NCBI RefSeq assembly: GCF_014196845.1
Contig: NZ_JACIEM010000006.1
Location: 372,001-436,000, forward strand
From: Aurantimonas endophytica
GTDB taxonomy: Bacteria; Pseudomonadota; Alphaproteobacteria; Rhizobiales; Rhizobiaceae
Direction: 5' to 3'
DNA: 64,000 bases
Shown one piece after another: positions 1-64,000 of the stretch. Every line of letters begins with the position of its first letter. Positions within the stretch are counted from its first letter, which is position 1. The position numbers were made by a program, and so were the translations under genes. A model generated the notes under the pieces. That model was not told the DNA's origin. It saw nothing but the letters and a program-made list of their open reading frames with translations, and searched no databases.

Positions 1-90
1 GCAGGCAAAAGACGGTCGGGCGCCCCCTGAAACACCGTGACGGCATGCTGATGATCCCGCGCTTCGACCGTGTCGTGACGCGGGACGGCG

Positions 91-243
91 TCACCCGGTT
101 CGGGCAGGAAAGCCCGGCCGGTCGACCTTCGCCCCGCTCGCCTTGTCGGTGAACAGCTTCTCGCACCCTGCCTTGGTCAGCGCGTCGGTTTGCAGCGCCA
201 GGTCCTGATCGGCCGTCGAGACCCGCGCGTAGCCGATCAGCAT
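91..243 (-). pseudogene. Truncated serine recombinase (resolvase/invertase) N-terminus
   Basis: The 50-codon frame starts [20 protein letters not shown], the classic N-terminus of small serine recombinases of the Tn3 resolvase/DNA invertase type, including the catalytic serine in the ARVST motif. Homology ends abruptly after a DRPG motif at about residue 46, where full-length proteins (about 180-200 aa) continue through the rest of the catalytic domain and the DNA-binding HTH. Here the frame runs into unrelated residues and a stop. It is therefore the remnant of a resolvase gene cut by a rearrangement, and is not expected to be active. A second partial open frame on the plus strand (up to 152) overlaps it and was not recognised. 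Confidence 0.8.
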
Positions 244-392
244 CTTTCCCGTTTTCCCATCGAATTTGACGATTTCGGGAATCTTAAATCGGGAACAGAT
301 TTGGGAAAGCGAAAGCTACCTTCCGCGGGCCGGCGCTGCCGTCACCAGCTTTCCCGTTCTACGTTCTTAATCGGGAACGCTGGATCAGCGCG
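244..392. promoter_or_regulatory. Possible res (resolution) site remnant upstream of the recombinase fragment
   Basis: Directly upstream of the recombinase start is an AT-richer stretch carrying repeated GGGAA/TTCCC motifs in both orientations (near 246, 254, 277, 291, 303, 351 and 373). Resolvase genes are typically preceded by a res site made of three inverted-repeat subsites, so clustered short inverted motifs here fit such a site. The subsites were not aligned to a known res consensus, and this is an inference from position and repeat content. Confidence 0.35.
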
Positions 393-417
393 CATTCTTG
401 GGTTTGATGAATAGCGG

Positions 418-1053
418 TCAAGCCTCGACGCTGTCGGGCATCGACAGATATCCAAGCACGGCGCGACGAACCCGCACTATGAGCGGCGCTTGTCCCTCCT
501 CGCCCCGTTCGCCAGCGGCATCGAGCATTCCTCGGATGATCGCCAGAACGTCGCCCGTGGCGGACGGCATGTCGGACTGTTGAGGAAGGTCCGGCCGGCT
601 GAGAATGTCTGCCAAGAGCGTCACGATCTTCGCCCTTACAAGCTGCGTGTCGGCATCGAGCGGTAAGCGCGCTTCCTCGAAATCGAGCAACCGTGCCAGG
701 CGAGGGCGACGCACCTGGTGTCGAACAGCGGCTTCGATGACACCATCGAGAGCCCCCCGTCCGGTAGCTACCATGCTTGCAGCCTCGACTTCCTCGACAA
801 GGCGGGATGTTTCGCGGGCGATCAGCGCGCCGAGCAGCGCATCCTTGTCGGGAAAGTACTGGTAGAGCGTGCCGATACTGGCGCCGGCCAGTTCAGCCAC
901 CGCGTTCGTAGTGAAGCCACCATGCCCCTGCTCCTCTAAAATGCGAGCAGAGGCTTCGATGATCGCGTTCACGGTGTGCTGCGCGCGCGCCTGCCTTGGC
1001 TGTTTGCGTGGGCGGGTGCGCTGATCTTGGGGCTGTGCGGTCACGAGAGCCAA
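418..1053 (-). CDS. TetR/AcrR family transcriptional regulator
   Basis: A 211-residue protein with an N-terminal TetR-type HTH domain: after a basic leader come residues like TVNAIIEASARILEE and then FTTNAVAELAGASIGTLYQYF, the standard recognition helix ending in the YxYFxxK-like YQYFPDKDALL. The remaining 130 residues form the helical ligand-binding/dimerisation half, with no recognisable ligand signature. It is divergent from the darcynin-family gene at 1122, with a 68-bp gap that carries an inverted repeat, so local autoregulation and control of that neighbour are likely. The longest frame starts at a TTG (1053); a GTG at 1044 is an alternative and neither has a clear Shine-Dalgarno. It lies in the accessory left edge of the window. 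Confidence 0.85.
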   Translation of the reverse strand: MALVTAQPQDQRTRPRKQPRQARAQHTVNAIIEASARILEEQGHGGFTTNAVAELAGASIGTLYQYFPDKDALLGALIARETSRLVEEVEAASMVATGRGALDGVIEAAVRHQVRRPRLARLLDFEEARLPLDADTQLVRAKIVTLLADILSRPDLPQQSDMPSATGDVLAIIRGMLDAAGERGEEGQAPLIVRVRRAVLGYLSMPDSVEA

Positions 1054-1085
1054 TGCGAGTAGCTAAGGTGAGCGTATGCTCGCAT
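1053..1085. promoter_or_regulatory. Inverted repeat, candidate TetR operator between divergent genes
   Basis: ATGCGAG at 1053-1059 is exactly reverse-complementary to CTCGCAT at 1079-1085. A second, imperfect 12-bp palindrome (GAGCGTATGCTC) sits at 1070-1081. Both lie in the short gap between the divergent tetR-like and darcynin-like genes, where a TetR operator would be expected. Assignment to this regulator is inference. Confidence 0.4.
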
Positions 1086-1121
1086 CTTTCTGGGCGTCAA
1101 TCAACGAAGCAAGGACGCATC

Positions 1122-1484
1122 ATGGATACCCATCCCACCCAGTTCGAAGCCGCCCTCACAACGTTCTTCATGGTCAAGACCTCGCCGGAATGGCTGGGTT
1201 TTACGTTCGAAACTCGACTGGCGCACGCCCGCGAGACCTTCCAGCCCATCCTCGATGAGTTTAAGGGACGGGTCCGGCTCAAGTGGTACGACGTTGAGTT
1301 CTATACGGCCAAGATCAGCGATATATGGATGATCGAGTCAAAGGATCATCACAGCTACCAGCTCTTTTGCGAGAAGCTGCGCGAGACGCCGTTTTGGGAC
1401 CGCTTCTTTCTCGTTCATGACATATTTCCGGGTGAGCTGAACGCCTGGGCGAAGAACTACGAAGTCGAAGCCCTCCAATCATAG
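1122..1484 (+). CDS. Darcynin family protein (function unknown)
   Basis: A 120-residue protein beginning MDTHPTQFEAALTTFFMVKT. Its overall pattern (an N-terminal FF(M/L)VKTSPEWL segment, a central DVEFYTAKISDIWMIE stretch and a C-terminal FWDRFFLVHDIFPG motif) matches the darcynin family, small cytosolic proteins of unknown function known from Acinetobacter and other proteobacteria. The fold probably resembles a dimeric alpha/beta barrel (inference). ATG 1122 has AAGGA at 1111-1115 with good spacing, so the longer in-frame extension to 996, which overlaps the TetR gene, is rejected. It is probably controlled by the divergent TetR protein. Base composition is visibly less GC-rich than the core genes to the right, consistent with acquisition. 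Confidence 0.75.
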   Translation: MDTHPTQFEAALTTFFMVKTSPEWLGFTFETRLAHARETFQPILDEFKGRVRLKWYDVEFYTAKISDIWMIESKDHHSYQLFCEKLRETPFWDRFFLVHDIFPGELNAWAKNYEVEALQS

Positions 1485-2226
1485 AGAGATAGACGATGTA
1501 GGCCACTCCGTGGTGCTACTCCGCTCACCGCCGTGCACGGGTAGAGCGGAGCAGCATCCTCATGCTCCTGGCATGACTTACCATGCCGAAGCGCGACCGA
1601 GCGCCTTATTGTCTCGAACACCCAGTCGCGTCTGTCTTCCTGCTATCGAACAGACCGCGTGTCGGCGTCCCACGTGCAATGACCTTGGGATCTGGCTCCG
1701 ATCGGGATCGTCGCAAGATGCCCATCTGGTTCTGCGATGCTACGACGCGGTTGCTTTCACCGTGGATTAGGCAAACGCGTTCCAAGTCAGCCGCGAACGC
1801 CGCATGTTGGCTGCCCCGAGTAAGGAACATGGCCAGGTTCAAGATACCCCGGAGCGCGGTTCCCGGGCTCGACGTCGACGTCTGGATGAGGCTGAAACCA
1901 AAGCACTACCTGATCAGGCACCCGAGGGCATGCATAGGCCCACGACCGTCCGCTTTTCCGCGCTCTGACCCAGACGCGGACGGACCGCAAACCGCCTAAA
2001 GCGGAACACCATTTCATCACTTCGGCGCCCGCTTCCCTCACGAGCGGACCGGACACTTCTCAAAACGATCCGCGACGTCTTGGAGAAACATGCTCTGCAC
2101 AAGGTGGCCTGACCCTTCGGCAAGGCTTCGTGCAACCAGCGGCACGCGAGTCAGGGTTCTTCGGGATCTGAGTCCGACACCCACCCCGTTTGAGTCGGGG
2201 TTCACGGCCTCGCTACAACACCAGGC
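1485..2226. other. Gene-poor stretch between the darcynin gene and gyrB
   Basis: About 740 bp with only short overlapping frames on both strands, none with a recognisable family, good ribosome-binding site or high-GC codon bias. Apart from the hairpin at 1515-1555, a small palindrome ACCCCG-N7-CGGGGT lies at 2183-2201, placed where a gyrB (minus strand) terminator would be. The stretch probably belongs to the accessory edge and may contain decayed coding sequence, but I could not identify a parent gene. Confidence 0.5.
1515..1555. terminator. Hairpin downstream of the darcynin gene
   Basis: A 12-nt arm at 1515-1526 pairs with 1544-1555 with one mismatch (GCTACTCCGCTC against GAGCGGAGCAGC). 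There is no clear T-run after it, so it may be a factor-assisted terminator or simply a small palindromic repeat. Confidence 0.4.
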
Positions 2227-6580
<4,354 letters not shown>

Positions 6581-6793
6581 ATGAGCCAGACTGGTACCGT
6601 CAAATTCTTCAACGAGGCGAAGGGTTTCGGATTCGTGACGCCCGATGGCGGCGCGAAGGACGTGTTCCTTCACGTTTCCGCACTCGAGCGCGCAGGCATC
6701 TCCTCGCTCAACGAGGGTGACAAGATCAGCTTCGACACCGAGCCGGACACGCGCGGCAAGGGCCCGAAGGCGATCAACGTTCAGCGCCTTTAA
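6581..6793 (+). CDS. Cold shock protein (CspA family)
   Basis: A 70-residue single cold-shock domain (OB fold) protein. It shows both RNA-binding motifs, RNP1 as KGFGFVTPD and RNP2 as DVFLHVS, plus the N-terminal GTVKFFNEAKG. Such proteins bind single-stranded RNA or DNA and act as RNA chaperones, either cold-induced or constitutive. Length is typical. It is followed by a strong hairpin and then by a Lys/Ala-rich protein and rpsU, a cluster of small nucleic-acid-binding genes. Confidence 0.95.
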   Translation: MSQTGTVKFFNEAKGFGFVTPDGGAKDVFLHVSALERAGISSLNEGDKISFDTEPDTRGKGPKAINVQRL

Positions 6794-6804
6794 CTGATAC
6801 CGGC

Positions 6805-6835
6805 GAGGCGGCCGACGGGATCCGTTGGCCGCCTC
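6805..6835 (+). terminator. Strong hairpin after the csp gene
   Basis: Arms GAGGCGGCC (6805-6813) and GGCCGCCTC (6827-6835) are perfectly complementary, with an inner ACGG/CCGT extension and a G-T wobble, giving a 14-bp stem and a 3-nt loop. Only a weak T-rich tract follows. Confidence 0.6.
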
Positions 6836-6897
6836 AGCCGTTTCCTTCCCGTCGCAGCGTGCTGCGCTTCGACACAGACGAACAGAAGGTCCATGCG

Positions 6898-7188
6898 ATG
6901 GACAACTCTCGAAGGGCGCGGGAACGCGCCGAAGCCGTCCTTTCCGGTCCTCCGGACCGTCCCGTTAAAGGTTCGGCGGTCGGGATCATAGCTGCGGAGA
7001 CTCAGGCCCGCGGCGAGAAGACGGCCCGTCTCAAGCAGCTTCGGCTGGAGCGGGACGCCGCCGAACCGCCGGCACCTGCGAAGGTGAAGAAGCCGGCGGC
7101 AAAGGCGAAGACAAAGACGGCGACCAAGGCCAAGGCAGCGCCGAAAGCGGCTAAACCCGCAGCGCGCGCCAAGAAGCCCGCCGCCTGA
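6898..7188 (+). CDS. Lys/Ala-rich small basic protein, function unknown
   Basis: A 96-residue protein. The N-terminal half (MDNSRRARERAEAVL..., then EKTARLKQLRLERDAAE) is predicted helical. The C-terminal third is an almost pure Lys/Ala/Pro tail with KKPAAKAKTKTATKAK-type repeats, like the tails of histone H1-like or nucleoid-associated proteins. The tail suggests non-specific nucleic-acid binding (inference). ATG 6898 has GAAGGT seven bases upstream; the in-frame upstream extension lacks support. It sits between csp and rpsU, transcribed in the same direction. Confidence 0.7.
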   Translation: MDNSRRARERAEAVLSGPPDRPVKGSAVGIIAAETQARGEKTARLKQLRLERDAAEPPAPAKVKKPAAKAKTKTATKAKAAPKAAKPAARAKKPAA

Positions 7189-7270
7189 TCCAACAAGGGT
7201 CTTTCGACCCAGGTGCAAGCAATGACCCGCGTCGGCGGGCATTTGCCGTTTTTAGAACGAAGGAGCTGTT

Positions 7271-7561
7271 TTGAAAGTCGACGTCAGAGACAACAATGTC
7301 GATCAGGCCCTCCGGGCCCTGAAGAAGAAGCTGCAGCGCGAAGGCGTCTTCCGCGAGATGAAGGCGCGTCGCGCTTACGAGAAGCCGTCGGAACGCCGCG
7401 CCCGCGAAAAGCAGGAAGCGATCCGTCGCTCGCGCAAGCTCGCGCGCAAGCAGGCGCAGCGCGAAGGTCTTCTGCCCGGCCCGAAGCGCAAGCTGCGGCC
7501 CGGTGCGCCCGGCTCGTCGGCACGCCCCGGCGCTCCGACGCCGCGTCCGGCCTTCGGCTGA
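7271..7561 (+). CDS. rpsU: 30S ribosomal protein S21
   Basis: A 96-residue bS21, the small-subunit protein near the anti-Shine-Dalgarno end of 16S rRNA. Core S21 residues are visible: [23 protein letters not shown], then [18 protein letters not shown] basic Pro/Gly/Arg-rich C-terminal extension makes it longer than the 71-residue E. coli protein, as is usual in alphaproteobacteria. The start is a TTG (7271) preceded by a good AGGAG at 7261-7265, so translation may be set low by start-codon choice. It is followed by a long hairpin terminator. Confidence 0.93.
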
Positions 7562-7580
7562 TCGGTAGGCTCGTTCGGCG

Positions 7581-7618
7581 ACCGGCCCTGGCGGAGCTTT
7601 TGCTCTCGCCTGGCCGGT
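7581..7618 (+). terminator. Hairpin terminator after rpsU
   Basis: ACCGGCC (7581-7587) pairs with GGCCGGT (7612-7618). Inner arms GGCG/CGCC and GAGC/GCTC extend the stem to a TTTT loop. It lies 20 bp after the rpsU stop. Confidence 0.55.
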
Positions 7619-7826
7619 GCTGATCGGCGCATTTCGCGCTTCCAGTTCCCGATTTTTCAGGGGCTGTCGATCGTTCTGGAACCGTGCGTGCGACACCGTC
7701 GCCGCGCGGCGTTTCCGTTTGGGCACACGGTAATATGCAGCTCCCGCCTGGCCCTGGCCAAGCGAGAGACCGCGTTCGTTCTTCTCGACCCCACTCTCTC
7801 GACACACGCCCGCGGTCAGCGACCCT

Positions 7827-8369
7827 TCAAACGCCTGCGTCCTGCTCCTGTGGATGTGGACCGGGCGTCAGCCAGGCGCGATACCGCGCATCGACCCGGC
7901 TCATGTCCTCGAAGAGCCAGACCATCCTGTCGACGAACCAGAGCTTGGCACCTGCCGCCAGAAGCAGGCCGACAAGTACGGCCGTGACCTGCAGCACGAT
8001 CAGGCCATAGACCAGCAGCGCCGCGCCGATCAGGGCGGCCACAGTCAGCAGGGCTGCTGCTCGCTCGTGATGGGGAGGGATCGGCACGGTCTTGCGGGCG
8101 AGATAGACCCGCTCCCCGAAGGTCGCCTTGGAGGCCCAGTTGTCGGGCTGGCGCGGCGGCGGGAAGAGGCGCGGGTTGAGATAGAGGAAGACCGCCATCG
8201 TCGCGACGATCGGCGCTGCCCCCCAGCCGATCCAGACCCGGCTCCAGATGGCGAGGACCAGCAGCGGAAAGGCGGCGACACGAGTCCAGACGCTCCACGG
8301 GCTGGCATGGCGCTGCCATGTCCGCTCGTCCATTCGCATCAGCCGCTCGAGTGCCGCGAACAAGTCCAT
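7827..8369 (-). CDS. DUF6653 family membrane protein
   Basis: A 180-residue protein matching the DUF6653 pattern: an N-terminal MDERTWQRHASPWSVWTRV segment, a first pair of membrane segments around residues 35-70, NPRLFPPPRQPDNWASK, a GERVYLARKTVPIPPHHE loop, then two more hydrophobic segments and a polar C-terminus. Function is unknown; it is an inner-membrane protein by prediction. ATG 8369 was preferred over an upstream in-frame start that would run into a strong hairpin. It lies 54 bp downstream of cysK on the same strand, and the hairpin at 8381-8416 in that gap probably reduces read-through. Confidence 0.7.
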   Translation of the reverse strand: MDLFAALERLMRMDERTWQRHASPWSVWTRVAAFPLLVLAIWSRVWIGWGAAPIVATMAVFLYLNPRLFPPPRQPDNWASKATFGERVYLARKTVPIPPHHERAAALLTVAALIGAALLVYGLIVLQVTAVLVGLLLAAGAKLWFVDRMVWLFEDMSRVDARYRAWLTPGPHPQEQDAGV

Positions 8370-8380
8370 GGGACCTGGCC

Positions 8381-8416
8381 GGGTGAAGGGCGGACGCCGG
8401 CGTCCACCCTTCACCC
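8381..8416 (-). terminator. Long hairpin between cysK and the DUF6653 gene
   Basis: GGGTGAAGGG (8381-8390) pairs perfectly with CCCTTCACCC (8407-8416), and GGACGC/GCGTCC extends the stem inside to a 2-nt loop, 16 base pairs with one mismatch. There is no T-run on either strand, so it could terminate, attenuate or protect the cysK transcript 3' end. Confidence 0.5.
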
Positions 8417-8423
8417 CTTAAAG

Positions 8424-9449
<1,026 letters not shown>

Positions 9450-9616
9450 GGTCGCCTCCTTCCCTCGTCGCGCGCCACTGCCCGGGCCGCGATCCTTGTC
9501 TGCGCATCAAGGTAGGACGGATGCAGGCCGTTTGTGAGGTCGGAGCGCCCAAAACGTCGCGGAGCCGAGGAAAACCGTCCTCTTTCGGGCGACGGCTGTA
9601 ACGGGTCCCGGTCGCG

Positions 9617-10075
9617 TCAGCCGCGCCCGGTCGAGCCGAAGCCGCCAGTGCCGCGGTCCGTCTCGTCCAGTGTCTCGCGGGCCTCGAAGCGCGCCGTGAC
9701 CACCGACGCCACCACCAGCTGGGCGATCCGGTCGCCATTCTCGATCTTGAACGGCACATCGCCGAGATTGACCAGGATCACTTTCACCTCGCCGCGATAG
9801 TCGCTGTCGATCGTGCCGGGCGCGTTGAGGACGGTGACGCCGTGCGTTGCGGCGAGGCCGGAGCGTGGTCGGACCTGCACCTCGAAGCCGACGGGTATCG
9901 CGAAGGCGAGGCCGGTCGGCACCATCGCCCGGCTGCCCGGCATCAGCGTCAGCGGCTCGGCCAGCGCCGCACGGATATCGGCACCGGCGGCGCCCGCCGT
10001 CGCGAAGGCCGGCAGAAGGGCCTCGGCGCCGTGGGGCAGCCGGCTGACGCCGATCGTCGGCTGCGGGCCGGTCAT
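9617..10075 (-). CDS. dut: dUTP diphosphatase
   Basis: A 152-residue trimeric dUTPase that hydrolyses dUTP to dUMP and keeps uracil out of DNA. The five family motifs are visible: motif 1 AGADIRAAL, motif 2 PRSGLA, motif 3 [13 protein letters not shown], motif 4 GDRIAQLV, and the C-terminal motif 5 [15 protein letters not shown] 10075 overlaps the stop of coaBC in an ATGA arrangement, so the pair is translationally coupled. The longer frame to 10156 lies inside coaBC and is rejected. Confidence 0.96.
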
Positions 10076-11289
10076 GCCGTCTCCTTGCCCGAAAGGCGCT
10101 CGGCAACCCACGCCGCCAGCCGCCGCGCCACCTCGCTCTTGTCGAGCTTCGGCCACGCCTCGATGCCCTCGCCGGTGACGATGTGGACCGTATTCTCGAC
10201 GCCGCCCATCACGCCATCCTCGCCCGACACGTCGTTGGCGACGATCGCATCGGCGCCCTTGCGATCGAGCTTGCGCCTTGCGTTGGCGAGCAGGTCGTCG
10301 GTCTCGGCGGCGAATCCGACGACGAGACGCGGCCGGTCCGGGCCATGGCCGATCGTCGCGAGGATGTCGGGGTTCTCGGTGAGGGCGAGCGCCGGTGGCG
10401 TGTCGGCCGACTTCTTCAGCTTGCGCGCTGCCGTCTCCTCGGCACGCCAGTCGGCGACGGCGGCGACGAAGATCGCCGCATCGGCCGGCAGCGCGTCGCG
10501 CACCGCGGCCAGCATCTCGCGCGCCGTCTCGACATGCCGCACGCTGACGCCCGCCGGGTCGGCGATGCTGACCGGCCCGCTGACCAGCGTGACCTCTGCG
10601 CCGATCGCCGCGAGCGCCGCCGCGATCGCGTGGCCCTGCCGTCCGGAGGAGCGATTGGCGATGTAACGGACCGGGTCGATCGGTTCGTGCGTCGGCCCGG
10701 AGGTGACGACGATGCGCTTGCCGGCCAATGCCTGCGATCTGTCGCCCAGCAGCGCCGCGGCGGCGTCGGCGATCTGGATCGGCTCGGCCATGCGCCCGGT
10801 GCCCGCCTCGCCGGTCTCGGCCATCTCGCCGGCATTGGGGCCGATGAAGCGGACCCCGTCTGCCGTCAACTGCGCGAGGTTACGCCGTGTCGCCGGGTGC
10901 GCCCACATGGCGGGGTTCATCGCCGGTGCCATCAGGATCGGCGCTTTCGCCGCCAGCAGGATCGCCGTCGCCAGGTCGTCGGCCAGGCCGTTCGCCGCCC
11001 GCGCCATCAGGTTGGCGGTGGCTGGCGCGACGAGGATCAGCTCGGCCTCTCGGGCCAGCCTGATATGGCCGACATCGTGCTCGTCTTCGCGATCGAAGAG
11101 CTCGCCGAAGACTTTCGAGGCCGACAGCGCCCCCACGGCCAGCGGCGTCACGAACTCGCGCGCCGCTTTCGTCATTACCGGCCGGACCAAAGCGCCGCGT
11201 TCGCGCAGGCGCCGGATCAGGTCGAGCGACTTGTAGGCGGCGATGCCGCCACCGATGATCAGGACGACGGACCTTCCAGCCAGGCTCAT
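10072..11289 (-). CDS. coaBC: Bifunctional phosphopantothenoylcysteine decarboxylase / phosphopantothenate-cysteine ligase
   Basis: A 405-residue bifunctional enzyme of coenzyme A synthesis. The N-terminal flavoprotein CoaC half has [16 protein letters not shown], the [19 protein letters not shown] active-site region and APAMNPAMW. The C-terminal CoaB half begins near [31 protein letters not shown] and contains the FAAET and [11 protein letters not shown] motifs. Length is typical. It is the first gene of a coaBC-dut pair, the arrangement common in rhizobia and other alphaproteobacteria. Confidence 0.96.
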
Positions 11290-11559
11290 GGCATCGCCCT
11301 GCCGATGGATGCCGGCGCCGGGCAGGGCAGCGCCCTGGGAGCGTCGCGGGAGAGGGGGGCGGCCATGTCTGCCTCGTCGGTGGCGTCGATAGGGTTCTGC
11401 GATGTCTAGTCGGGCCGGGCGGCGGAGGCAACGCGCGCCGCCAGCCCCAGCGTGCCGGGGGCGACGCCGCTACCCGGCATCCACATGGCTGCGTTGCGTT
11501 CGGACGCATTGTTGCGTTGCACAAGACCCCTTATTTCGATGGTCGAAAGGAAACATGCC

Positions 11560-11721
11560 ATGAACATTACCAGCACTATCCGCGGTCTGCTCCGCGGCAA
11601 CGGCCGACGCGACGTCGTCCGGGATTATCTCGACCAGTCCGTGTCGCTCGCCGATCTGGAGCGCCGTCAGCGCGAGGTCGACTCGGGCCGCTTCCGCGGT
11701 CGGTCCTACCCGTTCTACTGA
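11560..11721 (+). CDS. Small DUF3563-like protein
   Basis: A 53-residue protein starting MNITSTIRGLLRGNGRRD and ending in YLDQSVSLADLERRQREVD plus a short aromatic tail SYPFY. The YL.QS.DLADLERR...D pattern resembles the DUF3563 family of very short bacterial proteins. Function is unknown. ATG 11560 is preceded by AAGGA (11546-11550). Upstream DNA (11480-11545) is AT-richer than its surroundings with repeated GTTGCGTT words and presumably holds the promoter; downstream hairpins end the unit, so it is probably monocistronic. Confidence 0.65.
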   Translation: MNITSTIRGLLRGNGRRDVVRDYLDQSVSLADLERRQREVDSGRFRGRSYPFY

Positions 11722-11729
11722 CAGTCCGA

Positions 11730-11774
11730 CCTCGGAGCCTCCGCGCTCTGAGGTGGCCCGCATCCAGATGCGGG
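11730..11774 (+). terminator. Two consecutive hairpins after the DUF3563-like gene
   Basis: The first stem is 11730-11738 with 11745-11753 (CCTCGGAGC against GCTCTGAGG, one G-T wobble). The second is 11757-11764 with 11767-11774 (CCCGCATC against GATGCGGG, perfect). No T-run follows. They separate the small gene from the ABC transporter operon. Confidence 0.5.
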
Positions 11775-11892
11775 TGACAAGGCAGGGCGGCTGGTCTTTT
11801 CCTCGCCGCCGAACTGCCTATCTGCCGGATCGGCACGCCACCAGGCTGGATCCGCCCAGGCTCCGCCAGCGCCTGCTCAAACCCATGGCACC

Positions 11893-12837
11893 ATGTCCGC
11901 GACCCAATCCCCCCCGCCGATCCTCTCCGTCCGCAACGTCTCGAAAACCTACAAGGGTGGGTTCCAGGCGCTGAAATCGATCGACCTGGACATTGCGCCC
12001 GGCGAGATTTTCGCGCTGCTCGGGCCGAATGGTGCCGGCAAGACGACGCTGATCTCGATCATCTGCGGCATCGTCAATCGCTCGACCGGCACGGTGACCG
12101 TCGCCGGCCACGACATCGACAAGGGTTATCGAACGGTGCGTTCGATGATCGGCCTGGTGCCGCAGGAACTGACCACCGACGCCTTCGAGTCCGTCTGGGA
12201 CACGGTGTCGTTCTCCCGTGGCCTGTTCGGCAGATCGAAGAATCCCGCCCATATCGAGAAGGTCCTCCGCGACCTGTCGCTGTGGGACAAGAAGGACGCC
12301 AAGATCCGCACCCTGTCGGGCGGCATGAAGCGCCGCGTGATGATCGCCAAGGCCTTGTCGCACGAGCCGGAAGTGCTGTTCCTCGACGAGCCGACGGCGG
12401 GCGTCGACGTGGCGCTGCGCCGCGAGATGTGGGCCGTCGTCCAGCGCCTGCGCGAGGGCGGCGTGACCGTCATCCTGACCACCCACTATATCGAGGAGGC
12501 CGAGATGATGGCCGACCGGGTCGGGGTGATCTCCCAGGGCGCGCTGATCGTCGTCGAGGAGAAGAACGAGCTGATGCGCAAGCTCGGCCATAAGGAACTG
12601 ACGCTGCAGCTGCAGGAGCCTCTGACGAGCCTGCCGGCAACCCTTGCCGAGTACGATCTTTCGGTTTCCCCGGACGGGACGCTTCTGACTTACAGCTATG
12701 ACACCCAGGCCGAGCGCACCGGCATCGCGACGCTGATGCGGCTGCTGGCGGAAGCCGGCATCAGGTTCCGCGACCTGTCGACAAAGCAGTCGACGCTCGA
12801 GGAAATCTTCGTCGGACTGGTGGAGGAAAAGGCATGA
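11893..12837 (+). CDS. ABC-2 type transporter ATP-binding protein (YadG-like)
   Basis: A 314-residue ABC ATPase. Walker A is [10 protein letters not shown] (about residues 45-54), the signature is LSGGMKRR, and Walker B is [13 protein letters not shown], with the H-loop in TTHYIEEAE. The extra C-terminal 80 residues match the DRA/Nod-type ATPases that pair with ABC-2 permeases. The closest well-known relative is E. coli YadG. The partner permease follows with a 4-bp ATGA overlap. The substrate is unknown; such pairs export drugs, polysaccharides or lipids. Confidence 0.93.
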
Positions 12838-13595
12838 ACTACCCCGCCGTCGTCGCGATCTTCCGCTTCGAGATGGCGCGGACCTTCCGCACCATCATGC
12901 AGAGCGTCATCTCCCCGGTCATCTCGACCTCGCTCTATTTCGTCGTCTTCGGCGCTGCCATCGGCTCGCGCATCACCGAAATCGACGGCGTCTCCTACGG
13001 CGCCTTCATCGTGCCCGGCCTGATCATGTTGTCGCTGCTCACCCAGAGCCTGACCAACGCCTCGTTCGGCATCTACTTCCCGAAATTCACCGGCACGATC
13101 TACGAGATCCTGTCGGCGCCGATCTCCGGGATGGAGATCGTCCTCGGCTATGTCGGGGCGGCGGCGACCAAGTCGGTGATGCTCGGCCTGATCATCCTCG
13201 CCACCGCGACGCTGTTCGTCGACCTGCGGATCGAGCATCCGGTCTGGATGATCGTTTTCCTGCTGCTGACGGCGATCACCTTCGCGCTGTTCGGCTTCAT
13301 CATCGGGATTTGGGCAGACGGGTTCGAGAAGCTGCAGGTGGTGCCGCTGCTGATCGTGACACCGCTCGCCTTTCTCGGCGGCAGCTTCTACTCGATCCGG
13401 ATGCTGCCGGAGTTCTGGCAGAATGTCAGCCTGCTCAATCCGGTCGTCTATCTGATCAGCGGCTTCCGCTGGGCCTTCTACGGCACCTCGGACGTGTCGA
13501 TCGGCATCAGCCTCGGCATGACGCTGTTCTTCATGATCGCCAGCCTCCTGGTGATCGCATGGATCTTCCGTACCGGGTGGCGGCTGAAGAGCTGA
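12834..13595 (+). CDS. ABC-2 type transporter permease (YadH-like)
   Basis: A 253-residue membrane protein with six predicted transmembrane segments in the ABC-2 arrangement. It contains the family region [24 protein letters not shown] and, late, [34 protein letters not shown], the conserved ABC-2 signature. It overlaps the ATPase gene by four bases, so the two make one exporter of unknown substrate. The next gene, gnd, begins 55 bp later and may be co-transcribed. Confidence 0.93.
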
Positions 13596-13650
13596 CGGCG
13601 CAGCCGGTGGGCAGGGCCGCGAAGGGCGCGGCGGAAAACAGGAGTGACGG

Positions 13651-15078
13651 ATGAGCGACAAGACCGCCGATATCGGAGTCGTCGGGCTCGGGACCATGGG
13701 CTCGAACCTTGCCCTCAACATCGCCGAGAAGGGCTTCACGGTGGCGGTCCACAACCGCACCAGCGCCAAGTCCTTCGCCCTGCGTGACGACAATCCGGGC
13801 ATCGGCGACAATGTCGTCCCCGCCGCCTCACTGGAAGACTTCGTCGCTTCTCTCAAGCAGCCTCGGCTGGTGCTGTTCATGGTTCCGGCCGGCAAGATCG
13901 TCGATGACGAGATGGCCGAGATCGCGCCGCTTCTGTCGCCCGGCGACGTGATGATCGATGCCGGCAATGCCGATTTCCACGACACGGTCCGCCGCTCGAA
14001 GGCGGTCGAGGAAACCGGCCTCCAATTCGTCGGCATGGGTGTTTCGGGCGGCGAACTCGGCGCCCGGCACGGCCCATCGATCATGGTCGGCGGCGCCGAG
14101 GCGACCTACGGCCTCCTGTCGCCGATCCTGACGCGCATCGCCGCGCAATACGAGGGCGAGCCCTGCGTCGCCTGGCTCGGGCCGGACGGCGCCGGGCATT
14201 TCGTCAAGACCATCCACAACGGCATCGAATATGCCGACATGCAGATGATCGCCGAGATCTACGGCATCATGCGCGACGGCATCGGGCTCGAGCCGAAGGC
14301 CATGGCCGAGATCTTCGCCGACTGGAACACCCGCGGCCTCTCCTCCTATCTGATCGAGATCACCGCCGTGACGCTCGCCGAGACCGATCCGGAGACGGGC
14401 AGGCCGATGGTGGACGTCATCGTCGACGAGGCCGGCCAGAAGGGCACCGGCCGCTGGGCCGTCATCGAGGCGCAGAAGCTGGGTGTCGGGGCGACGACCA
14501 TCGAGGCCGCCGTGTCGGCACGCGGCGTATCCTCACGGCGCGCCGAACGGGCGGATGCCGGCGCGCTCTATGTCGACATCGCGACCGAGGCCGGCGGGTT
14601 TGCCGGCGATGCAGCAAGCCTGACAGAGCTGGAAGAGGCGCTGGAGACGGCCAAGATCATCGCCTATGCGCAAGGGTATGCCACCATGGCGGCGGCGTCG
14701 GACGAGTTCTCCTGGAACCTGCCGCTGGCCGAAATCGCCCGGATCTGGCGCGCCGGCTGCATCATCCGCTCGCGTTTCCTGGACGACATCGCCCGTGCCT
14801 ATGACAGCGGCGAGACGGTGGTGAATCTCCTTCAGGCGAAGGACTTCGTCACCCGCGTCTCGGCGGGCCAGGGGGCGCTGCGCCGCGTCGTCGCCAAAGC
14901 GAGTCTCGCGGGCATCCCGGTGCCGGCGCTGTCGGCGGCGCTCGCCTATCTCGACGATTACCGTCGCAAGCGCGGTACCACCGACCTCACCCAGGCGCAG
15001 CGCGACCTGTTCGGGGCGCATACCTTCCACCGCCTCGACAAGGACGGCGTGTTCCACCACCAGTGGCCGGCGGTCTGA
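13651..15078 (+). CDS. gnd: 6-phosphogluconate dehydrogenase (decarboxylating)
   Basis: A 475-residue enzyme of the oxidative pentose phosphate pathway that converts 6-phosphogluconate to ribulose 5-phosphate, CO2 and NADPH. The N-terminal Rossmann motif is IGVVGLGTMGSNLALN; the substrate-binding/catalytic segment is GAGHFVKTIHNGIEYADMQ with the catalytic lysine; the C-terminal part has KGTGRWAVIEA and RGGCIIRS-like IWRAGCIIRS. Length matches the long, E. coli-type family. ATG 13651 follows AGGAG at 13640-13644. It converges with arsB, with only 6 bp between the stop codons. Confidence 0.96.
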   Translation: MSDKTADIGVVGLGTMGSNLALNIAEKGFTVAVHNRTSAKSFALRDDNPGIGDNVVPAASLEDFVASLKQPRLVLFMVPAGKIVDDEMAEIAPLLSPGDVMIDAGNADFHDTVRRSKAVEETGLQFVGMGVSGGELGARHGPSIMVGGAEATYGLLSPILTRIAAQYEGEPCVAWLGPDGAGHFVKTIHNGIEYADMQMIAEIYGIMRDGIGLEPKAMAEIFADWNTRGLSSYLIEITAVTLAETDPETGRPMVDVIVDEAGQKGTGRWAVIEAQKLGVGATTIEAAVSARGVSSRRAERADAGALYVDIATEAGGFAGDAASLTELEEALETAKIIAYAQGYATMAAASDEFSWNLPLAEIARIWRAGCIIRSRFLDDIARAYDSGETVVNLLQAKDFVTRVSAGQGALRRVVAKASLAGIPVPALSAALAYLDDYRRKRGTTDLTQAQRDLFGAHTFHRLDKDGVFHHQWPAV

Positions 15079-15084
15079 CGACGG

Positions 15085-16389
15085 TCAGCCGCTGATCACC
15101 GGCAGCCACAGCCACAGGCCGACCAGCGTCGCCAGCAGCACCGGCGGCGTGATCACCAGGCCGACCTTCATGTACTGGCCCCAGCCGATGCGCACGCCCT
15201 TGCCGGCGAGGACGTGCAGCCAGAGCAGCGTCGCCAGGCTGCCGATCGGGGTGAATTTCGGCCCGAGATCGTTGCCGATGACATTGGCGTAGACCATCAG
15301 CTCCTGGGTGATCGGCGCGACGTCGGCGCGCTCGATGGCGAGCGCCCCGACCAGCGTCGACGGCAGGTTGTTCATCACCGAGGCGAGGATGGCGGCGGCA
15401 AAGCCGGTGCCGACCGTGGCGACGAATGTCCCCTGGCCGGCGAGCCAGACCAGCAGCCCGGCGGCAAGGTCCGTGAGCCCGGCATTCCCCAGCCCGTAGA
15501 CCACCAGGTACATGCCGATCGAGAACAGCACGATCTGCCAGGGCGCATGGCGCATCACGCCGGGGACCGAGACGACCGGCTGTTCGTCCGAGAACCACCG
15601 TCCGGCGATGGCGACGAGGATCAGCGCCGCCGCGCCGGTGACGAGCGCGATCGGCACCGCGAAGCGCGCGGTGACGAAATAGGCGACGAGCAGGACACCC
15701 AACAGCGGAAATGCAGCGCGGAAGACGTGATGGTCGCGGATCGCGCTGCGGGGCGGTTCGAGGTCGTCGACCTTGTAGGTTTCCGGGACGTTGCGGCCAT
15801 AATAGACCCAGAGCACCAGCAGCGTCGCCGCCAGCGCGACGAAATTCACCGGCACCATCACCGCGGCGTAACGGTCGAAGCCGATGCCGAAATAATTCGC
15901 CGACACGATGTTCACGAGGTTGGAGATGACCAGCGGCAGGCTCGTCGTGTCGGCGACGAAGCCGGTGCCGATGATGAAGGCGAAGGCCGCCTCCGGCCGG
16001 AACTCGAGCCGCAGCAGGATGGCCAGCACGATGGGGGTCAGCAGCAGTGCCGCCCCGTCATTGGCGAAGACGGCGGCGATCGCGGCGCCCAGCACGATGA
16101 CCAGCGGGAACAGCCGCCGCCCCCTTCCGCCGCCCCATCGCGCCACGTGCAGCGCCGCCCAGTGGAAGAAGCCGGCCTCGTCGAGGATCAGCGAGATGAT
16201 GATCAGCGCGACGAAGGTGAAGGTCGCGTCCCAGACGATGTGCCAGACGATCTCGAGGTCGGCGAAACTGACCACGCCGGCCGCCAGCGCCACCGCGGCG
16301 CCGGCGAGCGCGCTCCAGCCGATGCCCAGCCCCCTGGGCTGCCAGATGACGAGGACGAGCGTGGCGATGAAGATCGCAAAGGCGAGCAT
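15085..16389 (-). CDS. arsB: Arsenite efflux membrane protein ArsB
   Basis: A 434-residue polytopic inner-membrane protein with about 12 predicted segments, of the ArsB/NhaD ion transporter superfamily. ArsB features are visible: FANDGAALLLTPIVLAIL, GTGFVADTTSLPLVISNLVNI and MNNLPSTL near the end, plus GNDLGPKFTPIGSLATLLWLH. It would export arsenite or antimonite produced by the two arsenate reductases of the same operon. It is the last gene of the arsR-arsC-arsC-arsH-arsB operon, 16 bp after arsH. Confidence 0.92.
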   Translation of the reverse strand: MLAFAIFIATLVLVIWQPRGLGIGWSALAGAAVALAAGVVSFADLEIVWHIVWDATFTFVALIIISLILDEAGFFHWAALHVARWGGGRGRRLFPLVIVLGAAIAAVFANDGAALLLTPIVLAILLRLEFRPEAAFAFIIGTGFVADTTSLPLVISNLVNIVSANYFGIGFDRYAAVMVPVNFVALAATLLVLWVYYGRNVPETYKVDDLEPPRSAIRDHHVFRAAFPLLGVLLVAYFVTARFAVPIALVTGAAALILVAIAGRWFSDEQPVVSVPGVMRHAPWQIVLFSIGMYLVVYGLGNAGLTDLAAGLLVWLAGQGTFVATVGTGFAAAILASVMNNLPSTLVGALAIERADVAPITQELMVYANVIGNDLGPKFTPIGSLATLLWLHVLAGKGVRIGWGQYMKVGLVITPPVLLATLVGLWLWLPVISG

Positions 16390-16405
16390 AGGTGGGGGAT
16401 CCGGT

Positions 16406-17149
16406 CTAGATGGAGCGCTGGTTGACGCGAAGGGAGACTGCTTCCGCGCTTTCGACGCGCTCGGAATACCGGTCGGTGAGATAGGATGAGCGGCCGCGGG
16501 TGAGATGGGTGAACTTCACCAGCTCCTCGCAGACGTCGACGATGCGGTTGTAGTAGGGAGAAGGCCGCATCCGGCCCGCCTCGTCGAATTCGTTGAAGGC
16601 CTTGGCGACCGAGGACTGGTTGGGGATGGTGATCATCCGCATCCAGCGGCCGAGGATGCGCATCTGGTTGACGGCGTTGAAGCTCTGCGAGCCGCCGCTG
16701 ACCTGCATGACGGCGAGCGTCTTGCCCTGGGTCGGGCGGACGCCACCCAGCGACAGCGGCAGCCAGTCGATCTGCGCCTTCATGATCGCGGTCATCGCGC
16801 CGTGACGCTCGGGGCTCACCCAGACCATGGCCTCCGACCACATGGCGAGATCACGCAGCGCCTTGACCCGCGGATGCTCGGGCGCCGCCCCGTCCGGCAA
16901 AGGCAGGTCGCGCGGGTCGAAGGTCCTCACCTCGCAGCCGAACCACCGCAGCAGCCGTCCGGCTTCCTCCGCCACCAGGCGCGAATAGGAGCGCTCGCGG
17001 ATCGAGCCGTAAAGCACGAGCACCCGCGGCGGATGGGCTGGCGCGTCCGGTCCGGAAAGCGCCTCCACCTCGATGCGCCGCAACTGCGCGAGATCGATGT
17101 TCGGCAGGTCGAGGGCGGTCGCGCCGCCGTCTGGCGGGGCGCCGGTCAC
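16406..17149 (-). CDS. arsH: ArsH family NADPH-dependent FMN reductase
   Basis: A 247-residue flavodoxin-like protein. It has the FMN-phosphate loop [18 protein letters not shown], the central [25 protein letters not shown] segment, and the [20 protein letters not shown] stretch typical of ArsH. ArsH oxidises trivalent organoarsenicals or reduces quinones with NADPH and contributes to arsenic resistance. The predicted start is a GTG at 17149 that overlaps the arsC stop (GTGA), so it is translationally coupled; no in-frame ATG gives the complete N-terminus. Confidence 0.92.
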
Positions 17150-17553
17150 GCCCCCCTCGTGACGATCTCGCCGTCTTCCTTGACGAAGCGGCCGATGGCG
17201 GGGTCGGGCAGGATGTCGAGCACGGTCTCGGACGGGCGGCAGAGCCGCGCGCCCTTCTCGGTCACGACGATCGGCCGGTTGATCAGGATCGGATGCGCCA
17301 TCATCGCCTGCAGCAGTTCCTCGTCGCTGAGCGCCGGATCGTCGAGGCCCAGCTCGGCATAGGGCGTACCCTTCTGGCGCAGGATGTCGCGCGGCTTCAT
17401 GCCCATCATGTCGAGCAGCTCGATCAGCGTCTCGCGGCTCGGCGGATTCTTCAGGTACTCGATGACTTCCGGATCCTCCCCGGCCTGGCGGATCATCGCC
17501 AGCGTGTTGCGCGACGTGCCGCAATCGGGGTTGTGGTAGATCGTGACGGTCAT
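17146..17553 (-). CDS. arsC: Glutaredoxin-dependent arsenate reductase ArsC
   Basis: A 135-residue ArsC of the glutaredoxin/ArsC (Spx-like) fold. The catalytic cysteine is at about residue 11 in [13 protein letters not shown], followed by the three-arginine type active site, with RPIVV and RLCRPSE later. It reduces arsenate to arsenite with glutathione and glutaredoxin. ATG 17553 was preferred to an upstream in-frame start inside the intergenic region because it gives the family N-terminus. It is the third gene of the ars operon, 13 bp after the thioredoxin-type reductase. Confidence 0.93.
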
Positions 17554-17566
17554 GATGGGCCTTTCG

Positions 17567-18106
17567 TCAGGCGGCCGTTTCCCGGCCGGTTTCAGCATCG
17601 TCGACGGCCCCGATCTTGTCGAGCCGGTGCTTCAGGCTGATCTTGTCGAGGCTGGAGAACGGCAGGCTCGCGAAGATCGAGATGCGGTTGTTGAGCATGC
17701 GGAACGTGTCGGCGAAGGCGAAGGCCCGTTCGCTCACGGTGCCTTCGACCTTGGCCGGATCCGGCACGCCCCAGTGGGCGGTCATCGGCTGGCCGGGCCA
17801 GACCGGGCAGGTCTCGCCCGCGGCGTCGTCGCAGACGGTGAAGACGAAGTCGAGCTTCGGCGCGTCGTCGCGGTCCTCGGCAAAATCCTTCCAGGCCTTG
17901 GAGCGCAGATCCTCGGTCGGAAAGCCGAGACGCCTCAAGAGGTCGAGGGTCATCGGGTTGACCTCGCCGGAAGGGTCGCTGCCGGCCGAATAGGCCTTGA
18001 ACCGCGGCCCGTAGGTACGGTTCATGATGCTTTCGGCGATGATCGAACGCGCCGAGTTCCGGGTACACAGGAACAGGACGTTCATCGGACGGTCTTCGGT
18101 CGTCAT
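17567..18106 (-). CDS. arsC: Arsenate reductase, low-molecular-weight phosphatase type
   Basis: A 179-residue protein of the low-molecular-weight tyrosine phosphatase fold. The CX5R active-site loop is FLCTRNSARSI (Cys14 to Arg20), followed by YSAGSDPSG, KAWKDF, and the redox-type cysteines in VCDDAAGETCPVWPG; the PDP motif appears as HWGVPDPAKV. These features mark the thioredoxin-coupled ArsC class. A C-terminal extension of about 35 residues goes beyond the minimal enzyme. ATG 18106 has GGAGGAG nearby and overlaps the arsR stop (ATGA). It is one of two unrelated arsenate reductases in the same operon. Confidence 0.9.
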   Translation of the reverse strand: MTTEDRPMNVLFLCTRNSARSIIAESIMNRTYGPRFKAYSAGSDPSGEVNPMTLDLLRRLGFPTEDLRSKAWKDFAEDRDDAPKLDFVFTVCDDAAGETCPVWPGQPMTAHWGVPDPAKVEGTVSERAFAFADTFRMLNNRISIFASLPFSSLDKISLKHRLDKIGAVDDAETGRETAA

Positions 18107-18498
18107 CGTGTCTCCTCCCCGGCCGGGGCAAGCGCCCGGGCCTGTTGTGTTTTCTTGATGGTCTCGTCGGCATCGCACCCGCACGCATCGGCCGCGATGC
18201 CGCAGATCTCCGGATGGCCCTCGCAGCAATCCTCGGTGAGAAATGCCAGCAGCCCCCGCATCGCCTCGAAATGCGCGGCGTAGCGGATGCGCCGTCCGTC
18301 GCGCCACGAGCGTACGAGGCCGGAGCGCTCGAGTGCGGCGAGGTGGAAGCTCATCCGGGTGGGGGCGATGGCGAGTCGTTCCGCGATCTCGCCGGATGGC
18401 ACGCCGTTCGGCCCGGCCCGCACCAGCATGCGGAAGGCGCTGAGACGGTCGGCGTGGGCAAGCGCGGCGAGCGCGGTGACGGCGGTTTCCTCGATCAT
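18103..18498 (-). CDS. arsR: ArsR family transcriptional repressor
   Basis: A 131-residue ArsR/SmtB-type winged-helix regulator. Helices run from HADRLSAFRMLVRAGPNGVPSGEIAERLAIAPTRMSFHLAALERSGLVRSWRDGRRIRY, the standard recognition helix and wing. A cysteine-rich C-terminus (DCCEGHPEICG and ACGCD) is a likely arsenite-binding region, as in the atypical ArsR proteins where metal-binding cysteines lie outside the DNA-binding helix. It heads the ars operon and a perfect palindrome lies just upstream. ATG 18498 is favoured because it directly precedes the conserved helix, although its Shine-Dalgarno (AGG) is very close. Confidence 0.9.
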   Translation of the reverse strand: MIEETAVTALAALAHADRLSAFRMLVRAGPNGVPSGEIAERLAIAPTRMSFHLAALERSGLVRSWRDGRRIRYAAHFEAMRGLLAFLTEDCCEGHPEICGIAADACGCDADETIKKTQQARALAPAGEETR

Positions 18499-18518
18499 CC
18501 TGCAACCATACAAGGAAA

Positions 18519-18533
18519 CTTGCAGGGTGCAAG
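18519..18533. promoter_or_regulatory. Palindromic operator candidate for ArsR
   Basis: CTTGCA (18519-18524) and TGCAAG (18528-18533) form a perfect inverted repeat with a 3-bp centre, 21 bp upstream of the arsR start. A further TGCAA (18501-18505) pairs with TTGCA (18520-18524). ArsR proteins typically repress by binding such a short palindrome over the promoter of their own operon. Assignment is by position. Confidence 0.6.
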
Positions 18534-18542
18534 CTGCCCCTG

Positions 18543-19364
18543 TCAGTGCACGCCGTCGTCGCGGATCTTCAGCATGTGCCCGCAGGCCTTGCAGTGGACG
18601 GCATCGACGTCATGGCGCTGCAGGCCGCAATCGGGGCAGGGGAACATCACCTTGTAAGGCCGGAACACCGCCTGGGCGAGGCGCACGAACAGCGAGATGC
18701 CGATGATCATGATGACGATCGAGGTCAGCTTACCCCACGTGCCGGGCAGGGTGATGTCGCCGTAGCCGGTCGTCGTCACCGACGAGACGGTGAAGTAGAA
18801 CGCGTCGATATAGCCTTCGAGGCCGGAGCCGTAGCGGAAGAAGGTCGTGTAGATGAAGCCGGTGGCCAGGAACAGGAACGTCAGCAGATTGACGATGGCG
18901 CGTCCCGGTGTCTCCCATTCGGGATAGCCCCACCGGCGCAAGGGGCGCCAGAGCACCCCGCTCTGTGAGATCGACCATAGCCGGACGATGCGCAGGAAGC
19001 CGAAATTGACCAGCTCGTTGGGAAAGAGCAGCGTCGCCAGGATCACCAGATCGAGCAGGACGAAGGGCTGCCGGAGCCAGCGCAGCGGCTCGCGTGCGGC
19101 GAAGCAGCGGGCGGCGATGTCGAGGCCGAGGATCGCCGCGACCGAATAGTCGACGACGAAAAAGGCCTCCGTCTCGCGCAGGACCGGGCTGGCAATGAAG
19201 AACGCGATGATCACGAGATCGACGACGAGCACCGCCATCTGGAAACGCAGCGCGTTCGGCCGGCGCCCGTGATAGAGCCGACGCAGGTGGATGCGGGTCC
19301 GCGTGAAGCGGGTGCGCAGCCGGCGTCGGCGCATGCCGGGAAGGGAACGGACGGAGCGCGCCAT
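18543..19364 (-). CDS. Ion channel (K+ channel type) with C-terminal zinc ribbon
   Basis: A 273-residue membrane protein. A very basic N-terminus (RRRRLRTRF) is followed by four hydrophobic segments resembling a voltage-sensor-like region (with the FLRIVRLW segment) and then a pore unit with the potassium selectivity filter TTTGYGD. The protein ends with a soluble tail holding CPDCG and CKACGH, two CxxC pairs 16 residues apart, a zinc-ribbon pattern. It probably mediates K+ flux in the inner membrane; the ribbon may bind metal or sense redox state (inference). It lies 10 bp downstream of the ars operator on the same strand, so it is independent of arsR, which starts to its left. Confidence 0.85.
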   Translation of the reverse strand: MARSVRSLPGMRRRRLRTRFTRTRIHLRRLYHGRRPNALRFQMAVLVVDLVIIAFFIASPVLRETEAFFVVDYSVAAILGLDIAARCFAAREPLRWLRQPFVLLDLVILATLLFPNELVNFGFLRIVRLWSISQSGVLWRPLRRWGYPEWETPGRAIVNLLTFLFLATGFIYTTFFRYGSGLEGYIDAFYFTVSSVTTTGYGDITLPGTWGKLTSIVIMIIGISLFVRLAQAVFRPYKVMFPCPDCGLQRHDVDAVHCKACGHMLKIRDDGVH

Positions 19365-19453
19365 GGCAGCCGATCGTTGAGCGGGGCAGGTCGGCGGAGC
19401 GCCGTTTCGGATCGTGACCGGACCTAGCGCAGGAAGCAGCAGGAGTACAGAAG

Positions 19454-19741
19454 ATGACCGAAATCCCCGCCCGCCCGCGGATCACCATCACCTACTGCAC
19501 GCAGTGCCAGTGGCTGCTGCGGGCCGCCTGGATGGCGCAGGAACTTCTCTCCACGTTCGGCCCCGACCTCGCCGAGGTCGCGCTGGTGCCGGGCACCGGC
19601 GGCGTCTTCGAGATCGGCTACGATGGCGAGACCATCTGGGAGCGTAAGGCGGATGGCGGCTTTCCCGAGGCGAAGATCCTCAAGCAGCGGGTCCGCGACC
19701 GTCTCGACCCCGCCCGCGACCTCGGCCACAGCGACCGCTGA
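19454..19741 (+). CDS. SelT/SelW/SelH family (Rdx) protein
   Basis: A 95-residue protein with a thioredoxin-like Rdx fold. The redox motif CTQC is at Cys15 and Cys18 in ITYCTQCQWLLRAAWMAQELL, in place of the selenocysteine found in animal SelW. The central EVALVPGTGGVFEI and terminal FPEAKILKQRVRDRLDP match the family. These proteins are thought to take part in thiol redox control, but the bacterial role is not defined. ATG 19454 follows CAGGAG-like sequence. It is transcribed convergently with the DUF427 gene. Confidence 0.88.
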   Translation: MTEIPARPRITITYCTQCQWLLRAAWMAQELLSTFGPDLAEVALVPGTGGVFEIGYDGETIWERKADGGFPEAKILKQRVRDRLDPARDLGHSDR

Positions 19742-19768
19742 GGATACTACGGCGGTCGTTGTGCGCGT

Positions 19769-20131
19769 TCAGCCGGCGTCGATCGTCACGAACCGCCGGT
19801 CGAAGGCGACATGGCCGGCAATCGCCGCAACGCCGTCCTTCGGTGTGTCGTAGGCCCATACCGCATTGTCTGCGGCCTCGCCCTCGGCGGCGATCGACCA
19901 GTAGCGCGCTTCGCCCTTGTAAGGGCAGGTCGTATGCCGGTCGGTCTCCTGCAGGAAGCCCATCTCCACCCGGTCCTTCGGGATGTAGAAGACCGGGTCG
20001 TAGCCGCGTTCCTTCAGGATCAGCGCGTGATCGGTCGAGGCGAGGATCGCGCCGTGGAACTTGACGACCACCGGGCCGTCGTAAGGCTCGATGGTGATGC
20101 GCTTGCCGGTGTCGGTCGGGTCGGCAGTCAT
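19769..20131 (-). CDS. DUF427 domain protein
   Basis: A 120-residue single-domain DUF427 protein. Diagnostic segments are VVVKFHGAILASTDHALILKE, VFYIPKDRVEM and TTCPYKGEARYWSI, ending with DRRFVTID. The family is a small beta-rich fold without an assigned function. ATG 20131 is preceded by AGGAGGA at ideal distance, which rules out the longer frame to 20236. Confidence 0.85.
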   Translation of the reverse strand: MTADPTDTGKRITIEPYDGPVVVKFHGAILASTDHALILKERGYDPVFYIPKDRVEMGFLQETDRHTTCPYKGEARYWSIAAEGEAADNAVWAYDTPKDGVAAIAGHVAFDRRFVTIDAG

Positions 20132-20264
20132 GGCGTCCTCCTGTCGTTGCAGTAGCATTGCCTCGTATGCGCGGCGGTCCGCCACCGGTCCCGGATGGAT
20201 GTGGTCCAGGCGGGTTCGCCACGGGACCGGAAGCATGGCTCCCGGCCCCGCCCGCCAATGCGAT

Positions 20265-20699
20265 CTAGAGCGTCAGCGCCAGATGCGGCTGGCCATTGGA
20301 GGTCTTCTCGACCGTCGCGCCGTTCGCGTCGACCACGACGGTCACGCGGCGCCGGAACGCCGAGAAGCTCTCGAAGGCCACCACGTCGACGGGCTCGTCG
20401 AACTGGATCGTCGCCCGGTACCGCCCGCCCTTCGGCAGCACCTGCAGGCCGATCAGCCGGCCGGTGAAGTCCTGGCCGAGATAGCGGCCGGCGACAGGGG
20501 CACCGATCGTCAGGTCGGCAACGGTCGGGCCGCGCTCGGCCAGCGCGCTGAGCGTGTTCCAGTCGCGATAGCCGTGCTGGCGGGCGACGAGTTCCAGCGC
20601 CGCGCCGTGGCTGAGCGTATGGCCGCCATCGGCGAGGCCGGTGCGCAGGCGCCGCGCCTGGGCCTTGAAGGCGGCAATGGTCGAAGTCATGCCGGTCAT
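20265..20699 (-). CDS. Glyoxalase-superfamily (Glyoxalase_8-like) protein
   Basis: A 144-residue protein. The N-terminal half, IAAFKAQARRLRTGLADGGHTLSHGAALELVARQHGYRDWNTLSA, is the characteristic helical domain of proteins annotated as glyoxalase superfamily protein; the C-terminal half is beta-rich with YLGQDFTGRLIGLQ and VEKTSNGQPHL. No metal-binding glyoxalase residues can be assigned and the function is unknown. ATG 20699 has AAAGG about 9 bp upstream; ATG 20690 is an alternative. Confidence 0.65.
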   Translation of the reverse strand: MTGMTSTIAAFKAQARRLRTGLADGGHTLSHGAALELVARQHGYRDWNTLSALAERGPTVADLTIGAPVAGRYLGQDFTGRLIGLQVLPKGGRYRATIQFDEPVDVVAFESFSAFRRRVTVVVDANGATVEKTSNGQPHLALTL

Positions 20700-21003
20700 C
20701 TGCTGAACCTTTCGAGGTCGTCGCATGCGGCGTTGAAGGGAACGGGAGCTCGCGCTTGCCGGCCGGCCGCATGCCTCTCGATGGGGACATCACGGATGAC
20801 GGGGAAGGGAATTCACCATGGCTTTCGCCCGCGAGCGGCAGGGTCCCTCGGCCCTTTGCCCAGATGGTGGCTCGCCGCCGCCGCGTCAATATCCGCCACA
20901 TCGCCCCGGTTCGCGGCGCTCTCCCAGGCGAGGCATCGTGTAGCCGAACCGGCCGGGGACGCGTAGAAAGCCGGGAAACACGTCTCCTGCCGAAGGACCT
21001 CCC
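20700..21003. other. Intergenic region between the glyoxalase-like gene and betB
   Basis: About 300 bp shared by two divergently transcribed genes. No convincing gene, RNA or repeat is visible. AAGGA at 20993-20997 serves betB. Confidence 0.5.
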
Positions 21004-22467
21004 ATGCGCGCCCAGCCCCCGGCCTCCCACTATGTCGATGGCCTCTATGTCGAGGACGAAGCCGGCGAGAGCTTCGACAGCGTCTATCCGGCGACCGGCG
21101 AGGTCATCGCCCGGCTGCATGCCGCGACCCCCGCGCTGATCGAGCAGGCGGTGGCGGCCGCCGAGCGCGGCCAGGCGGTGTGGGCGGCGATGACCGGCGC
21201 CGAGCGCGGCCGCATCCTGCGCCGTGCCGCCGCCATCATGCGCGACCGCAACCAGGCGCTGGCCGAGCTCGAGACGCTTGACACCGGCAAGGCGCTGGCC
21301 GAGACGCTGGTGGCCGACGCCGCCTCGGGCGCCGACGCGCTGGAATATTTCGGCGCGCTCGCCGCCGACCTGCGCGGCGACTACATCGATCTCGGCGGCT
21401 CCTTCGCCTACACGCGGCACGAGCCGCTGGGCGTCTGCGCCGGCATCGGCGCCTGGAACTATCCGATCCAGATCGCCTCCTGGAAGGCGGCACCGGCGCT
21501 CGCCTGCGGCAACGCGATGATCTTCAAGCCGTCGGAGACGACGCCGCTGACGGCGCTGAAGCTCGCCGAAATCTTCTCCGAGGCCGGGCTGCCCGCCGGC
21601 GTCTTCAACGTCGTCCAGGGCCTCGGTCCGGTCGGTGCGACGCTCGCCTCGCACCCGCGCATCGCCAAGGTCTCGGTCACCGGCTCGGTGCCGACCGGCG
21701 CCCGGGTCATGCAGGCCGCCTCCGCCACCACCAAGCACGTAACGCTGGAGCTCGGCGGCAAGTCGCCGATCCTCGTCTTCGCCGATGCCGACCTCGACGC
21801 CGCCGTCTCCGGCGCGATCCTCGGCAATTTCTACTCCACCGGCCAGATCTGCTCGAACGGCACACGGGTCTTCGTCGAGCGCTCTGTGCGCGCCGCCTTC
21901 GTGGAGCGGCTGGTCGAGCGCACGCGCGCCATCGCGCTCGGCGATCCGATGAAGCTGACCACCGATCTCGGCCCCCTCGTCTCGAAGGCGCAATACGACA
22001 AGGTGCTGTCCTATCTCGACATCGGCCGCGGCGAGGGCGCGACGGTCGCCTGCGGCGGCGGTACCGCCACGGTCGAGGGGTTTGCCGAGGGATGGTTCGT
22101 CGAGCCGACGGTCTTCACCGACGTCACCGACGGCATGCGCATCGCTGGCGAGGAGATCTTCGGGCCGGTCATGTGCGTCCTCGATTTCGACGACGAGGCC
22201 GAGGCGATCGCCCGGGCCAATGCCAGCGAATTCGGCCTTGCCGCCGGCGTCTACACGCGCGACCTCCAGCGCGGCCACCGCGTCGTGGCGAAGCTCCAGG
22301 CCGGGACGTGCTGGATCAACGCCTACAACCTCACCCCGGTCGAGATGCCCTTCGGTGGGGTCAAGCGCTCCGGCATCGGCCGCGAGAACGGCCGCGAGGC
22401 CTTGGCGCATTACAGCCAGGTCAAGTCGGTCTATGTCGAGATGGGCACAAGCGAGGCGCCCTACTGA
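21004..22467 (+). CDS. betB: Betaine-aldehyde dehydrogenase
   Basis: A 487-residue aldehyde dehydrogenase. The NAD-binding region contains [30 protein letters not shown]; the catalytic glutamate is in [11 protein letters not shown] and the catalytic cysteine in [15 protein letters not shown]. The sequence runs like BetB, the enzyme oxidising betaine aldehyde to glycine betaine for osmoprotection or choline use. The usual partners betI, betA or a choline transporter are not present here, so the assignment relies on sequence character. ATG 21004 has AAGGA 6 bp upstream. Confidence 0.85.
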
Positions 22468-22584
22468 AGCGGGACCGCCACGGCACGTCATGGAGCGCCG
22501 GCGAGAGGCGCCGTCGTTGACTTTCGGCCCGCAAGCCTGTTCCGCTGCCGCCATGAACGGCGAAACGATCCGACCGCGGACCGC

Positions 22585-25399
<2,815 letters not shown>

Positions 25400-25456
25400 G
25401 GATGGCCCACAGCCCAGCCGGCATCGCCCGGCCACCCCGCGAAAGGCGCTGACGCC

Positions 25457-26470
25457 ATGCCGCGCATGACGATGATCGAGGCGATCCGCGACGCCCATGC
25501 GGTGGCGATGGAGGCCGACCCCAACGTCGTCGTCTATGGCGAGGACGTCGGCTATTTCGGCGGCGTGTTCCGCTGCACCGCCGGGCTGCAGGAGCGCTTC
25601 GGCCGCAACCGCTGCTTCGATGCGCCGATCAACGAGAGCGGCATCGTCGGCACCGCCATCGGCATGGCCGCCTACGGGCTGCGGCCGGTGGTCGAGATGC
25701 AGTTCGCCGACTACGTCTATCCCGCCTACGACCAGATCGTCTCGGAGGCCGCGCGGCTGCGCTACCGCTCCGCCGCCGACTTCACCGCGCCGCTGGTGGT
25801 GCGGATGCCGACCGGCGGCGGCATCTTCGGCGGCCAGACCCATTCGCAGTCGCCCGAGGCGCTGTTCGCCCATGTCGCCGGGCTGAAGACCGTCGTGCCG
25901 TCCAATCCCTACGACGCCAAGGGGCTGCTGATCGCCGCGATCGAGGACAACGACCCGGTGATCTTCCTGGAGCCGAAGCGGCTTTATAACGGGCCCTTCG
26001 ACGGCCATCACGACCGGCCGGTGACGCCGTGGTCGAAACACCCGCTGGGCGAGGTGCCGGAGGGCCGCTACGTGGTGCCGCTCGGCCAAGGCGTGGTCCG
26101 CCGCCCCGGCGAGGCGGTCACCGTGCTGGCCTACGGCACCATGGTGCATGTCGCCGAGGCCGCCGCCGCGATGACGGCGATCGACGCCGAGATCATCGAC
26201 CTCCGGACCCTGGTGCCGCTCGATCTCGACCTGATCGAGGCCTCGGTGAAGAAGACCGGGCGCTGCGTCGTCGTCCACGAGGCGACGCTCACCGCCGGCT
26301 TCGGGGCCGAACTCTGCGCGCTGGTGGAGGAGACCTGCTTCTACCATCTGGAGGCGCCGATCAGGCGCGTCGCCGGCTGGGACACGCCCTATCCGCACGC
26401 CCAGGAATGGGACTATTTTCCGGGGCCCGCCCGCGTCGGCGCGGCGCTCAAGCAGGCGATGGAGGCCTGA
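25457..26470 (+). CDS. bkdA2: Branched-chain 2-oxoacid dehydrogenase E1 component, beta subunit
   Basis: A 337-residue transketolase-like beta subunit. Visible features are VYGEDVGYFGGVFRCTAGL, the FDAPINESGIVGTAIGMA segment, the QSPEALFAHVAGLKTVVPSNPYDAKGLL region, and the C-terminal DLRTLVPLDLDLI and VVHEATLTAGFGAE. It forms the alpha2beta2 E1 tetramer with the preceding gene. The E2 gene follows after 2 bp. Confidence 0.94.
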   Translation: MPRMTMIEAIRDAHAVAMEADPNVVVYGEDVGYFGGVFRCTAGLQERFGRNRCFDAPINESGIVGTAIGMAAYGLRPVVEMQFADYVYPAYDQIVSEAARLRYRSAADFTAPLVVRMPTGGGIFGGQTHSQSPEALFAHVAGLKTVVPSNPYDAKGLLIAAIEDNDPVIFLEPKRLYNGPFDGHHDRPVTPWSKHPLGEVPEGRYVVPLGQGVVRRPGEAVTVLAYGTMVHVAEAAAAMTAIDAEIIDLRTLVPLDLDLIEASVKKTGRCVVVHEATLTAGFGAELCALVEETCFYHLEAPIRRVAGWDTPYPHAQEWDYFPGPARVGAALKQAMEA

Positions 26471-26472
26471 GC

Positions 26473-27777
26473 ATGGGCAGCGTCACCATCAAGCTGTCGG
26501 ACGTCGGCGAGGGCGTCGCCGAGGCCGAGCTGGTCGAATGGCACGTCGCGATCGGCGACGTCGTGCGCGAGGACACGGTGCTGGCGGCAGTGATGACCGA
26601 CAAGGCGACGGTGGACATTCCGGCGCCCGTCGACGGCACGGTGGAATGGCTGGGCGGCGAGATCGGCGAGACCATCGCCGTCGGCGCGCCGCTGGTCCGG
26701 CTCGCCGTCGCCGGCGGGGAAGGCGACGCGGTCGTCGCGGCGGCCGCGGCGCCGCACGCCGAACCGCAGGCCCCGGAACCCGAGCCGGAGGCGGAAGACC
26801 GCGCAGAGACGGGCGACGCTGCCCCGCAAGCCGCGCCGGCGCCCCGGCCCGCCTCGCCGAGGTCCGGCGCCGCCCGGTCCGACCTCGGCGCGCCGCGCAA
26901 GTCCGGGGAGCGGCCGCTCGCCTCGCCGTCCGTGCGGCGCCGCGCCATGGATGCGGGGGTCGACCTGCGCCGCGTGCCGGGCAGCGGTCCCGCCGGGCGC
27001 ATCGGCCATGACGATCTCGACGCCTATCTCGCCGGCGGCGTCGGATCCGCCGGTCCCGGCCGCCTTGCCGCCGACAATTCGATCTCGGAGGTGAAGATCG
27101 TCGGGCTGCGGCGCAGGATCGCCGAGAAGATGGCGCTCGCCACGCGCCGCATCGCCCACATCACCTATGTCGAGGAAATCGACGTCGAGGCGCTGGAGGA
27201 ACTGCGCGCCGCGCTCAACCGCGACCGCCGCGACGACCGGCCGAAACTGACGCTGCTACCCTTCCTTATGCGCGCGATGGTCATCGCGATCCGCGACCAG
27301 CCGCTGATGAACGCCCATTACGATGACGAGGCGAACGTCCTGCGCCAGCACGGCGGCGTCCATGTCGGCGTCGCCGCGCAGACCGGCGGCGGCCTCGTCG
27401 TGCCGGTGGTGCGCCACGCCGAGGCGCGCGACGTCTGGGGTTGCGCCGAGGAGGTGGCGCGGCTTTCCGAGATGGCCAAGACCGGCCGGGCCAAGCGCGA
27501 GGAACTGTCGGGATCGACGATCACAATCACCTCGCTGGGCGCGCTCGGCGGTATCGTCACGACGCCGGTGATCAACCATCCGGAGGTCGCCATCGTCGGG
27601 GTCAACAAGATCGAGATGCGGCCGGTCTGGGATGGCGCGCGCTTCGTGCCGCGGCGGCGGATGAACCTCTCGTCGAGCTTCGACCACCGGGTCGTCGACG
27701 GCTACGACGCGGCGGTCTTCGTCCAGCGCATCAAGGCGCTCCTGGAAACCCCCGCGATGATCTTCGCCGAGAGCTGA
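26473..27777 (+). CDS. bkdB: Branched-chain 2-oxoacid dehydrogenase E2 (dihydrolipoamide acyltransferase)
   Basis: A 434-residue E2 with one lipoyl domain at the N-terminus (lipoyl lysine in MTDKATVDIPAP, about residue 43), a Pro/Ala-rich linker, a peripheral-subunit-binding domain (ASPSVRRRAMDAGVDLRRVPGSGPAGRI), a second linker, and the catalytic acyltransferase domain ending with SFDHRVVDGYDAA, the HxxxDG active site. It forms the core of the multienzyme complex. ATG 26473 was chosen at the classical E2 N-terminus; the longer in-frame extension lies inside the E1beta gene. Confidence 0.94.
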   Translation: MGSVTIKLSDVGEGVAEAELVEWHVAIGDVVREDTVLAAVMTDKATVDIPAPVDGTVEWLGGEIGETIAVGAPLVRLAVAGGEGDAVVAAAAAPHAEPQAPEPEPEAEDRAETGDAAPQAAPAPRPASPRSGAARSDLGAPRKSGERPLASPSVRRRAMDAGVDLRRVPGSGPAGRIGHDDLDAYLAGGVGSAGPGRLAADNSISEVKIVGLRRRIAEKMALATRRIAHITYVEEIDVEALEELRAALNRDRRDDRPKLTLLPFLMRAMVIAIRDQPLMNAHYDDEANVLRQHGGVHVGVAAQTGGGLVVPVVRHAEARDVWGCAEEVARLSEMAKTGRAKREELSGSTITITSLGALGGIVTTPVINHPEVAIVGVNKIEMRPVWDGARFVPRRRMNLSSSFDHRVVDGYDAAVFVQRIKALLETPAMIFAES

Positions 27778-27786
27778 GGCGCCGCC

Positions 27787-29184
27787 ATGGCCGACATGAC
27801 CTGCCAGCTTCTCGTCATCGGCGCCGGTCCCGGCGGCTACGTCGCGGCGATCCGCGCCGGCCAGCTCGGGGTCGACACGGTGATCGTCGACGACCGCAAG
27901 CCGGGCGGCACCTGCCTGAACATCGGCTGCATCCCCTCCAAGGCGCTGATCCACGCCGCCGACGAGTATTTCCTGCTGCGCGAAGCGGCGGGCGGCCGGG
28001 CGATCCCGGGCGTGACCGCCGGCGCGCCGGCGCTCGACTGGCCACGCGTCGTCGACTGGAAGGACGGCATCGTCAACCGCCTGAACAACGGCGTCACCGG
28101 GCTCCTGAAGCGCGCCCGGGTGAAGCTGGTTGCCGGCCGGGCCCGCTTCCTCGACGGCAAGACCGTCGAGGTCGACGGCGAGACCGGCAACCAGCGCATC
28201 ACGGCGGAATCGGTGGTCATCGCCACCGGCTCGGTGCCGGTCGAGCTGCCGATGCTGCCTTTCGGCGGCAAGGTGATCTCCTCGGAAGAGGCGCTGAGCC
28301 TCGATGCGCCGCCGGCGCGGCTCGCGCTGGTCGGCGGCGGCTATATCGGCGTCGAGCTCGGCACAGCCTTCGCCAAGGCCGGTTCGGCCGTCACCATCGT
28401 CGAGGCGACGGACCGCATCCTGCCGCTCTACGACGCTGATCTGGTGAGGCCCGTCGCCGCCCGGCTGGAGACGCTCGGTGTCGAGATCCTCACCGGCGCG
28501 AAAGCCAAGGGCCTCGCCGGGGAGGATCGGGATCTCCTGGTGGAAGCTGTGGACGGCAGCGAACGCCGGATCGGCGCGGACATTGTTCTCGTCACCGTCG
28601 GGCGTCGGCCGCTCACCGAGGGCTGGGGGCGCGAGGAACTCGTGCTCGACATGGACGGCGCCTTCGTCCGGGTCGACGAGCAGTGTCGGACGGCGATGCG
28701 CGGCGTCTATGCGATCGGCGATCTCGTCGGCGAGCCGATGCTCGCCCACAAGGCGATGGCGCAGGGCGAGATGGTGGCCGAGATCGTTGCCGGCGAGCGC
28801 CGCGCCTTCGACAAGCGGGCGATCCCGGCGGTCTGCTTCACCGATCCCGAGATCGTCAGCGTCGGCCTTTCGCCGGAGGCGGCGAAGGCGCAGGGGATCG
28901 CGGTCAAGCTCGGCAGCTTTCCCTTCCAGGCCAATGGACGGGCGATGACGCTGCACCGCGACGACGGCTTCGTGCGGGTCGTGGCGCGCGCCGACGACCA
29001 TCTGGTCCTCGGCATCCAGGCGGTCGGGGCGGGCGTCGCCGAACTGGCCGCGGCCTTTTCGCTGGCGCTGGAGATGGGCGCCTGCCTCGAGGATGTTGCC
29101 GGCACCGTCCACGCCCACCCCACCCAGGGCGAGGCGTTCCAGGAAGCGGCGATGCGCGCGCTCGGCCACGCCCTGCACGTCTGA
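27787..29184 (+). CDS. lpdA: Dihydrolipoyl dehydrogenase (E3)
   Basis: A 465-residue FAD disulfide oxidoreductase. The N-terminal FAD motif is VIGAGPGGYVAAIRAGQLG; the redox disulfide is GGTCLNIGCIPSKALI; a second Rossmann motif GGGYIGVELGTAFAK binds NAD; and the C-terminal catalytic dyad lies in HAHPTQGEAFQEA. Last gene of the bkd operon, 9 bp after the E2 gene, so it is probably the dedicated E3 of this complex, although other complexes could share it. Confidence 0.95.
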   Translation: MADMTCQLLVIGAGPGGYVAAIRAGQLGVDTVIVDDRKPGGTCLNIGCIPSKALIHAADEYFLLREAAGGRAIPGVTAGAPALDWPRVVDWKDGIVNRLNNGVTGLLKRARVKLVAGRARFLDGKTVEVDGETGNQRITAESVVIATGSVPVELPMLPFGGKVISSEEALSLDAPPARLALVGGGYIGVELGTAFAKAGSAVTIVEATDRILPLYDADLVRPVAARLETLGVEILTGAKAKGLAGEDRDLLVEAVDGSERRIGADIVLVTVGRRPLTEGWGREELVLDMDGAFVRVDEQCRTAMRGVYAIGDLVGEPMLAHKAMAQGEMVAEIVAGERRAFDKRAIPAVCFTDPEIVSVGLSPEAAKAQGIAVKLGSFPFQANGRAMTLHRDDGFVRVVARADDHLVLGIQAVGAGVAELAAAFSLALEMGACLEDVAGTVHAHPTQGEAFQEAAMRALGHALHV

Positions 29185-29278
29185 CCGGCCGCTCCCGGCC
29201 ACGATATTTGTCTCGCCGGGTCGGCTGGTGTAGGAACCGCCGTTGCGGGGACTTCGACGGGCTGGATCAGGACACTTC

Positions 29279-30568
29279 ATGGATCGCATTCGCATTCGCG
29301 GCGGCAACGAGCTGAACGGGACGATCCCGATTTCCGGCGCCAAGAACGCCACCTTGCCGCTGATGATCGCCGCGTTGCTGACCGACGACACGCTGACGCT
29401 CGAGAACGTGCCGCATCTGGCCGACGTCGAGCAGCTGATCCGCATCCTCGCCAATCACGGCGTCGACTATGCCGTCGCCGGCAAGCGCCTGCACCAGGAT
29501 CCGGGCCTCGGCCGGACCATCCATTTCAATGCCCGCACCATCGTCGACACGACCGCGCCCTACGAGCTGGTCTCCAAGATGCGCGCGAGCTTCTGGGTCA
29601 TCGGTCCGCTCTTGGCGCGCATGCACCGCGCCAAGGTCTCGCTGCCGGGCGGCTGCGCCATCGGCACGCGGCCGGTGGATCTGTTCATCGACGGGCTGCG
29701 CGCGCTCGGCGCGACGATCGAGATCGACGCCGGCTATGCCGTCGCCGAGGCCAAGGGCGGCCTCGTCGGCAACCGCTTCGTCTTCCCCAAGGTCTCGGTC
29801 GGCGCCACCCACGTCATGCTGATGGCGGCCTCGCTGGCCAAGGGCGAGACCCTGCTCGAGAACGCCGCGCGCGAGCCAGAGATCGTCGACCTCGCCAAGT
29901 GCCTCAATGCCATGGGCGCCAAGATCTCCGGCGCCGGCACGTCGACCATCACCATCCAGGGCGTTCCGGCGCTGTCCGGCGCGCGCCATCCGGTGCTGCC
30001 CGACCGCATCGAGACCGGCACCTATGCCATGGCCGTGGCGATGACCGGCGGCGACGTAACGCTCACCGGCACCAGCGCCGCGCTGCTCCAGTCGGCCGTC
30101 GGCACGCTGCGCGACGCCGGCGTGACGGTGGAGAGCGTCGAGAACGGCATCCGCGTCTATCGCAATGGCGGCGGCATCTCGCCGGTCGACGTGATGACCG
30201 ACCCGTATCCCGGTTTCCCGACCGACCTGCAGGCCCAGTTCATGGCGCTGATGACGCGCTCCAGCGGCGTCTCGCACATCACCGAGACGATCTTCGAGAA
30301 CCGTTTCATGCATGTGCAGGAACTGGCGCGGCTGGGTGCCCGCATCTCGCTGTCCGGCCAGGTGGCGACGGTCGAAGGCGTCGAGCGTCTGCGCGGCGCG
30401 CCGGTGATGGCCACCGATCTGCGCGCCTCGGTCTCGCTGGTGATCGCGGGCCTGGTCGCCGAGGGCGAGACGACGGTCAACCGCGTCTACCATCTCGACC
30501 GGGGCTTCGAGCGCCTGGAGGAGAAGCTCGGCAATTGCGGCGCGGACATCGTTCGCATCAGCTCTTGA
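29279..30568 (+). CDS. murA: UDP-N-acetylglucosamine 1-carboxyvinyltransferase
   Basis: A 429-residue MurA, catalysing the first committed step of peptidoglycan synthesis (transfer of enolpyruvate from PEP). The catalytic cysteine is present in [16 protein letters not shown], so the enzyme should be fosfomycin-sensitive in principle. Other motifs: [11 protein letters not shown] at the N-terminus and [17 protein letters not shown] in the second domain. Start ATG 29279 gives the family N-terminus [12 protein letters not shown]. In many rhizobia murA is followed by a DUF2948 gene, hisD, a UPF0262 gene and a phosphatase before infA; here infA follows directly. Confidence 0.96.
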
Positions 30569-30658
30569 TCGATGCGGCCCGGCCAACGCAGGCCCATATC
30601 GGCGGTGGCTTGCTTTTTCGGCCGTTTCCTCCGATCTAGGGCCCCGATTTCCGTTTCG

Positions 30659-30701
30659 TCGCCGCCTTCGCGGCGATAGTCGTGCATGGCGCCGAAGCGC
30701 C
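30659..30701 (+). other. Two hairpins in the infA leader
   Basis: TCGCCGC (30659-30665) pairs with GCGGCGA (30670-30676) over a CTTC loop, and GGCGC (30688-30692) pairs with GCGCC (30697-30701) over a CGAA loop. They sit between murA and infA and may end the murA transcript or structure the infA leader. No long T-run is present. Confidence 0.4.
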
Positions 30702-30733
30702 GTGCCCCAAACAACATTCAAGGCATTTTCCCG

Positions 30734-30952
30734 ATGGCAAAAGAAGAAGTTCTGGAATTTCCGGGGGTGGTTACCGAACTGCTGCCCAACGCGACCTTCC
30801 GGATCAAGCTCGAGAACGATCACGAAATCATCGCCCACACCGCCGGCCGCATGCGCAAGAACCGCATCCGCGTCCTGACCGGCGACAAGGTGCTGGTCGA
30901 GATGACCCCGTACGACCTGACCAAGGGTCGCATCACCTATCGCTTCAAGTAA
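30734..30952 (+). CDS. infA: Translation initiation factor IF-1
   Basis: A 72-residue OB-fold protein, [20 protein letters not shown]..., with [19 protein letters not shown] and the C-terminal [12 protein letters not shown] typical of IF-1. It binds the ribosomal A site during initiation. It is followed 22 bp later by maf and yacG in one likely operon. Confidence 0.97.
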
Positions 30953-30974
30953 GCCCGAGAACGGGGACGGATCG

Positions 30975-31613
30975 ATGCCAGCGCGCCCCCTTCTGGTGCT
31001 CGCCTCCGGTTCGCCCCGGCGGCTTCAACTGCTGAACCAGGCCGGGATCGAGCCTGACAGGCTGCTGCCTGCCGATCTCGACGAGACGCCGCAGCGTAAC
31101 GAGCACCCGCGCTCGCTGGCCAAGCGGCTGTCCAAGGCGAAGGCCGAATCGGCGATCGCGACGTTGAGCGAGATGGATCTCGGTCCCGCCTTCGTGCTGT
31201 CGGCCGACACGGTCGTCTCGGTCGGCCGGCAAGTGATGCCCAAGGCCGAGCTGGTCGAGGACGCGATGGCCAATCTGCGCACCCTCTCCGGCCGCACCCA
31301 CCGGGTCTATACCGGTGTCTGCCTGGTCGGCCCGAAGGGCGCGCTGCGCCAGCGGCTGATCGAGACCCGCGTGCGCTTCAAGCGCCTGTCGCGCGAGGAT
31401 ATCGACAGCTATCTCGCCTCCGGCGAGTGGCGCGGCAAGGCGGGCGGCTATGCCATCCAGGGCCTTGCCGGCAGCTTCGTCGTCCGGATGGTCGGCTCCT
31501 ACACCAATGTCGTCGGCCTGCCGCTCTACGAGACGCTGTCGCTGCTCGCCGGCGAGGGCTACGACATCCACGGACGGTGGAAGGCCGCAACGGTCGAAGC
31601 GGAAGACGCATGA
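30975..31613 (+). CDS. maf: Maf family nucleotide pyrophosphatase
   Basis: A 212-residue Maf/HAM1-fold protein. The N-terminal loop [15 protein letters not shown] and the SADTVVSVG segment with the catalytic aspartate are present, with [12 protein letters not shown] and [15 protein letters not shown] later. Maf proteins hydrolyse non-canonical or methylated nucleoside triphosphates and have been linked to septum inhibition. It overlaps yacG by 4 bp (ATGA). Confidence 0.93.
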
Positions 31614-31813
31614 CGGGCGGGTCTGCGACGGTCACGCCGCTGCGCCCGCGGCGGCAATGTCCCGAGTGCCGACGGCCCTCGGATCGCGAGAACTACCCGT
31701 TCTGCTCGGCGCGCTGCAAGGCGGTCGACCTCAACCGCTGGCTGACCGGAGCCTACGTGATTCCGGCCAGCGAAGAGGAGCCATCCGACCCCGACACCGG
31801 CGAGTCCGCCTGA
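31610..31813 (+). CDS. yacG: DNA gyrase inhibitor YacG
   Basis: A 67-residue zinc-binding protein with the CPECRRPS...[24 protein letters not shown] pattern: four cysteines in a CxxC-X13-16-CxxxC treble-clef arrangement. E. coli YacG binds GyrB and inhibits gyrase. The infA-maf-yacG order is conserved in alphaproteobacteria. ATG 31610 overlaps the end of maf. Confidence 0.93.
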
Positions 31814-31866
31814 GCCGGAGCGTGCGGCAGGTCGCTTGAAGCCGCCGGCGACGGCCCACCGGGCTG

Positions 31867-32085
31867 TCAGGGGCCGGTATCGGCTTCCCGCTGTTCCGGG
31901 TCGGCCTTGCCGGCCATCGTCTCGCCGCTTCGCAGTTCGCGAACCAGCGGCTCCACCAGTCGGCCCGGACCGCATCGGCTGTTGACGATGCCGAGGGCGC
32001 GAAGCGCGGCCTCGATTTCACCAGCAAGTTGCCTGTCGTCATCATTGGACACGGGCGCTCGTCCTTGCGGTGTGTGATAGGTCAT
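31867..32085 (-). CDS. Small hypothetical protein
   Basis: A 72-residue frame (ATG 32085, or GTG 32052 with AAGGA upstream). The part after the GTG reads SNDDDRQLAGEIEAALRALG, amphipathic and charged, followed by RLVEPLVRELRSGETM and a polar tail. No family was recognised. Codon usage is GC3-rich like the neighbours. It converges with yacG. Confidence 0.4.
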   Translation of the reverse strand: MTYHTPQGRAPVSNDDDRQLAGEIEAALRALGIVNSRCGPGRLVEPLVRELRSGETMAGKADPEQREADTGP

Positions 32086-32235
32086 CACCACACCCTAGCA
32101 GGACACCCGGTATCAACTATCAACTGCTTTAACTGTCTGGAAATATTTCGAGAACTTCCCCGCTTCGCGGCCGAGAAGGCCGGCGCTGGGGAATTCCGCG
32201 AGTGGTTCGCGGAGCCATCCGGGATGATGCCTAAC

Positions 32236-32850
32236 CTACCGGGCCACTGCGCCCACGACGACGTCGGAAGCCACGCCGATATCGAGCCAGGTGCCGGGAT
32301 CGCTCTTGCTCTGGCGCTTGACGAATCTGTACGGCGCATCCGTCCAGGCGACCACCCGCCAGTTGAGGTTGTCGAGGATGAAGTCGCCGCGATCGGTGTG
32401 CAACGTCAGGACGGCATGCCCCTCGCCATTGCGCTTGCGCACCACGGTGAGAAGGAGATTGGCAAGGTCGATCCCGATCTCGTGGAGGGCGCGCCGCTTG
32501 AGCAGCGCGAAGTCTTCGCAGTCTCCCGCATCGACGGGATAGGCCCAGCGTTCTTCCGTACCGTAGAGGTCCTGGTCGGAACGGGGTTCGATCCGGGCAT
32601 TGATGCGCGTGTTGATTTCCGCCACGGCGAGGATGAGCTCGTGGTCGAGCTTGAGCGGCGCCACGAGCCCGCGGGACTGGACCGGGCGACACTCGTCCTT
32701 GTTCTCGAGGCAGAACAGATGGTGCCCGATCGGCTGCGTTGTTGCGTGGCCCACCGGCATGTATTTTGCCCCGGTGCCAGCTGCTGCGGGGAACGCCAGC
32801 AACGTGAGGCAAAGCGATAGCGTGGCGCCGACTGCGCGAAGTCTCGACAT
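32236..32850 (-). CDS. Transglutaminase-like cysteine peptidase (BTLCP family)
   Basis: A 204-residue exported protein: residues 1-29 form a signal peptide (RLRAVGATLSLCLTLLAFPAAAG). The mature part has the bacterial transglutaminase-like triad: cysteine in AGDCEDFALLKR, histidine in GEGHAVLTLHT, aspartate in FILDNLNWRV. Family members (Peptidase C93) include periplasmic proteases acting with adhesin-cleaving systems and others of unknown target. ATG 32850 was preferred to an upstream start. It is expressed alone; the upstream 270 bp is comparatively AT-rich and holds no gene. Confidence 0.88.
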   Translation of the reverse strand: MSRLRAVGATLSLCLTLLAFPAAAGTGAKYMPVGHATTQPIGHHLFCLENKDECRPVQSRGLVAPLKLDHELILAVAEINTRINARIEPRSDQDLYGTEERWAYPVDAGDCEDFALLKRRALHEIGIDLANLLLTVVRKRNGEGHAVLTLHTDRGDFILDNLNWRVVAWTDAPYRFVKRQSKSDPGTWLDIGVASDVVVGAVAR

Positions 32851-33123
32851 TCGCACCCCCAAAGAAGCGAACGATTATGACCTGATGAGGGGATGTTCGG
32901 TGCAATGCAAAAATCTGTCAACGGGAGGCAGTGTGTCGGTCACGTGACAGACGTCAGTTTCGTGCAAGCTTCCTGGGCAATGGCACTGGACGCCCTCGCC
33001 TGCAGCAGGTGCGGCGAAGGTCGCCAGCCGCCTAACATATGGAACGTGCACGGTTTTGACGCAGCTCTCGGGCGTTGGTGACAATTTGAACACAGTCAGA
33101 GAATTCTGCGTCCGCCGAAGGAA

Positions 33124-33942
33124 CTATACTGTTGATGGGGGATGTCCGGCGTCCCGGGCCGCCGTCACGAGGTCCAGCGCAGCCCGTTCGATCAGCTGCA
33201 GATCGCGTGGCCGCGACAGCCGGTGGTCGCCGTCGCGCACGAGCGTCACGACGACGCCGTCGGAGGGGAGGTGGCTGACCAGGCCGAGGGCATGTTCGAA
33301 CGGAACGTCGGGATCAGCCATGCCCTGGATGATGGTGACGGGGCAGCCGGTCTCGATCGGCCCGTCCATGACGAGATTGGCCACGCCATCCTCGAACAGG
33401 GCCCTCGTATAGATGGTCGGCTCGTCGGAATAGGCCGAGGGCTCGGCCAGGAAGCCTTTCTCCGCGAGTTCCCGGCGCTGCGCCACGGTCAGCTTCGGCT
33501 CCATCAGGCGCCGGGTGAAGTCGGGTGCCGGCGCCAGCAGCAGCAGGCCCACGATCTCCGTCCCGCCGCGGACGGCGCGCGCCTGCTGGACGAGCCGTAG
33601 CGCGATCCAGGCGCCCATCGACGAGCCGACGAGGATGGCCGGTCCGTCGACGGCCTCGGCGATGACGGCAGCGGCGTCCTCCACCCATCGGCTGATCGTG
33701 CCGTCCTCGAAACGGCCGCCGGATTCGCCGTGACCGGAATAGTCGAACCGGCAGAAGGCAAGGCCTTTCTCGCCGGCGAGCCCGGACAGATGCTCGGCCT
33801 TGGTGCCGCGCATGTCGGACCGGAAGCCACCCAGCCAGACGAGGGCCGGGGCCTCGCCGTCGCGGCGCTTGTAGGCGATGCGGCGGGCAGCCTCGCCGGA
33901 TCCGACGACGAGGGAGCCGGGGCGTTCGGGCGCGATGTCCAT
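33124..33942 (-). CDS. Alpha/beta hydrolase
   Basis: A 272-residue alpha/beta-hydrolase. The nucleophile elbow is ILVGSSMGAWIAL (GxSxG as GSSMG), the oxyanion region is LVWLGGFRSDMRGTKA, and a late GDHRLS supplies the histidine. ATG 33942 has GGAG at a 7-bp distance, better than the ATG at 33948. It is divergent from infC; an alpha/beta hydrolase next to infC is common in rhizobia. The substrate is unknown. Confidence 0.88.
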   Translation of the reverse strand: MDIAPERPGSLVVGSGEAARRIAYKRRDGEAPALVWLGGFRSDMRGTKAEHLSGLAGEKGLAFCRFDYSGHGESGGRFEDGTISRWVEDAAAVIAEAVDGPAILVGSSMGAWIALRLVQQARAVRGGTEIVGLLLLAPAPDFTRRLMEPKLTVAQRRELAEKGFLAEPSAYSDEPTIYTRALFEDGVANLVMDGPIETGCPVTIIQGMADPDVPFEHALGLVSHLPSDGVVVTLVRDGDHRLSRPRDLQLIERAALDLVTAARDAGHPPSTV

Positions 33943-34057
33943 AAGCATTCTCCAAGCTTGTCGGCTGCCTCTAGCCGCCGGCGCGGCATCCCGAAAGCCC
34001 TCGAAGGAGGGGATGCCACGATGGCTCGGTTGGCCTGACGCAACGGCAGATTGCGCG

Positions 34058-34135
34058 CTATCCCTTGTCACGGGATAGGGCCGGATACATTTTATCCCTG
34101 CGCGGCGTGCCAAATGGCTCTGCCGATGCTATAGA
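34058..34135 (+). promoter_or_regulatory. infC upstream hairpin and candidate promoter
   Basis: A perfect hairpin CTATCCC-N7-GGGATAG lies at 34058-34078. Further down, GTGCCA (34107-34112) and TATAGA (34130-34135) are 17 bp apart and could be the infC promoter, giving a leader of about 110 nt before the infC start at 34253. Confidence 0.4.
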
Positions 34136-34252
34136 AATTCCCCGCGTGGAGGCACCGCTCCTTGTCGGCCGCCTTGTGCTCCCTTGCGGAGCCGGTGGTC
34201 CCAGCGTGCTCTTCCGCCCGCCAAGCGTCGTCAACAACTGGAGTAAACGACC

Positions 34253-34792
34253 ATTCGCAGACCATTTCGTGCCCCACCGACCCAAAAGGAAGGACCGCGC
34301 TCCAACAAGGAGATCCGCGTTCCGATGATTCAGCTGATCGACGTCGAGGGCGTGAACCTCGGTCAGATCGCGACTCAGGAAGCCCTGGCGATGGCAGAGG
34401 AGGCGGGTCTCGATCTCGTGGAGATCGTTCCGACCGCCAACCCGCCCGTCTGCAAGATCCTCGATCTCGGCAAGCTGAAATACGAGAATCAGAAGAAGTC
34501 CGCCGAGGCGCGCAAGCGCCAGAAGACCATCGAGGTCAAGGAAATCAAGATGCGTCCGAATATCGACGCGCATGATTACGAGACCAAGATGAAGGCGGTG
34601 CGGCGGTTCTTCGACGATGGTGACAAGGTCAAGGTGACGCTGCGCTTCCGTGGTCGCGAGATGGCGCATCAGGAACTCGGCATGCGACTGCTCAACCGGG
34701 TGCGCGAGGAGACGGCCGAGATTTCCAAGGTCGAAGCCGAGCCGAAGCTCGAAGGCCGGCAGATGATGATGGTCCTCGCCCCGCGCGGATGA
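34253..34792 (+). CDS. infC: Translation initiation factor IF-3 (AUU start)
   Basis: A 179-residue IF-3. The family N-terminus [19 protein letters not shown] is encoded from an ATT at 34253, with GGAG at 34240-34243, 9 bp upstream; there is no ATG, GTG or TTG at that position. The first ATG (34325) would remove 24 conserved residues. In E. coli, infC also starts with AUU, which makes IF-3 autoregulate its own translation by discriminating against this codon. Core motifs [25 protein letters not shown] and the C-terminal [17 protein letters not shown] are intact. It is separated by about 1.5 kb from rpmI-rplT. Confidence 0.93.
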
Positions 34793-34975
34793 TTTTTGCG
34801 CGGCGATCCTCCGGGAACGCCGCGCTTGACCCTGGCGCTCCTGCTGGCGATTGCGAGCGCCGGCGCTCTTCTCCGAAGCAATGTCTGTCTGTCGATCGCG
34901 GCGCCTTGCGCACAGGGCCTGGCTGAAGCCGAGCCGGCGACTGCTGCGCCTGTCCGGTCATGTTCCGCGGGCTGC

Positions 34976-35947
34976 TCAAGCGCGGCAGAGGCTCGTCTCA
35001 AAGGCCTCGGCTGGCGCCATCCCGGCCGTCATGCGGGCAATGGTGGAAGCCACCGGGCTGGCCTGCTCCGCCCCGCCCGGCTGTTCGGTTTCGATGACGG
35101 CAAGCAGCCTGTCCGCGCCGCGCGGCAGGGCATCGGGCACGGCCCCGAAGGCCGGGCTTCGATCCAGCCGGTAGAGCCGCATCAGCAGCCGTTGCGGACC
35201 GCGAAGCGCCGCGAAGATCAGGCTCTCCCCGTCACTGCCGCCCTGCAGGATCCGCTCCGCCGCATCGAGCATCCGCTCGGCGTCGGCTTTCACCGCCGGT
35301 CGCAGCACGCCTGCCACCGGCGGGAGGAAGAAGCGACGATCGGCCAGGAGATCGTCTGTCGCGACGTTCGCAGCCTGGATGCGAAGGCGGGGAGAAAGCA
35401 GCGCGACGCCGGCCAGCAGCCGGTCCCAGCCCGCCTCCAGCGTGGGGCGGTCGAGGCGGCCGCCCTGCGTGAGGGTCCGGGTCGCGCGATAGCTGAGGAT
35501 CAGGTCGTCGCGAAGCCGCTTCAGCAGCGTCGCGACCGCCGCGTCATATCGGGGGCCGAGCCGGGTCGGGAAACGGACGGCAAGAAGAACGGCTTCCCCG
35601 CGCTCGATCTCCAGCACCAGGCCCGCGCCATCAGGGGCCGACCCGGGTTGCAGGGCGCCGGTGGGGCCCAGCCGGAGAATCGCGCCCGCCGCGACCGTAC
35701 CGCCATCGACGCGGAAAACGGCGGCTTCCGGGGGCGAAGACACGCCGACGGCCATTCGCCGGTCGCGTGGCGTCGAGACCAATGGTGGGATCGGGTGCAC
35801 CGGCATCCGCTCGACCCGCGCCGAGGCGTGGGGGAAGAATTCTTCGATGCAACGCAGCACAAGCGGCCAGGATGACGGAAGGATGGATGCAAGAACGACG
35901 CGCTCTCGAACATAATCGAGGCGGCCAGGGAAATTAATGAGCACCAT
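34976..35947 (-). CDS. Hypothetical protein resembling the sensory half of LuxR-type regulators
   Basis: A 323-residue protein without a clear family. Its layout, with ILPSSWPLVLRCIEEFF at the N-terminus, RLRDDLILSYRATRTLTQ in the middle and then WDRLLAGVALLSPRLRIQAANVATDDLLAD, resembles the PAS-like sensory part of HTH (LuxR-type) regulators, but the C-terminal HTH is not visible before the stop at 34976. It could be a truncated regulator or a diverged protein. It is inserted between infC and rpmI on the opposite strand. The gap between its start and rpmI (35948-36285) is described under the rpmI promoter. Confidence 0.5.
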   Translation of the reverse strand: MVLINFPGRLDYVRERVVLASILPSSWPLVLRCIEEFFPHASARVERMPVHPIPPLVSTPRDRRMAVGVSSPPEAAVFRVDGGTVAAGAILRLGPTGALQPGSAPDGAGLVLEIERGEAVLLAVRFPTRLGPRYDAAVATLLKRLRDDLILSYRATRTLTQGGRLDRPTLEAGWDRLLAGVALLSPRLRIQAANVATDDLLADRRFFLPPVAGVLRPAVKADAERMLDAAERILQGGSDGESLIFAALRGPQRLLMRLYRLDRSPAFGAVPDALPRGADRLLAVIETEQPGGAEQASPVASTIARMTAGMAPAEAFETSLCRA

Positions 35948-36110
35948 TGCTTACCATTCCTATGCCCTCATCATATGATCTCACCTGATGCCGATCCTGG
36001 CAAGCTACGCGTGGCCGGAATCTCGACAATATTTGTCGCTGCAAGCACCGTCGCCGACGCGGGATGACGGATACTTGTTCACTCGGCGACGAAGTCGGTC
36101 TCGCCGGGCC

Positions 36111-36139
36111 TTGCGCCCGGGCCGTGTCCCGCCTATAAG
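36111..36139 (+). promoter_or_regulatory. Putative rpmI-rplT promoter
   Basis: TTGCGC (36111-36116) and TATAAG (36134-36139) are separated by exactly 17 bp, a good sigma70-like arrangement. Transcription would start near 36146, leaving a leader of about 140 nt before rpmI. Nothing else was recognised in the 338-bp gap 35948-36285. Confidence 0.6.
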
Positions 36140-36285
36140 CGCACCGTCGAAACGGAACCGGCCGGCAGGGCATGCCGTGGCGGTTCATAATGCTTTCGCG
36201 ACCCTTCCGACTGTATGACGGAACGAGCCGGGCCGGCCCAAGGGCAGCCCGACATGGTCGCGATCCCCACACGATGGAGAGCAAA

Positions 36286-36486
36286 ATGCCCAAGATGAAG
36301 ACCAAGGCGAGCGCCAAGAAGCGCTTCCGGATGACGGCCAGCGGCCTTGTCAAGGCAGGCCATGCCGGCAAGCGTCACGGCATGATCAAGCGTTCCAGAG
36401 ACTTCATTCGCGACGCACGCGGCACGAAGATCCTGTCGAAACCCGACGAGCGGATCGTCAAGATCTACATGCCCTACAACCGCTGA
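36286..36486 (+). CDS. rpmI: 50S ribosomal protein L35
   Basis: A 66-residue bL35, [20 protein letters not shown]..., with [23 protein letters not shown] and YMPYNR at the end. ATG 36286 was chosen at the family N-terminus; upstream in-frame codons belong to the leader. It is followed 37 bp later by rplT. Confidence 0.96.
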
Positions 36487-36523
36487 GCGGCGCGGGTAAC
36501 GAGCGAATTTCAGGAGCGATATC

Positions 36524-36943
36524 ATGGCACGAGTGAAACGGGGCGTAACGTCCCACGCCAAGCACAAGAAGGTGCTGAAGCAGGCGAAGGGCTTCTACGG
36601 CCGTCGCAAGAACACCATCCGCGCGGCGAAGGCCGCCGTCGACCGCTCGAAGCAGTATGCGACGCGCGATCGCCGGGTGAAGAAGCGGAATTTCCGCGCC
36701 CTCTGGATCCAGCGCATCAACGCCGCCGTCCGCGAGCATGGCCTGACCTATGGCCGGTTCATCGACGGTCTGGCCAAGGCCGGGATCGAGGTCGACCGCA
36801 AGGTGATGTCCGACATCGCCATCCACGAGCCGGAGGCGTTCGCGGTGCTGGTCGAGCAGGCCAAGGCGGCTCTCGCCTATCTGAAGGATTCCGAGTTCGA
36901 GGGCGCCTATGAGCGCGCCGTCGGCGAGAAGCGCGCGGCCTGA
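36524..36943 (+). CDS. rplT: 50S ribosomal protein L20
   Basis: A 139-residue bL20 with the family start [20 protein letters not shown], the basic long helix [26 protein letters not shown] and the [31 protein letters not shown] globular domain. It is a primary 23S rRNA-binding protein essential for early assembly. It is followed by a strong intrinsic terminator. Confidence 0.97.
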
Positions 36944-36965
36944 CACTGTCGGCCGCTTGATCTCG

Positions 36966-37001
36966 AAGGCCCGCGCCGGCACACCGCCGCGCGGGCCTTT
37001 T
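36966..37001 (+). terminator. Intrinsic terminator after rplT
   Basis: AAGGCCCGCGC (36966-36976) pairs perfectly with GCGCGGGCCTT (36989-36999), an 11-bp stem with a 12-nt loop, running into TTTTC. It separates rpmI-rplT from pheS. Confidence 0.85.
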
Positions 37002-37079
37002 CGTGTCCGGCGCCGAAAGACGGCGCATCGGCGGGCGGCTTGCCGCAGCCGGACGACAGCATGAGCAGGGAGTGACAGG

Positions 37080-38165
37080 GTGAGCGACATCGATGCACTC
37101 GAGCAGCGGCTGACCGCCGCGATCGCCGATGCCCCGGACGAGGCGGCGCTGGAAGCGATACGCGTCGCCGCGCTCGGCAAGAAGGGCGAACTGTCCGAAC
37201 TCCTGAAGGGCCTCGGCCGGATGAGCCCGGACGAGCGGCGCGAAGCCGGCCCTGTGCTGAACGGCCTCCGGGACCGAGTCGCCGAACGGATCTCCGGCAA
37301 GCGCGAGGCGCTGGCGGACATCGCCATCGCGGCCCGGCTGGCCGCCGAGACCGTCGACGTCTCGCTCCCCGTTCGCTCCAGCCCGGCGTCGCGCGGCCGG
37401 ATCCATCCGATCAGCCAGGTCATCGACGAGATCACCGCGATCTTCGCCGACATGGGCTTTGCCATCGCCGAAGGTCCGGACATCGAGACCGACTACTACA
37501 ATTTCACCGCGCTGAATTTCCCCGAGGGTCATCCGGCGCGCGAGATGCACGACACGTTCTTCCTGAAGGCGAATGCCAGCGGCGAGCGCAAGGTGCTGCG
37601 CACCCATACCTCCCCGGTGCAGATCCGCACGATGGAGGCGCAGAAGCCGCCGATCCGCATCGTCATCCCCGGCAAGACCTACCGGCAGGATTCCGACGCC
37701 ACCCATTCGCCGATGTTCCACCAGCTCGAAGGGCTGGTCGTCGACAAGACGGCGAACGTCGCCAACATGAAGTGGGTGCTGGAGGAGTTCTGCAAGGCGT
37801 TCTTCGAGGTGCCGTCGCTGAACATGCGCTTCCGGCCTTCCTTCTTCCCCTTCACCGAGCCCTCGCTCGAGGTCGACATCCAGTGCGACCGCTCGAACCC
37901 GGGCGAGGTCCGCTTCGGCCAAGGCAGCGACTGGATGGAGATCCTCGGCTGCGGCATGGTGCATCCGAACGTGCTGCGCCATGGCGGCCTCGACCCGGAC
38001 GAGTACCAGGGCTTTGCCTGGGGCATGGGCATCGACCGCATCGCCATGCTGAAATACGGCATGCCGGACCTGCGGGCCTTCTTCGACGCCGACATCCGCT
38101 GGCTGCAGCATTACGGCTTCCGCCCGCTCGACATGCCGACACTGTTCGGGGGGTTGTCCAGCTAG
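37080..38165 (+). CDS. pheS: Phenylalanyl-tRNA synthetase alpha subunit
   Basis: A 361-residue class II synthetase alpha subunit. The N-terminal coiled coil (about 1-85) is followed by the catalytic domain with motif 2 ([15 protein letters not shown]) and motif 3 ([22 protein letters not shown]). It forms the alpha2beta2 enzyme with PheT. The start is GTG 37080 with GGGAG at 37068-37072. pheT lies 656 bp downstream, with a small membrane-protein gene in between. Confidence 0.96.
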
Positions 38166-38258
38166 ATGGCGATGGCCGAGGTCGCCGGATGACCTCGAGC
38201 CGTTGACTATGGAAGCAGGTTGCCGGCCTCTATTTAGAACCCGCAAGGATTGATCGCC

Positions 38259-38669
38259 ATGTCGCCCCGCCAGTTCGTGATCGAGATCATCGCCGTGGTC
38301 GCCGGTGCCATCATCGGCACGCTGGTCGTCGACATTCTCGGCTTCGTTTTCGCCGAGAACGCCGCCTTCACCATGCTGGCCTCGCTCGGAAGGCTGCTGG
38401 TCGCCCTCGTGACCGTCGGGCTGTTCGCCTTCTACTACCGCTCGATGCCGCCGACGCCGGCGGCGCTCGCCTCGTTCTTCACCGGCGTCGGCCTGCCGGC
38501 GGTGATCGAGAAGTTCGGCTTCGACACGGTGTTCTCCTGGGGCACGATCCTGTTCCTCTACGCGGTCTTCGCCGTCGTCGCGCTGTTCACCTACCGTTTC
38601 GTCCACGCCAACGGCACCGTGCGCAAGGTCGCAGCGGACGTCGCCGGCCGGGATGGCAGCGCCCGCTGA
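38259..38669 (+). CDS. Small hypothetical membrane protein
   Basis: A 136-residue protein with about four hydrophobic segments: FVIEIIAVVAGAIIGTLVVDILGFVF, LGRLLVALVTVGLFAFYY, then one near TGVGLPAVIEKF and one in GTILFLYAVFAVVALFTYRF. ATG 38259 has AAGGA at 38245-38249. No family was recognised. It sits between pheS and pheT, which are usually adjacent or separated by short genes. Confidence 0.65.
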   Translation: MSPRQFVIEIIAVVAGAIIGTLVVDILGFVFAENAAFTMLASLGRLLVALVTVGLFAFYYRSMPPTPAALASFFTGVGLPAVIEKFGFDTVFSWGTILFLYAVFAVVALFTYRFVHANGTVRKVAADVAGRDGSAR

Positions 38670-38821
38670 ACAAGCCTGCCGCCGCTGCCGCAATTGACGC
38701 GACTGCCTTGCCCGGCCTACGAAACGGCCGACCAAAGGCAGCGCCTCGAACGGCACGCCCCTAGCCCGAGATCGCCACGCCCCGCCGGCAGGGCGTGCCC
38801 GCCGCAACAAGATCGAGCCCG

Positions 38822-41236
38822 ATGAAATTCACGCTTTCCTGGCTGAAGAGCCATCTCGACACCGACGCCACGCTGGCCGAGATCTGCGAGCGTCTGACGA
38901 TGATCGGGCTCGAGGTGGAATCCGTCGACGATCGCGCCGTCTTCGCGCCGTTCCACATCGCGCGCGTGCTGACGGCCGAGAAGCATCCCGACGCCGACAA
39001 GCTTCGGGTGCTGACGGTCGAGGCGGGGCCGGGGGTCAACGACGGCAAGCCGGTGCAGGTGGTCTGCGGCGCGCCGAATGCCCGCGCCGGCCTCGTCGGC
39101 GTGCTGGCGCTGCCGGGCACCTACGTGCCGGGGATCGACACGACGCTGTCGGTTGGCCGCATCCGCGGCGTCGAATCGCACGGCATGATGGTCTCCGAGC
39201 GCGAGCTGCAGCTCTCCGACGCGCATGAAGGCATTATCGACCTGCCGGAAGACGCGCCGGTCGGCACACGCTTCGCCGACTATGCCGACCTCGCCGACCC
39301 GGTGATCGAGATCAACCTGACCCCCAACCGCCCGGACGCGACCGGCGTCGCCGGCATCGCGCGCGATCTCGCGGCCTCCGGCATGGGAACGCTCCTCACC
39401 AAGACTCCGGCCCGGATCGAAGGCGAAGGCGCCTGCCCCGTCGCCGTCCGCGTCGAGAGCCCGACCTGCACCGGCTTCGCCCTGCGGCGCGTTTCGGGCG
39501 TAGCCAACGGCGCGTCGCCGGCCTGGATGCAGAAGCGGCTGCGCGCCATCGGCCTTCGCCCGATCAACGCGCTTGTCGACATCACCAACTACGTGACCTT
39601 CGACCGTGGCCGCCCGCTGCATGTCTTCGATGCCGCCAAGGTCGCGGGCGACCTCGTCGTGCGCGGCGCCAAGGCCGATGAAGAGGTGCTGGCGCTGGAC
39701 GGGCGGACCTACACGCTCGCCGAGGGCATGTGCGTCATCGCCGACGACAACGGCGTCGAGTCGATCGCCGGCATCATGGGCGGCGAGCATTCCGGCTGCG
39801 ACGACACGACAACGGACGTGCTGATCGAATCGGCCCTCTGGGAGCCGCTCGACATCGCCCGCACCGGCCGCGCGCTCGGCATCGTCACCGACGCGCGCTA
39901 CCGCTTCGAGCGCGGCGTCGACCCGGCCTTCATGGAGCCGGGCCTCGATCTGGCGACCGCCCTGGTGCTGGAGCTCTGCGGCGGCACGCCGTCGGAGCGT
40001 CTTGTCGTGGCCGAACGGCCGGCCGAGGCGCGGCCGATCACGCTGCCCTTCACCGAGGTCGAGCGCCTGACCGGTCTCGCCGTCGAGACCGACCGCCAGG
40101 TGGAGATCCTGACCCGCCTCGGCTTCGCCGTCGCGCCGGAAGACGGCGCCGCCGCGGTCACCCCGCCGAGCTGGCGCCCGGACATCGACGGCAAGGCTGA
40201 TCTGGTGGAAGAGGTGATGCGCCTCGTCGGCGTCGACCGGATCGCGCCGCAGCCGCTGCCGGCGGCGGCGACCGTCAACGGCCGCATCCTGACGCCGCCG
40301 CAGATCCGCGACCGCGCCGCGCGCCGGGCGCTGGCCGCTCGCGGCATGGTCGAGACGGTCTCCTACAGCTTCATCCCGGCCGCCCATGCCGAAGCCTTCG
40401 GCGGCGGCAGCGAGGCGCTGAAGCTGGAGAACCCGATCGCCGCCGACATGTCCGACATGCGGCCCTCGCTGCTGCCCGGCCTGATCGCCGCCGCCGGCCG
40501 CAACGCTGCCCGTGGGCAGGGCGACACGGCGCTGTTCGAGGTTGCCGGCATCTATCTGAGCGACCAGCCGGACGGGCAGAAGCGCGTCGCTGGCGGCGTT
40601 CGCCGCGGCACGGCAGGCCTTGCCGGTGCCGGCCGCGCCTGGGACGGCAGCGCCGGCTCGGTCTCGGTGTTCGACGCCAAGGCCGACGCCATCGCTGCGC
40701 TCGAAGCCGCCGGTGCGCCGGTCGACAGGCTGATGATCGAGACGCCGGCCAGCGCCTGGTATCATCCCGGCCGCTCGGGGCGGATCAAGCTCGGGCCGAA
40801 AGTGGTGCTGGCGGAGTTCGGCGAACTGCACCCGCAGACGCTGAAGCGCCTCGACGTCGCCGGCCCCGCCTGCGGCTTCGAAGTGTTCCTCGACGCCATT
40901 CCGGAGCCGAAGGCGAAGCCGACGCGCACCAAGCCGATCCTCACTTTGTCGCCCTTCCAGCCCGTGCGCCGCGACTTCGCCTTCGTCGTCGACGAGGCGG
41001 TCGCGGCGCTGAAGATCGTCCGGGCCGCCGAGGGCGCCGACAAGAAGCTGGTCGGCGAGGTCCGGGTCTTCGACGTCTTCACCGGGCCGGCGCTCGGCGA
41101 GGGCAAGAAATCCGTCGCCATCGAGGTGACGCTGAACCCGCTCGACCGCACCCTCACCGAAGAGGACCTCGACGCCGTCTCGCGCACCATCGTGGCGCAG
41201 GTCGAGAAGGCCACCGGCGGCACGCTGCGGGGCTGA
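38822..41236 (+). CDS. pheT: Phenylalanyl-tRNA synthetase beta subunit
   Basis: An 804-residue beta subunit. It begins [22 protein letters not shown] and contains the tRNA-binding (EMAP-like) domain near residues 45-150 ([15 protein letters not shown]), the B3/B4 editing domain, B5 domain, the class II-like core, and the C-terminal ferredoxin-fold anticodon-binding domain ([16 protein letters not shown]). Length is normal. The start ATG 38822 has little Shine-Dalgarno support but gives the family N-terminus. Confidence 0.96.
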
Positions 41237-41297
41237 GGACGGATCGCCAGACCGTCGGCGACCTGACGCTGACGCGTAACGGCCTACCATCGAAGCG

Positions 41298-41437
41298 TCG
41301 TCATCCTCGGGACGGGGCCCGAAGATCCAGGGCGGCGGGTATCTTGGCTCATCGGCCGAAGACCGGGTTGCAAGGGCCTCCCGAAGCCCGCCGAGCACGG
41401 GACGCTGGATCCTCGGGACGGGGCCCGATAATGACGA
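41298..41437. repeat. REP/BIME-like pair of palindromic units
   Basis: Unit 1 (41298-41330) and unit 2 (41405-41437) are each 33 bp. Both contain the same 20-bp core ATCCTCGGGACGGGGCCCGA (41303-41322 and 41409-41428), and each core holds a TCGGG/CCCGA palindrome. The outer parts (TCGTCAT at the left end, ATGACGA at the right end) are inverted, so the two units form a symmetrical pair around about 75 bp. The pattern is that of repetitive extragenic palindromes arranged as a mosaic element. Confidence 0.6.
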
Positions 41438-41531
41438 GCCGCGGGGGAGCGCGAGGGCATGTCGTTGCCCCGCCTCTCGGCCGGCATGCTCATGGCGCGT
41501 CGGGCCTTCTTCCCCATCAGCCTCCCACCCG

Positions 41532-42164
41532 TCACTCCCTCTGCGCCAGCCAGACCTTGTGGATCGCGGCGTGGGGCTCGTCGAAATCGCTGGCGAGCAC
41601 CGACAGGCCGTTTGCGCCCAGCAGCTCGCGATAGCCGGCATCGCTGAAGCTCGCATAGGCGAACGGCGTGCCGAACATCGTGTCGTCGATCGTCGAATGG
41701 CCGGGCCCGCTGGTGAACAGCAGCAGCCCGCCCGGCCGCAGCCAGGCGGCAAAATGCCGGATCATCCGCGCCTGTTCGTCATGCGACAGATGGAAGAAGC
41801 TGTCCCAGGCGATGATGGCGGCGAATTTCTCCGCGGGCTCATAGGCCAGCATGTCGCACCGGATGGTGGCCACGCCCGGATAACGCCGGCGAAAATGCTT
41901 GAGCATGCCGGCCGATCCGTCGAGCGCCGTGATCGACATCCCCGCGTCGACCAGCGATGCGAGGCCGACATGGCCGGTCCCGCAACCGCAGTCGAGCAGA
42001 TGATCGCCGGGCGCCAGGCGCTCGGCGAGCCCCGAGAAATAGGCGAGCTCCCAAGGTTTCACCTTGCGGGCGGCCTCGAAGGCGTCGGCGATGATGTCGT
42101 AGCCGGCGACGGCGGGGTGCCGCAGGTCGAAACCGCGGTCGGAGGGCATGGCGCGCGCCATCAT
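41532..42164 (-). CDS. Class I SAM-dependent methyltransferase
   Basis: A 210-residue Rossmann methyltransferase. Motif I is LLDCGCGTGHVGLASLVDAG, followed by ITALDGSAGM and later AWLRPGGLLLFTSGPG. The substrate is unknown. ATG 42164 overlaps the comM stop (ATGA), so it is translationally coupled to comM. Confidence 0.88.
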   Translation of the reverse strand: MMARAMPSDRGFDLRHPAVAGYDIIADAFEAARKVKPWELAYFSGLAERLAPGDHLLDCGCGTGHVGLASLVDAGMSITALDGSAGMLKHFRRRYPGVATIRCDMLAYEPAEKFAAIIAWDSFFHLSHDEQARMIRHFAAWLRPGGLLLFTSGPGHSTIDDTMFGTPFAYASFSDAGYRELLGANGLSVLASDFDEPHAAIHKVWLAQRE

Positions 42165-43692
42165 GCGGCCGCGGACAGCCGTTCGCCGGCCATGCGGTAG
42201 GAGATCGCCTCGGCGAGGTGGATGCGCCGGACCGGCCCGTCACCGTCGAGATCGGCAAGCGTGCGGGCGACCTTGAGGATGCGGTGGTAGGCGCGGGCGG
42301 AGAACTTCATCTGCTCGGCAGCCTCGCGCAGCAGCCGCAGCCCTTCGGCATCGGGCTCGGCCACCGTCTCCACAAGCGCCGCGGCGCAATGGGCATTGAG
42401 CGTTTCCGCGGGCAGGCCGAGGTTGCGATAGCGCTCGGCCTGGACGTCGCGCGCCGCCGCGACCCGAGCGGCAACCGTCTCCGACGTCTCCGCCGGCTGC
42501 GGGCGGATCATGTCCGCCGCAGTCACCGCCGGGACGTCGACCCTGAGGTCGATCCGGTCGAGCAGCGGCCCGGAGATCCTTGCCTGATAGTCGGCGGCGC
42601 AGCGCGGGCCGCGGGCGCAGCTGCGCCCCGGCTCGCCCGCCATGCCGCAGCGACAGGGGTTCATCGCTGCGACGAGCTGGAACTTGGCAGGATAGGTGAC
42701 CCGGTGGTTGGCGCGGGCGATGACGCTCTCGCCGCTCTCCAGCGGCTGGCGGAGCGAATCGAGCGCCACTGGCGAGAATTCCGGCAGCTCGTCGAGGAAC
42801 AGGACGCCGCGATGCGCCAGCGACACCTCGCCCGGCCGGGCCCTGAGGCCGCCGCCGACCATCGCCGCCATCGAGGCCGAATGATGCGGCGCGCGGAACG
42901 GCCGCCGGTCCGACAATTTGCCGCCCGACAGCTCGCCGGCGATCGAGGCGACCATCGACACTTCCAGCAGTTCCCGGGGCGCCAGCGCTGGCAAGACCGA
43001 GGGCAGGCGCTGCGCCAGCATCGACTTGCCGGAGCCGGGCGGCCCGACCATCAGGAGGTTGTGGCCGCCCGCCGCGGCGATCTCCAGCGCCCGCTTGGCG
43101 ACGGTCTGGCCCTTGATCTCGGCGAGGTCCGGCAGGTTGGCGGGCGCGGCGCGGATCGACGGCTCGGGGCGGGCGATCAGCTGCGTGCCGCGGAAATGAT
43201 TGGCGATCTGGATCAGGCTGCGGGCCGCGACGATGTCCATGTCGCCGCTCGCCCAGGCCGCCTCGGCGCCGCATTCGGCAGGGCAGATCAGCCCGAGCCC
43301 GAGCGCGTTGGCGCCGATCGCGGCCGGCAGGACGCCGGCCACCGCCGTGGTCATGCCGTCGAGCGAGAGCTCGCCCAGGACGAGATAGCCGGTCAGCGCA
43401 TCGGAGGGGATCGCGCCCAGGGCGGCCATCAGGCCGAGCGCGATGGGCAGGTCGTAGTGGCTGCCTTCCTTCGGCAGGTCCGCCGGCGCCAGATTGACCG
43501 TCACCTTCTTCGGCGGCATCGACAGGCCCGAGGCGTGCAGGGCCGCCTGCACCCGTTCCCGGCTCTCGGCGACCGCCTTGTCGGGAAGGCCGACGATCTG
43601 GATGCCCACCTTGCCGGGGGCGACCATCACCTGCACGTCCACGGGAACCGCATCGACCCCTGGAAGGCGACGGTCTTGATGCGCGAGACCAT
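42161..43692 (-). CDS. comM: ComM/YifB family AAA ATPase (Mg chelatase-like), apparent frameshift near the N-terminus
   Basis: The gene encodes a protein of about 510 residues with the N-terminal Lon-protease-like domain, an AAA+ ATPase (Walker A VGPPGSGKSMLAQRLP, Walker B VLFLDELPEF) and a CRCG zinc-like motif (NPCRCGMAGEPG). The family start MVSRIKTVAFQG is encoded from ATG 43692, but after CAG GG the frame is lost in a run of four C (43657-43660, G on the coding strand); one missing base restores VDAVPVDVQV and the rest of the protein. The intact frame alone runs 42161-43642 and would need an internal GTG. ComM is a hexameric helicase that promotes branch migration during natural transformation. 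An SOS box lies upstream. Confidence 0.88.
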
Positions 43693-43778
43693 GCCGACAC
43701 TCCCCTGTCGTCCGCTGCTTGATGGCAGCACACTCTCCAACGTGCCCCTAGGTAAGCACGATCGGCAGAATGAAACAA

Positions 43779-43793
43779 GAACGGGAGCGGAAC
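43779..43793 (-). promoter_or_regulatory. LexA (SOS) box upstream of comM
   Basis: GAAC (43779-43782), seven bases, GAAC (43790-43793): on the minus strand this reads GTTC-N7-GTTC, the alphaproteobacterial LexA consensus. It lies 87 bp upstream of the comM start. comM is among the genes reported in alphaproteobacterial LexA regulons (from memory). Confidence 0.6.
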
Positions 43794-43888
43794 AAATCCA
43801 CGACGAATCGGCGGATTCGATTCGGCGTGACCAGACATGAAGAATTCTTGAACAGGCTACCGGCCGGTCGCGGAGCGCCCCACGAGAA

Positions 43889-43916
43889 ACGGCGCGGGCG
43901 TTGCCGCCCGCGCCGT
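43889..43916 (-). terminator. Hairpin terminator after the SH3 protein gene
   Basis: ACGGCGCGGGC (43889-43899) pairs perfectly with GCCCGCGCCGT (43906-43916), an 11-bp stem with a 6-nt loop, 22 bp after the stop codon of the minus-strand SH3 gene, with TTCT following. Confidence 0.65.
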
Positions 43917-43938
43917 CGATCCTCACGATGCGACGAAA

Positions 43939-44526
43939 TCAGTCGACGCGGTAGAGCGGGACGACCGGCTCGGCCCGGGCCGGGCCGCGAGTGTCACGGC
44001 GATCGTCGCGCCGGTCCTCGCGGAAGTCGCGGCGGTCCTCACGGCGCTCCTCGCGGAAATCCCGGCGGTCGTCGCGGCGATCTTCGCGGAAGTCGCGACG
44101 GTCATGACGGCGCTCGGCCCGGCGCGGGCCGCGATCGTCGTAGCGGTCGCGATCGCGGTAGAAGGAGCGGCCGCGATAATGGTTGTCCCAGTAGCTGCCG
44201 ACCGAGAAGCTGATCACCGGCGCCCGGATGCGCTCGACATAGCGCGGGCCGGTGTAGCGGCGCTCGCCGGCGTCGGCGAGATAGTTCGACGACATCCAGC
44301 CGCGCTGTCCGCCATAGCCGACGTCGCACCAGGAGCGCGTGTCGAGGCAGCCGAAGACGCGGACGCGCTCGCCGGCGCCCACCACGTTGACGGCCGGATA
44401 GGCGGTCGACGGTCCGGCGCGAAGATTGACGTCGGTGACGGCGATGGCGCGCGACTGCGCCTGCGCCTCTGCCGAGACAGTGAATGCGCCCGCCAGAGCC
44501 AGCGCGGCAAAGAGCATCTTTTTCAT
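43939..44526 (-). CDS. Exported SH3-domain protein with Asp/Arg-rich repeat
   Basis: A 195-residue protein with a signal peptide (MKKMLFAALALAGAFTVSAEAQA), a bacterial SH3b domain at about residues 27-85 (TDVNLRAGPSTAYPAVNVV ... WCDVGYGGQRGWMSSNYL), a tyrosine-rich linker and then a 38-residue charged region of near-perfect 11-residue repeats (DRRDFREDRRD). SH3b domains bind peptidoglycan or metal in other proteins. The repeat is presumably disordered or helical and highly charged. It is a single-gene unit with its own terminator. Confidence 0.8.
   Translation of the reverse strand: MKKMLFAALALAGAFTVSAEAQAQSRAIAVTDVNLRAGPSTAYPAVNVVGAGERVRVFGCLDTRSWCDVGYGGQRGWMSSNYLADAGERRYTGPRYVERIRAPVISFSVGSYWDNHYRGRSFYRDRDRYDDRGPRRAERRHDRRDFREDRRDDRRDFREERREDRRDFREDRRDDRRDTRGPARAEPVVPLYRVD
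43990..44103 (-). repeat. In-frame 33-bp tandem repeat inside the SH3 gene
   Basis: Three and a half copies of a 33-bp unit encode DRRDFREDRRD, DRRDFREERRE, DRRDFREDRRD and DRRDT (residues 142-179). The length is a multiple of three, so copy-number change keeps the frame and would only change the length of the charged tail. Confidence 0.8.
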
Positions 44527-44639
44527 GTGTGCTTTCCTCGGAATGATCCGAAACCCGTCCGGTTTCTGAAGGCACTAAGCCATACGTAACCCGTACGGTT
44601 CCGGAACGAGGCTGTTAGCTGGGGTTCAGCTTCGCGCCC

Positions 44640-45578
44640 TCAGCGCCGCGCCTCGATCGCATCCCAGAGCAGCGCCGCGATATCCGGCCCGCCGAAGCGC
44701 TTGATCTCGCGGATGCCGGTCGGCGAGGTGACGTTGATCTCGGTCAGCAGGTCGCCGATCACGTCGATGCCGACGAAGATCAGGCCGCGCTCCTTCAGCG
44801 CCGGGCCGATGCGCCGGCAGATCTCCCTCTCCCGCTCCGTCAGCTCGGTCGCCTCGGCGCGGCCGCCGACATGCATGTTGGAGCGCGCATCGGTCTCGGA
44901 GGGGACGCGGTTGATCGCGCCGGCATATTCACCGTCGACCAGGATGATGCGCTTGTCGCCCTTGCGCACGTCCTTCAGGTAGCGCTGCACGATGAACGGC
45001 TCGCGGAAGAGGAGCCCGAACGTCTCCAGGAACGAGGTGAGGTTGCGGTCGCCCTCGGTGATGTGGAACACCCCGGCGCCGCCATTGCCGTAGAGCGGCT
45101 TCAGCACGATCTCGCCGAACTCCGCGCGGAACGCGGCGACTTCCTCCGGGTCCTTGGTGATCAGCGTCTCCGGCATCAGGTCGGCGAACTCGGTGACGAA
45201 GATCTTCTCCGGCGCGTTGCGGACCGAGGCGGGGTCGTTGACCACCAGCGTCTTCGGGTGGATGCGGTCGAGAATATGCGTCGAGGTGATGTAGGCCATG
45301 TCGAAGGGCGGGTCCTGGCGCAGCAGCACGACGTCCATCTCGGCGAGGTCGACCTTCTCCGTCGGCCCGAGGGTGAAGTGGTTGCCCTGTTCCTCGCGCA
45401 CCTCCATCGCCTCGCCGCGGGCCGTGGCGCGGCCATCGCGCAGCGACAGCCTGTCGGGCGTATAGTGGAACAGCGTGTGGCCGCGCTGCTGCGCCTCGAG
45501 GCAGAGGGCGAAGGTGGAGTCGCCCTTGATCGAGATCGAGGAGACATGGTCCATCTGGACGGCGACTTTGAGCGCCAT
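44640..45578 (-). CDS. gshB: Glutathione synthase
   Basis: A 312-residue ATP-grasp enzyme joining gamma-glutamylcysteine and glycine. Visible parts: [56 protein letters not shown] (glycine-rich loop) and the C-terminal [23 protein letters not shown] with metal ligands. Length is typical of proteobacterial GshB. It is probably monocistronic. Confidence 0.95.
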
Positions 45579-45664
45579 GGCGGCTGTCCTTGACTGGGGA
45601 GGGGAGGTTTCGCCGCTGTGGTAGCGCCGTCGCGCCCGTCAGGCAACGGCAGCGGTGCGGGGCA

Positions 45665-46702
45665 TCAGCCCCCGGGCAGTGCGATCCAGCGGCGGCCGGT
45701 GGTCTCCACCCCGAAGAAGCGCGGCGTGCGTGCGAAGGTCGCGAGCCCTGCCAGCGCCGCCAGCGGCTCGGTCACCACATAGAGCGGAATGTCCTTGAGC
45801 AGGGCGCTGTGCGGCGCCTTGTCCTCGAAGGCGGCGCGGATCTGGTCGGCCTTCAGGATCGGAAGAATGCGCTGGAAGATGCCGCCGCCGATGAACACGC
45901 CGCCCCGCGCCATGAAGATCAGCGCGATGTCGCCGGCGACGCGGCCGAGATAGGTGGCGAACAGGTCGACCGCCTCGATCGAGGCCGCGTCGCCGCGACC
46001 GGCCGCGGCCTCGGTGATCTCGGCGGGCGTCGCGTGCACCGGCTCAGCGCCGTTCACGGCGGCGATCGCCTGGTAGAGATTGACCAGGCCGCGCCCGCAC
46101 AGAACCTGCTCGGCCGAGACCCGTCCCTCGATCGTCTTCAGATGCGGCCAGATGGCGAGGTCGCGCGCCGTGCGCGGCCCGAGATCGACATGGCCGCCCT
46201 CGCCGGCGACCGGGATCCACATGTTGCGCGCCCGCACCAGCCCGGCGACGCCGAGTCCGGTTCCGGGCCCGAGCACCGCGCGGCTCGCGCCTTCGTGGAC
46301 TGTGCCACCGCCGATCTGGCTGCGAGACGTCGCCGGCAGCGAGGAGATCGCCAGCGCCTGCGCCTCGAAATCGTTGAGGACGATGACCTCGCCGAGCCCG
46401 AGGCCGGCGAGCATCTGCCGCGGCCGCACCACCCAGGGGCAATTGGTCAGGTCGATCTCGTCGCCGTCGACCGGGCCGGCGACGGCGAGCACCGCCGATT
46501 GCGGCTGGATCGAGGTCTTGTCGAGCACGCTCGCCTGGATCGCCTCGTCGATCGTCGCGAAGTCGGCGGTCTGGACGACCGGAAACATCTTCGGCTCGGC
46601 GAAGGCATCGAGAAGGATGGCGAAACGCGCATTGGTGCCGCCGATATCGCCGATCAGGATCGGAAATTTCAGGGCGTCGTTGCCGCCGCGTCGCTCCGCC
46701 AT
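45665..46702 (-). CDS. glk: Glucokinase (ROK-unlike, bacterial Glk family)
   Basis: A 345-residue glucokinase with the phosphate-binding loop [16 protein letters not shown], the [10 protein letters not shown] region and [11 protein letters not shown] and [12 protein letters not shown] motifs of the E. coli Glk family. It phosphorylates glucose to glucose 6-phosphate, feeding the Entner-Doudoroff and pentose phosphate pathways (gnd is also in this window). ATG 46702 gives a short polar leader before the conserved start. Confidence 0.93.
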
Positions 46703-47422
46703 TGCTGCCCGCCTGTCTGGGTTGGGAGAATGCCGTCCATAGCGCTTCCGGCCGTCCGACGCAAAATCTCCAGGCCTTGGAAAAATTCGGATGCCGATCG
46801 CGCGGCCTGCGACGCGGCGCGCGAAATCAGCGCCGCGCCCGGTTGCTGCCGGACCGGCGGTCGGAGCCGCGTTGCCGCCCCGACAAGCGGAGCAGCGGAT
46901 CGCCGAGGGCGAGCCCTCGAAACTTTACAATGCGGCACGCCCCCGGCGATCCGCGCGATGTCTTTGCGGCTTCGACACGTGCTTCCCCGCCGTGACGCGA
47001 CGCTACCGCGACGCTGGCAGGGGGCACTGGCGGCCGGCTCTTCCCGGGTGTCCCCGGTCAAGCGGACCGATCCGCAGCCTCCTCGTAATGGGAGACGGTC
47101 CGGCGGCGCCTCGAAACCGTCCGGGCCGGCGCGCCTCCGGAAGGCGCGTCCGTCGCGGACACCGCTCGCCGCCCCGGCCGATCCCGGCGATCGTCCGTGC
47201 CCGCCCGGGCGGCGATGAGGGGAGTATGCGGCGGCGGCGAGGGGCGGGGATTAATGGGGTCCCAGATTTTCGAGGAGGGACTTTTTCGTGCCTCGCCTGC
47301 AGGGCTGAGGGGCCGCATGACCCCCCTCTGTCCTGCCGGACATCTCCCCCACAAGGGGGAGATCGACAGGCACGGTAGGCCGCGTCCGATCGTCGACGGC
47401 CGCAAGACCGGCAGGATCGGGT
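46703..47422. other. Long intergenic stretch between glk and mepA
   Basis: About 720 bp with only spurious GC-rich frames. The recognisable content is a rhizobial-type palindromic repeat at 47321-47364. The remainder shows no RNA gene, promoter pair or conserved frame that I could support. Confidence 0.5.
47321..47364. repeat. Rhizobial-type intergenic palindromic repeat (RIME-like)
   Basis: A C-run and CTCTGTCCTGCCGGACA lead into ATCTCCCCC (47342-47350), ACAA, GGGGGAGAT (47355-47363), a perfect 9-bp stem. The word order CTCTGTCCTGCCGGACATCT followed by this stem is a familiar repeated intergenic element of Rhizobium, Mesorhizobium and Brucella (recalled, not searched). Confidence 0.6.
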
Positions 47423-48424
47423 CTACTGCAGCGGGCGGCTGGTGGGGATCGGGACCGACGCCGTCGGGGCGTAGGAGAGGGCGCCGGGGACGGCGTCGCG
47501 CGGTGCGGCGGCGAGGACCGGGTTGCCCGAGCCCATGCCCGGCGCGTTGAGGACGACGCGGCACTGGTTCGGCAGGTCGGCGAGGCCCATCGGCCGCTTC
47601 GGCTTGGCGGGCTTGGCGGGCTTGGCGTTGGGCGGTGGCGGCTTCAGCGCGACGTTGAACCACCAGCCGAGATCGCCGCAGCCGTCGCCGCTGCCGGTCG
47701 ATTCCTGCGGCGTGCAGCCGGCCGATCCCGGCTGGCAGCGCAGGCGGACGTGGAAATGTTCGTGATGGCCGTAGATCGGCCGCACCTTGTTGAGCCAGGC
47801 GCGGTCGCGGCCGGCCGTCTCGCAGAGCTTCTTCTTGATGCCGGGATGGACGAAGACGCGCTGCACCTCGCGGTCTTCGGCGGCGAGGCGGATGAGGTCG
47901 CGGTAATTGTCGGTCCAGATCCGGTCGTCGACGGTGAGCGTTCCCTCCCGCAGCACCGAGCGGAAGGCGAAATCCTCGCGCGCCTGTTGCGTGAGGCGTT
48001 GCGCCGGCATCGGCTGCAGCCAGATGTCGGCGTCGAGGCCGATCTGGTGCGAGGCATGGCCGAAGGGCAGCGGGCCGCCCCGGGCCTGGGAGATGTCGCC
48101 GACCAGCAGCCCCGGCCAGATGCCGCGCCGCGCCGCCTCGTCCGACAGCTGCTGGAGAAAGGCGATGGTGGCGGGATGGCCGAAGCGCCGCTCGCGCGAC
48201 AGCCGCATCGCCTGCCAGTGCGGCCCGTCCGCGGGAAGCTCCGCAGCGCCCGCGAGGCAGCCTTTGGAATAGAAGCCGACGCTTTCCGGTGCGAGGGCGG
48301 CGGGACTGGCCTTGGCGGCGAACAGCTCCTTGGCCGGCGGCTCGGCATTGGCGGCGCCGGCGGCAAGGACGAGCGCCAGCAGCGTGGCAGCCAAGCGCCC
48401 GGCTTTTCGTCCTGTCGCCATCAT
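47423..48424 (-). CDS. mepA: Penicillin-insensitive murein endopeptidase (MepA)
   Basis: A 333-residue periplasmic endopeptidase with a signal peptide (RLAATLLALVLAAGAANA) and LAS-type zinc motifs: GHASHQIGLDADIWLQP (histidine and aspartate) and GHHEHFHVRLRC. It cleaves D-alanyl-meso-diaminopimelate cross-links of peptidoglycan. A Pro/Lys-rich linker (KPPPPNAKPAKPAKPKRP) and a unique tail of about 60 residues follow the catalytic domain, making it longer than E. coli MepA (274). ATG 48424 or 48421 are both possible starts. Confidence 0.9.
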   Translation of the reverse strand: MMATGRKAGRLAATLLALVLAAGAANAEPPAKELFAAKASPAALAPESVGFYSKGCLAGAAELPADGPHWQAMRLSRERRFGHPATIAFLQQLSDEAARRGIWPGLLVGDISQARGGPLPFGHASHQIGLDADIWLQPMPAQRLTQQAREDFAFRSVLREGTLTVDDRIWTDNYRDLIRLAAEDREVQRVFVHPGIKKKLCETAGRDRAWLNKVRPIYGHHEHFHVRLRCQPGSAGCTPQESTGSGDGCGDLGWWFNVALKPPPPNAKPAKPAKPKRPMGLADLPNQCRVVLNAPGMGSGNPVLAAAPRDAVPGALSYAPTASVPIPTSRPLQ

Positions 48425-48573
48425 CTTAGGGTCTTCCCTGTCGCTCTCTCGCGGCAAGCCTAGCGCGGGATCATGGTCCGAGCCTTGCGCGCCTGCCGCG
48501 TCCTGTCCCCCACCGCGTCACCGCGGCCGGGCGCCGACCCTGCCGCCGCGATGAGCCGATTTGAAGGCGGAGG

Positions 48574-49566
48574 TCAGCCGGCGACGTCGACCCAGTCGCC
48601 GGTGCGACCGGCTTCGAAGAGGGCGTCGATGGCCGCCTGGTTGCGGCGGCTGGATTCCAGCGGGAACAGCGCGACGTCGCGGCCGCGCGCCTTCTCGGCG
48701 AAGGCCTCGACCTGCAGACGGTACTGGTTGACGCCGGGAAAGCGGAAGATCTCGGCGCGGCGGTGCTGGCGATCATGCAGCGTGACGCTGTCGCCGTCGT
48801 AGAGGCCGGCATTGAAGGGCGCGGCGACCTCGATGACGCCGTCCTCGCCGTGGAAGACCATGGTCTGGCGATGCGCCATGCCGGTGCCGAGCGTGAGGCT
48901 CAGGCCGAAATCGCCGAAATCCGCCGTGCCGGTGACGAAGCTGTCGGTGCCGAAGGCGGGATCGATGACGACGTTCGCGCGCACCCGGCGCGGCTCGAGC
49001 CCGGTGGCGAAACGGGCGGCGACGAGCGGATAGACGCCGATGTCGCGCAGCGCGCCGCCGCCCAGCTCCGGCCGGTTGCGCATGTTGGCGGGGTCGACAT
49101 TGTGATAGCTGAACGTCGATTCGACGTGCCGCAGCCGGCCGATGGCGCCGGAGGCGACGAGGTCGCGCACCGTCAGCCATTGCGGATGGTAGGTGATCAT
49201 GAAGGCTTCGGCGACCACGATTCCGGCCGCTTCCGCCGCTGCCGCGATCTCGGCGATCTCGGCGGCGTTCATGCCCATCGGCTTCTCGCAGAGCACGTGC
49301 TTGCCGGCGGCGATGGCCTTCAGCGTCCATTCGGCATGCTGGGCGGTGGGCAGCGGGATGTAGACCGCCTCGACGTCGGGCGAGGCCAGCAGCGCCTCGT
49401 AGCTGCCGAACGCCTGGCGGATGCCGTAGGTCGCCGCGATTTCGAAGGCGCGTTCGCCGTCGCGGCTGGCGATCGCCACCAGCGAGCCGTTGAGCGACTC
49501 GGCGATCGCCGGGATCAGGCGGTCGCGCCCGATCTTGGCGGTGGACAATATTCCCCAGTTCAGCAT
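48574..49566 (-). CDS. Gfo/Idh/MocA family oxidoreductase
   Basis: A 330-residue NAD(P)-dependent oxidoreductase. The N-terminal Rossmann fold shows WGILSTAKIGRDRLIPAI, then VYIPLPTAQHAEW and the EKP catalytic motif in HVLCEKPMGMNA. The C-terminal domain has GGGALRDIGVYPL. Substrates are typically sugars, inositols or dehydrogenated nucleoside sugars; this one is undetermined. The adjacent kinase gene (49653) on the same strand is 86 bp upstream and may be co-transcribed. Confidence 0.88.
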   Translation of the reverse strand: MLNWGILSTAKIGRDRLIPAIAESLNGSLVAIASRDGERAFEIAATYGIRQAFGSYEALLASPDVEAVYIPLPTAQHAEWTLKAIAAGKHVLCEKPMGMNAAEIAEIAAAAEAAGIVVAEAFMITYHPQWLTVRDLVASGAIGRLRHVESTFSYHNVDPANMRNRPELGGGALRDIGVYPLVAARFATGLEPRRVRANVVIDPAFGTDSFVTGTADFGDFGLSLTLGTGMAHRQTMVFHGEDGVIEVAAPFNAGLYDGDSVTLHDRQHRRAEIFRFPGVNQYRLQVEAFAEKARGRDVALFPLESSRRNQAAIDALFEAGRTGDWVDVAG

Positions 49567-49652
49567 CGCGTCCCTCCGGCGGCAGGCATCCGGCCAGGTG
49601 CAGCCGGATGCGGACGTCGGGAATGTGGGTGGGGAACGCCCGGCGGCGAGTG

Positions 49653-50654
49653 TCAGCCGGCGAGAATGGCCGCGACCTCGGGCAGGCGGTCGAGCGGGGT
49701 CTGCGGGCGGGGGCCGATCTGGCCGATGATGTGGCCGGCCGCCGCGACGCCGAGCCGGGCGCTCTTCTCGTGATCGAGCCCCGACGTGTAGCCGCGCAGG
49801 AAGCCGCTGGCGAAGAGGTCGCCGGCGCCGGTCGTGTCGACCACCTGGTCGACGGGACTTGCCGCGACGGTGATGCGCGTCTCGCCGTCGAGGACGATGC
49901 AGCCCTTCTCGCTGCGGGTGACGATGGCGAAGCGCTTGACGTCCGCCGCCAGACGGTCGAGCGCCGGCTCCAGCGTCTCGGTCTCGTAGAGCGACATGGC
50001 CTCGCTCTCGTTGGCGAAGACGATGTCGACCGTGCCGGTGCGCATCAGCTCCAGGAACTCGTCCCTGTAGCGATGGACGCAGAAGGAATCCGACAGCGTC
50101 ATCGCCACCTCGCGGCCGTTGGCGTGGGCGATGCCCGCCGCCTCGACGATCGCCTGCTTGGCGCGCGGCGGATCCCAGAGATAGCCCTCGAAATAGGTGA
50201 CCTTGGCGGCCGCAACGATCGCCGGGTCGATGTCCTCGGGGCCGAGCTCGACGCAGGCGCCGAGATAGGTGTTCATCGAGCGCTCGCCGTCCGGCGTGAC
50301 GAGGATCATCGAGCGCGCCGTCGGCGGATGGCCATCGAGCGGCGTCGTGGCGAAGTGGACGCCGAGCGAGCGGATGTCGTGGGCGAAGATCTCGCCGAGC
50401 TGGTCGTTGGAGACCTTGCCGAAATAGGCGCCGGTGCCGCCGAGGCTGACGAGGCCGGCGATGGTGTTGCCGGCGCTGCCGCCGGAGGTCTCGATGGCCG
50501 GGCCCATGGCACCGTAGAGATGCTCGGCGCGCTCGGCGTCGATCAGCGTCATGCCGCCCTTCTGGATGGTTTCTCGCTCGAGAAATGCATCGTCGGTGCG
50601 GGAGATGATGTCGACGATGGCGTTGCCGATCGTCAGGACGTCGTATTCGGCCAT
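49653..50654 (-). CDS. PfkB family carbohydrate kinase, adenosine kinase-like
   Basis: A 333-residue ribokinase-fold enzyme. It begins MAEYDVLTIGNAIVDIISRTDDAFL and has SGGSAGNTIAGLVSLGG, the FGKVSNDQLG region and the PfkB signature DTTGAGDLFASGFL with the catalytic aspartate. The overall pattern is that of alphaproteobacterial proteins annotated adenosine kinase. ATG 50654 is the family start; the much longer frame upstream is antisense to the next gene. Confidence 0.9.
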   Translation of the reverse strand: MAEYDVLTIGNAIVDIISRTDDAFLERETIQKGGMTLIDAERAEHLYGAMGPAIETSGGSAGNTIAGLVSLGGTGAYFGKVSNDQLGEIFAHDIRSLGVHFATTPLDGHPPTARSMILVTPDGERSMNTYLGACVELGPEDIDPAIVAAAKVTYFEGYLWDPPRAKQAIVEAAGIAHANGREVAMTLSDSFCVHRYRDEFLELMRTGTVDIVFANESEAMSLYETETLEPALDRLAADVKRFAIVTRSEKGCIVLDGETRITVAASPVDQVVDTTGAGDLFASGFLRGYTSGLDHEKSARLGVAAAGHIIGQIGPRPQTPLDRLPEVAAILAG

Positions 50655-50795
50655 GATCCGTTCCGTTGCTGGTGAATTGCCGGCCCTTCTAGAGCCTGCG
50701 GCGGCGCATGGCCAGCGCGGAAGGGCGTATCCGGCGGCGTTGCGGCCGCGGGGGGCTGCGCCTATCTCCGGGGCGATGCCAGGAGAGACGCAAAG

Positions 50796-51539
50796 ATGAT
50801 CCTCACTTCCGCCGCCCTCGCCTTCCGCGACATCTTCTCGCAGCCTTTCCGCGCGGCGCTGTGGAAGACGCTCGGCCTTGCCGCGGTCGTGCTGATCGCG
50901 CTGTGGTTCGGCGTCGGCTGGCTGTTCGAATGGCTGGCGGTGCCGTTCCTGGGCAATCTCTTTCCCGACGCCCCCGCCTGGGTCGACCAGGCCGGCACGG
51001 TCGCGGGCTTCGCGGCGGGGCTGGCGCTGGCGGTGCTGCTCGCCTTCCTTATCGGCCCGGTCAGCGCGGTGATCGCCAGCCTGTTCCTCGACGACGTCGC
51101 CGAAGTCGTCGAGCGCGAGAGCTATCCGGAAGCCCCGCAGGGTACTGCGATGGCATTCCTGCCGGGTCTCGTCCTGTCGGTAAAATTCTTCGGCGTGGTG
51201 ATCCTCGGCAATCTCCTCGCCTTCGCGCTGCTGCTGGTGCCGGGCGTCAACATCGCCGCCTTCTTCCTCGTCAACGGCTATTTGCTGGGGCGGGAGTATT
51301 TCGAGTTCGCGGCGTTGCGCTATCGCACGGAGAACGAGGCGAAGGCGCTTCGGGGGCGCTATGGCACCACGGTGTTCTTCGCCGGCCTCGTCATCGCCGG
51401 CTTCCTCGCCGTTCCGCTGCTCAATCTTTTGACGCCGCTCTTCGCCGCGGCGCTGATGGTGCATCTCCACCAGCGCGTCGCGAAGAAGGAGGGCGGGTTG
51501 ATCGCGTCGGCAGAGATTCCGCGGGTGGCGCGGGGGTAA
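50796..51539 (+). CDS. CysZ/EI24-like membrane protein (sulfate transporter CysZ family)
   Basis: A 247-residue protein with about four to six hydrophobic segments. The layout (FRDIFSQPFRAALWKTL near the start, a GPVSAVIASLFLDDVAEVVERESYP segment, and REYFEFAALRYR) matches the EI24/CysZ family of sulfate-permease-like proteins in alphaproteobacteria. No cys operon is nearby, so the substrate is not established. Confidence 0.7.
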   Translation: MILTSAALAFRDIFSQPFRAALWKTLGLAAVVLIALWFGVGWLFEWLAVPFLGNLFPDAPAWVDQAGTVAGFAAGLALAVLLAFLIGPVSAVIASLFLDDVAEVVERESYPEAPQGTAMAFLPGLVLSVKFFGVVILGNLLAFALLLVPGVNIAAFFLVNGYLLGREYFEFAALRYRTENEAKALRGRYGTTVFFAGLVIAGFLAVPLLNLLTPLFAAALMVHLHQRVAKKEGGLIASAEIPRVARG

Positions 51540-51622
51540 GGGAGCGGGCCTGGCCGGCGTCGGCCGCATCCATGCCAAGCCCGAGGCGTTAGCCCTGGCA
51601 GGGAAGCAGAAGGACCAACGCC

Positions 51623-52141
51623 ATGAGCTACGCCCGCTTCGCCGGCATGATCGCCACGTCCACCGTCGTCATGTTCGCCCTGATGTATCTCAACACCTAC
51701 GCGCTGGACCACGTCTTCTACAGCCAGACGCGGACCTGGATGGCGATCTACATGGGCGCCGTGATGGCCGTCATCATGCTGGGCTTCATGTGGTCCATGT
51801 ACGGGAACAAGGCGGCCAATTTCGCCATTCTCGGCGCCGCGGTGATCGTCTTCGCGGGGTCGCTGTTCCTCGTGCGCAGCCAGGAGACGGTCGGCGACGT
51901 CGCCTACATGAAGGCGATGATCCCGCATCATTCGATCGCGATCCTGACCAGCGAGCGGGCCGAGATCACCGATCCGCGCGTGCGCCAGCTCGCCGACGAG
52001 ATCATCGAGGCGCAGGTGCGGGAGATCGACGAGATGAAGCGCCTGATCGCCGATCTCGAGGCAAGCCCACCGGCCGAAAGTGCGCCGGTGCTGCCGGCAC
52101 GCCCGGCGACTGCCGCCGACGGGCCTTCGCAGCCGCAGTAG
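51623..52141 (+). CDS. DUF305 domain membrane protein
   Basis: A 172-residue protein. Three hydrophobic segments occupy residues about 8-90, then a DUF305-type helical part begins with YMKAMIPHHSIAILTSERAEI. The MIPHH(S/D) motif is a likely metal-binding (copper) site in the family. The C-terminal tail is Pro/Ala-rich. Such proteins often accompany metal-resistance genes, but none is adjacent here. Confidence 0.8.
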   Translation: MSYARFAGMIATSTVVMFALMYLNTYALDHVFYSQTRTWMAIYMGAVMAVIMLGFMWSMYGNKAANFAILGAAVIVFAGSLFLVRSQETVGDVAYMKAMIPHHSIAILTSERAEITDPRVRQLADEIIEAQVREIDEMKRLIADLEASPPAESAPVLPARPATAADGPSQPQ

Positions 52142-52281
52142 CAGCGCGAGGGGAAGAAGCCGGGCTTCACGATCGCCGAGGTCCCGGACCTGCGTGATCC
52201 CGGCATGCTTGTGCGGAAACCACAGGCGCCACGTCGCTCATTTCGCGTTGCACAATCTTGGGCGGCAGGCAAAGTGGGAGC

Positions 52282-52884
52282 ATGAACCGTGCCGCCCTCC
52301 GGATACTCATCATCGACGAGAACCGCATCCGCTCGGCGGTGATCGAGGAAGGGCTGCGCGAGGCCGGGCATGGCGAGGTCACGACGGTCCATGACGTCGG
52401 CGGGATCGCGCGGCGCATTGCCGAGATCGAGCCGGACGTCATCGTCATCGACCTGGAAAATCCCAACCGCGACATGCTGGAAAGCATGTTCCAGCTCTCC
52501 CGTGCGGTGAAGCGGCCGATCGCCATGTTCGTCGACCGCTCCGACAGCGCCTCGATCGAGGCCGCGGTGGAGGCAGGCATCTCCGCCTATGTGGTGGACG
52601 GTTTGCGCAAGGAGCGGGTCAAGCCGGTGATCGAGATGGCGATCAGCCGGTTCAACGCATTCGCCCGGATGGCGCGCGAACTCGACGAAGCGCGCACCGA
52701 GCTCGAGAGCCGTCGGCTGGTCGACCGCGCCAAGGGCATCCTGATGACGTCGCGGGGCCTGTCGGAACAGGACGCCTACGCGCTGCTGCGCAAGACGGCG
52801 ATGAACCAGAACCGCAAGATCGCCGAGATCGCGCAGAGCCTGATCACGGCGGCCGACCTGCTGCGGCCGGGAGACGAGACATGA
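52282..52884 (+). CDS. nasT: ANTAR response regulator NasT
   Basis: A 200-residue protein with an N-terminal pseudo-receiver domain (RILIIDENRIRSAVIEEGLREAG, ...PDVIVIDLENPNRDMLE) and a C-terminal ANTAR RNA-binding domain (LESRRLVDRAKGILMTSRGLSEQDAYALLRKTAMNQNRKIAEIAQSLI). NasT is the antitermination factor of nitrate assimilation: free NasT binds paired hairpins in the leader RNA, while NasS holds it inactive without nitrate. ATG 52282 has GGGAG close by and overlaps nasS by 4 bp downstream. A candidate target leader is at 54284-54404. Confidence 0.93.
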   Translation: MNRAALRILIIDENRIRSAVIEEGLREAGHGEVTTVHDVGGIARRIAEIEPDVIVIDLENPNRDMLESMFQLSRAVKRPIAMFVDRSDSASIEAAVEAGISAYVVDGLRKERVKPVIEMAISRFNAFARMARELDEARTELESRRLVDRAKGILMTSRGLSEQDAYALLRKTAMNQNRKIAEIAQSLITAADLLRPGDET

Positions 52885-54089
52885 ATGCTGGCCACCGCGT
52901 CACCGTCGGCTTCCTGCCGCTTCTCGACAGCGCGATCCTGGTGGCGGCGCGTGAGAAGGGCTTCGCCGAGGCCGAAGGCATCGAGCTGTTCCTGGTGCGC
53001 GAGAATTCCTGGGCGAGCATCCGCGACCGCCTTGCCGTCGGCCATTTCGATGCCGCGCACATGCTCGCGCCGATGCCGATCGCCTTCAATCTCGGCCTCG
53101 CCCCGCTGGCGGCGCGCACCATCGCGCCGATGGCGCTCGGACTCGGCGGCAATGCCGTCACCGTCTCGCGACGCCTGTGGGATGCGATGAAGCACCACGG
53201 CGCCGCCGACGACCTGGATCCGGCTGAGGCCGGCAGGGCGCTCCGCGCGGCAATCACCGCGCCCCCCGGCGGCGAGCGGCCGCGCTTCGCCGTGGTCCAC
53301 CCGCATTCGGGGCACAATTACGAACTGCGCTACTGGCTCGCCGCCTGCGGCATCGATCCCGATCGCGACATCGAGATCGTCATCGTGCCGCCGCCGCTGA
53401 TGCCCGATGCGCTCGCCGCGGGCCGCATCGACGGATACTGCGTCGGGGAGCCGTGGAACACCGCCGCGGCAATCCGGGGCCTGGGCCGGATCGTCACCAC
53501 CAAGTCGTTGATCTGGCGCTCCAGCCCGGAAAAGGTCCTCGGCGCCTCGGCAGAATGGGCCGATGCCAATCCGCAAGCGCTGGCCGGGCTGCTGCGCGGG
53601 CTTTACCGCTCGGCCCGGTGGTGCGGCGACGCCGCCAATCGCGCCGAACTCGCCGAACTTCTGGCGGCGCCGGCCTATATCGGCTGCCCGGTGGAGTGGC
53701 TCGTCCCGGCATTGTCCGGGCACCTGCATGCAGGGGACGGGACGGAAGTCGACGTCGCGGACTTCTTCATCCCGCAAGAGCGGGCAGCCACCTTCCCCTG
53801 GAAGAGCCATGCGCTCTGGTTCTACAGCCAGATGGTGCGGTGGGGCCAGGTTGCGGCGAGCCCGCAGAACGAGGCGATCGCCCGCGACAGCTACCGCCCG
53901 GATCTCTACCGGAGCGCGCTTCGCTCGCTCGGCGTCGCCCTGCCCGGCGCCAATGCCAAGGTCGAGGGCGGCCTGACGGAGGCCACGCCCGTAGGCTCCG
54001 CCGGCGCCAGCCTCGTCCTGGGGCCGGACGGCTTCTTCGACGGGAAGGTCTTCGATCCGGACCGGATCGCCGAGTATCTGGTGTCCTGA
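52881..54089 (+). CDS. nasS: Nitrate sensor NasS (NrtA-like)
   Basis: A 402-residue protein of the NrtA/CmpA periplasmic-binding fold but without a signal peptide: it begins MNAGHRVTVGFLPLLDSAIL. Central segments include HMLAPMPIAFNLGL, FAVVHPHSGHNYELRYWLAACG and DGYCVGEPWNTAAAI, which correspond to the nitrate-binding region of NasS. It acts in the cytoplasm, binding nitrate and releasing NasT. It overlaps nasT (ATGA), so both are made together. Confidence 0.93.
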   Translation: MNAGHRVTVGFLPLLDSAILVAAREKGFAEAEGIELFLVRENSWASIRDRLAVGHFDAAHMLAPMPIAFNLGLAPLAARTIAPMALGLGGNAVTVSRRLWDAMKHHGAADDLDPAEAGRALRAAITAPPGGERPRFAVVHPHSGHNYELRYWLAACGIDPDRDIEIVIVPPPLMPDALAAGRIDGYCVGEPWNTAAAIRGLGRIVTTKSLIWRSSPEKVLGASAEWADANPQALAGLLRGLYRSARWCGDAANRAELAELLAAPAYIGCPVEWLVPALSGHLHAGDGTEVDVADFFIPQERAATFPWKSHALWFYSQMVRWGQVAASPQNEAIARDSYRPDLYRSALRSLGVALPGANAKVEGGLTEATPVGSAGASLVLGPDGFFDGKVFDPDRIAEYLVS

Positions 54090-54131
54090 CTGCCGACATC
54101 CCGCAACGGGCCCGCTCGATGGCTGACGCAG

Positions 54132-54148
54132 TGCACAAATCCTGTGCG
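54132..54148 (+). promoter_or_regulatory. Candidate NtrC binding site
   Basis: TGCAC (54132-54136), seven bases, GTGCG (54144-54148) matches the NtrC consensus TGCAC-N7-GTGCA with one mismatch. It lies about 110 bp upstream of a sigma54-type promoter, a normal distance for an NtrC enhancer site. Confidence 0.5.
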
Positions 54149-54256
54149 GCAGCGAGAGCCGGGTGAACATGTTTCGCGCAGGCCGGGAGGGCCCATCGGG
54201 AGGCAGTTTTCGATCAAGCCGCTGTTCGTGAAGGGATAATCGGATTCTCGGATATT

Positions 54257-54273
54257 TGGCACACTTCCTGCTT
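54257..54273 (+). promoter_or_regulatory. Sigma54 (RpoN) promoter of the nitrate assimilation operon
   Basis: TGGCAC (54257-54262) and CTGCTT (54268-54273) place the invariant GG and GC 10 bp apart, as required for the -24/-12 elements. Transcription should start near 54283, directly before the first ANTAR hairpin. One base (C for T) departs from the -12 consensus. Confidence 0.7.
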
Positions 54274-54283
54274 CACTTGGGGT

Positions 54284-54326
54284 GAGCCCAACGCAGGGCC
54301 CCAGTTTCGCGTCCAATGACGGGCGC
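54284..54326 (+). promoter_or_regulatory. Tandem ANTAR-type RNA hairpins (NasT binding site)
   Basis: Hairpin P1 closes on GCCC (54286-54289) / GGGC (54296-54299) with hexaloop AACGCA. Hairpin P2 is GCGTCC (54309-54314) / GGGCGC (54321-54326) with hexaloop AATGAC. Both loops have A at position 1 and G at position 4, the signature of ANTAR RNA targets, and the two are joined by a 9-nt linker. An intrinsic terminator begins 8 nt later. This is the expected NasT antitermination site. Confidence 0.8.
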
Positions 54327-54333
54327 TCCAGGC

Positions 54334-54404
54334 AAAGCCGCCGATCAAGTCAAGCGCTGCCCGCAGGTCGGGCGCGTGAGGCCTGCTCGGCGGCTTTTTT
54401 GTTT
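54334..54404 (+). terminator. Leader terminator of the nitrate operon (attenuator)
   Basis: AAAGCCGCCGA (54334-54344) pairs perfectly with TCGGCGGCTTT (54387-54397), followed by TTTGTTTT. The 42-nt loop holds a nested GCCCG-CAGGT-CGGGC stem. It lies 47 bp before the transporter start, so it would stop the operon unless NasT binds the upstream hairpins. Confidence 0.85.
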
Positions 54405-54450
54405 TCCAGCCCAGGCACGGCCGATCCCACGGCCAACGATGGAGCCAGAA

Positions 54451-55746
54451 ATGACCGACACATCCGCACATTCTTCCGCCGGCTCGGCGACGCGAGCATT
54501 GTCCATGTCCACCGTCGCCTTCACCGTCTGCTTCGCCGTCTGGACGATCTTCTCGATCATCGGCATCCGTATCAAGGAGGACCTCGGCCTCAACGAGACG
54601 CAGTTCGGCCTGCTGGTGGGAATGCCGATCCTCACCGGCTCGCTGGTTCGCATGCTGCTCGGCATCTGGACGGACCGTCTCGGCGGCCGGCTCGTCTACA
54701 CCGTGACCATGCTGGCCGCGGCCTTCGCGACGTTCCTGCTCGCCTTCGCCACGACCTACGCCCAGATGCTGGTGGCGGCGCTCGGCGTCGGCCTCGCCGG
54801 CGGCTCGTTCGCGGTCGGCGTCGCCTATGTCTCGCGCTTCTATCCCGCCAGCCGTCAGGGGACGGCGCTCGGGATCTTCGGCGTCGGCAATGTCGGTGCG
54901 GCGGTGACGAAGTTCGTCGCGCCCTTCGTGCTGCTCGCCTTTGGCTGGCAGAGCGTGGCGATGGCCTGGGCCGTGGCGCTTGCGGCCATGGCGGTGATCT
55001 TCTGGTTCGCCACAGAGGACGATCCGGTGATCCGCCAGCGGCGCCTGACCGGTGCGGGGCAGCCGCGCAGCTTCCTTGCCGAGTTCGCGCCGCTGCGCGA
55101 CCTGCGGGTCTGGCGCTTCGCCCTCTACTACTTCTTCGCCTTCGGCGCCTTCTTGGCACTCGCCCTCTGGCTGCCGCGGTACCTCATCGGCGTCTACGGC
55201 TTCGACCTCGCCACCGCCGGCATGATCGGCGCCGCCTACTCGATCCCGGCCTCAATCTTCCGCGCCTATGGCGGCGTCCTGTCCGACCGGGTGGGCGCGC
55301 GAACCGTGCTCTACTGGACCTTCACGGTGTCGGCGCTCTGCTGCGCCATCCTCGCGATCCCGGCGACGGACTACGCCGTGCAGGGGATGAACGGACCCAT
55401 CGCCTTCCACATGGCAATCGGCCCGACGGCCTTCGTCGCGGTCGCCTTCGTGCTCGGCCTGTTCATGAGCTTCGGCAAGGCGGCCGTCTACAAGCACATC
55501 CCGGTCTACTACCCGCAGAATGTCGGGGCGGTCGGAGGTCTCGTCGGCATGATCGGCGGCCTCGGCGGCTTCTTCCTGCCGATCGCCTTCGGCGCGCTCA
55601 ACGATCTCACCGGCATCTGGTCGAGCTGCTTCATGCTGCTCTTCGTCCTGGTCGCCGCGTGCCTCGCGTGGATGCATCTCGCCGTCCGGCGGATGGAGAG
55701 GCAGGCCGAAGCGCCCGCGACCTCCTTTGCTCCGGCTGCAGAATGA
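54451..55746 (+). CDS. Nitrate/nitrite transporter (NarK/NasA-type MFS)
   Basis: A 431-residue MFS protein with about 12 predicted transmembrane segments. The nitrate-transporter signature is visible in VGLAGGSFAVGVAYVSRFYP...GTALGIFGVGNVGAAVTKF and again in the second half, YYPQNVGAVGGLVGMIGGLGGFFLP. It would import nitrate for the reductases downstream. ATG 54451 has GGAG 6 bp upstream; ATG 54439 is a weaker alternative. Confidence 0.93.
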   Translation: MTDTSAHSSAGSATRALSMSTVAFTVCFAVWTIFSIIGIRIKEDLGLNETQFGLLVGMPILTGSLVRMLLGIWTDRLGGRLVYTVTMLAAAFATFLLAFATTYAQMLVAALGVGLAGGSFAVGVAYVSRFYPASRQGTALGIFGVGNVGAAVTKFVAPFVLLAFGWQSVAMAWAVALAAMAVIFWFATEDDPVIRQRRLTGAGQPRSFLAEFAPLRDLRVWRFALYYFFAFGAFLALALWLPRYLIGVYGFDLATAGMIGAAYSIPASIFRAYGGVLSDRVGARTVLYWTFTVSALCCAILAIPATDYAVQGMNGPIAFHMAIGPTAFVAVAFVLGLFMSFGKAAVYKHIPVYYPQNVGAVGGLVGMIGGLGGFFLPIAFGALNDLTGIWSSCFMLLFVLVAACLAWMHLAVRRMERQAEAPATSFAPAAE

Positions 55747-55766
55747 CGGATCGGGGGAGAACGGGA

Positions 55767-58217
55767 ATGACCCAGAAACTCGTCATCATCGGTAACGGCA
55801 TGGCGCCCGGCAGGATGCTCGAGCACCTGCTGGAGGCGGCGCCGGACCGCTACGACATCACGATCTTCAATGCCGAGCCGCGCGTGAACTACGACCGCAT
55901 CATGCTGTCGCCGGTCCTGTCGGGCGAGAAGAGCTTCGAGGAGATCGTGATCCATGGCGACGGCTGGTACGTCGAGAACGCCATCACGCTCTACAAGGGC
56001 CACCGCATCGTCGCGATCGATCGCGACGCCCGGACGGTGACGTCGGACCATGGCGTCACGGAGCCCTACGACAAGCTCGTCATCGCGACCGGATCGGTTC
56101 CCTTCATCATCCCGGTACCGGGCAAGGACCTGCCCGGCGTCCTGACCTATCGCGACCTCGACGACGTCAACGCCATGCTGCTGGCGGCGCAGTCACGCCA
56201 GAGCGCGGTGGTGATCGGCGGCGGGCTGCTGGGGCTCGAAGCGGCCGCCGGGCTGAAGGATCGCGGCATGGACGTGACGGTGCTGCACGTCATGCCGACG
56301 CTGATGGAGCGCCAGCTCGACCCAGCCGCCGGATACCTCTTGCAGAAGGCGGTGGAGGATCGCGGCATCAAGGTCGTGACCAAGGCGAACACCAGGCAGA
56401 TCGTCGGAAGCGGCAGGGTCGAGGGGGTGGAACTCGACGACGGTACCGTGATTTCCGCCTCCCTGGTCGTCATGGCCGTCGGCATCCGGCCGAGCGCCAC
56501 GCTGGCGGCAGAGGCCGGCCTGGCGGTGAACCGCGGAATCGTCGTCGACGATCGGATGCGCACATCCGACCCGGACATCCTCTCCCTCGGCGAATGCGCG
56601 GAGGTGGGCGGCCACGTCTACGGTCTCGTCGCGCCGCTCTACCGGATGGCCAAGGTCGCCGCCTCGACGCTGCTCGGCGGGGCGGGCGAGAGCTTCGCGC
56701 ATGTCGACACGCCCACCAAGCTGAAGGTGACCGGCATCGACCTCTACTCCGTCGGCGACTTCGCGGACGGCGACGATCGGGAGGAAATCGTCCTGCGCGA
56801 TGCATCCGCCGGCATCTACAAACGCGTGGTGCTCAAGGAAGATCGCATCATCGGGACGGTGCTGTTCGGCGAGACGTCCGATGGCGCCTGGTTCGCGGAC
56901 ATGCAGAAGCAGCAGACCGACATATCCGGGCTGCGCGACACGCTGATCTTCGGGCAGGCCTTCCAGGGGGGCGCCTCCGCGGACCCTTTGGCGGCCGTTG
57001 CGGCACTGGCGGATGATGCGGAAATCTGCGGCTGCAACGGCGTCTGCAAAGGCACCATCGTGTCGGCCATCGCGTCGAAGGGGCTGAACTCGCTCGACGG
57101 CGTCCGGGCCCATACCAAGGCGTCGGCTTCGTGCGGCACCTGTACCGGGCTCGTCGAGAAGCTGATGACGCTGACGCTGGGCGACAGCTACAATCCGGGG
57201 GCGATCCAGCCGATCTGCGGCTGCACCGAGCTCGGCCATGACGACGTCCGCCGCCTGATCAAGGCCAAGCATCTCAAGACCATTCCCGCGGTCATGCAGG
57301 AGCTGGAGTGGAAGACCTCCTGCGGCTGCGCCAAGTGCCGCCCGGCGCTCAACTACTATCTCGTGGCCGACTGGCCGGACCAGTACGCCGACGACTACCA
57401 GTCGCGCTTCGTCAACGAGCGCGTGCACGCCAACATCCAGCGGGACGGCACCTATTCGGTCGTGCCCCGCATGTGGGGCGGCATGACGTCGTCGAAGGAA
57501 CTGCGGGCCATCGCCGACGTGGTCGACAAGTTCGCCATCCCGGCGGTCAAGGTCACCGGCGGCCAGCGCATCGACATGCTCGGCATCCGCAAGGAGGACC
57601 TGCCGGCCGTCTGGGCCGATCTCGGCAAGGCCGGCTTCGTCTCCGGACAGGCCTACGCCAAGGGCCTGCGCACGGTGAAGACCTGCGTCGGCACGGACTG
57701 GTGCCGCTTCGGGACGCAGGATTCCACCGGCCTCGGCATCCGCATCGAGAAGTTCATGTGGGGCTCTTGGACGCCGGCCAAGCTGAAGATGGGCGTGTCG
57801 GGCTGCCCCCGGAACTGCGCCGAGGCCACCTGCAAGGACGTCGGGGTGATCTGCGTCGACAGTGGCTTCGAGATCCACTTCGCCGGGGCCGCCGGCCTCG
57901 ACATCAAGGGTACCGAAGTGCTCGGCCTGGTGAAGAGCGAGGACGAGGCGCTGGAGGTGATCGTCGCGCTTACGCAGATGTATCGCGAGCAGGGCCGCTA
58001 TCTCGAGCGCATCTACAAATGGGCCCGGCGCGTCGGCACCGACGAGATCCGGCGGCAGGTCCTCGATGATCGGGAGCGTCGCAGGGCCTATTACGATCGC
58101 TTCGTGTTCAGCCAGAAATTCGCCCAGGTCGACCCGTGGTCGGAGCGTGTCTCGGGCAAGGACAAGCATGAGTTCCAGCCGATGGCGGCGATCCCTCGCG
58201 CGGAGGCCGCGGAATGA
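55767..58217 (+). CDS. nirB: Assimilatory nitrite reductase, large subunit
   Basis: An 816-residue protein. It has N-terminal FAD- and NAD(P)H-binding domains (VIIGNGMAPGRMLEHLLE; VVIGGGLLGLEAAAGLKDRG), a BFD-like [2Fe-2S] domain (CGCNGVCKGTI...SCGTCTGLVEKL), a second cysteine-rich stretch (CGCAKCRPALNYYLV) and the C-terminal siroheme/[4Fe-4S] reductase part with CRFGTQDSTGLG and GCPRNCAEATCKD. It reduces nitrite to ammonium with NAD(P)H, using NirD as small subunit. Here nirD is 607 bp downstream, split off by a toxin-antitoxin pair on the other strand. Confidence 0.96.
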   Translation: MTQKLVIIGNGMAPGRMLEHLLEAAPDRYDITIFNAEPRVNYDRIMLSPVLSGEKSFEEIVIHGDGWYVENAITLYKGHRIVAIDRDARTVTSDHGVTEPYDKLVIATGSVPFIIPVPGKDLPGVLTYRDLDDVNAMLLAAQSRQSAVVIGGGLLGLEAAAGLKDRGMDVTVLHVMPTLMERQLDPAAGYLLQKAVEDRGIKVVTKANTRQIVGSGRVEGVELDDGTVISASLVVMAVGIRPSATLAAEAGLAVNRGIVVDDRMRTSDPDILSLGECAEVGGHVYGLVAPLYRMAKVAASTLLGGAGESFAHVDTPTKLKVTGIDLYSVGDFADGDDREEIVLRDASAGIYKRVVLKEDRIIGTVLFGETSDGAWFADMQKQQTDISGLRDTLIFGQAFQGGASADPLAAVAALADDAEICGCNGVCKGTIVSAIASKGLNSLDGVRAHTKASASCGTCTGLVEKLMTLTLGDSYNPGAIQPICGCTELGHDDVRRLIKAKHLKTIPAVMQELEWKTSCGCAKCRPALNYYLVADWPDQYADDYQSRFVNERVHANIQRDGTYSVVPRMWGGMTSSKELRAIADVVDKFAIPAVKVTGGQRIDMLGIRKEDLPAVWADLGKAGFVSGQAYAKGLRTVKTCVGTDWCRFGTQDSTGLGIRIEKFMWGSWTPAKLKMGVSGCPRNCAEATCKDVGVICVDSGFEIHFAGAAGLDIKGTEVLGLVKSEDEALEVIVALTQMYREQGRYLERIYKWARRVGTDEIRRQVLDDRERRRAYYDRFVFSQKFAQVDPWSERVSGKDKHEFQPMAAIPRAEAAE

Positions 58218-58221
58218 GGTC

Positions 58222-58509
58222 TCAAGCCACGTCCACGATCTCCGCGACCTTTTCCGGCATGGCGGCGATGACGCGCGCATACGCCACCGCGAAATCCGGT
58301 GGCGTCACGCGCGCCTGTTCCCAGTCCCGCAGCGTGCCGACCGGCACCTTAAAACGGCGCGCGAACTCTTCCTGGCTGAGGCCCAATCCGGTTCGCGCCA
58401 TGCGCACGATGCGCGACTTGACGGCACGCTCCATGGCATCGGGCCCGACGTCGAAATCCTCGGCATCGCCGGGATCAGCTCTGAGGACGATAGGCCTTTT
58501 CTTCGCCAC
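58222..58509 (-). CDS. HTH (XRE-type) antitoxin-like protein
   Basis: A 95-residue protein whose second half is an HTH: SRIVRMARTGLGLSQEEFARRFKVPVGTLRDWEQARVTPP. It overlaps the BrnT-like gene (58475-58750) by 35 bp at its start, downstream of it, as in toxin-first brnTA modules. Classical BrnA ends in a ribbon-helix-helix; an HTH partner of BrnT is also known. It would bind the operator and the toxin. It is antisense to the surrounding nitrate genes. Confidence 0.8.
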   Translation of the reverse strand: MAKKRPIVLRADPGDAEDFDVGPDAMERAVKSRIVRMARTGLGLSQEEFARRFKVPVGTLRDWEQARVTPPDFAVAYARVIAAMPEKVAEIVDVA

Positions 58510-58750
58510 TGTTGCTCCTCCTCACCGAAATGAAACGCGGACTGCCGTCTCTCCAGACGAAGACGGCGGTGTGAAGCCTGCCCTCGACCATGCCGATCAC
58601 CTTGTACCGCTCCTCGCCGTCCTGCGGACGGATGGAGGGAATGATCAGGTGGGCGGGATCGTCGAAAATCCTGTCGCCAAACGCGAGCGAGCATCCGTGT
58701 TTCGCCCGGTTCGCGGCGTCTTTCCTGACATCGTAGCGTTGGCTACTCAC
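58475..58750 (-). CDS. brnT: BrnT family toxin
   Basis: A 91-residue BrnT-like protein: YDVRKDAANRAKHGCSLAFGDRIFDDPAHLI, then ERYKVIGMVEGRLHTAVFVWRDGSPRFISVRRSNSGEEKAY. BrnT is a RelE-fold ribonuclease toxin. The start is a GTG (58750). It and its antitoxin lie on the minus strand between nirB and nirD, an unusual place. Confidence 0.85.
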   Translation of the reverse strand: MSSQRYDVRKDAANRAKHGCSLAFGDRIFDDPAHLIIPSIRPQDGEERYKVIGMVEGRLHTAVFVWRDGSPRFISVRRSNSGEEKAYRPQS

Positions 58751-58762
58751 CCGGACATGCTG

Positions 58763-58785
58763 CGGAATTTCCGTAATCAGGTCAA
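58763..58785 (-). promoter_or_regulatory. brnT promoter and operator candidate
   Basis: On the minus strand TTGACC (58785-58780) is followed after 17 bp by a weak CAGCAT (58762-58757); the spacer contains an 11-bp palindrome CGGAATTTCCG (58763-58773). Transcription would begin near 58750, at or just before the toxin start codon, so the mRNA could be leaderless. The palindrome is a plausible operator for the HTH antitoxin. Confidence 0.45.
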
Positions 58786-58824
58786 GCGTGGCGGGGCACC
58801 CGCCGATCTCGTGGGGGTTCCGGA

Positions 58825-59163
58825 ATGACCACTACTCTATGGCACGACATCGGCACGATCGACGACATCCCTGTCCGGGGCGCGCGCTGCGTCGCCACGC
58901 CTCAGGGTCGCATCGGCGTGTTCCGGACCGCCGACGACAGGGTCTACGCGATCGACGACCACTGCCCGCACCGTGGCGGCCCGCTCAGCGCGGGGATCGT
59001 CCACGGCGCCTCGGTGACCTGTCCGTTGCACAACTGGGTGTTCTCGCTCGAGACCGGCAAGGCGCAGGGCGCGGACGAGGGTGCGGTCCGGACCATCCCC
59101 GTCCGGCTGGTCGGACGGCGCATCTCGCTCGGCCTCGAGCATGCCCTGATGGCGGCGGAATGA
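58825..59163 (+). CDS. nirD: Nitrite reductase small subunit NirD
   Basis: A 112-residue Rieske-type protein with the two [2Fe-2S] motifs CPHRGG and CPLHNWVF. It is the small subunit of NADH-dependent assimilatory nitrite reductase. ATG 58825 follows a G-rich stretch. It overlaps the nitrate reductase gene by 4 bp (ATGA). Confidence 0.93.
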   Translation: MTTTLWHDIGTIDDIPVRGARCVATPQGRIGVFRTADDRVYAIDDHCPHRGGPLSAGIVHGASVTCPLHNWVFSLETGKAQGADEGAVRTIPVRLVGRRISLGLEHALMAAE

Positions 59164-61841
59164 CGGGGATCCCGGCAACGCCGGCGGCCGAGGCGAGGAC
59201 GACCTGCCCCTATTGCGGGGTGGGTTGCGGCGTGCTGGCGCGCGTCGCCGCGGACGGCGAGGTGACCGTCCGCGGCGATCCGGATCACCCGGCGAATTTC
59301 GGCAGGCTGTGCTCCAAGGGCGCGGCACTGGGCGAGACGACGGGACACGACGGCCGGCTGCTCGCACCCGAGATCGGCGGCCGCGCTGCATCGTGGAACG
59401 CGGCGCTCGACGTGGTCGCCAGGCGCTTTCGCGAGACGATCGACCGCCACGGGCCGGATTCGGTCGCGTTCTACGTTTCCGGCCAGTTGCTGACCGAGGA
59501 CTACTATGTCGCCAACAAGCTGATGAAGGGCTTCATCGGCTCCGGCAATATCGACACCAATTCGCGGCTCTGCATGGCTTCGTCCGTGGCAGGCCACCGG
59601 CGCGCCTTCGGCGAGGACATCGTGCCGGGGATCTATGCCGATCTGGAGGAGGCCGACCTCGTCGTCCTGACCGGTTCCAATGCGGCCTGGTGCCATCCGG
59701 TGCTCTATCAGCGGCTGCTGGCGGCCCGCGAGGAACGCGGCACGCGGATCGTTGTGGTCGACCCGCGGCGGACCGCGACGGCGGACGAATGCGACCTGCA
59801 TCTGGCGATCGAGCCGGGCACCGACGTGCTGCTCTTCAACGGTCTGCTGGCCCATATCGCTGAGGGCCGAGCGCTCGACCGCGATTTCGTTGCCAGCGCC
59901 ACGAGCGGCTTTGCCGAAGCCGTCGCGGCGGCCAGCGCCGAAGCATCCTCGCCGGCGGATGTCGCGGCGGGCTGCGGCCTGGCCGAAGCGGATGTGCGGC
60001 TCTTCTACGAGCTGTTCGCCGCGACCGAGCGGAGCGTCACGGTCTACAGCCAGGGCGTCAACCAGTCCGCCCACGGCACCGACAAGGTCAATGCCATCAT
60101 CAACTGCCATCTGGCGACAGGCCGCATCGGGCGGCCCGGCATGGGTCCGTTTTCGGTGACCGGGCAGCCCAACGCCATGGGCGGAAGGGAGGTCGGCGGG
60201 CTCGCCAACCAGCTGGCGGCGCATATGGGCTTCGAGCAGCCCGCCGACGTGGACCGTGTCGGGCGCTTCTGGAACGCGGCCGGCATCGCGCGGCATGCCG
60301 GGCTCAAGGCCGTCGACATGTTCCGGGCCGCCGGCGACGGCCGCGTCAAGGCGTTGTGGATCATGGGGACCAACCCCGCCGTCTCGATGCCGGATGCCGG
60401 CCGCGTGCGCGCCGCCCTGAAGGCCTGCGAATTCGTCGTCGTCTCGGACGTGACCCGCACCGACACCACGCTCCATGCCGACGTCCTGCTGCCGGCGGCC
60501 GCATGGGGCGAGAAGAGCGGAACCGTCACCAATTCGGAGCGCCGCCTGTCGCGCCAGCGCGCCTTCCTGCAGCCGGCGGGCAGCGCACGCGCCGACTGGC
60601 GCATCATCTGCGACGTGGCGCGGCGCATGGGCTACGCGGATGCCTTTGCCTTTGAAGGACCGGCCGCCATCTTCCGCGAACACGCGGCGCTCTCCGCCTA
60701 CGAGAATGACGGCGAACGGCTGTTCGATATCGGTGCCCTCGCTGGTCTGGACGACGCCGGCTACGAGCGCTTCGAGCCGGCCTTCTGGCCGCAGCAGCCG
60801 GGCGAAGGGGCCGGTCGTCTGCTCGGGGACGGGCGCTTTCCGACCGCCGACGGGCGCGCGCGTTTCGTCGCGGTGCGCCAGGAGGGTGTCGCGCTCGCCG
60901 TGGACGGCCAGCGCCCCATCGCGCTGAACACCGGACGCTCGCGCGACCAGTGGCACACGATGACGCGGACCGGCAGGGTCCCGCGGCTGATGGCCAATAC
61001 GCCGGAGCCGACGCTGGAGATCGCGCCGCAGGACGCTCGGCGCGAGGGACTGGCCGATGGCGACCTCGCGCATGTGTCGAGCCGATACGGCTTCGTGCGT
61101 GCCAAGGTCAGCATCTCGGCCCGCCAGAAGCCCGGCAGCGCGTTCCTGCCGATGCACTGGAGCGGCCAGTTCGCCGCCAATGCCGGGGCCGGATCCCTGG
61201 CGACGCCGACGACCGATCCGTTTTCGGGCCAGCCGGAGCTGAAGAACGTGCCGGTGCGCATCGTTCGCGAGCCCGTCGCCTGGACCGGCGTCCTGATGAC
61301 CCGGCGCGACCTGCGCCCCACCGGCTTCGTCCACTGGAGCCGATGCAAGGTCGAAGGCGGCTGGGTCTACGAGCTCTGCGGCACGGAAACCGGCGGCCAG
61401 GGAATCCTGCTGTCGCGGCAGTTTCTGAACGGCTTCTCTCGCGAACAGCTGGTCGAGTACACCGACAGGCGCGGCCTTGCCTATCGTGCCGCCGCGGTGG
61501 ATGCCGACGGGGCGCTCGCCGAGGCGCTGCTCGTGGCACCGCCGGGGCAACTGCCGCCGCGCGACTGGCTGGTTTCGCTGCTCGGGTCGCGCGCGCCGCT
61601 CGGCCCGGCCGACCGCATGGCGCTCCTGTCCGGCCGCTCGCCGTCGCCGATGCCGGCCCGAGGCCGCATCGTCTGCTCCTGCTTCAATGTCGGGATCAAC
61701 CAGATCGCCGCCGCGGTCGCCCGCGGCCGCCACAGCGTCGCGCTGATCGGCGAAGATCTGCGCGCCGGCACCAATTGCGGCTCCTGCCGCAGCGAGATCA
61801 GCCAGATCATCGAAGGCACCCGCCTGGCGGCCGCCGAGTGA
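59160..61841 (+). CDS. nasA: Assimilatory nitrate reductase, catalytic subunit
   Basis: An 893-residue molybdopterin (bis-MGD) oxidoreductase. The N-terminal [4Fe-4S] motif is CPYCGVGCGVL...RLCSKG. The Mo-domain contains SRLCMASSVAGHRRAFG and SQGVNQSAHGTDKVNAIINCHLATG. A C-terminal [2Fe-2S] (BFD-like) domain has CSCFNVGINQIAAAV and GTNCGSCRSE. There is no TAT signal, so it is cytoplasmic and assimilatory. It is the last gene of the operon (transporter, nirB, nirD, nasA). A siroheme synthase gene, often next in such operons, is absent here. Confidence 0.94.
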   Translation: MTGIPATPAAEARTTCPYCGVGCGVLARVAADGEVTVRGDPDHPANFGRLCSKGAALGETTGHDGRLLAPEIGGRAASWNAALDVVARRFRETIDRHGPDSVAFYVSGQLLTEDYYVANKLMKGFIGSGNIDTNSRLCMASSVAGHRRAFGEDIVPGIYADLEEADLVVLTGSNAAWCHPVLYQRLLAAREERGTRIVVVDPRRTATADECDLHLAIEPGTDVLLFNGLLAHIAEGRALDRDFVASATSGFAEAVAAASAEASSPADVAAGCGLAEADVRLFYELFAATERSVTVYSQGVNQSAHGTDKVNAIINCHLATGRIGRPGMGPFSVTGQPNAMGGREVGGLANQLAAHMGFEQPADVDRVGRFWNAAGIARHAGLKAVDMFRAAGDGRVKALWIMGTNPAVSMPDAGRVRAALKACEFVVVSDVTRTDTTLHADVLLPAAAWGEKSGTVTNSERRLSRQRAFLQPAGSARADWRIICDVARRMGYADAFAFEGPAAIFREHAALSAYENDGERLFDIGALAGLDDAGYERFEPAFWPQQPGEGAGRLLGDGRFPTADGRARFVAVRQEGVALAVDGQRPIALNTGRSRDQWHTMTRTGRVPRLMANTPEPTLEIAPQDARREGLADGDLAHVSSRYGFVRAKVSISARQKPGSAFLPMHWSGQFAANAGAGSLATPTTDPFSGQPELKNVPVRIVREPVAWTGVLMTRRDLRPTGFVHWSRCKVEGGWVYELCGTETGGQGILLSRQFLNGFSREQLVEYTDRRGLAYRAAAVDADGALAEALLVAPPGQLPPRDWLVSLLGSRAPLGPADRMALLSGRSPSPMPARGRIVCSCFNVGINQIAAAVARGRHSVALIGEDLRAGTNCGSCRSEISQIIEGTRLAAAE

Positions 61842-61842
61842 G

Positions 61843-61864
61843 GGGCCCTGGATCAGCGGCCCCC
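61843..61864 (+). terminator. Hairpin after the nitrate reductase gene
   Basis: GGGGCC (61843-61848) pairs with GGCCCC (61859-61864) immediately after the stop codon. A further GC-rich palindrome follows. It lies between two convergent operons and may act on both. There is no T-run. Confidence 0.4.
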
Positions 61865-61898
61865 GCGGCCGCAGCGCTCGGGCCCGGGGCCGCGGCGG

Positions 61899-63434
61899 TC
61901 AGCTTTCGGCGGATGCTTCATTGTCTGCTGTCGGCGGTGCGATCCGGCGTCCGGTGTAGGCGAAGCCGAACGCGACCAGCAGGGCGACCGCGGTGATCGC
62001 GTAGATCACGAGCGCGATGGGGCTTTCGAACAGGATGCCGAAATCGCCGTTCGAGATCGACAGCGCGCGGCGCAGGTTGTTCTCCATGTCGGCCCCGAGC
62101 AGGAGGCCGAGGACCAGCGGCACGAGCGAGATGTCGAGCTTGCGCATGACGAAGCCGAGCAGGCCGAAGCCGATCATCACCAGGAGATCGAAGGTCGAGT
62201 TGCTGATCGAGTAGATGCCGAGAAAGCTCACCATCACCACGAAAGGCATCAGGACGTAGGCCGGCAGGCTGAGCATCCGGGTGAACAGGCCGACCAGCGG
62301 CAGGTTCAGCACCAGCAGCACGACATTGGCGATATAGAGCGAGGCGATCAGCCCCCACACCATTTCCGGCTGGCGCTCGAAGAGCAGCGGTCCCGGGGTG
62401 ATGTTCAGCGAGATCAGGAGGGCGAGCATCACCGCCGTGGTGCCGCTGCCGGGGATGCCGAGCGTCAGCATCGGGATCAGCGCCCCGCCGGCCGCGGCAT
62501 TGTTGCCGGCCTCGGGCGCGGCGACGCCGCGCGGGTCGCCCTTGCCGAACGTACCGTTTCGATTGCTCAGGCGGCGCTCGAAGACATAGGCCAGGAAGGC
62601 GCCGAGCGAGGCGCCGGCGCCGGGCAGGATGCCGGCGACGAAGCCGAGCCCGGACCCTCGCAGCATGGCGCCGAAGCTCCGGCGCACGTCCTTCAGGCCG
62701 GCGAACATCCGCCCCAGCGGCGGCATGCCCTGGCTCGACTTGTGGGACGTCTCCAGGAAGATCAGGACTTCGCTGATCGCGAAGAGGCCGACGATCGCCA
62801 CGATCGGGTCGAAGCCGTCATAGAGGTTGAACGAGCCGAAGGTGTAGCGGGCGGTACCGCTTGCCGGGTCGAGGCCGACGGTCGCGAGCATCAGGCCGAG
62901 AAACGCCGCCAGGAGCGTCTTGCACGGATTGGCGCCGGTGACGCCGCCGATCGTCGCGAAGGCCATGACGTAGAGTGCGAAATAGTCGCTCGGCCCGAAA
63001 TGGATGGCGGCCCTCGCCAGCAGCGGCGAGAACAGCGTCAGGCCGACCGTCGCCAGCGTCGCACCGACAAAGGAGGCGACCGCCGAGATCGCCAGCGCCT
63101 CGGTCGCCTTGCCCTGCCTTGCCATCGGGTAGCCGTCGAGCGTCGTCATGATCGCCGGCTCGTCGCCCGGGATGTTCAGCATGATGGAGGAGATGCGCCC
63201 GCCATACATGCAGCCGTAATAGACGCAGGACAGCAGGATCAGGGCCGATGCCGGGTCGAGCTGGAAGGAGAAGGCGAGCGGGATCAGGATCGCCACGCCG
63301 TTCACCGGCCCGATGCCCGGCAGTGCGCCGATGATCGTGCCGACGAAGCAGCCGAGGAAGGCAAGGGCGAGATTGGTCGGCGTCAGCGCGACGGCAAAGC
63401 CGGAGGCGAGGCCGCCCAGGATGTCCATGTCCAT
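61899..63434 (-). CDS. tctA: Tripartite tricarboxylate transporter permease TctA
   Basis: A 511-residue membrane protein with about 11-12 predicted segments, of the TctA family: LGCFVGTIIGALPGIGPVNGVAIL, YYGCMYGGRISSIMLNIPGDEPAIMTTLDGYPMARQG and GGALIPMLTLGIPGSGTTAVML. TctABC systems import tricarboxylates or other organic acids using a periplasmic binding protein. It is the third gene of a tctC-tctB-tctA operon on the minus strand. Confidence 0.94.
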   Translation of the reverse strand: MDMDILGGLASGFAVALTPTNLALAFLGCFVGTIIGALPGIGPVNGVAILIPLAFSFQLDPASALILLSCVYYGCMYGGRISSIMLNIPGDEPAIMTTLDGYPMARQGKATEALAISAVASFVGATLATVGLTLFSPLLARAAIHFGPSDYFALYVMAFATIGGVTGANPCKTLLAAFLGLMLATVGLDPASGTARYTFGSFNLYDGFDPIVAIVGLFAISEVLIFLETSHKSSQGMPPLGRMFAGLKDVRRSFGAMLRGSGLGFVAGILPGAGASLGAFLAYVFERRLSNRNGTFGKGDPRGVAAPEAGNNAAAGGALIPMLTLGIPGSGTTAVMLALLISLNITPGPLLFERQPEMVWGLIASLYIANVVLLVLNLPLVGLFTRMLSLPAYVLMPFVVMVSFLGIYSISNSTFDLLVMIGFGLLGFVMRKLDISLVPLVLGLLLGADMENNLRRALSISNGDFGILFESPIALVIYAITAVALLVAFGFAYTGRRIAPPTADNEASAES

Positions 63435-63444
63435 GTCGGAAGCC

Positions 63445-63876
63445 CTAGCTGAGAATCCCTGGGACGACGCGCAACGGCAGCCCGAGCACCAGGTCGAATA
63501 CGGCGAACAGCAGGATGCTCGTCGCGCCCGCCGAAACGAACGACTTCAGCCAACCGGCGCCGAGCAGGCGGGCCAGTACCGTCACCGCGACGATCGTCGC
63601 CAGGATGAAGCCGAGCTCATCGAGGAACAGGGCGTAGCCGATCAGCAGCGCGACGGCCGCGATTTGCCTGAGGGCCGGGATGCCGGTCACCCAGTCGGGC
63701 TTCGGGTCGGGGCGAAAGATCAGGAAGAGGCTGAACAGCGCCGCCGGAACGGACAGCATCTGCGGGAACGCGGCGGGGCCAAGCGGGTCGGTGAAACCCG
63801 CCTGGTAGCTCCCCGCCGTGTAGCCGTACCAGATCGACAGGCAAAGAATGACGATGCCCGCGATCCGGTCGCTCAC
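63445..63876 (-). CDS. tctB: Tripartite tricarboxylate transporter small membrane subunit TctB
   Basis: A 143-residue protein with about four predicted membrane segments: IAGIVILCLSIWYGYTAGSYQAGFTDPLGPAAFPQMLSV at the start and LVLGLPLRVVPGIL at the end, the pattern of TctB. The GTG start (63876) overlaps the tctC stop. Confidence 0.88.
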   Translation of the reverse strand: MSDRIAGIVILCLSIWYGYTAGSYQAGFTDPLGPAAFPQMLSVPAALFSLFLIFRPDPKPDWVTGIPALRQIAAVALLIGYALFLDELGFILATIVAVTVLARLLGAGWLKSFVSAGATSILLFAVFDLVLGLPLRVVPGILS

Positions 63877-64000
63877 TGGATGACCCCGATGTCCCGGGAA
63901 ATCGCCCGCATCTCTTCGGCCTGCTCGGTGACGTAGGCTTCGAACTCCTCGCCGCCGCGCCAGACCGGGATCAGGCCGCTGGCCGTCGCGGTCGTTTCCC
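63873..64000 (-). CDS. tctC: Tripartite tricarboxylate transporter substrate-binding protein TctC, C-terminal fragment
   Basis: Only the last 41 residues are in the window: SGLIPVWRGGEEFEAYVTEQ, then AEEMRAISRDIGVIQ. The final helix with a G(x)EF..Y....E....I..IG pattern is that of the Bug/TctC periplasmic binding proteins. The stop overlaps the tctB start (GTGA). The rest lies beyond position 64000. Confidence 0.85.
   Translation of the reverse strand, partial: ETTATASGLIPVWRGGEEFEAYVTEQAEEMRAISRDIGVIQ

Follow-up and report, generated by a model that had tools for sequence, protein, structure and literature searches.

A probable NasT-controlled attenuator between nasTS and narK-nirBD-nasA in Aurantimonas endophytica, with a possible extra hexaloop hairpin at its 5′ end

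The window, i.e. the whole 64,000-nt stretch of DNA analysed here, comes from a 5.04-Mb genome in 9 contigs. On its + strand nasT and nasS are followed by an intergenic leader and then by genes for a NarK-type transporter, NirB, NirD and an assimilatory nitrate reductase-like protein. The leader hairpins are called P0, P1 and P2; P0 and P1 are the two that an earlier note on this DNA had named P1 and P2, and our P2 is newly found. A1/G4 denotes a hexaloop with A at position 1 and G at position 4. The features are as follows.

52282..52884, + strand: nasT, with a receiver-like domain and a C-terminal ANTAR RNA-binding domain (from the ORF frame, the ATG position being set by counting)
52881..54089, + strand: nasS, NMT1-like nitrate/nitrite sensor, overlapping the nasT stop (Pfam NMT1_2, 6.1e-74)
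54132..54147, + strand: NtrC-type enhancer palindrome TGCAC-N7-GTGC, centred ∼143 nt upstream of the predicted +1
54256..54272, + strand: sigma54-like −24/−12 promoter TTGGCACACTTCCTGCT, occurring once on the + strand
54286..54299, + strand: P0 hairpin GCCC-AACGCA-GGGC, A1/G4 hexaloop, 5′-terminal on the predicted sigma54 transcript
54309..54326, + strand: predicted P1 ANTAR hairpin GCGUCC-AAUGAC-GGGCGC, A1/G4 hexaloop, C:G closing pair
54331..54342, + strand: predicted P2 ANTAR antiterminator hairpin GGC-AAAGCC-GCC, A1/G4, C:G closing pair, 3 bp
54334..54397, + strand: intrinsic terminator, 11-bp arms 54334-54344/54387-54397 with an inner helix, T6 at 54395-54400
54451..55746, + strand: NarK-type nitrate/nitrite MFS transporter, operon gene 1 (TIGR00886, 5.2e-62, below the curated cut-off)
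55767..58217, + strand: nirB, nitrite reductase large subunit (TIGR02374, 1.1e-270, above cut-off)
58825..59163, + strand: nirD, nitrite reductase small subunit (TIGR02378, 1.6e-27, above cut-off)
59160..61841, + strand: assimilatory nitrate reductase-like molybdopterin oxidoreductase with a BFD [2Fe-2S] domain

The position of nasT and nasS just upstream of the leader, as the earlier note had it, agrees with the ORFs and with Pfam, which detected both NasT domains at 52285-52881 (ANTAR, 2.3e-21; Response_reg, 7.1e-9); the name nasS was given from position and similarity. The product of 59160..61841 matched NasA/NasC models and a higher-scoring formate dehydrogenase model, all below curated cut-offs, and its nitrate reductase role is taken from operon membership. 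Two marks of a NasST attenuator are thus present: a nasT (ANTAR) gene adjoining a nasS (NMT1-like) gene, and nitrate/nitrite assimilation genes downstream.

Antisense between nirB and nirD lie two genes, for a BrnT-type toxin (58475-58750, − strand; Pfam 1.5e-19) and for an HTH antitoxin-like protein (58222-58509, − strand). In L320, the nearest relative, 12 nt separate the nirB match from the nirD match, and a search for a BrnT/HTH match gave none; the gene pair therefore looks inserted into the nitrate operon. Elsewhere in the genome there are two more ANTAR matches, L003 (contig C2) and L002 (contig C3), one of which is an AmiR-like protein (AmiR_N + ANTAR).

P0, P1, the terminator arms and the sigma54-like box were each found once, on the + strand. 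The linkers are 9 nt (P0-P1) and 4 nt (P1-P2). Both hairpins named earlier and the 11-bp terminator with its T-run were recovered, with the correction that the leader has three A1/G4 hexaloops and not two. The loop and 3′ arm of P2 (54334-54342) make up nine of the 11 bases of the terminator 5′ arm, counted from its 5′ end; since these bases are common to both, P2 and the terminator are mutually exclusive. Folding of 54250-54415 predicted P0, P1 and the terminator (z −2.46 versus shuffles), and for a transcript ending at 54345 all three hairpins were predicted, with pair probabilities of 0.87-0.99. For the full-length leader the terminator form has −61.1 kcal/mol versus −47.0 with P2 forced; forcing P0, P1 and P2 together gave −45.3.

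Pairs of A1/G4 C:G-closed hexaloops alone are not rare: the window has three on the + strand and none on the − strand, and shuffled windows have 0.75 each (both strands). Pairs in which the second hairpin is in addition the start of a terminator of at least 8 bp number one in the window and none in 20 shuffled windows. P1 and P2 combine A1/G4 hexaloops, C:G closure, a P2 stem of at least 3 bp and overlap with the terminator; the 3-bp stem of P2 was counted against the attenuator reading. Their 4-nt linker falls outside the 5-12 nt range of eut leaders, and 4 nt is the mode in the family (94/194). By these sequence-testable criteria the P1/P2 leader is a predicted ANTAR target RNA, borderline in linker length.

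The layout is that of NasR-nasF, EutV-eut and AmiR-amiE, with two A1/G4 hexaloop hairpins of which P2 overlaps the terminator proximal stem; according to PMC3369936 and PMC3369931, the P2 distal stem in the nasF, eut and amiE leaders is part of that stem. The 4-nt linker differs from the 5-12 nt in Enterococcus faecalis eut leaders, where shortening to 3 nt hurt induction (PMC3369931). The C:G closing pairs are those of the NasR SELEX consensus in PMC7496416, which also places the two-hairpin motif in NasT systems. In Paracoccus denitrificans nitrate dissociates NasS-NasT and NasT binds nasA leader RNA, as PMC3795266 and PMC5424462 describe; there, too, nasTS lies directly upstream, with a structured leader between nasS and nasA. 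For Paracoccus nasA and Bradyrhizobium nosR PMC3795266, PMC5424462 and PMC6759348 name a hairpin I (NasT region), needed for expression, and a hairpin II (attenuation). What differs in the window is that predicted P1 and P2 hairpins are resolved and preceded by a 5′-terminal hairpin.

Loci were also selected by NasS protein only (60 relatives, 30 loci fetched), which makes a set free of motif bias. The strict A1/G4 pair lies downstream of nasS in 17 of the 30; in L010 and L014 the pair is present with G1 in one loop. Within 700 nt the strict pair is absent in 13 of the 30, and 11 have no pair at all, G1 forms included; among loci without a pair, L031-L033 have weaker NasS matches (38-39% identity). 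After loci whose NasS was already represented by another locus were dropped, 22 NasS-selected loci at ≥50% identity were left, and on 4 of these the later leader-parsing script failed. Downstream of nasS in L023, L025 and L026 we noticed by eye a long-linker variant: P1, an inserted hairpin and then a hairpin of GAC-ANNGAC-GTC type.

Eleven leaders carrying the pair, from this NasS-selected set, were aligned (alignment A1) and model R1 was built from them. The covariation score of this alignment beats 498 of 500 shuffles as well as slid versions. In this test every double change lies within P1, P2 contributing none, and further pair types are no more numerous than in shuffles, 80 of 500 of which reach the observed count. 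A covariance model from nine other leaders, from which the window and the nearest relative had been left out, found P1+P2 of the window at 58.4 bits (E 5.5e-12); the next match had 17.5 bits. At L042 on C3, where a 17.5-bit match lies close to a second ANTAR gene, inspection by eye showed no features of a leader. The best of 33 further R1 matches in the own genome, with 25.9 bits on C3, was put down to chance because its P1 loop, CGCCGG, is not A1/G4. The sigma54+CCAANGNNGGG pattern matched the own genome at this locus only.

With the own genome included in each count, R1 has a site at E ≤ 0.01 in 74/397 genomes of the order and, at E ≤ 0.001, in 83/297 family genomes and 7/385 class genomes. 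A pattern scan of named genomes gave matches in Mesorhizobium, Devosia, Nitratireductor, Hyphomicrobium, Reyranella and others (80 of the 116 stretches listed). Two Acidovorax pattern matches (L144, L191) fell short of the 1e-4 threshold with R1, and a Paracoccus one (L127) had no terminator by script. From the 79-match set an incomplete stretch (L158) was left out. The R1 and pattern leaders, 225 in number, were reduced to 204 by removing exact duplicates and those with <95 nt upstream, and to 195 by leaving out nine by judgement: L035, L106, L109, L111, L232 and L233 (coding-like or with no matching terminator) and L097, L100 and L101 (T-run terminator present, atypical P1 loops; in L100 and L101 R1 also matches the other strand).

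P1/P2 frequencies in the 195 leaders are biased, as R1 and the pattern select the motif and the parser needs paired stems. With this in mind, G4 is present in P1 and P2 loops of 194/194 parsed leaders, A1 in 190 P1 loops and in 188 P2 loops (G in the other six). An overlapping terminator was found in 190/194, or 186/195 under a stricter T-run rule. The evidence for P2 covariation comes from this larger, model-selected set: triplets at the outer P2 pair (P2 5′ arm/P2 3′ arm/terminator 3′ arm) are G-C-G in 168 leaders, A-T-A in 12 and C-G-C in 2, and both the P2 and the terminator pair are kept there in 184/190. Such triple covariation fits use of both folds, P2 and terminator, and would otherwise be hard to explain. 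In 162/195 leaders a NasS-like gene with the same orientation lies upstream within 1.6 kb. Some genomes carry two P1/P2 leader copies ∼3.5-4.7 kb apart (Mesorhizobium L139, L147, L150 and L171; also G040, G257 and G344), which suggests two attenuated units within one nitrate cluster.

The box TTGGCACACTTCCTGCT is presumably a sigma54 site, judged by the sigma54 consensus. It puts the predicted +1 at ∼54283 (counted from the −12 C at 54271), just 5′ of P0. The sigma54 promoter suggested earlier holds up: besides the box at 54256-54272, a site was recognized in 166/195 leaders. The companion claim of an unusually short leader does not. The window leader is ∼120 nt long; the distance from +1 to P1 is 5-38 nt in the 166 leaders and 23-28 nt in 121 of them, so the 26 nt of the window is ordinary.

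We take the palindrome at 54132..54147 to be an NtrC-type site, again by the consensus. In the window alone 0.46 such sites are expected by chance, i.e. the site is not improbable, and the assignment is made because of position and conservation rather than single-site rarity: with ≤2 mismatches, a site lies 60-150 nt upstream of −24 in 117/156 leaders versus 4/156 control stretches, most commonly at 115-119 nt (77/117). The combination of P1+P2 pair, sigma54 promoter, NtrC-type site and overlapping terminator thus recurs in many genomes of the order.

Conservation of the sigma54 and NtrC-type sites would also suit a simpler arrangement, in which the hairpin and T-run form an end-of-operon terminator of nasTS and narK-nirBD-nasA is controlled by NtrC/sigma54 initiation only. 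We consider this very improbable. The promoter is upstream of the terminator, so that a sigma54 transcript must cross it, and triple covariation ties the terminator arm to P2.

Which two hairpins form the NasT pair was the point at which the earlier note needed revision. In its scheme NasT would bind P0 (54286-54299) and P1 (54309-54326) and so block the terminator 8 nt further on, 54331-54342 being terminator only. Both hairpins exist, each with a more favourable energy than P2 (−7.1 and −10.6 versus −4.2 kcal/mol), and their 9-nt linker is within the eut range. Against this, neither P0 nor P1 overlaps the terminator, which leaves the scheme without a step that blocks it; loops at the P0 position are of 4 nt (95/195) or 5 nt (40/195) in 135/195 folds; leaders without room for P0 keep P1 and P2 (e.g. 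L057, L060 and L107, by eye); and the P2 loop has the A1 and G4 counts given above, in a set biased towards the motif. In the nearest relative (87% NasS identity) the P1 loop keeps A1/G4 (AACGAG), and the P0 loop, GACGTT, has lost A1 and kept G4; the check on loop conservation in close relatives that the earlier note had set itself thus gives a mixed result. We give the P0+P1 scheme hardly any credence and discarded this pair as the ANTAR unit: the conserved pair is P1+P2, with P2 overlapping the terminator. The general regulatory logic proposed earlier still stands, as does a predicted NasT-controlled attenuator in front of the nitrate operon, adjoining nasT/nasS and with narK-nirBD-nasA downstream.

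We regard it as very probable that the leader is a nitrogen- and nitrate-gated NasT/ANTAR attenuator between nasTS and narK-nirBD-nasA. Under nitrogen limitation NtrC would activate RNA polymerase-sigma54 at 54256-54272, with a start at ∼54283, and P0, P1 and P2 would fold during emergence from the polymerase. With no nitrate, NasS would hold NasT, the downstream arm would displace P2, and the 11-bp terminator would stop transcription at ∼54400. With nitrate or nitrite, NasS would release NasT, which would read the A1/G4 hexaloops of P1 and P2 and keep P2 closed; because the P2 loop and 3′ arm begin the terminator 5′ arm, the terminator could not form and narK-nirBD-nasA would be transcribed. 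The elements, their conservation, the P2/terminator exclusion, the covariation and the gene order are observed in the sequence. Dissociation of NasS-NasT by nitrate and ANTAR binding to A1/G4 pairs are carried over from other species and presumed to apply here.

Two reports bear on how NasT would act. A Paracoccus study proposes added translational control (PMC5424462), and NasT might likewise act on translation or RNA decay instead of termination. The hairpins of the leader, though, end ∼50 nt short of the narK start codon and so leave the narK ribosome-binding region uncovered, and P2 overlaps the terminator; of the readings considered we find this one the least credible. In Bradyrhizobium, as described in PMC6759348, narK-bjgb-flp has predicted NasT hairpins, yet its expression rises in a nasT mutant, so that hairpins are no guarantee of activation.

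The Rfam gathering-score scan gave no match in the window; permissive matches to chrB-a, chrB-b and HSR-omega (E 2.5-4.7) were taken as chance. Rfam RF03032, narK RNA, reached 15.3 bits (E 0.89) on the window, below its gathering score of 43.2, and the window is not a member. The RF03032 consensus has a sigma54-like −24/−12 box, a CCAACGnnGG hairpin and CGACAAAGACGUCG, i.e. sigma54 + P1 + P2; the model has no P0 and marks one stem only. In the phylum RF03032 matched 15/299 genomes, at 15 loci (L304-L318), of which the clearest (L304-L313, by eye) have a sigma54-like box, a CCAACGGCGG-type P1 and a GACAAAGACGTC-type P2 that leads into a terminator. Judged by its sequence layout, narK RNA looks like an ANTAR leader distantly related to the switch described here; the link is drawn from layout and not from score, model R2 giving 10-18 bits only on the RF03032 loci. 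We found no literature joining ANTAR, narK and Rfam, and the terms ‘narK RNA’ and ‘narK motif’ were not found among the literature matches listed.

P0 was part of no leader selection criterion (P0 of L148 was scored by hand, the terminator of this leader having failed the script). A 5′-end hairpin is present in 188/195 minimum-energy folds (mean z −1.68 over 159). A C:G-closed hexaloop on a stem of ≥4 bp can be drawn at P0 in 62/195 leaders, 18 of them A1/G4; the background is 8.1% of 16,674 like hairpins in the same loci. Per leader this excess has a binomial p of 1.3e-6; collapsed by similarity, it amounts to 6/37 cluster-type entries (p 0.075). Eleven of the 18 formal A1/G4 leaders are inside the NasS clade of the window (for two, the genome is entered under a different locus id); those outside are L079, L141, L157, L163, L167, L230 and L289.

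The clade has 20 members and weak support (67), its inner clades of 8 and 9 having 94 and 80. True hexaloops, defined for all leaders as loops not closable by G-C at positions 1/6, number 16 in the clade, with G4 in 15 and A1+G4 in 11; outside it there are 18 among 129, six with G4 and one with A1/G4. If the 1/6 rule is dropped, G4 is found in 16/18 inside and 9/27 outside. Clade member L199 (CGTAAA) was counted as a hexaloop with neither A1 nor G4. Parsimony of the P0 loop on the NasS tree requires one step at position 4 and 5-8 at each of the other five positions, with five at position 1. Within the clade G4 of P0 looks held and A1 partly so. In family f6 (L014, L051, L053, L072, L077, L083, L092 and L096) a conserved CTCCTCCCAAGACG was seen by eye near the P0 place, just 5′ of P1.

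These observations pull in two directions. By a slight tilt we favour P0 as a mere 5′-end hairpin, with a role in start-site folding or RNA stability and no contact with NasT, its A1/G4 arising by chance in the lineage. By the C:G-closed, ≥4-bp rule 177/195 leaders have no A1/G4 hexaloop at P0; the commonest P0 tetraloops are UUCG, GAAA, CCAA, GCAA and CUCG; the collapsed excess is that of p 0.075; and the nearest relative has G1 and L199 lacks both bases. Chance in the lineage is harder to square with the clade itself, where hexaloops occur in 16 of 20 with a single step at position 4 against 5-8 elsewhere in the loop, with the scarcity of hexaloops and of G4 outside it, and with the share of A1/G4 over background.

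Somewhat less probable, and put forward tentatively, is a three-hairpin ANTAR leader in which the P0 of the clade is an extra NasT-recognized hexaloop at the 5′ end of the sigma54 transcript. P0 may then be a weaker third NasT site, or a recruitment site, in this lineage. Known ANTAR dual-hairpin leaders differ from this clade with its third hexaloop at the transcript 5′ end (A1/G4 in the window), and we found no description of a third or additional hairpin in the literature on ANTAR proteins. A EutV structural study (PMC8934654) proposes successive binding, to a recruitment hairpin and then to the antitermination hairpin; given that proposal, a third upstream hairpin fits as an extra recruitment site. 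If the three-hairpin reading is true, P0 could load NasT on the emerging RNA prior to the formation of P1 and P2, NasT would be passed from P0 by way of P1 to P2 in advance of the terminator, and the EutV model would be extended.

The core attenuator is of an already-known type; new are the corrected hairpin anatomy and, as a suggestive extra, the three-hairpin arrangement. The predicted P1/P2 assignment gives the widespread nitrate leaders of the order a place on the ANTAR map, identifies their working hairpin and suggests that Rfam narK RNA belongs to this kind of switch. Should P0 prove a working third site, these leaders would offer a natural test between one ANTAR dimer bridging two hairpins and dimers that move on, first to a recruitment hairpin and then to the antiterminator.
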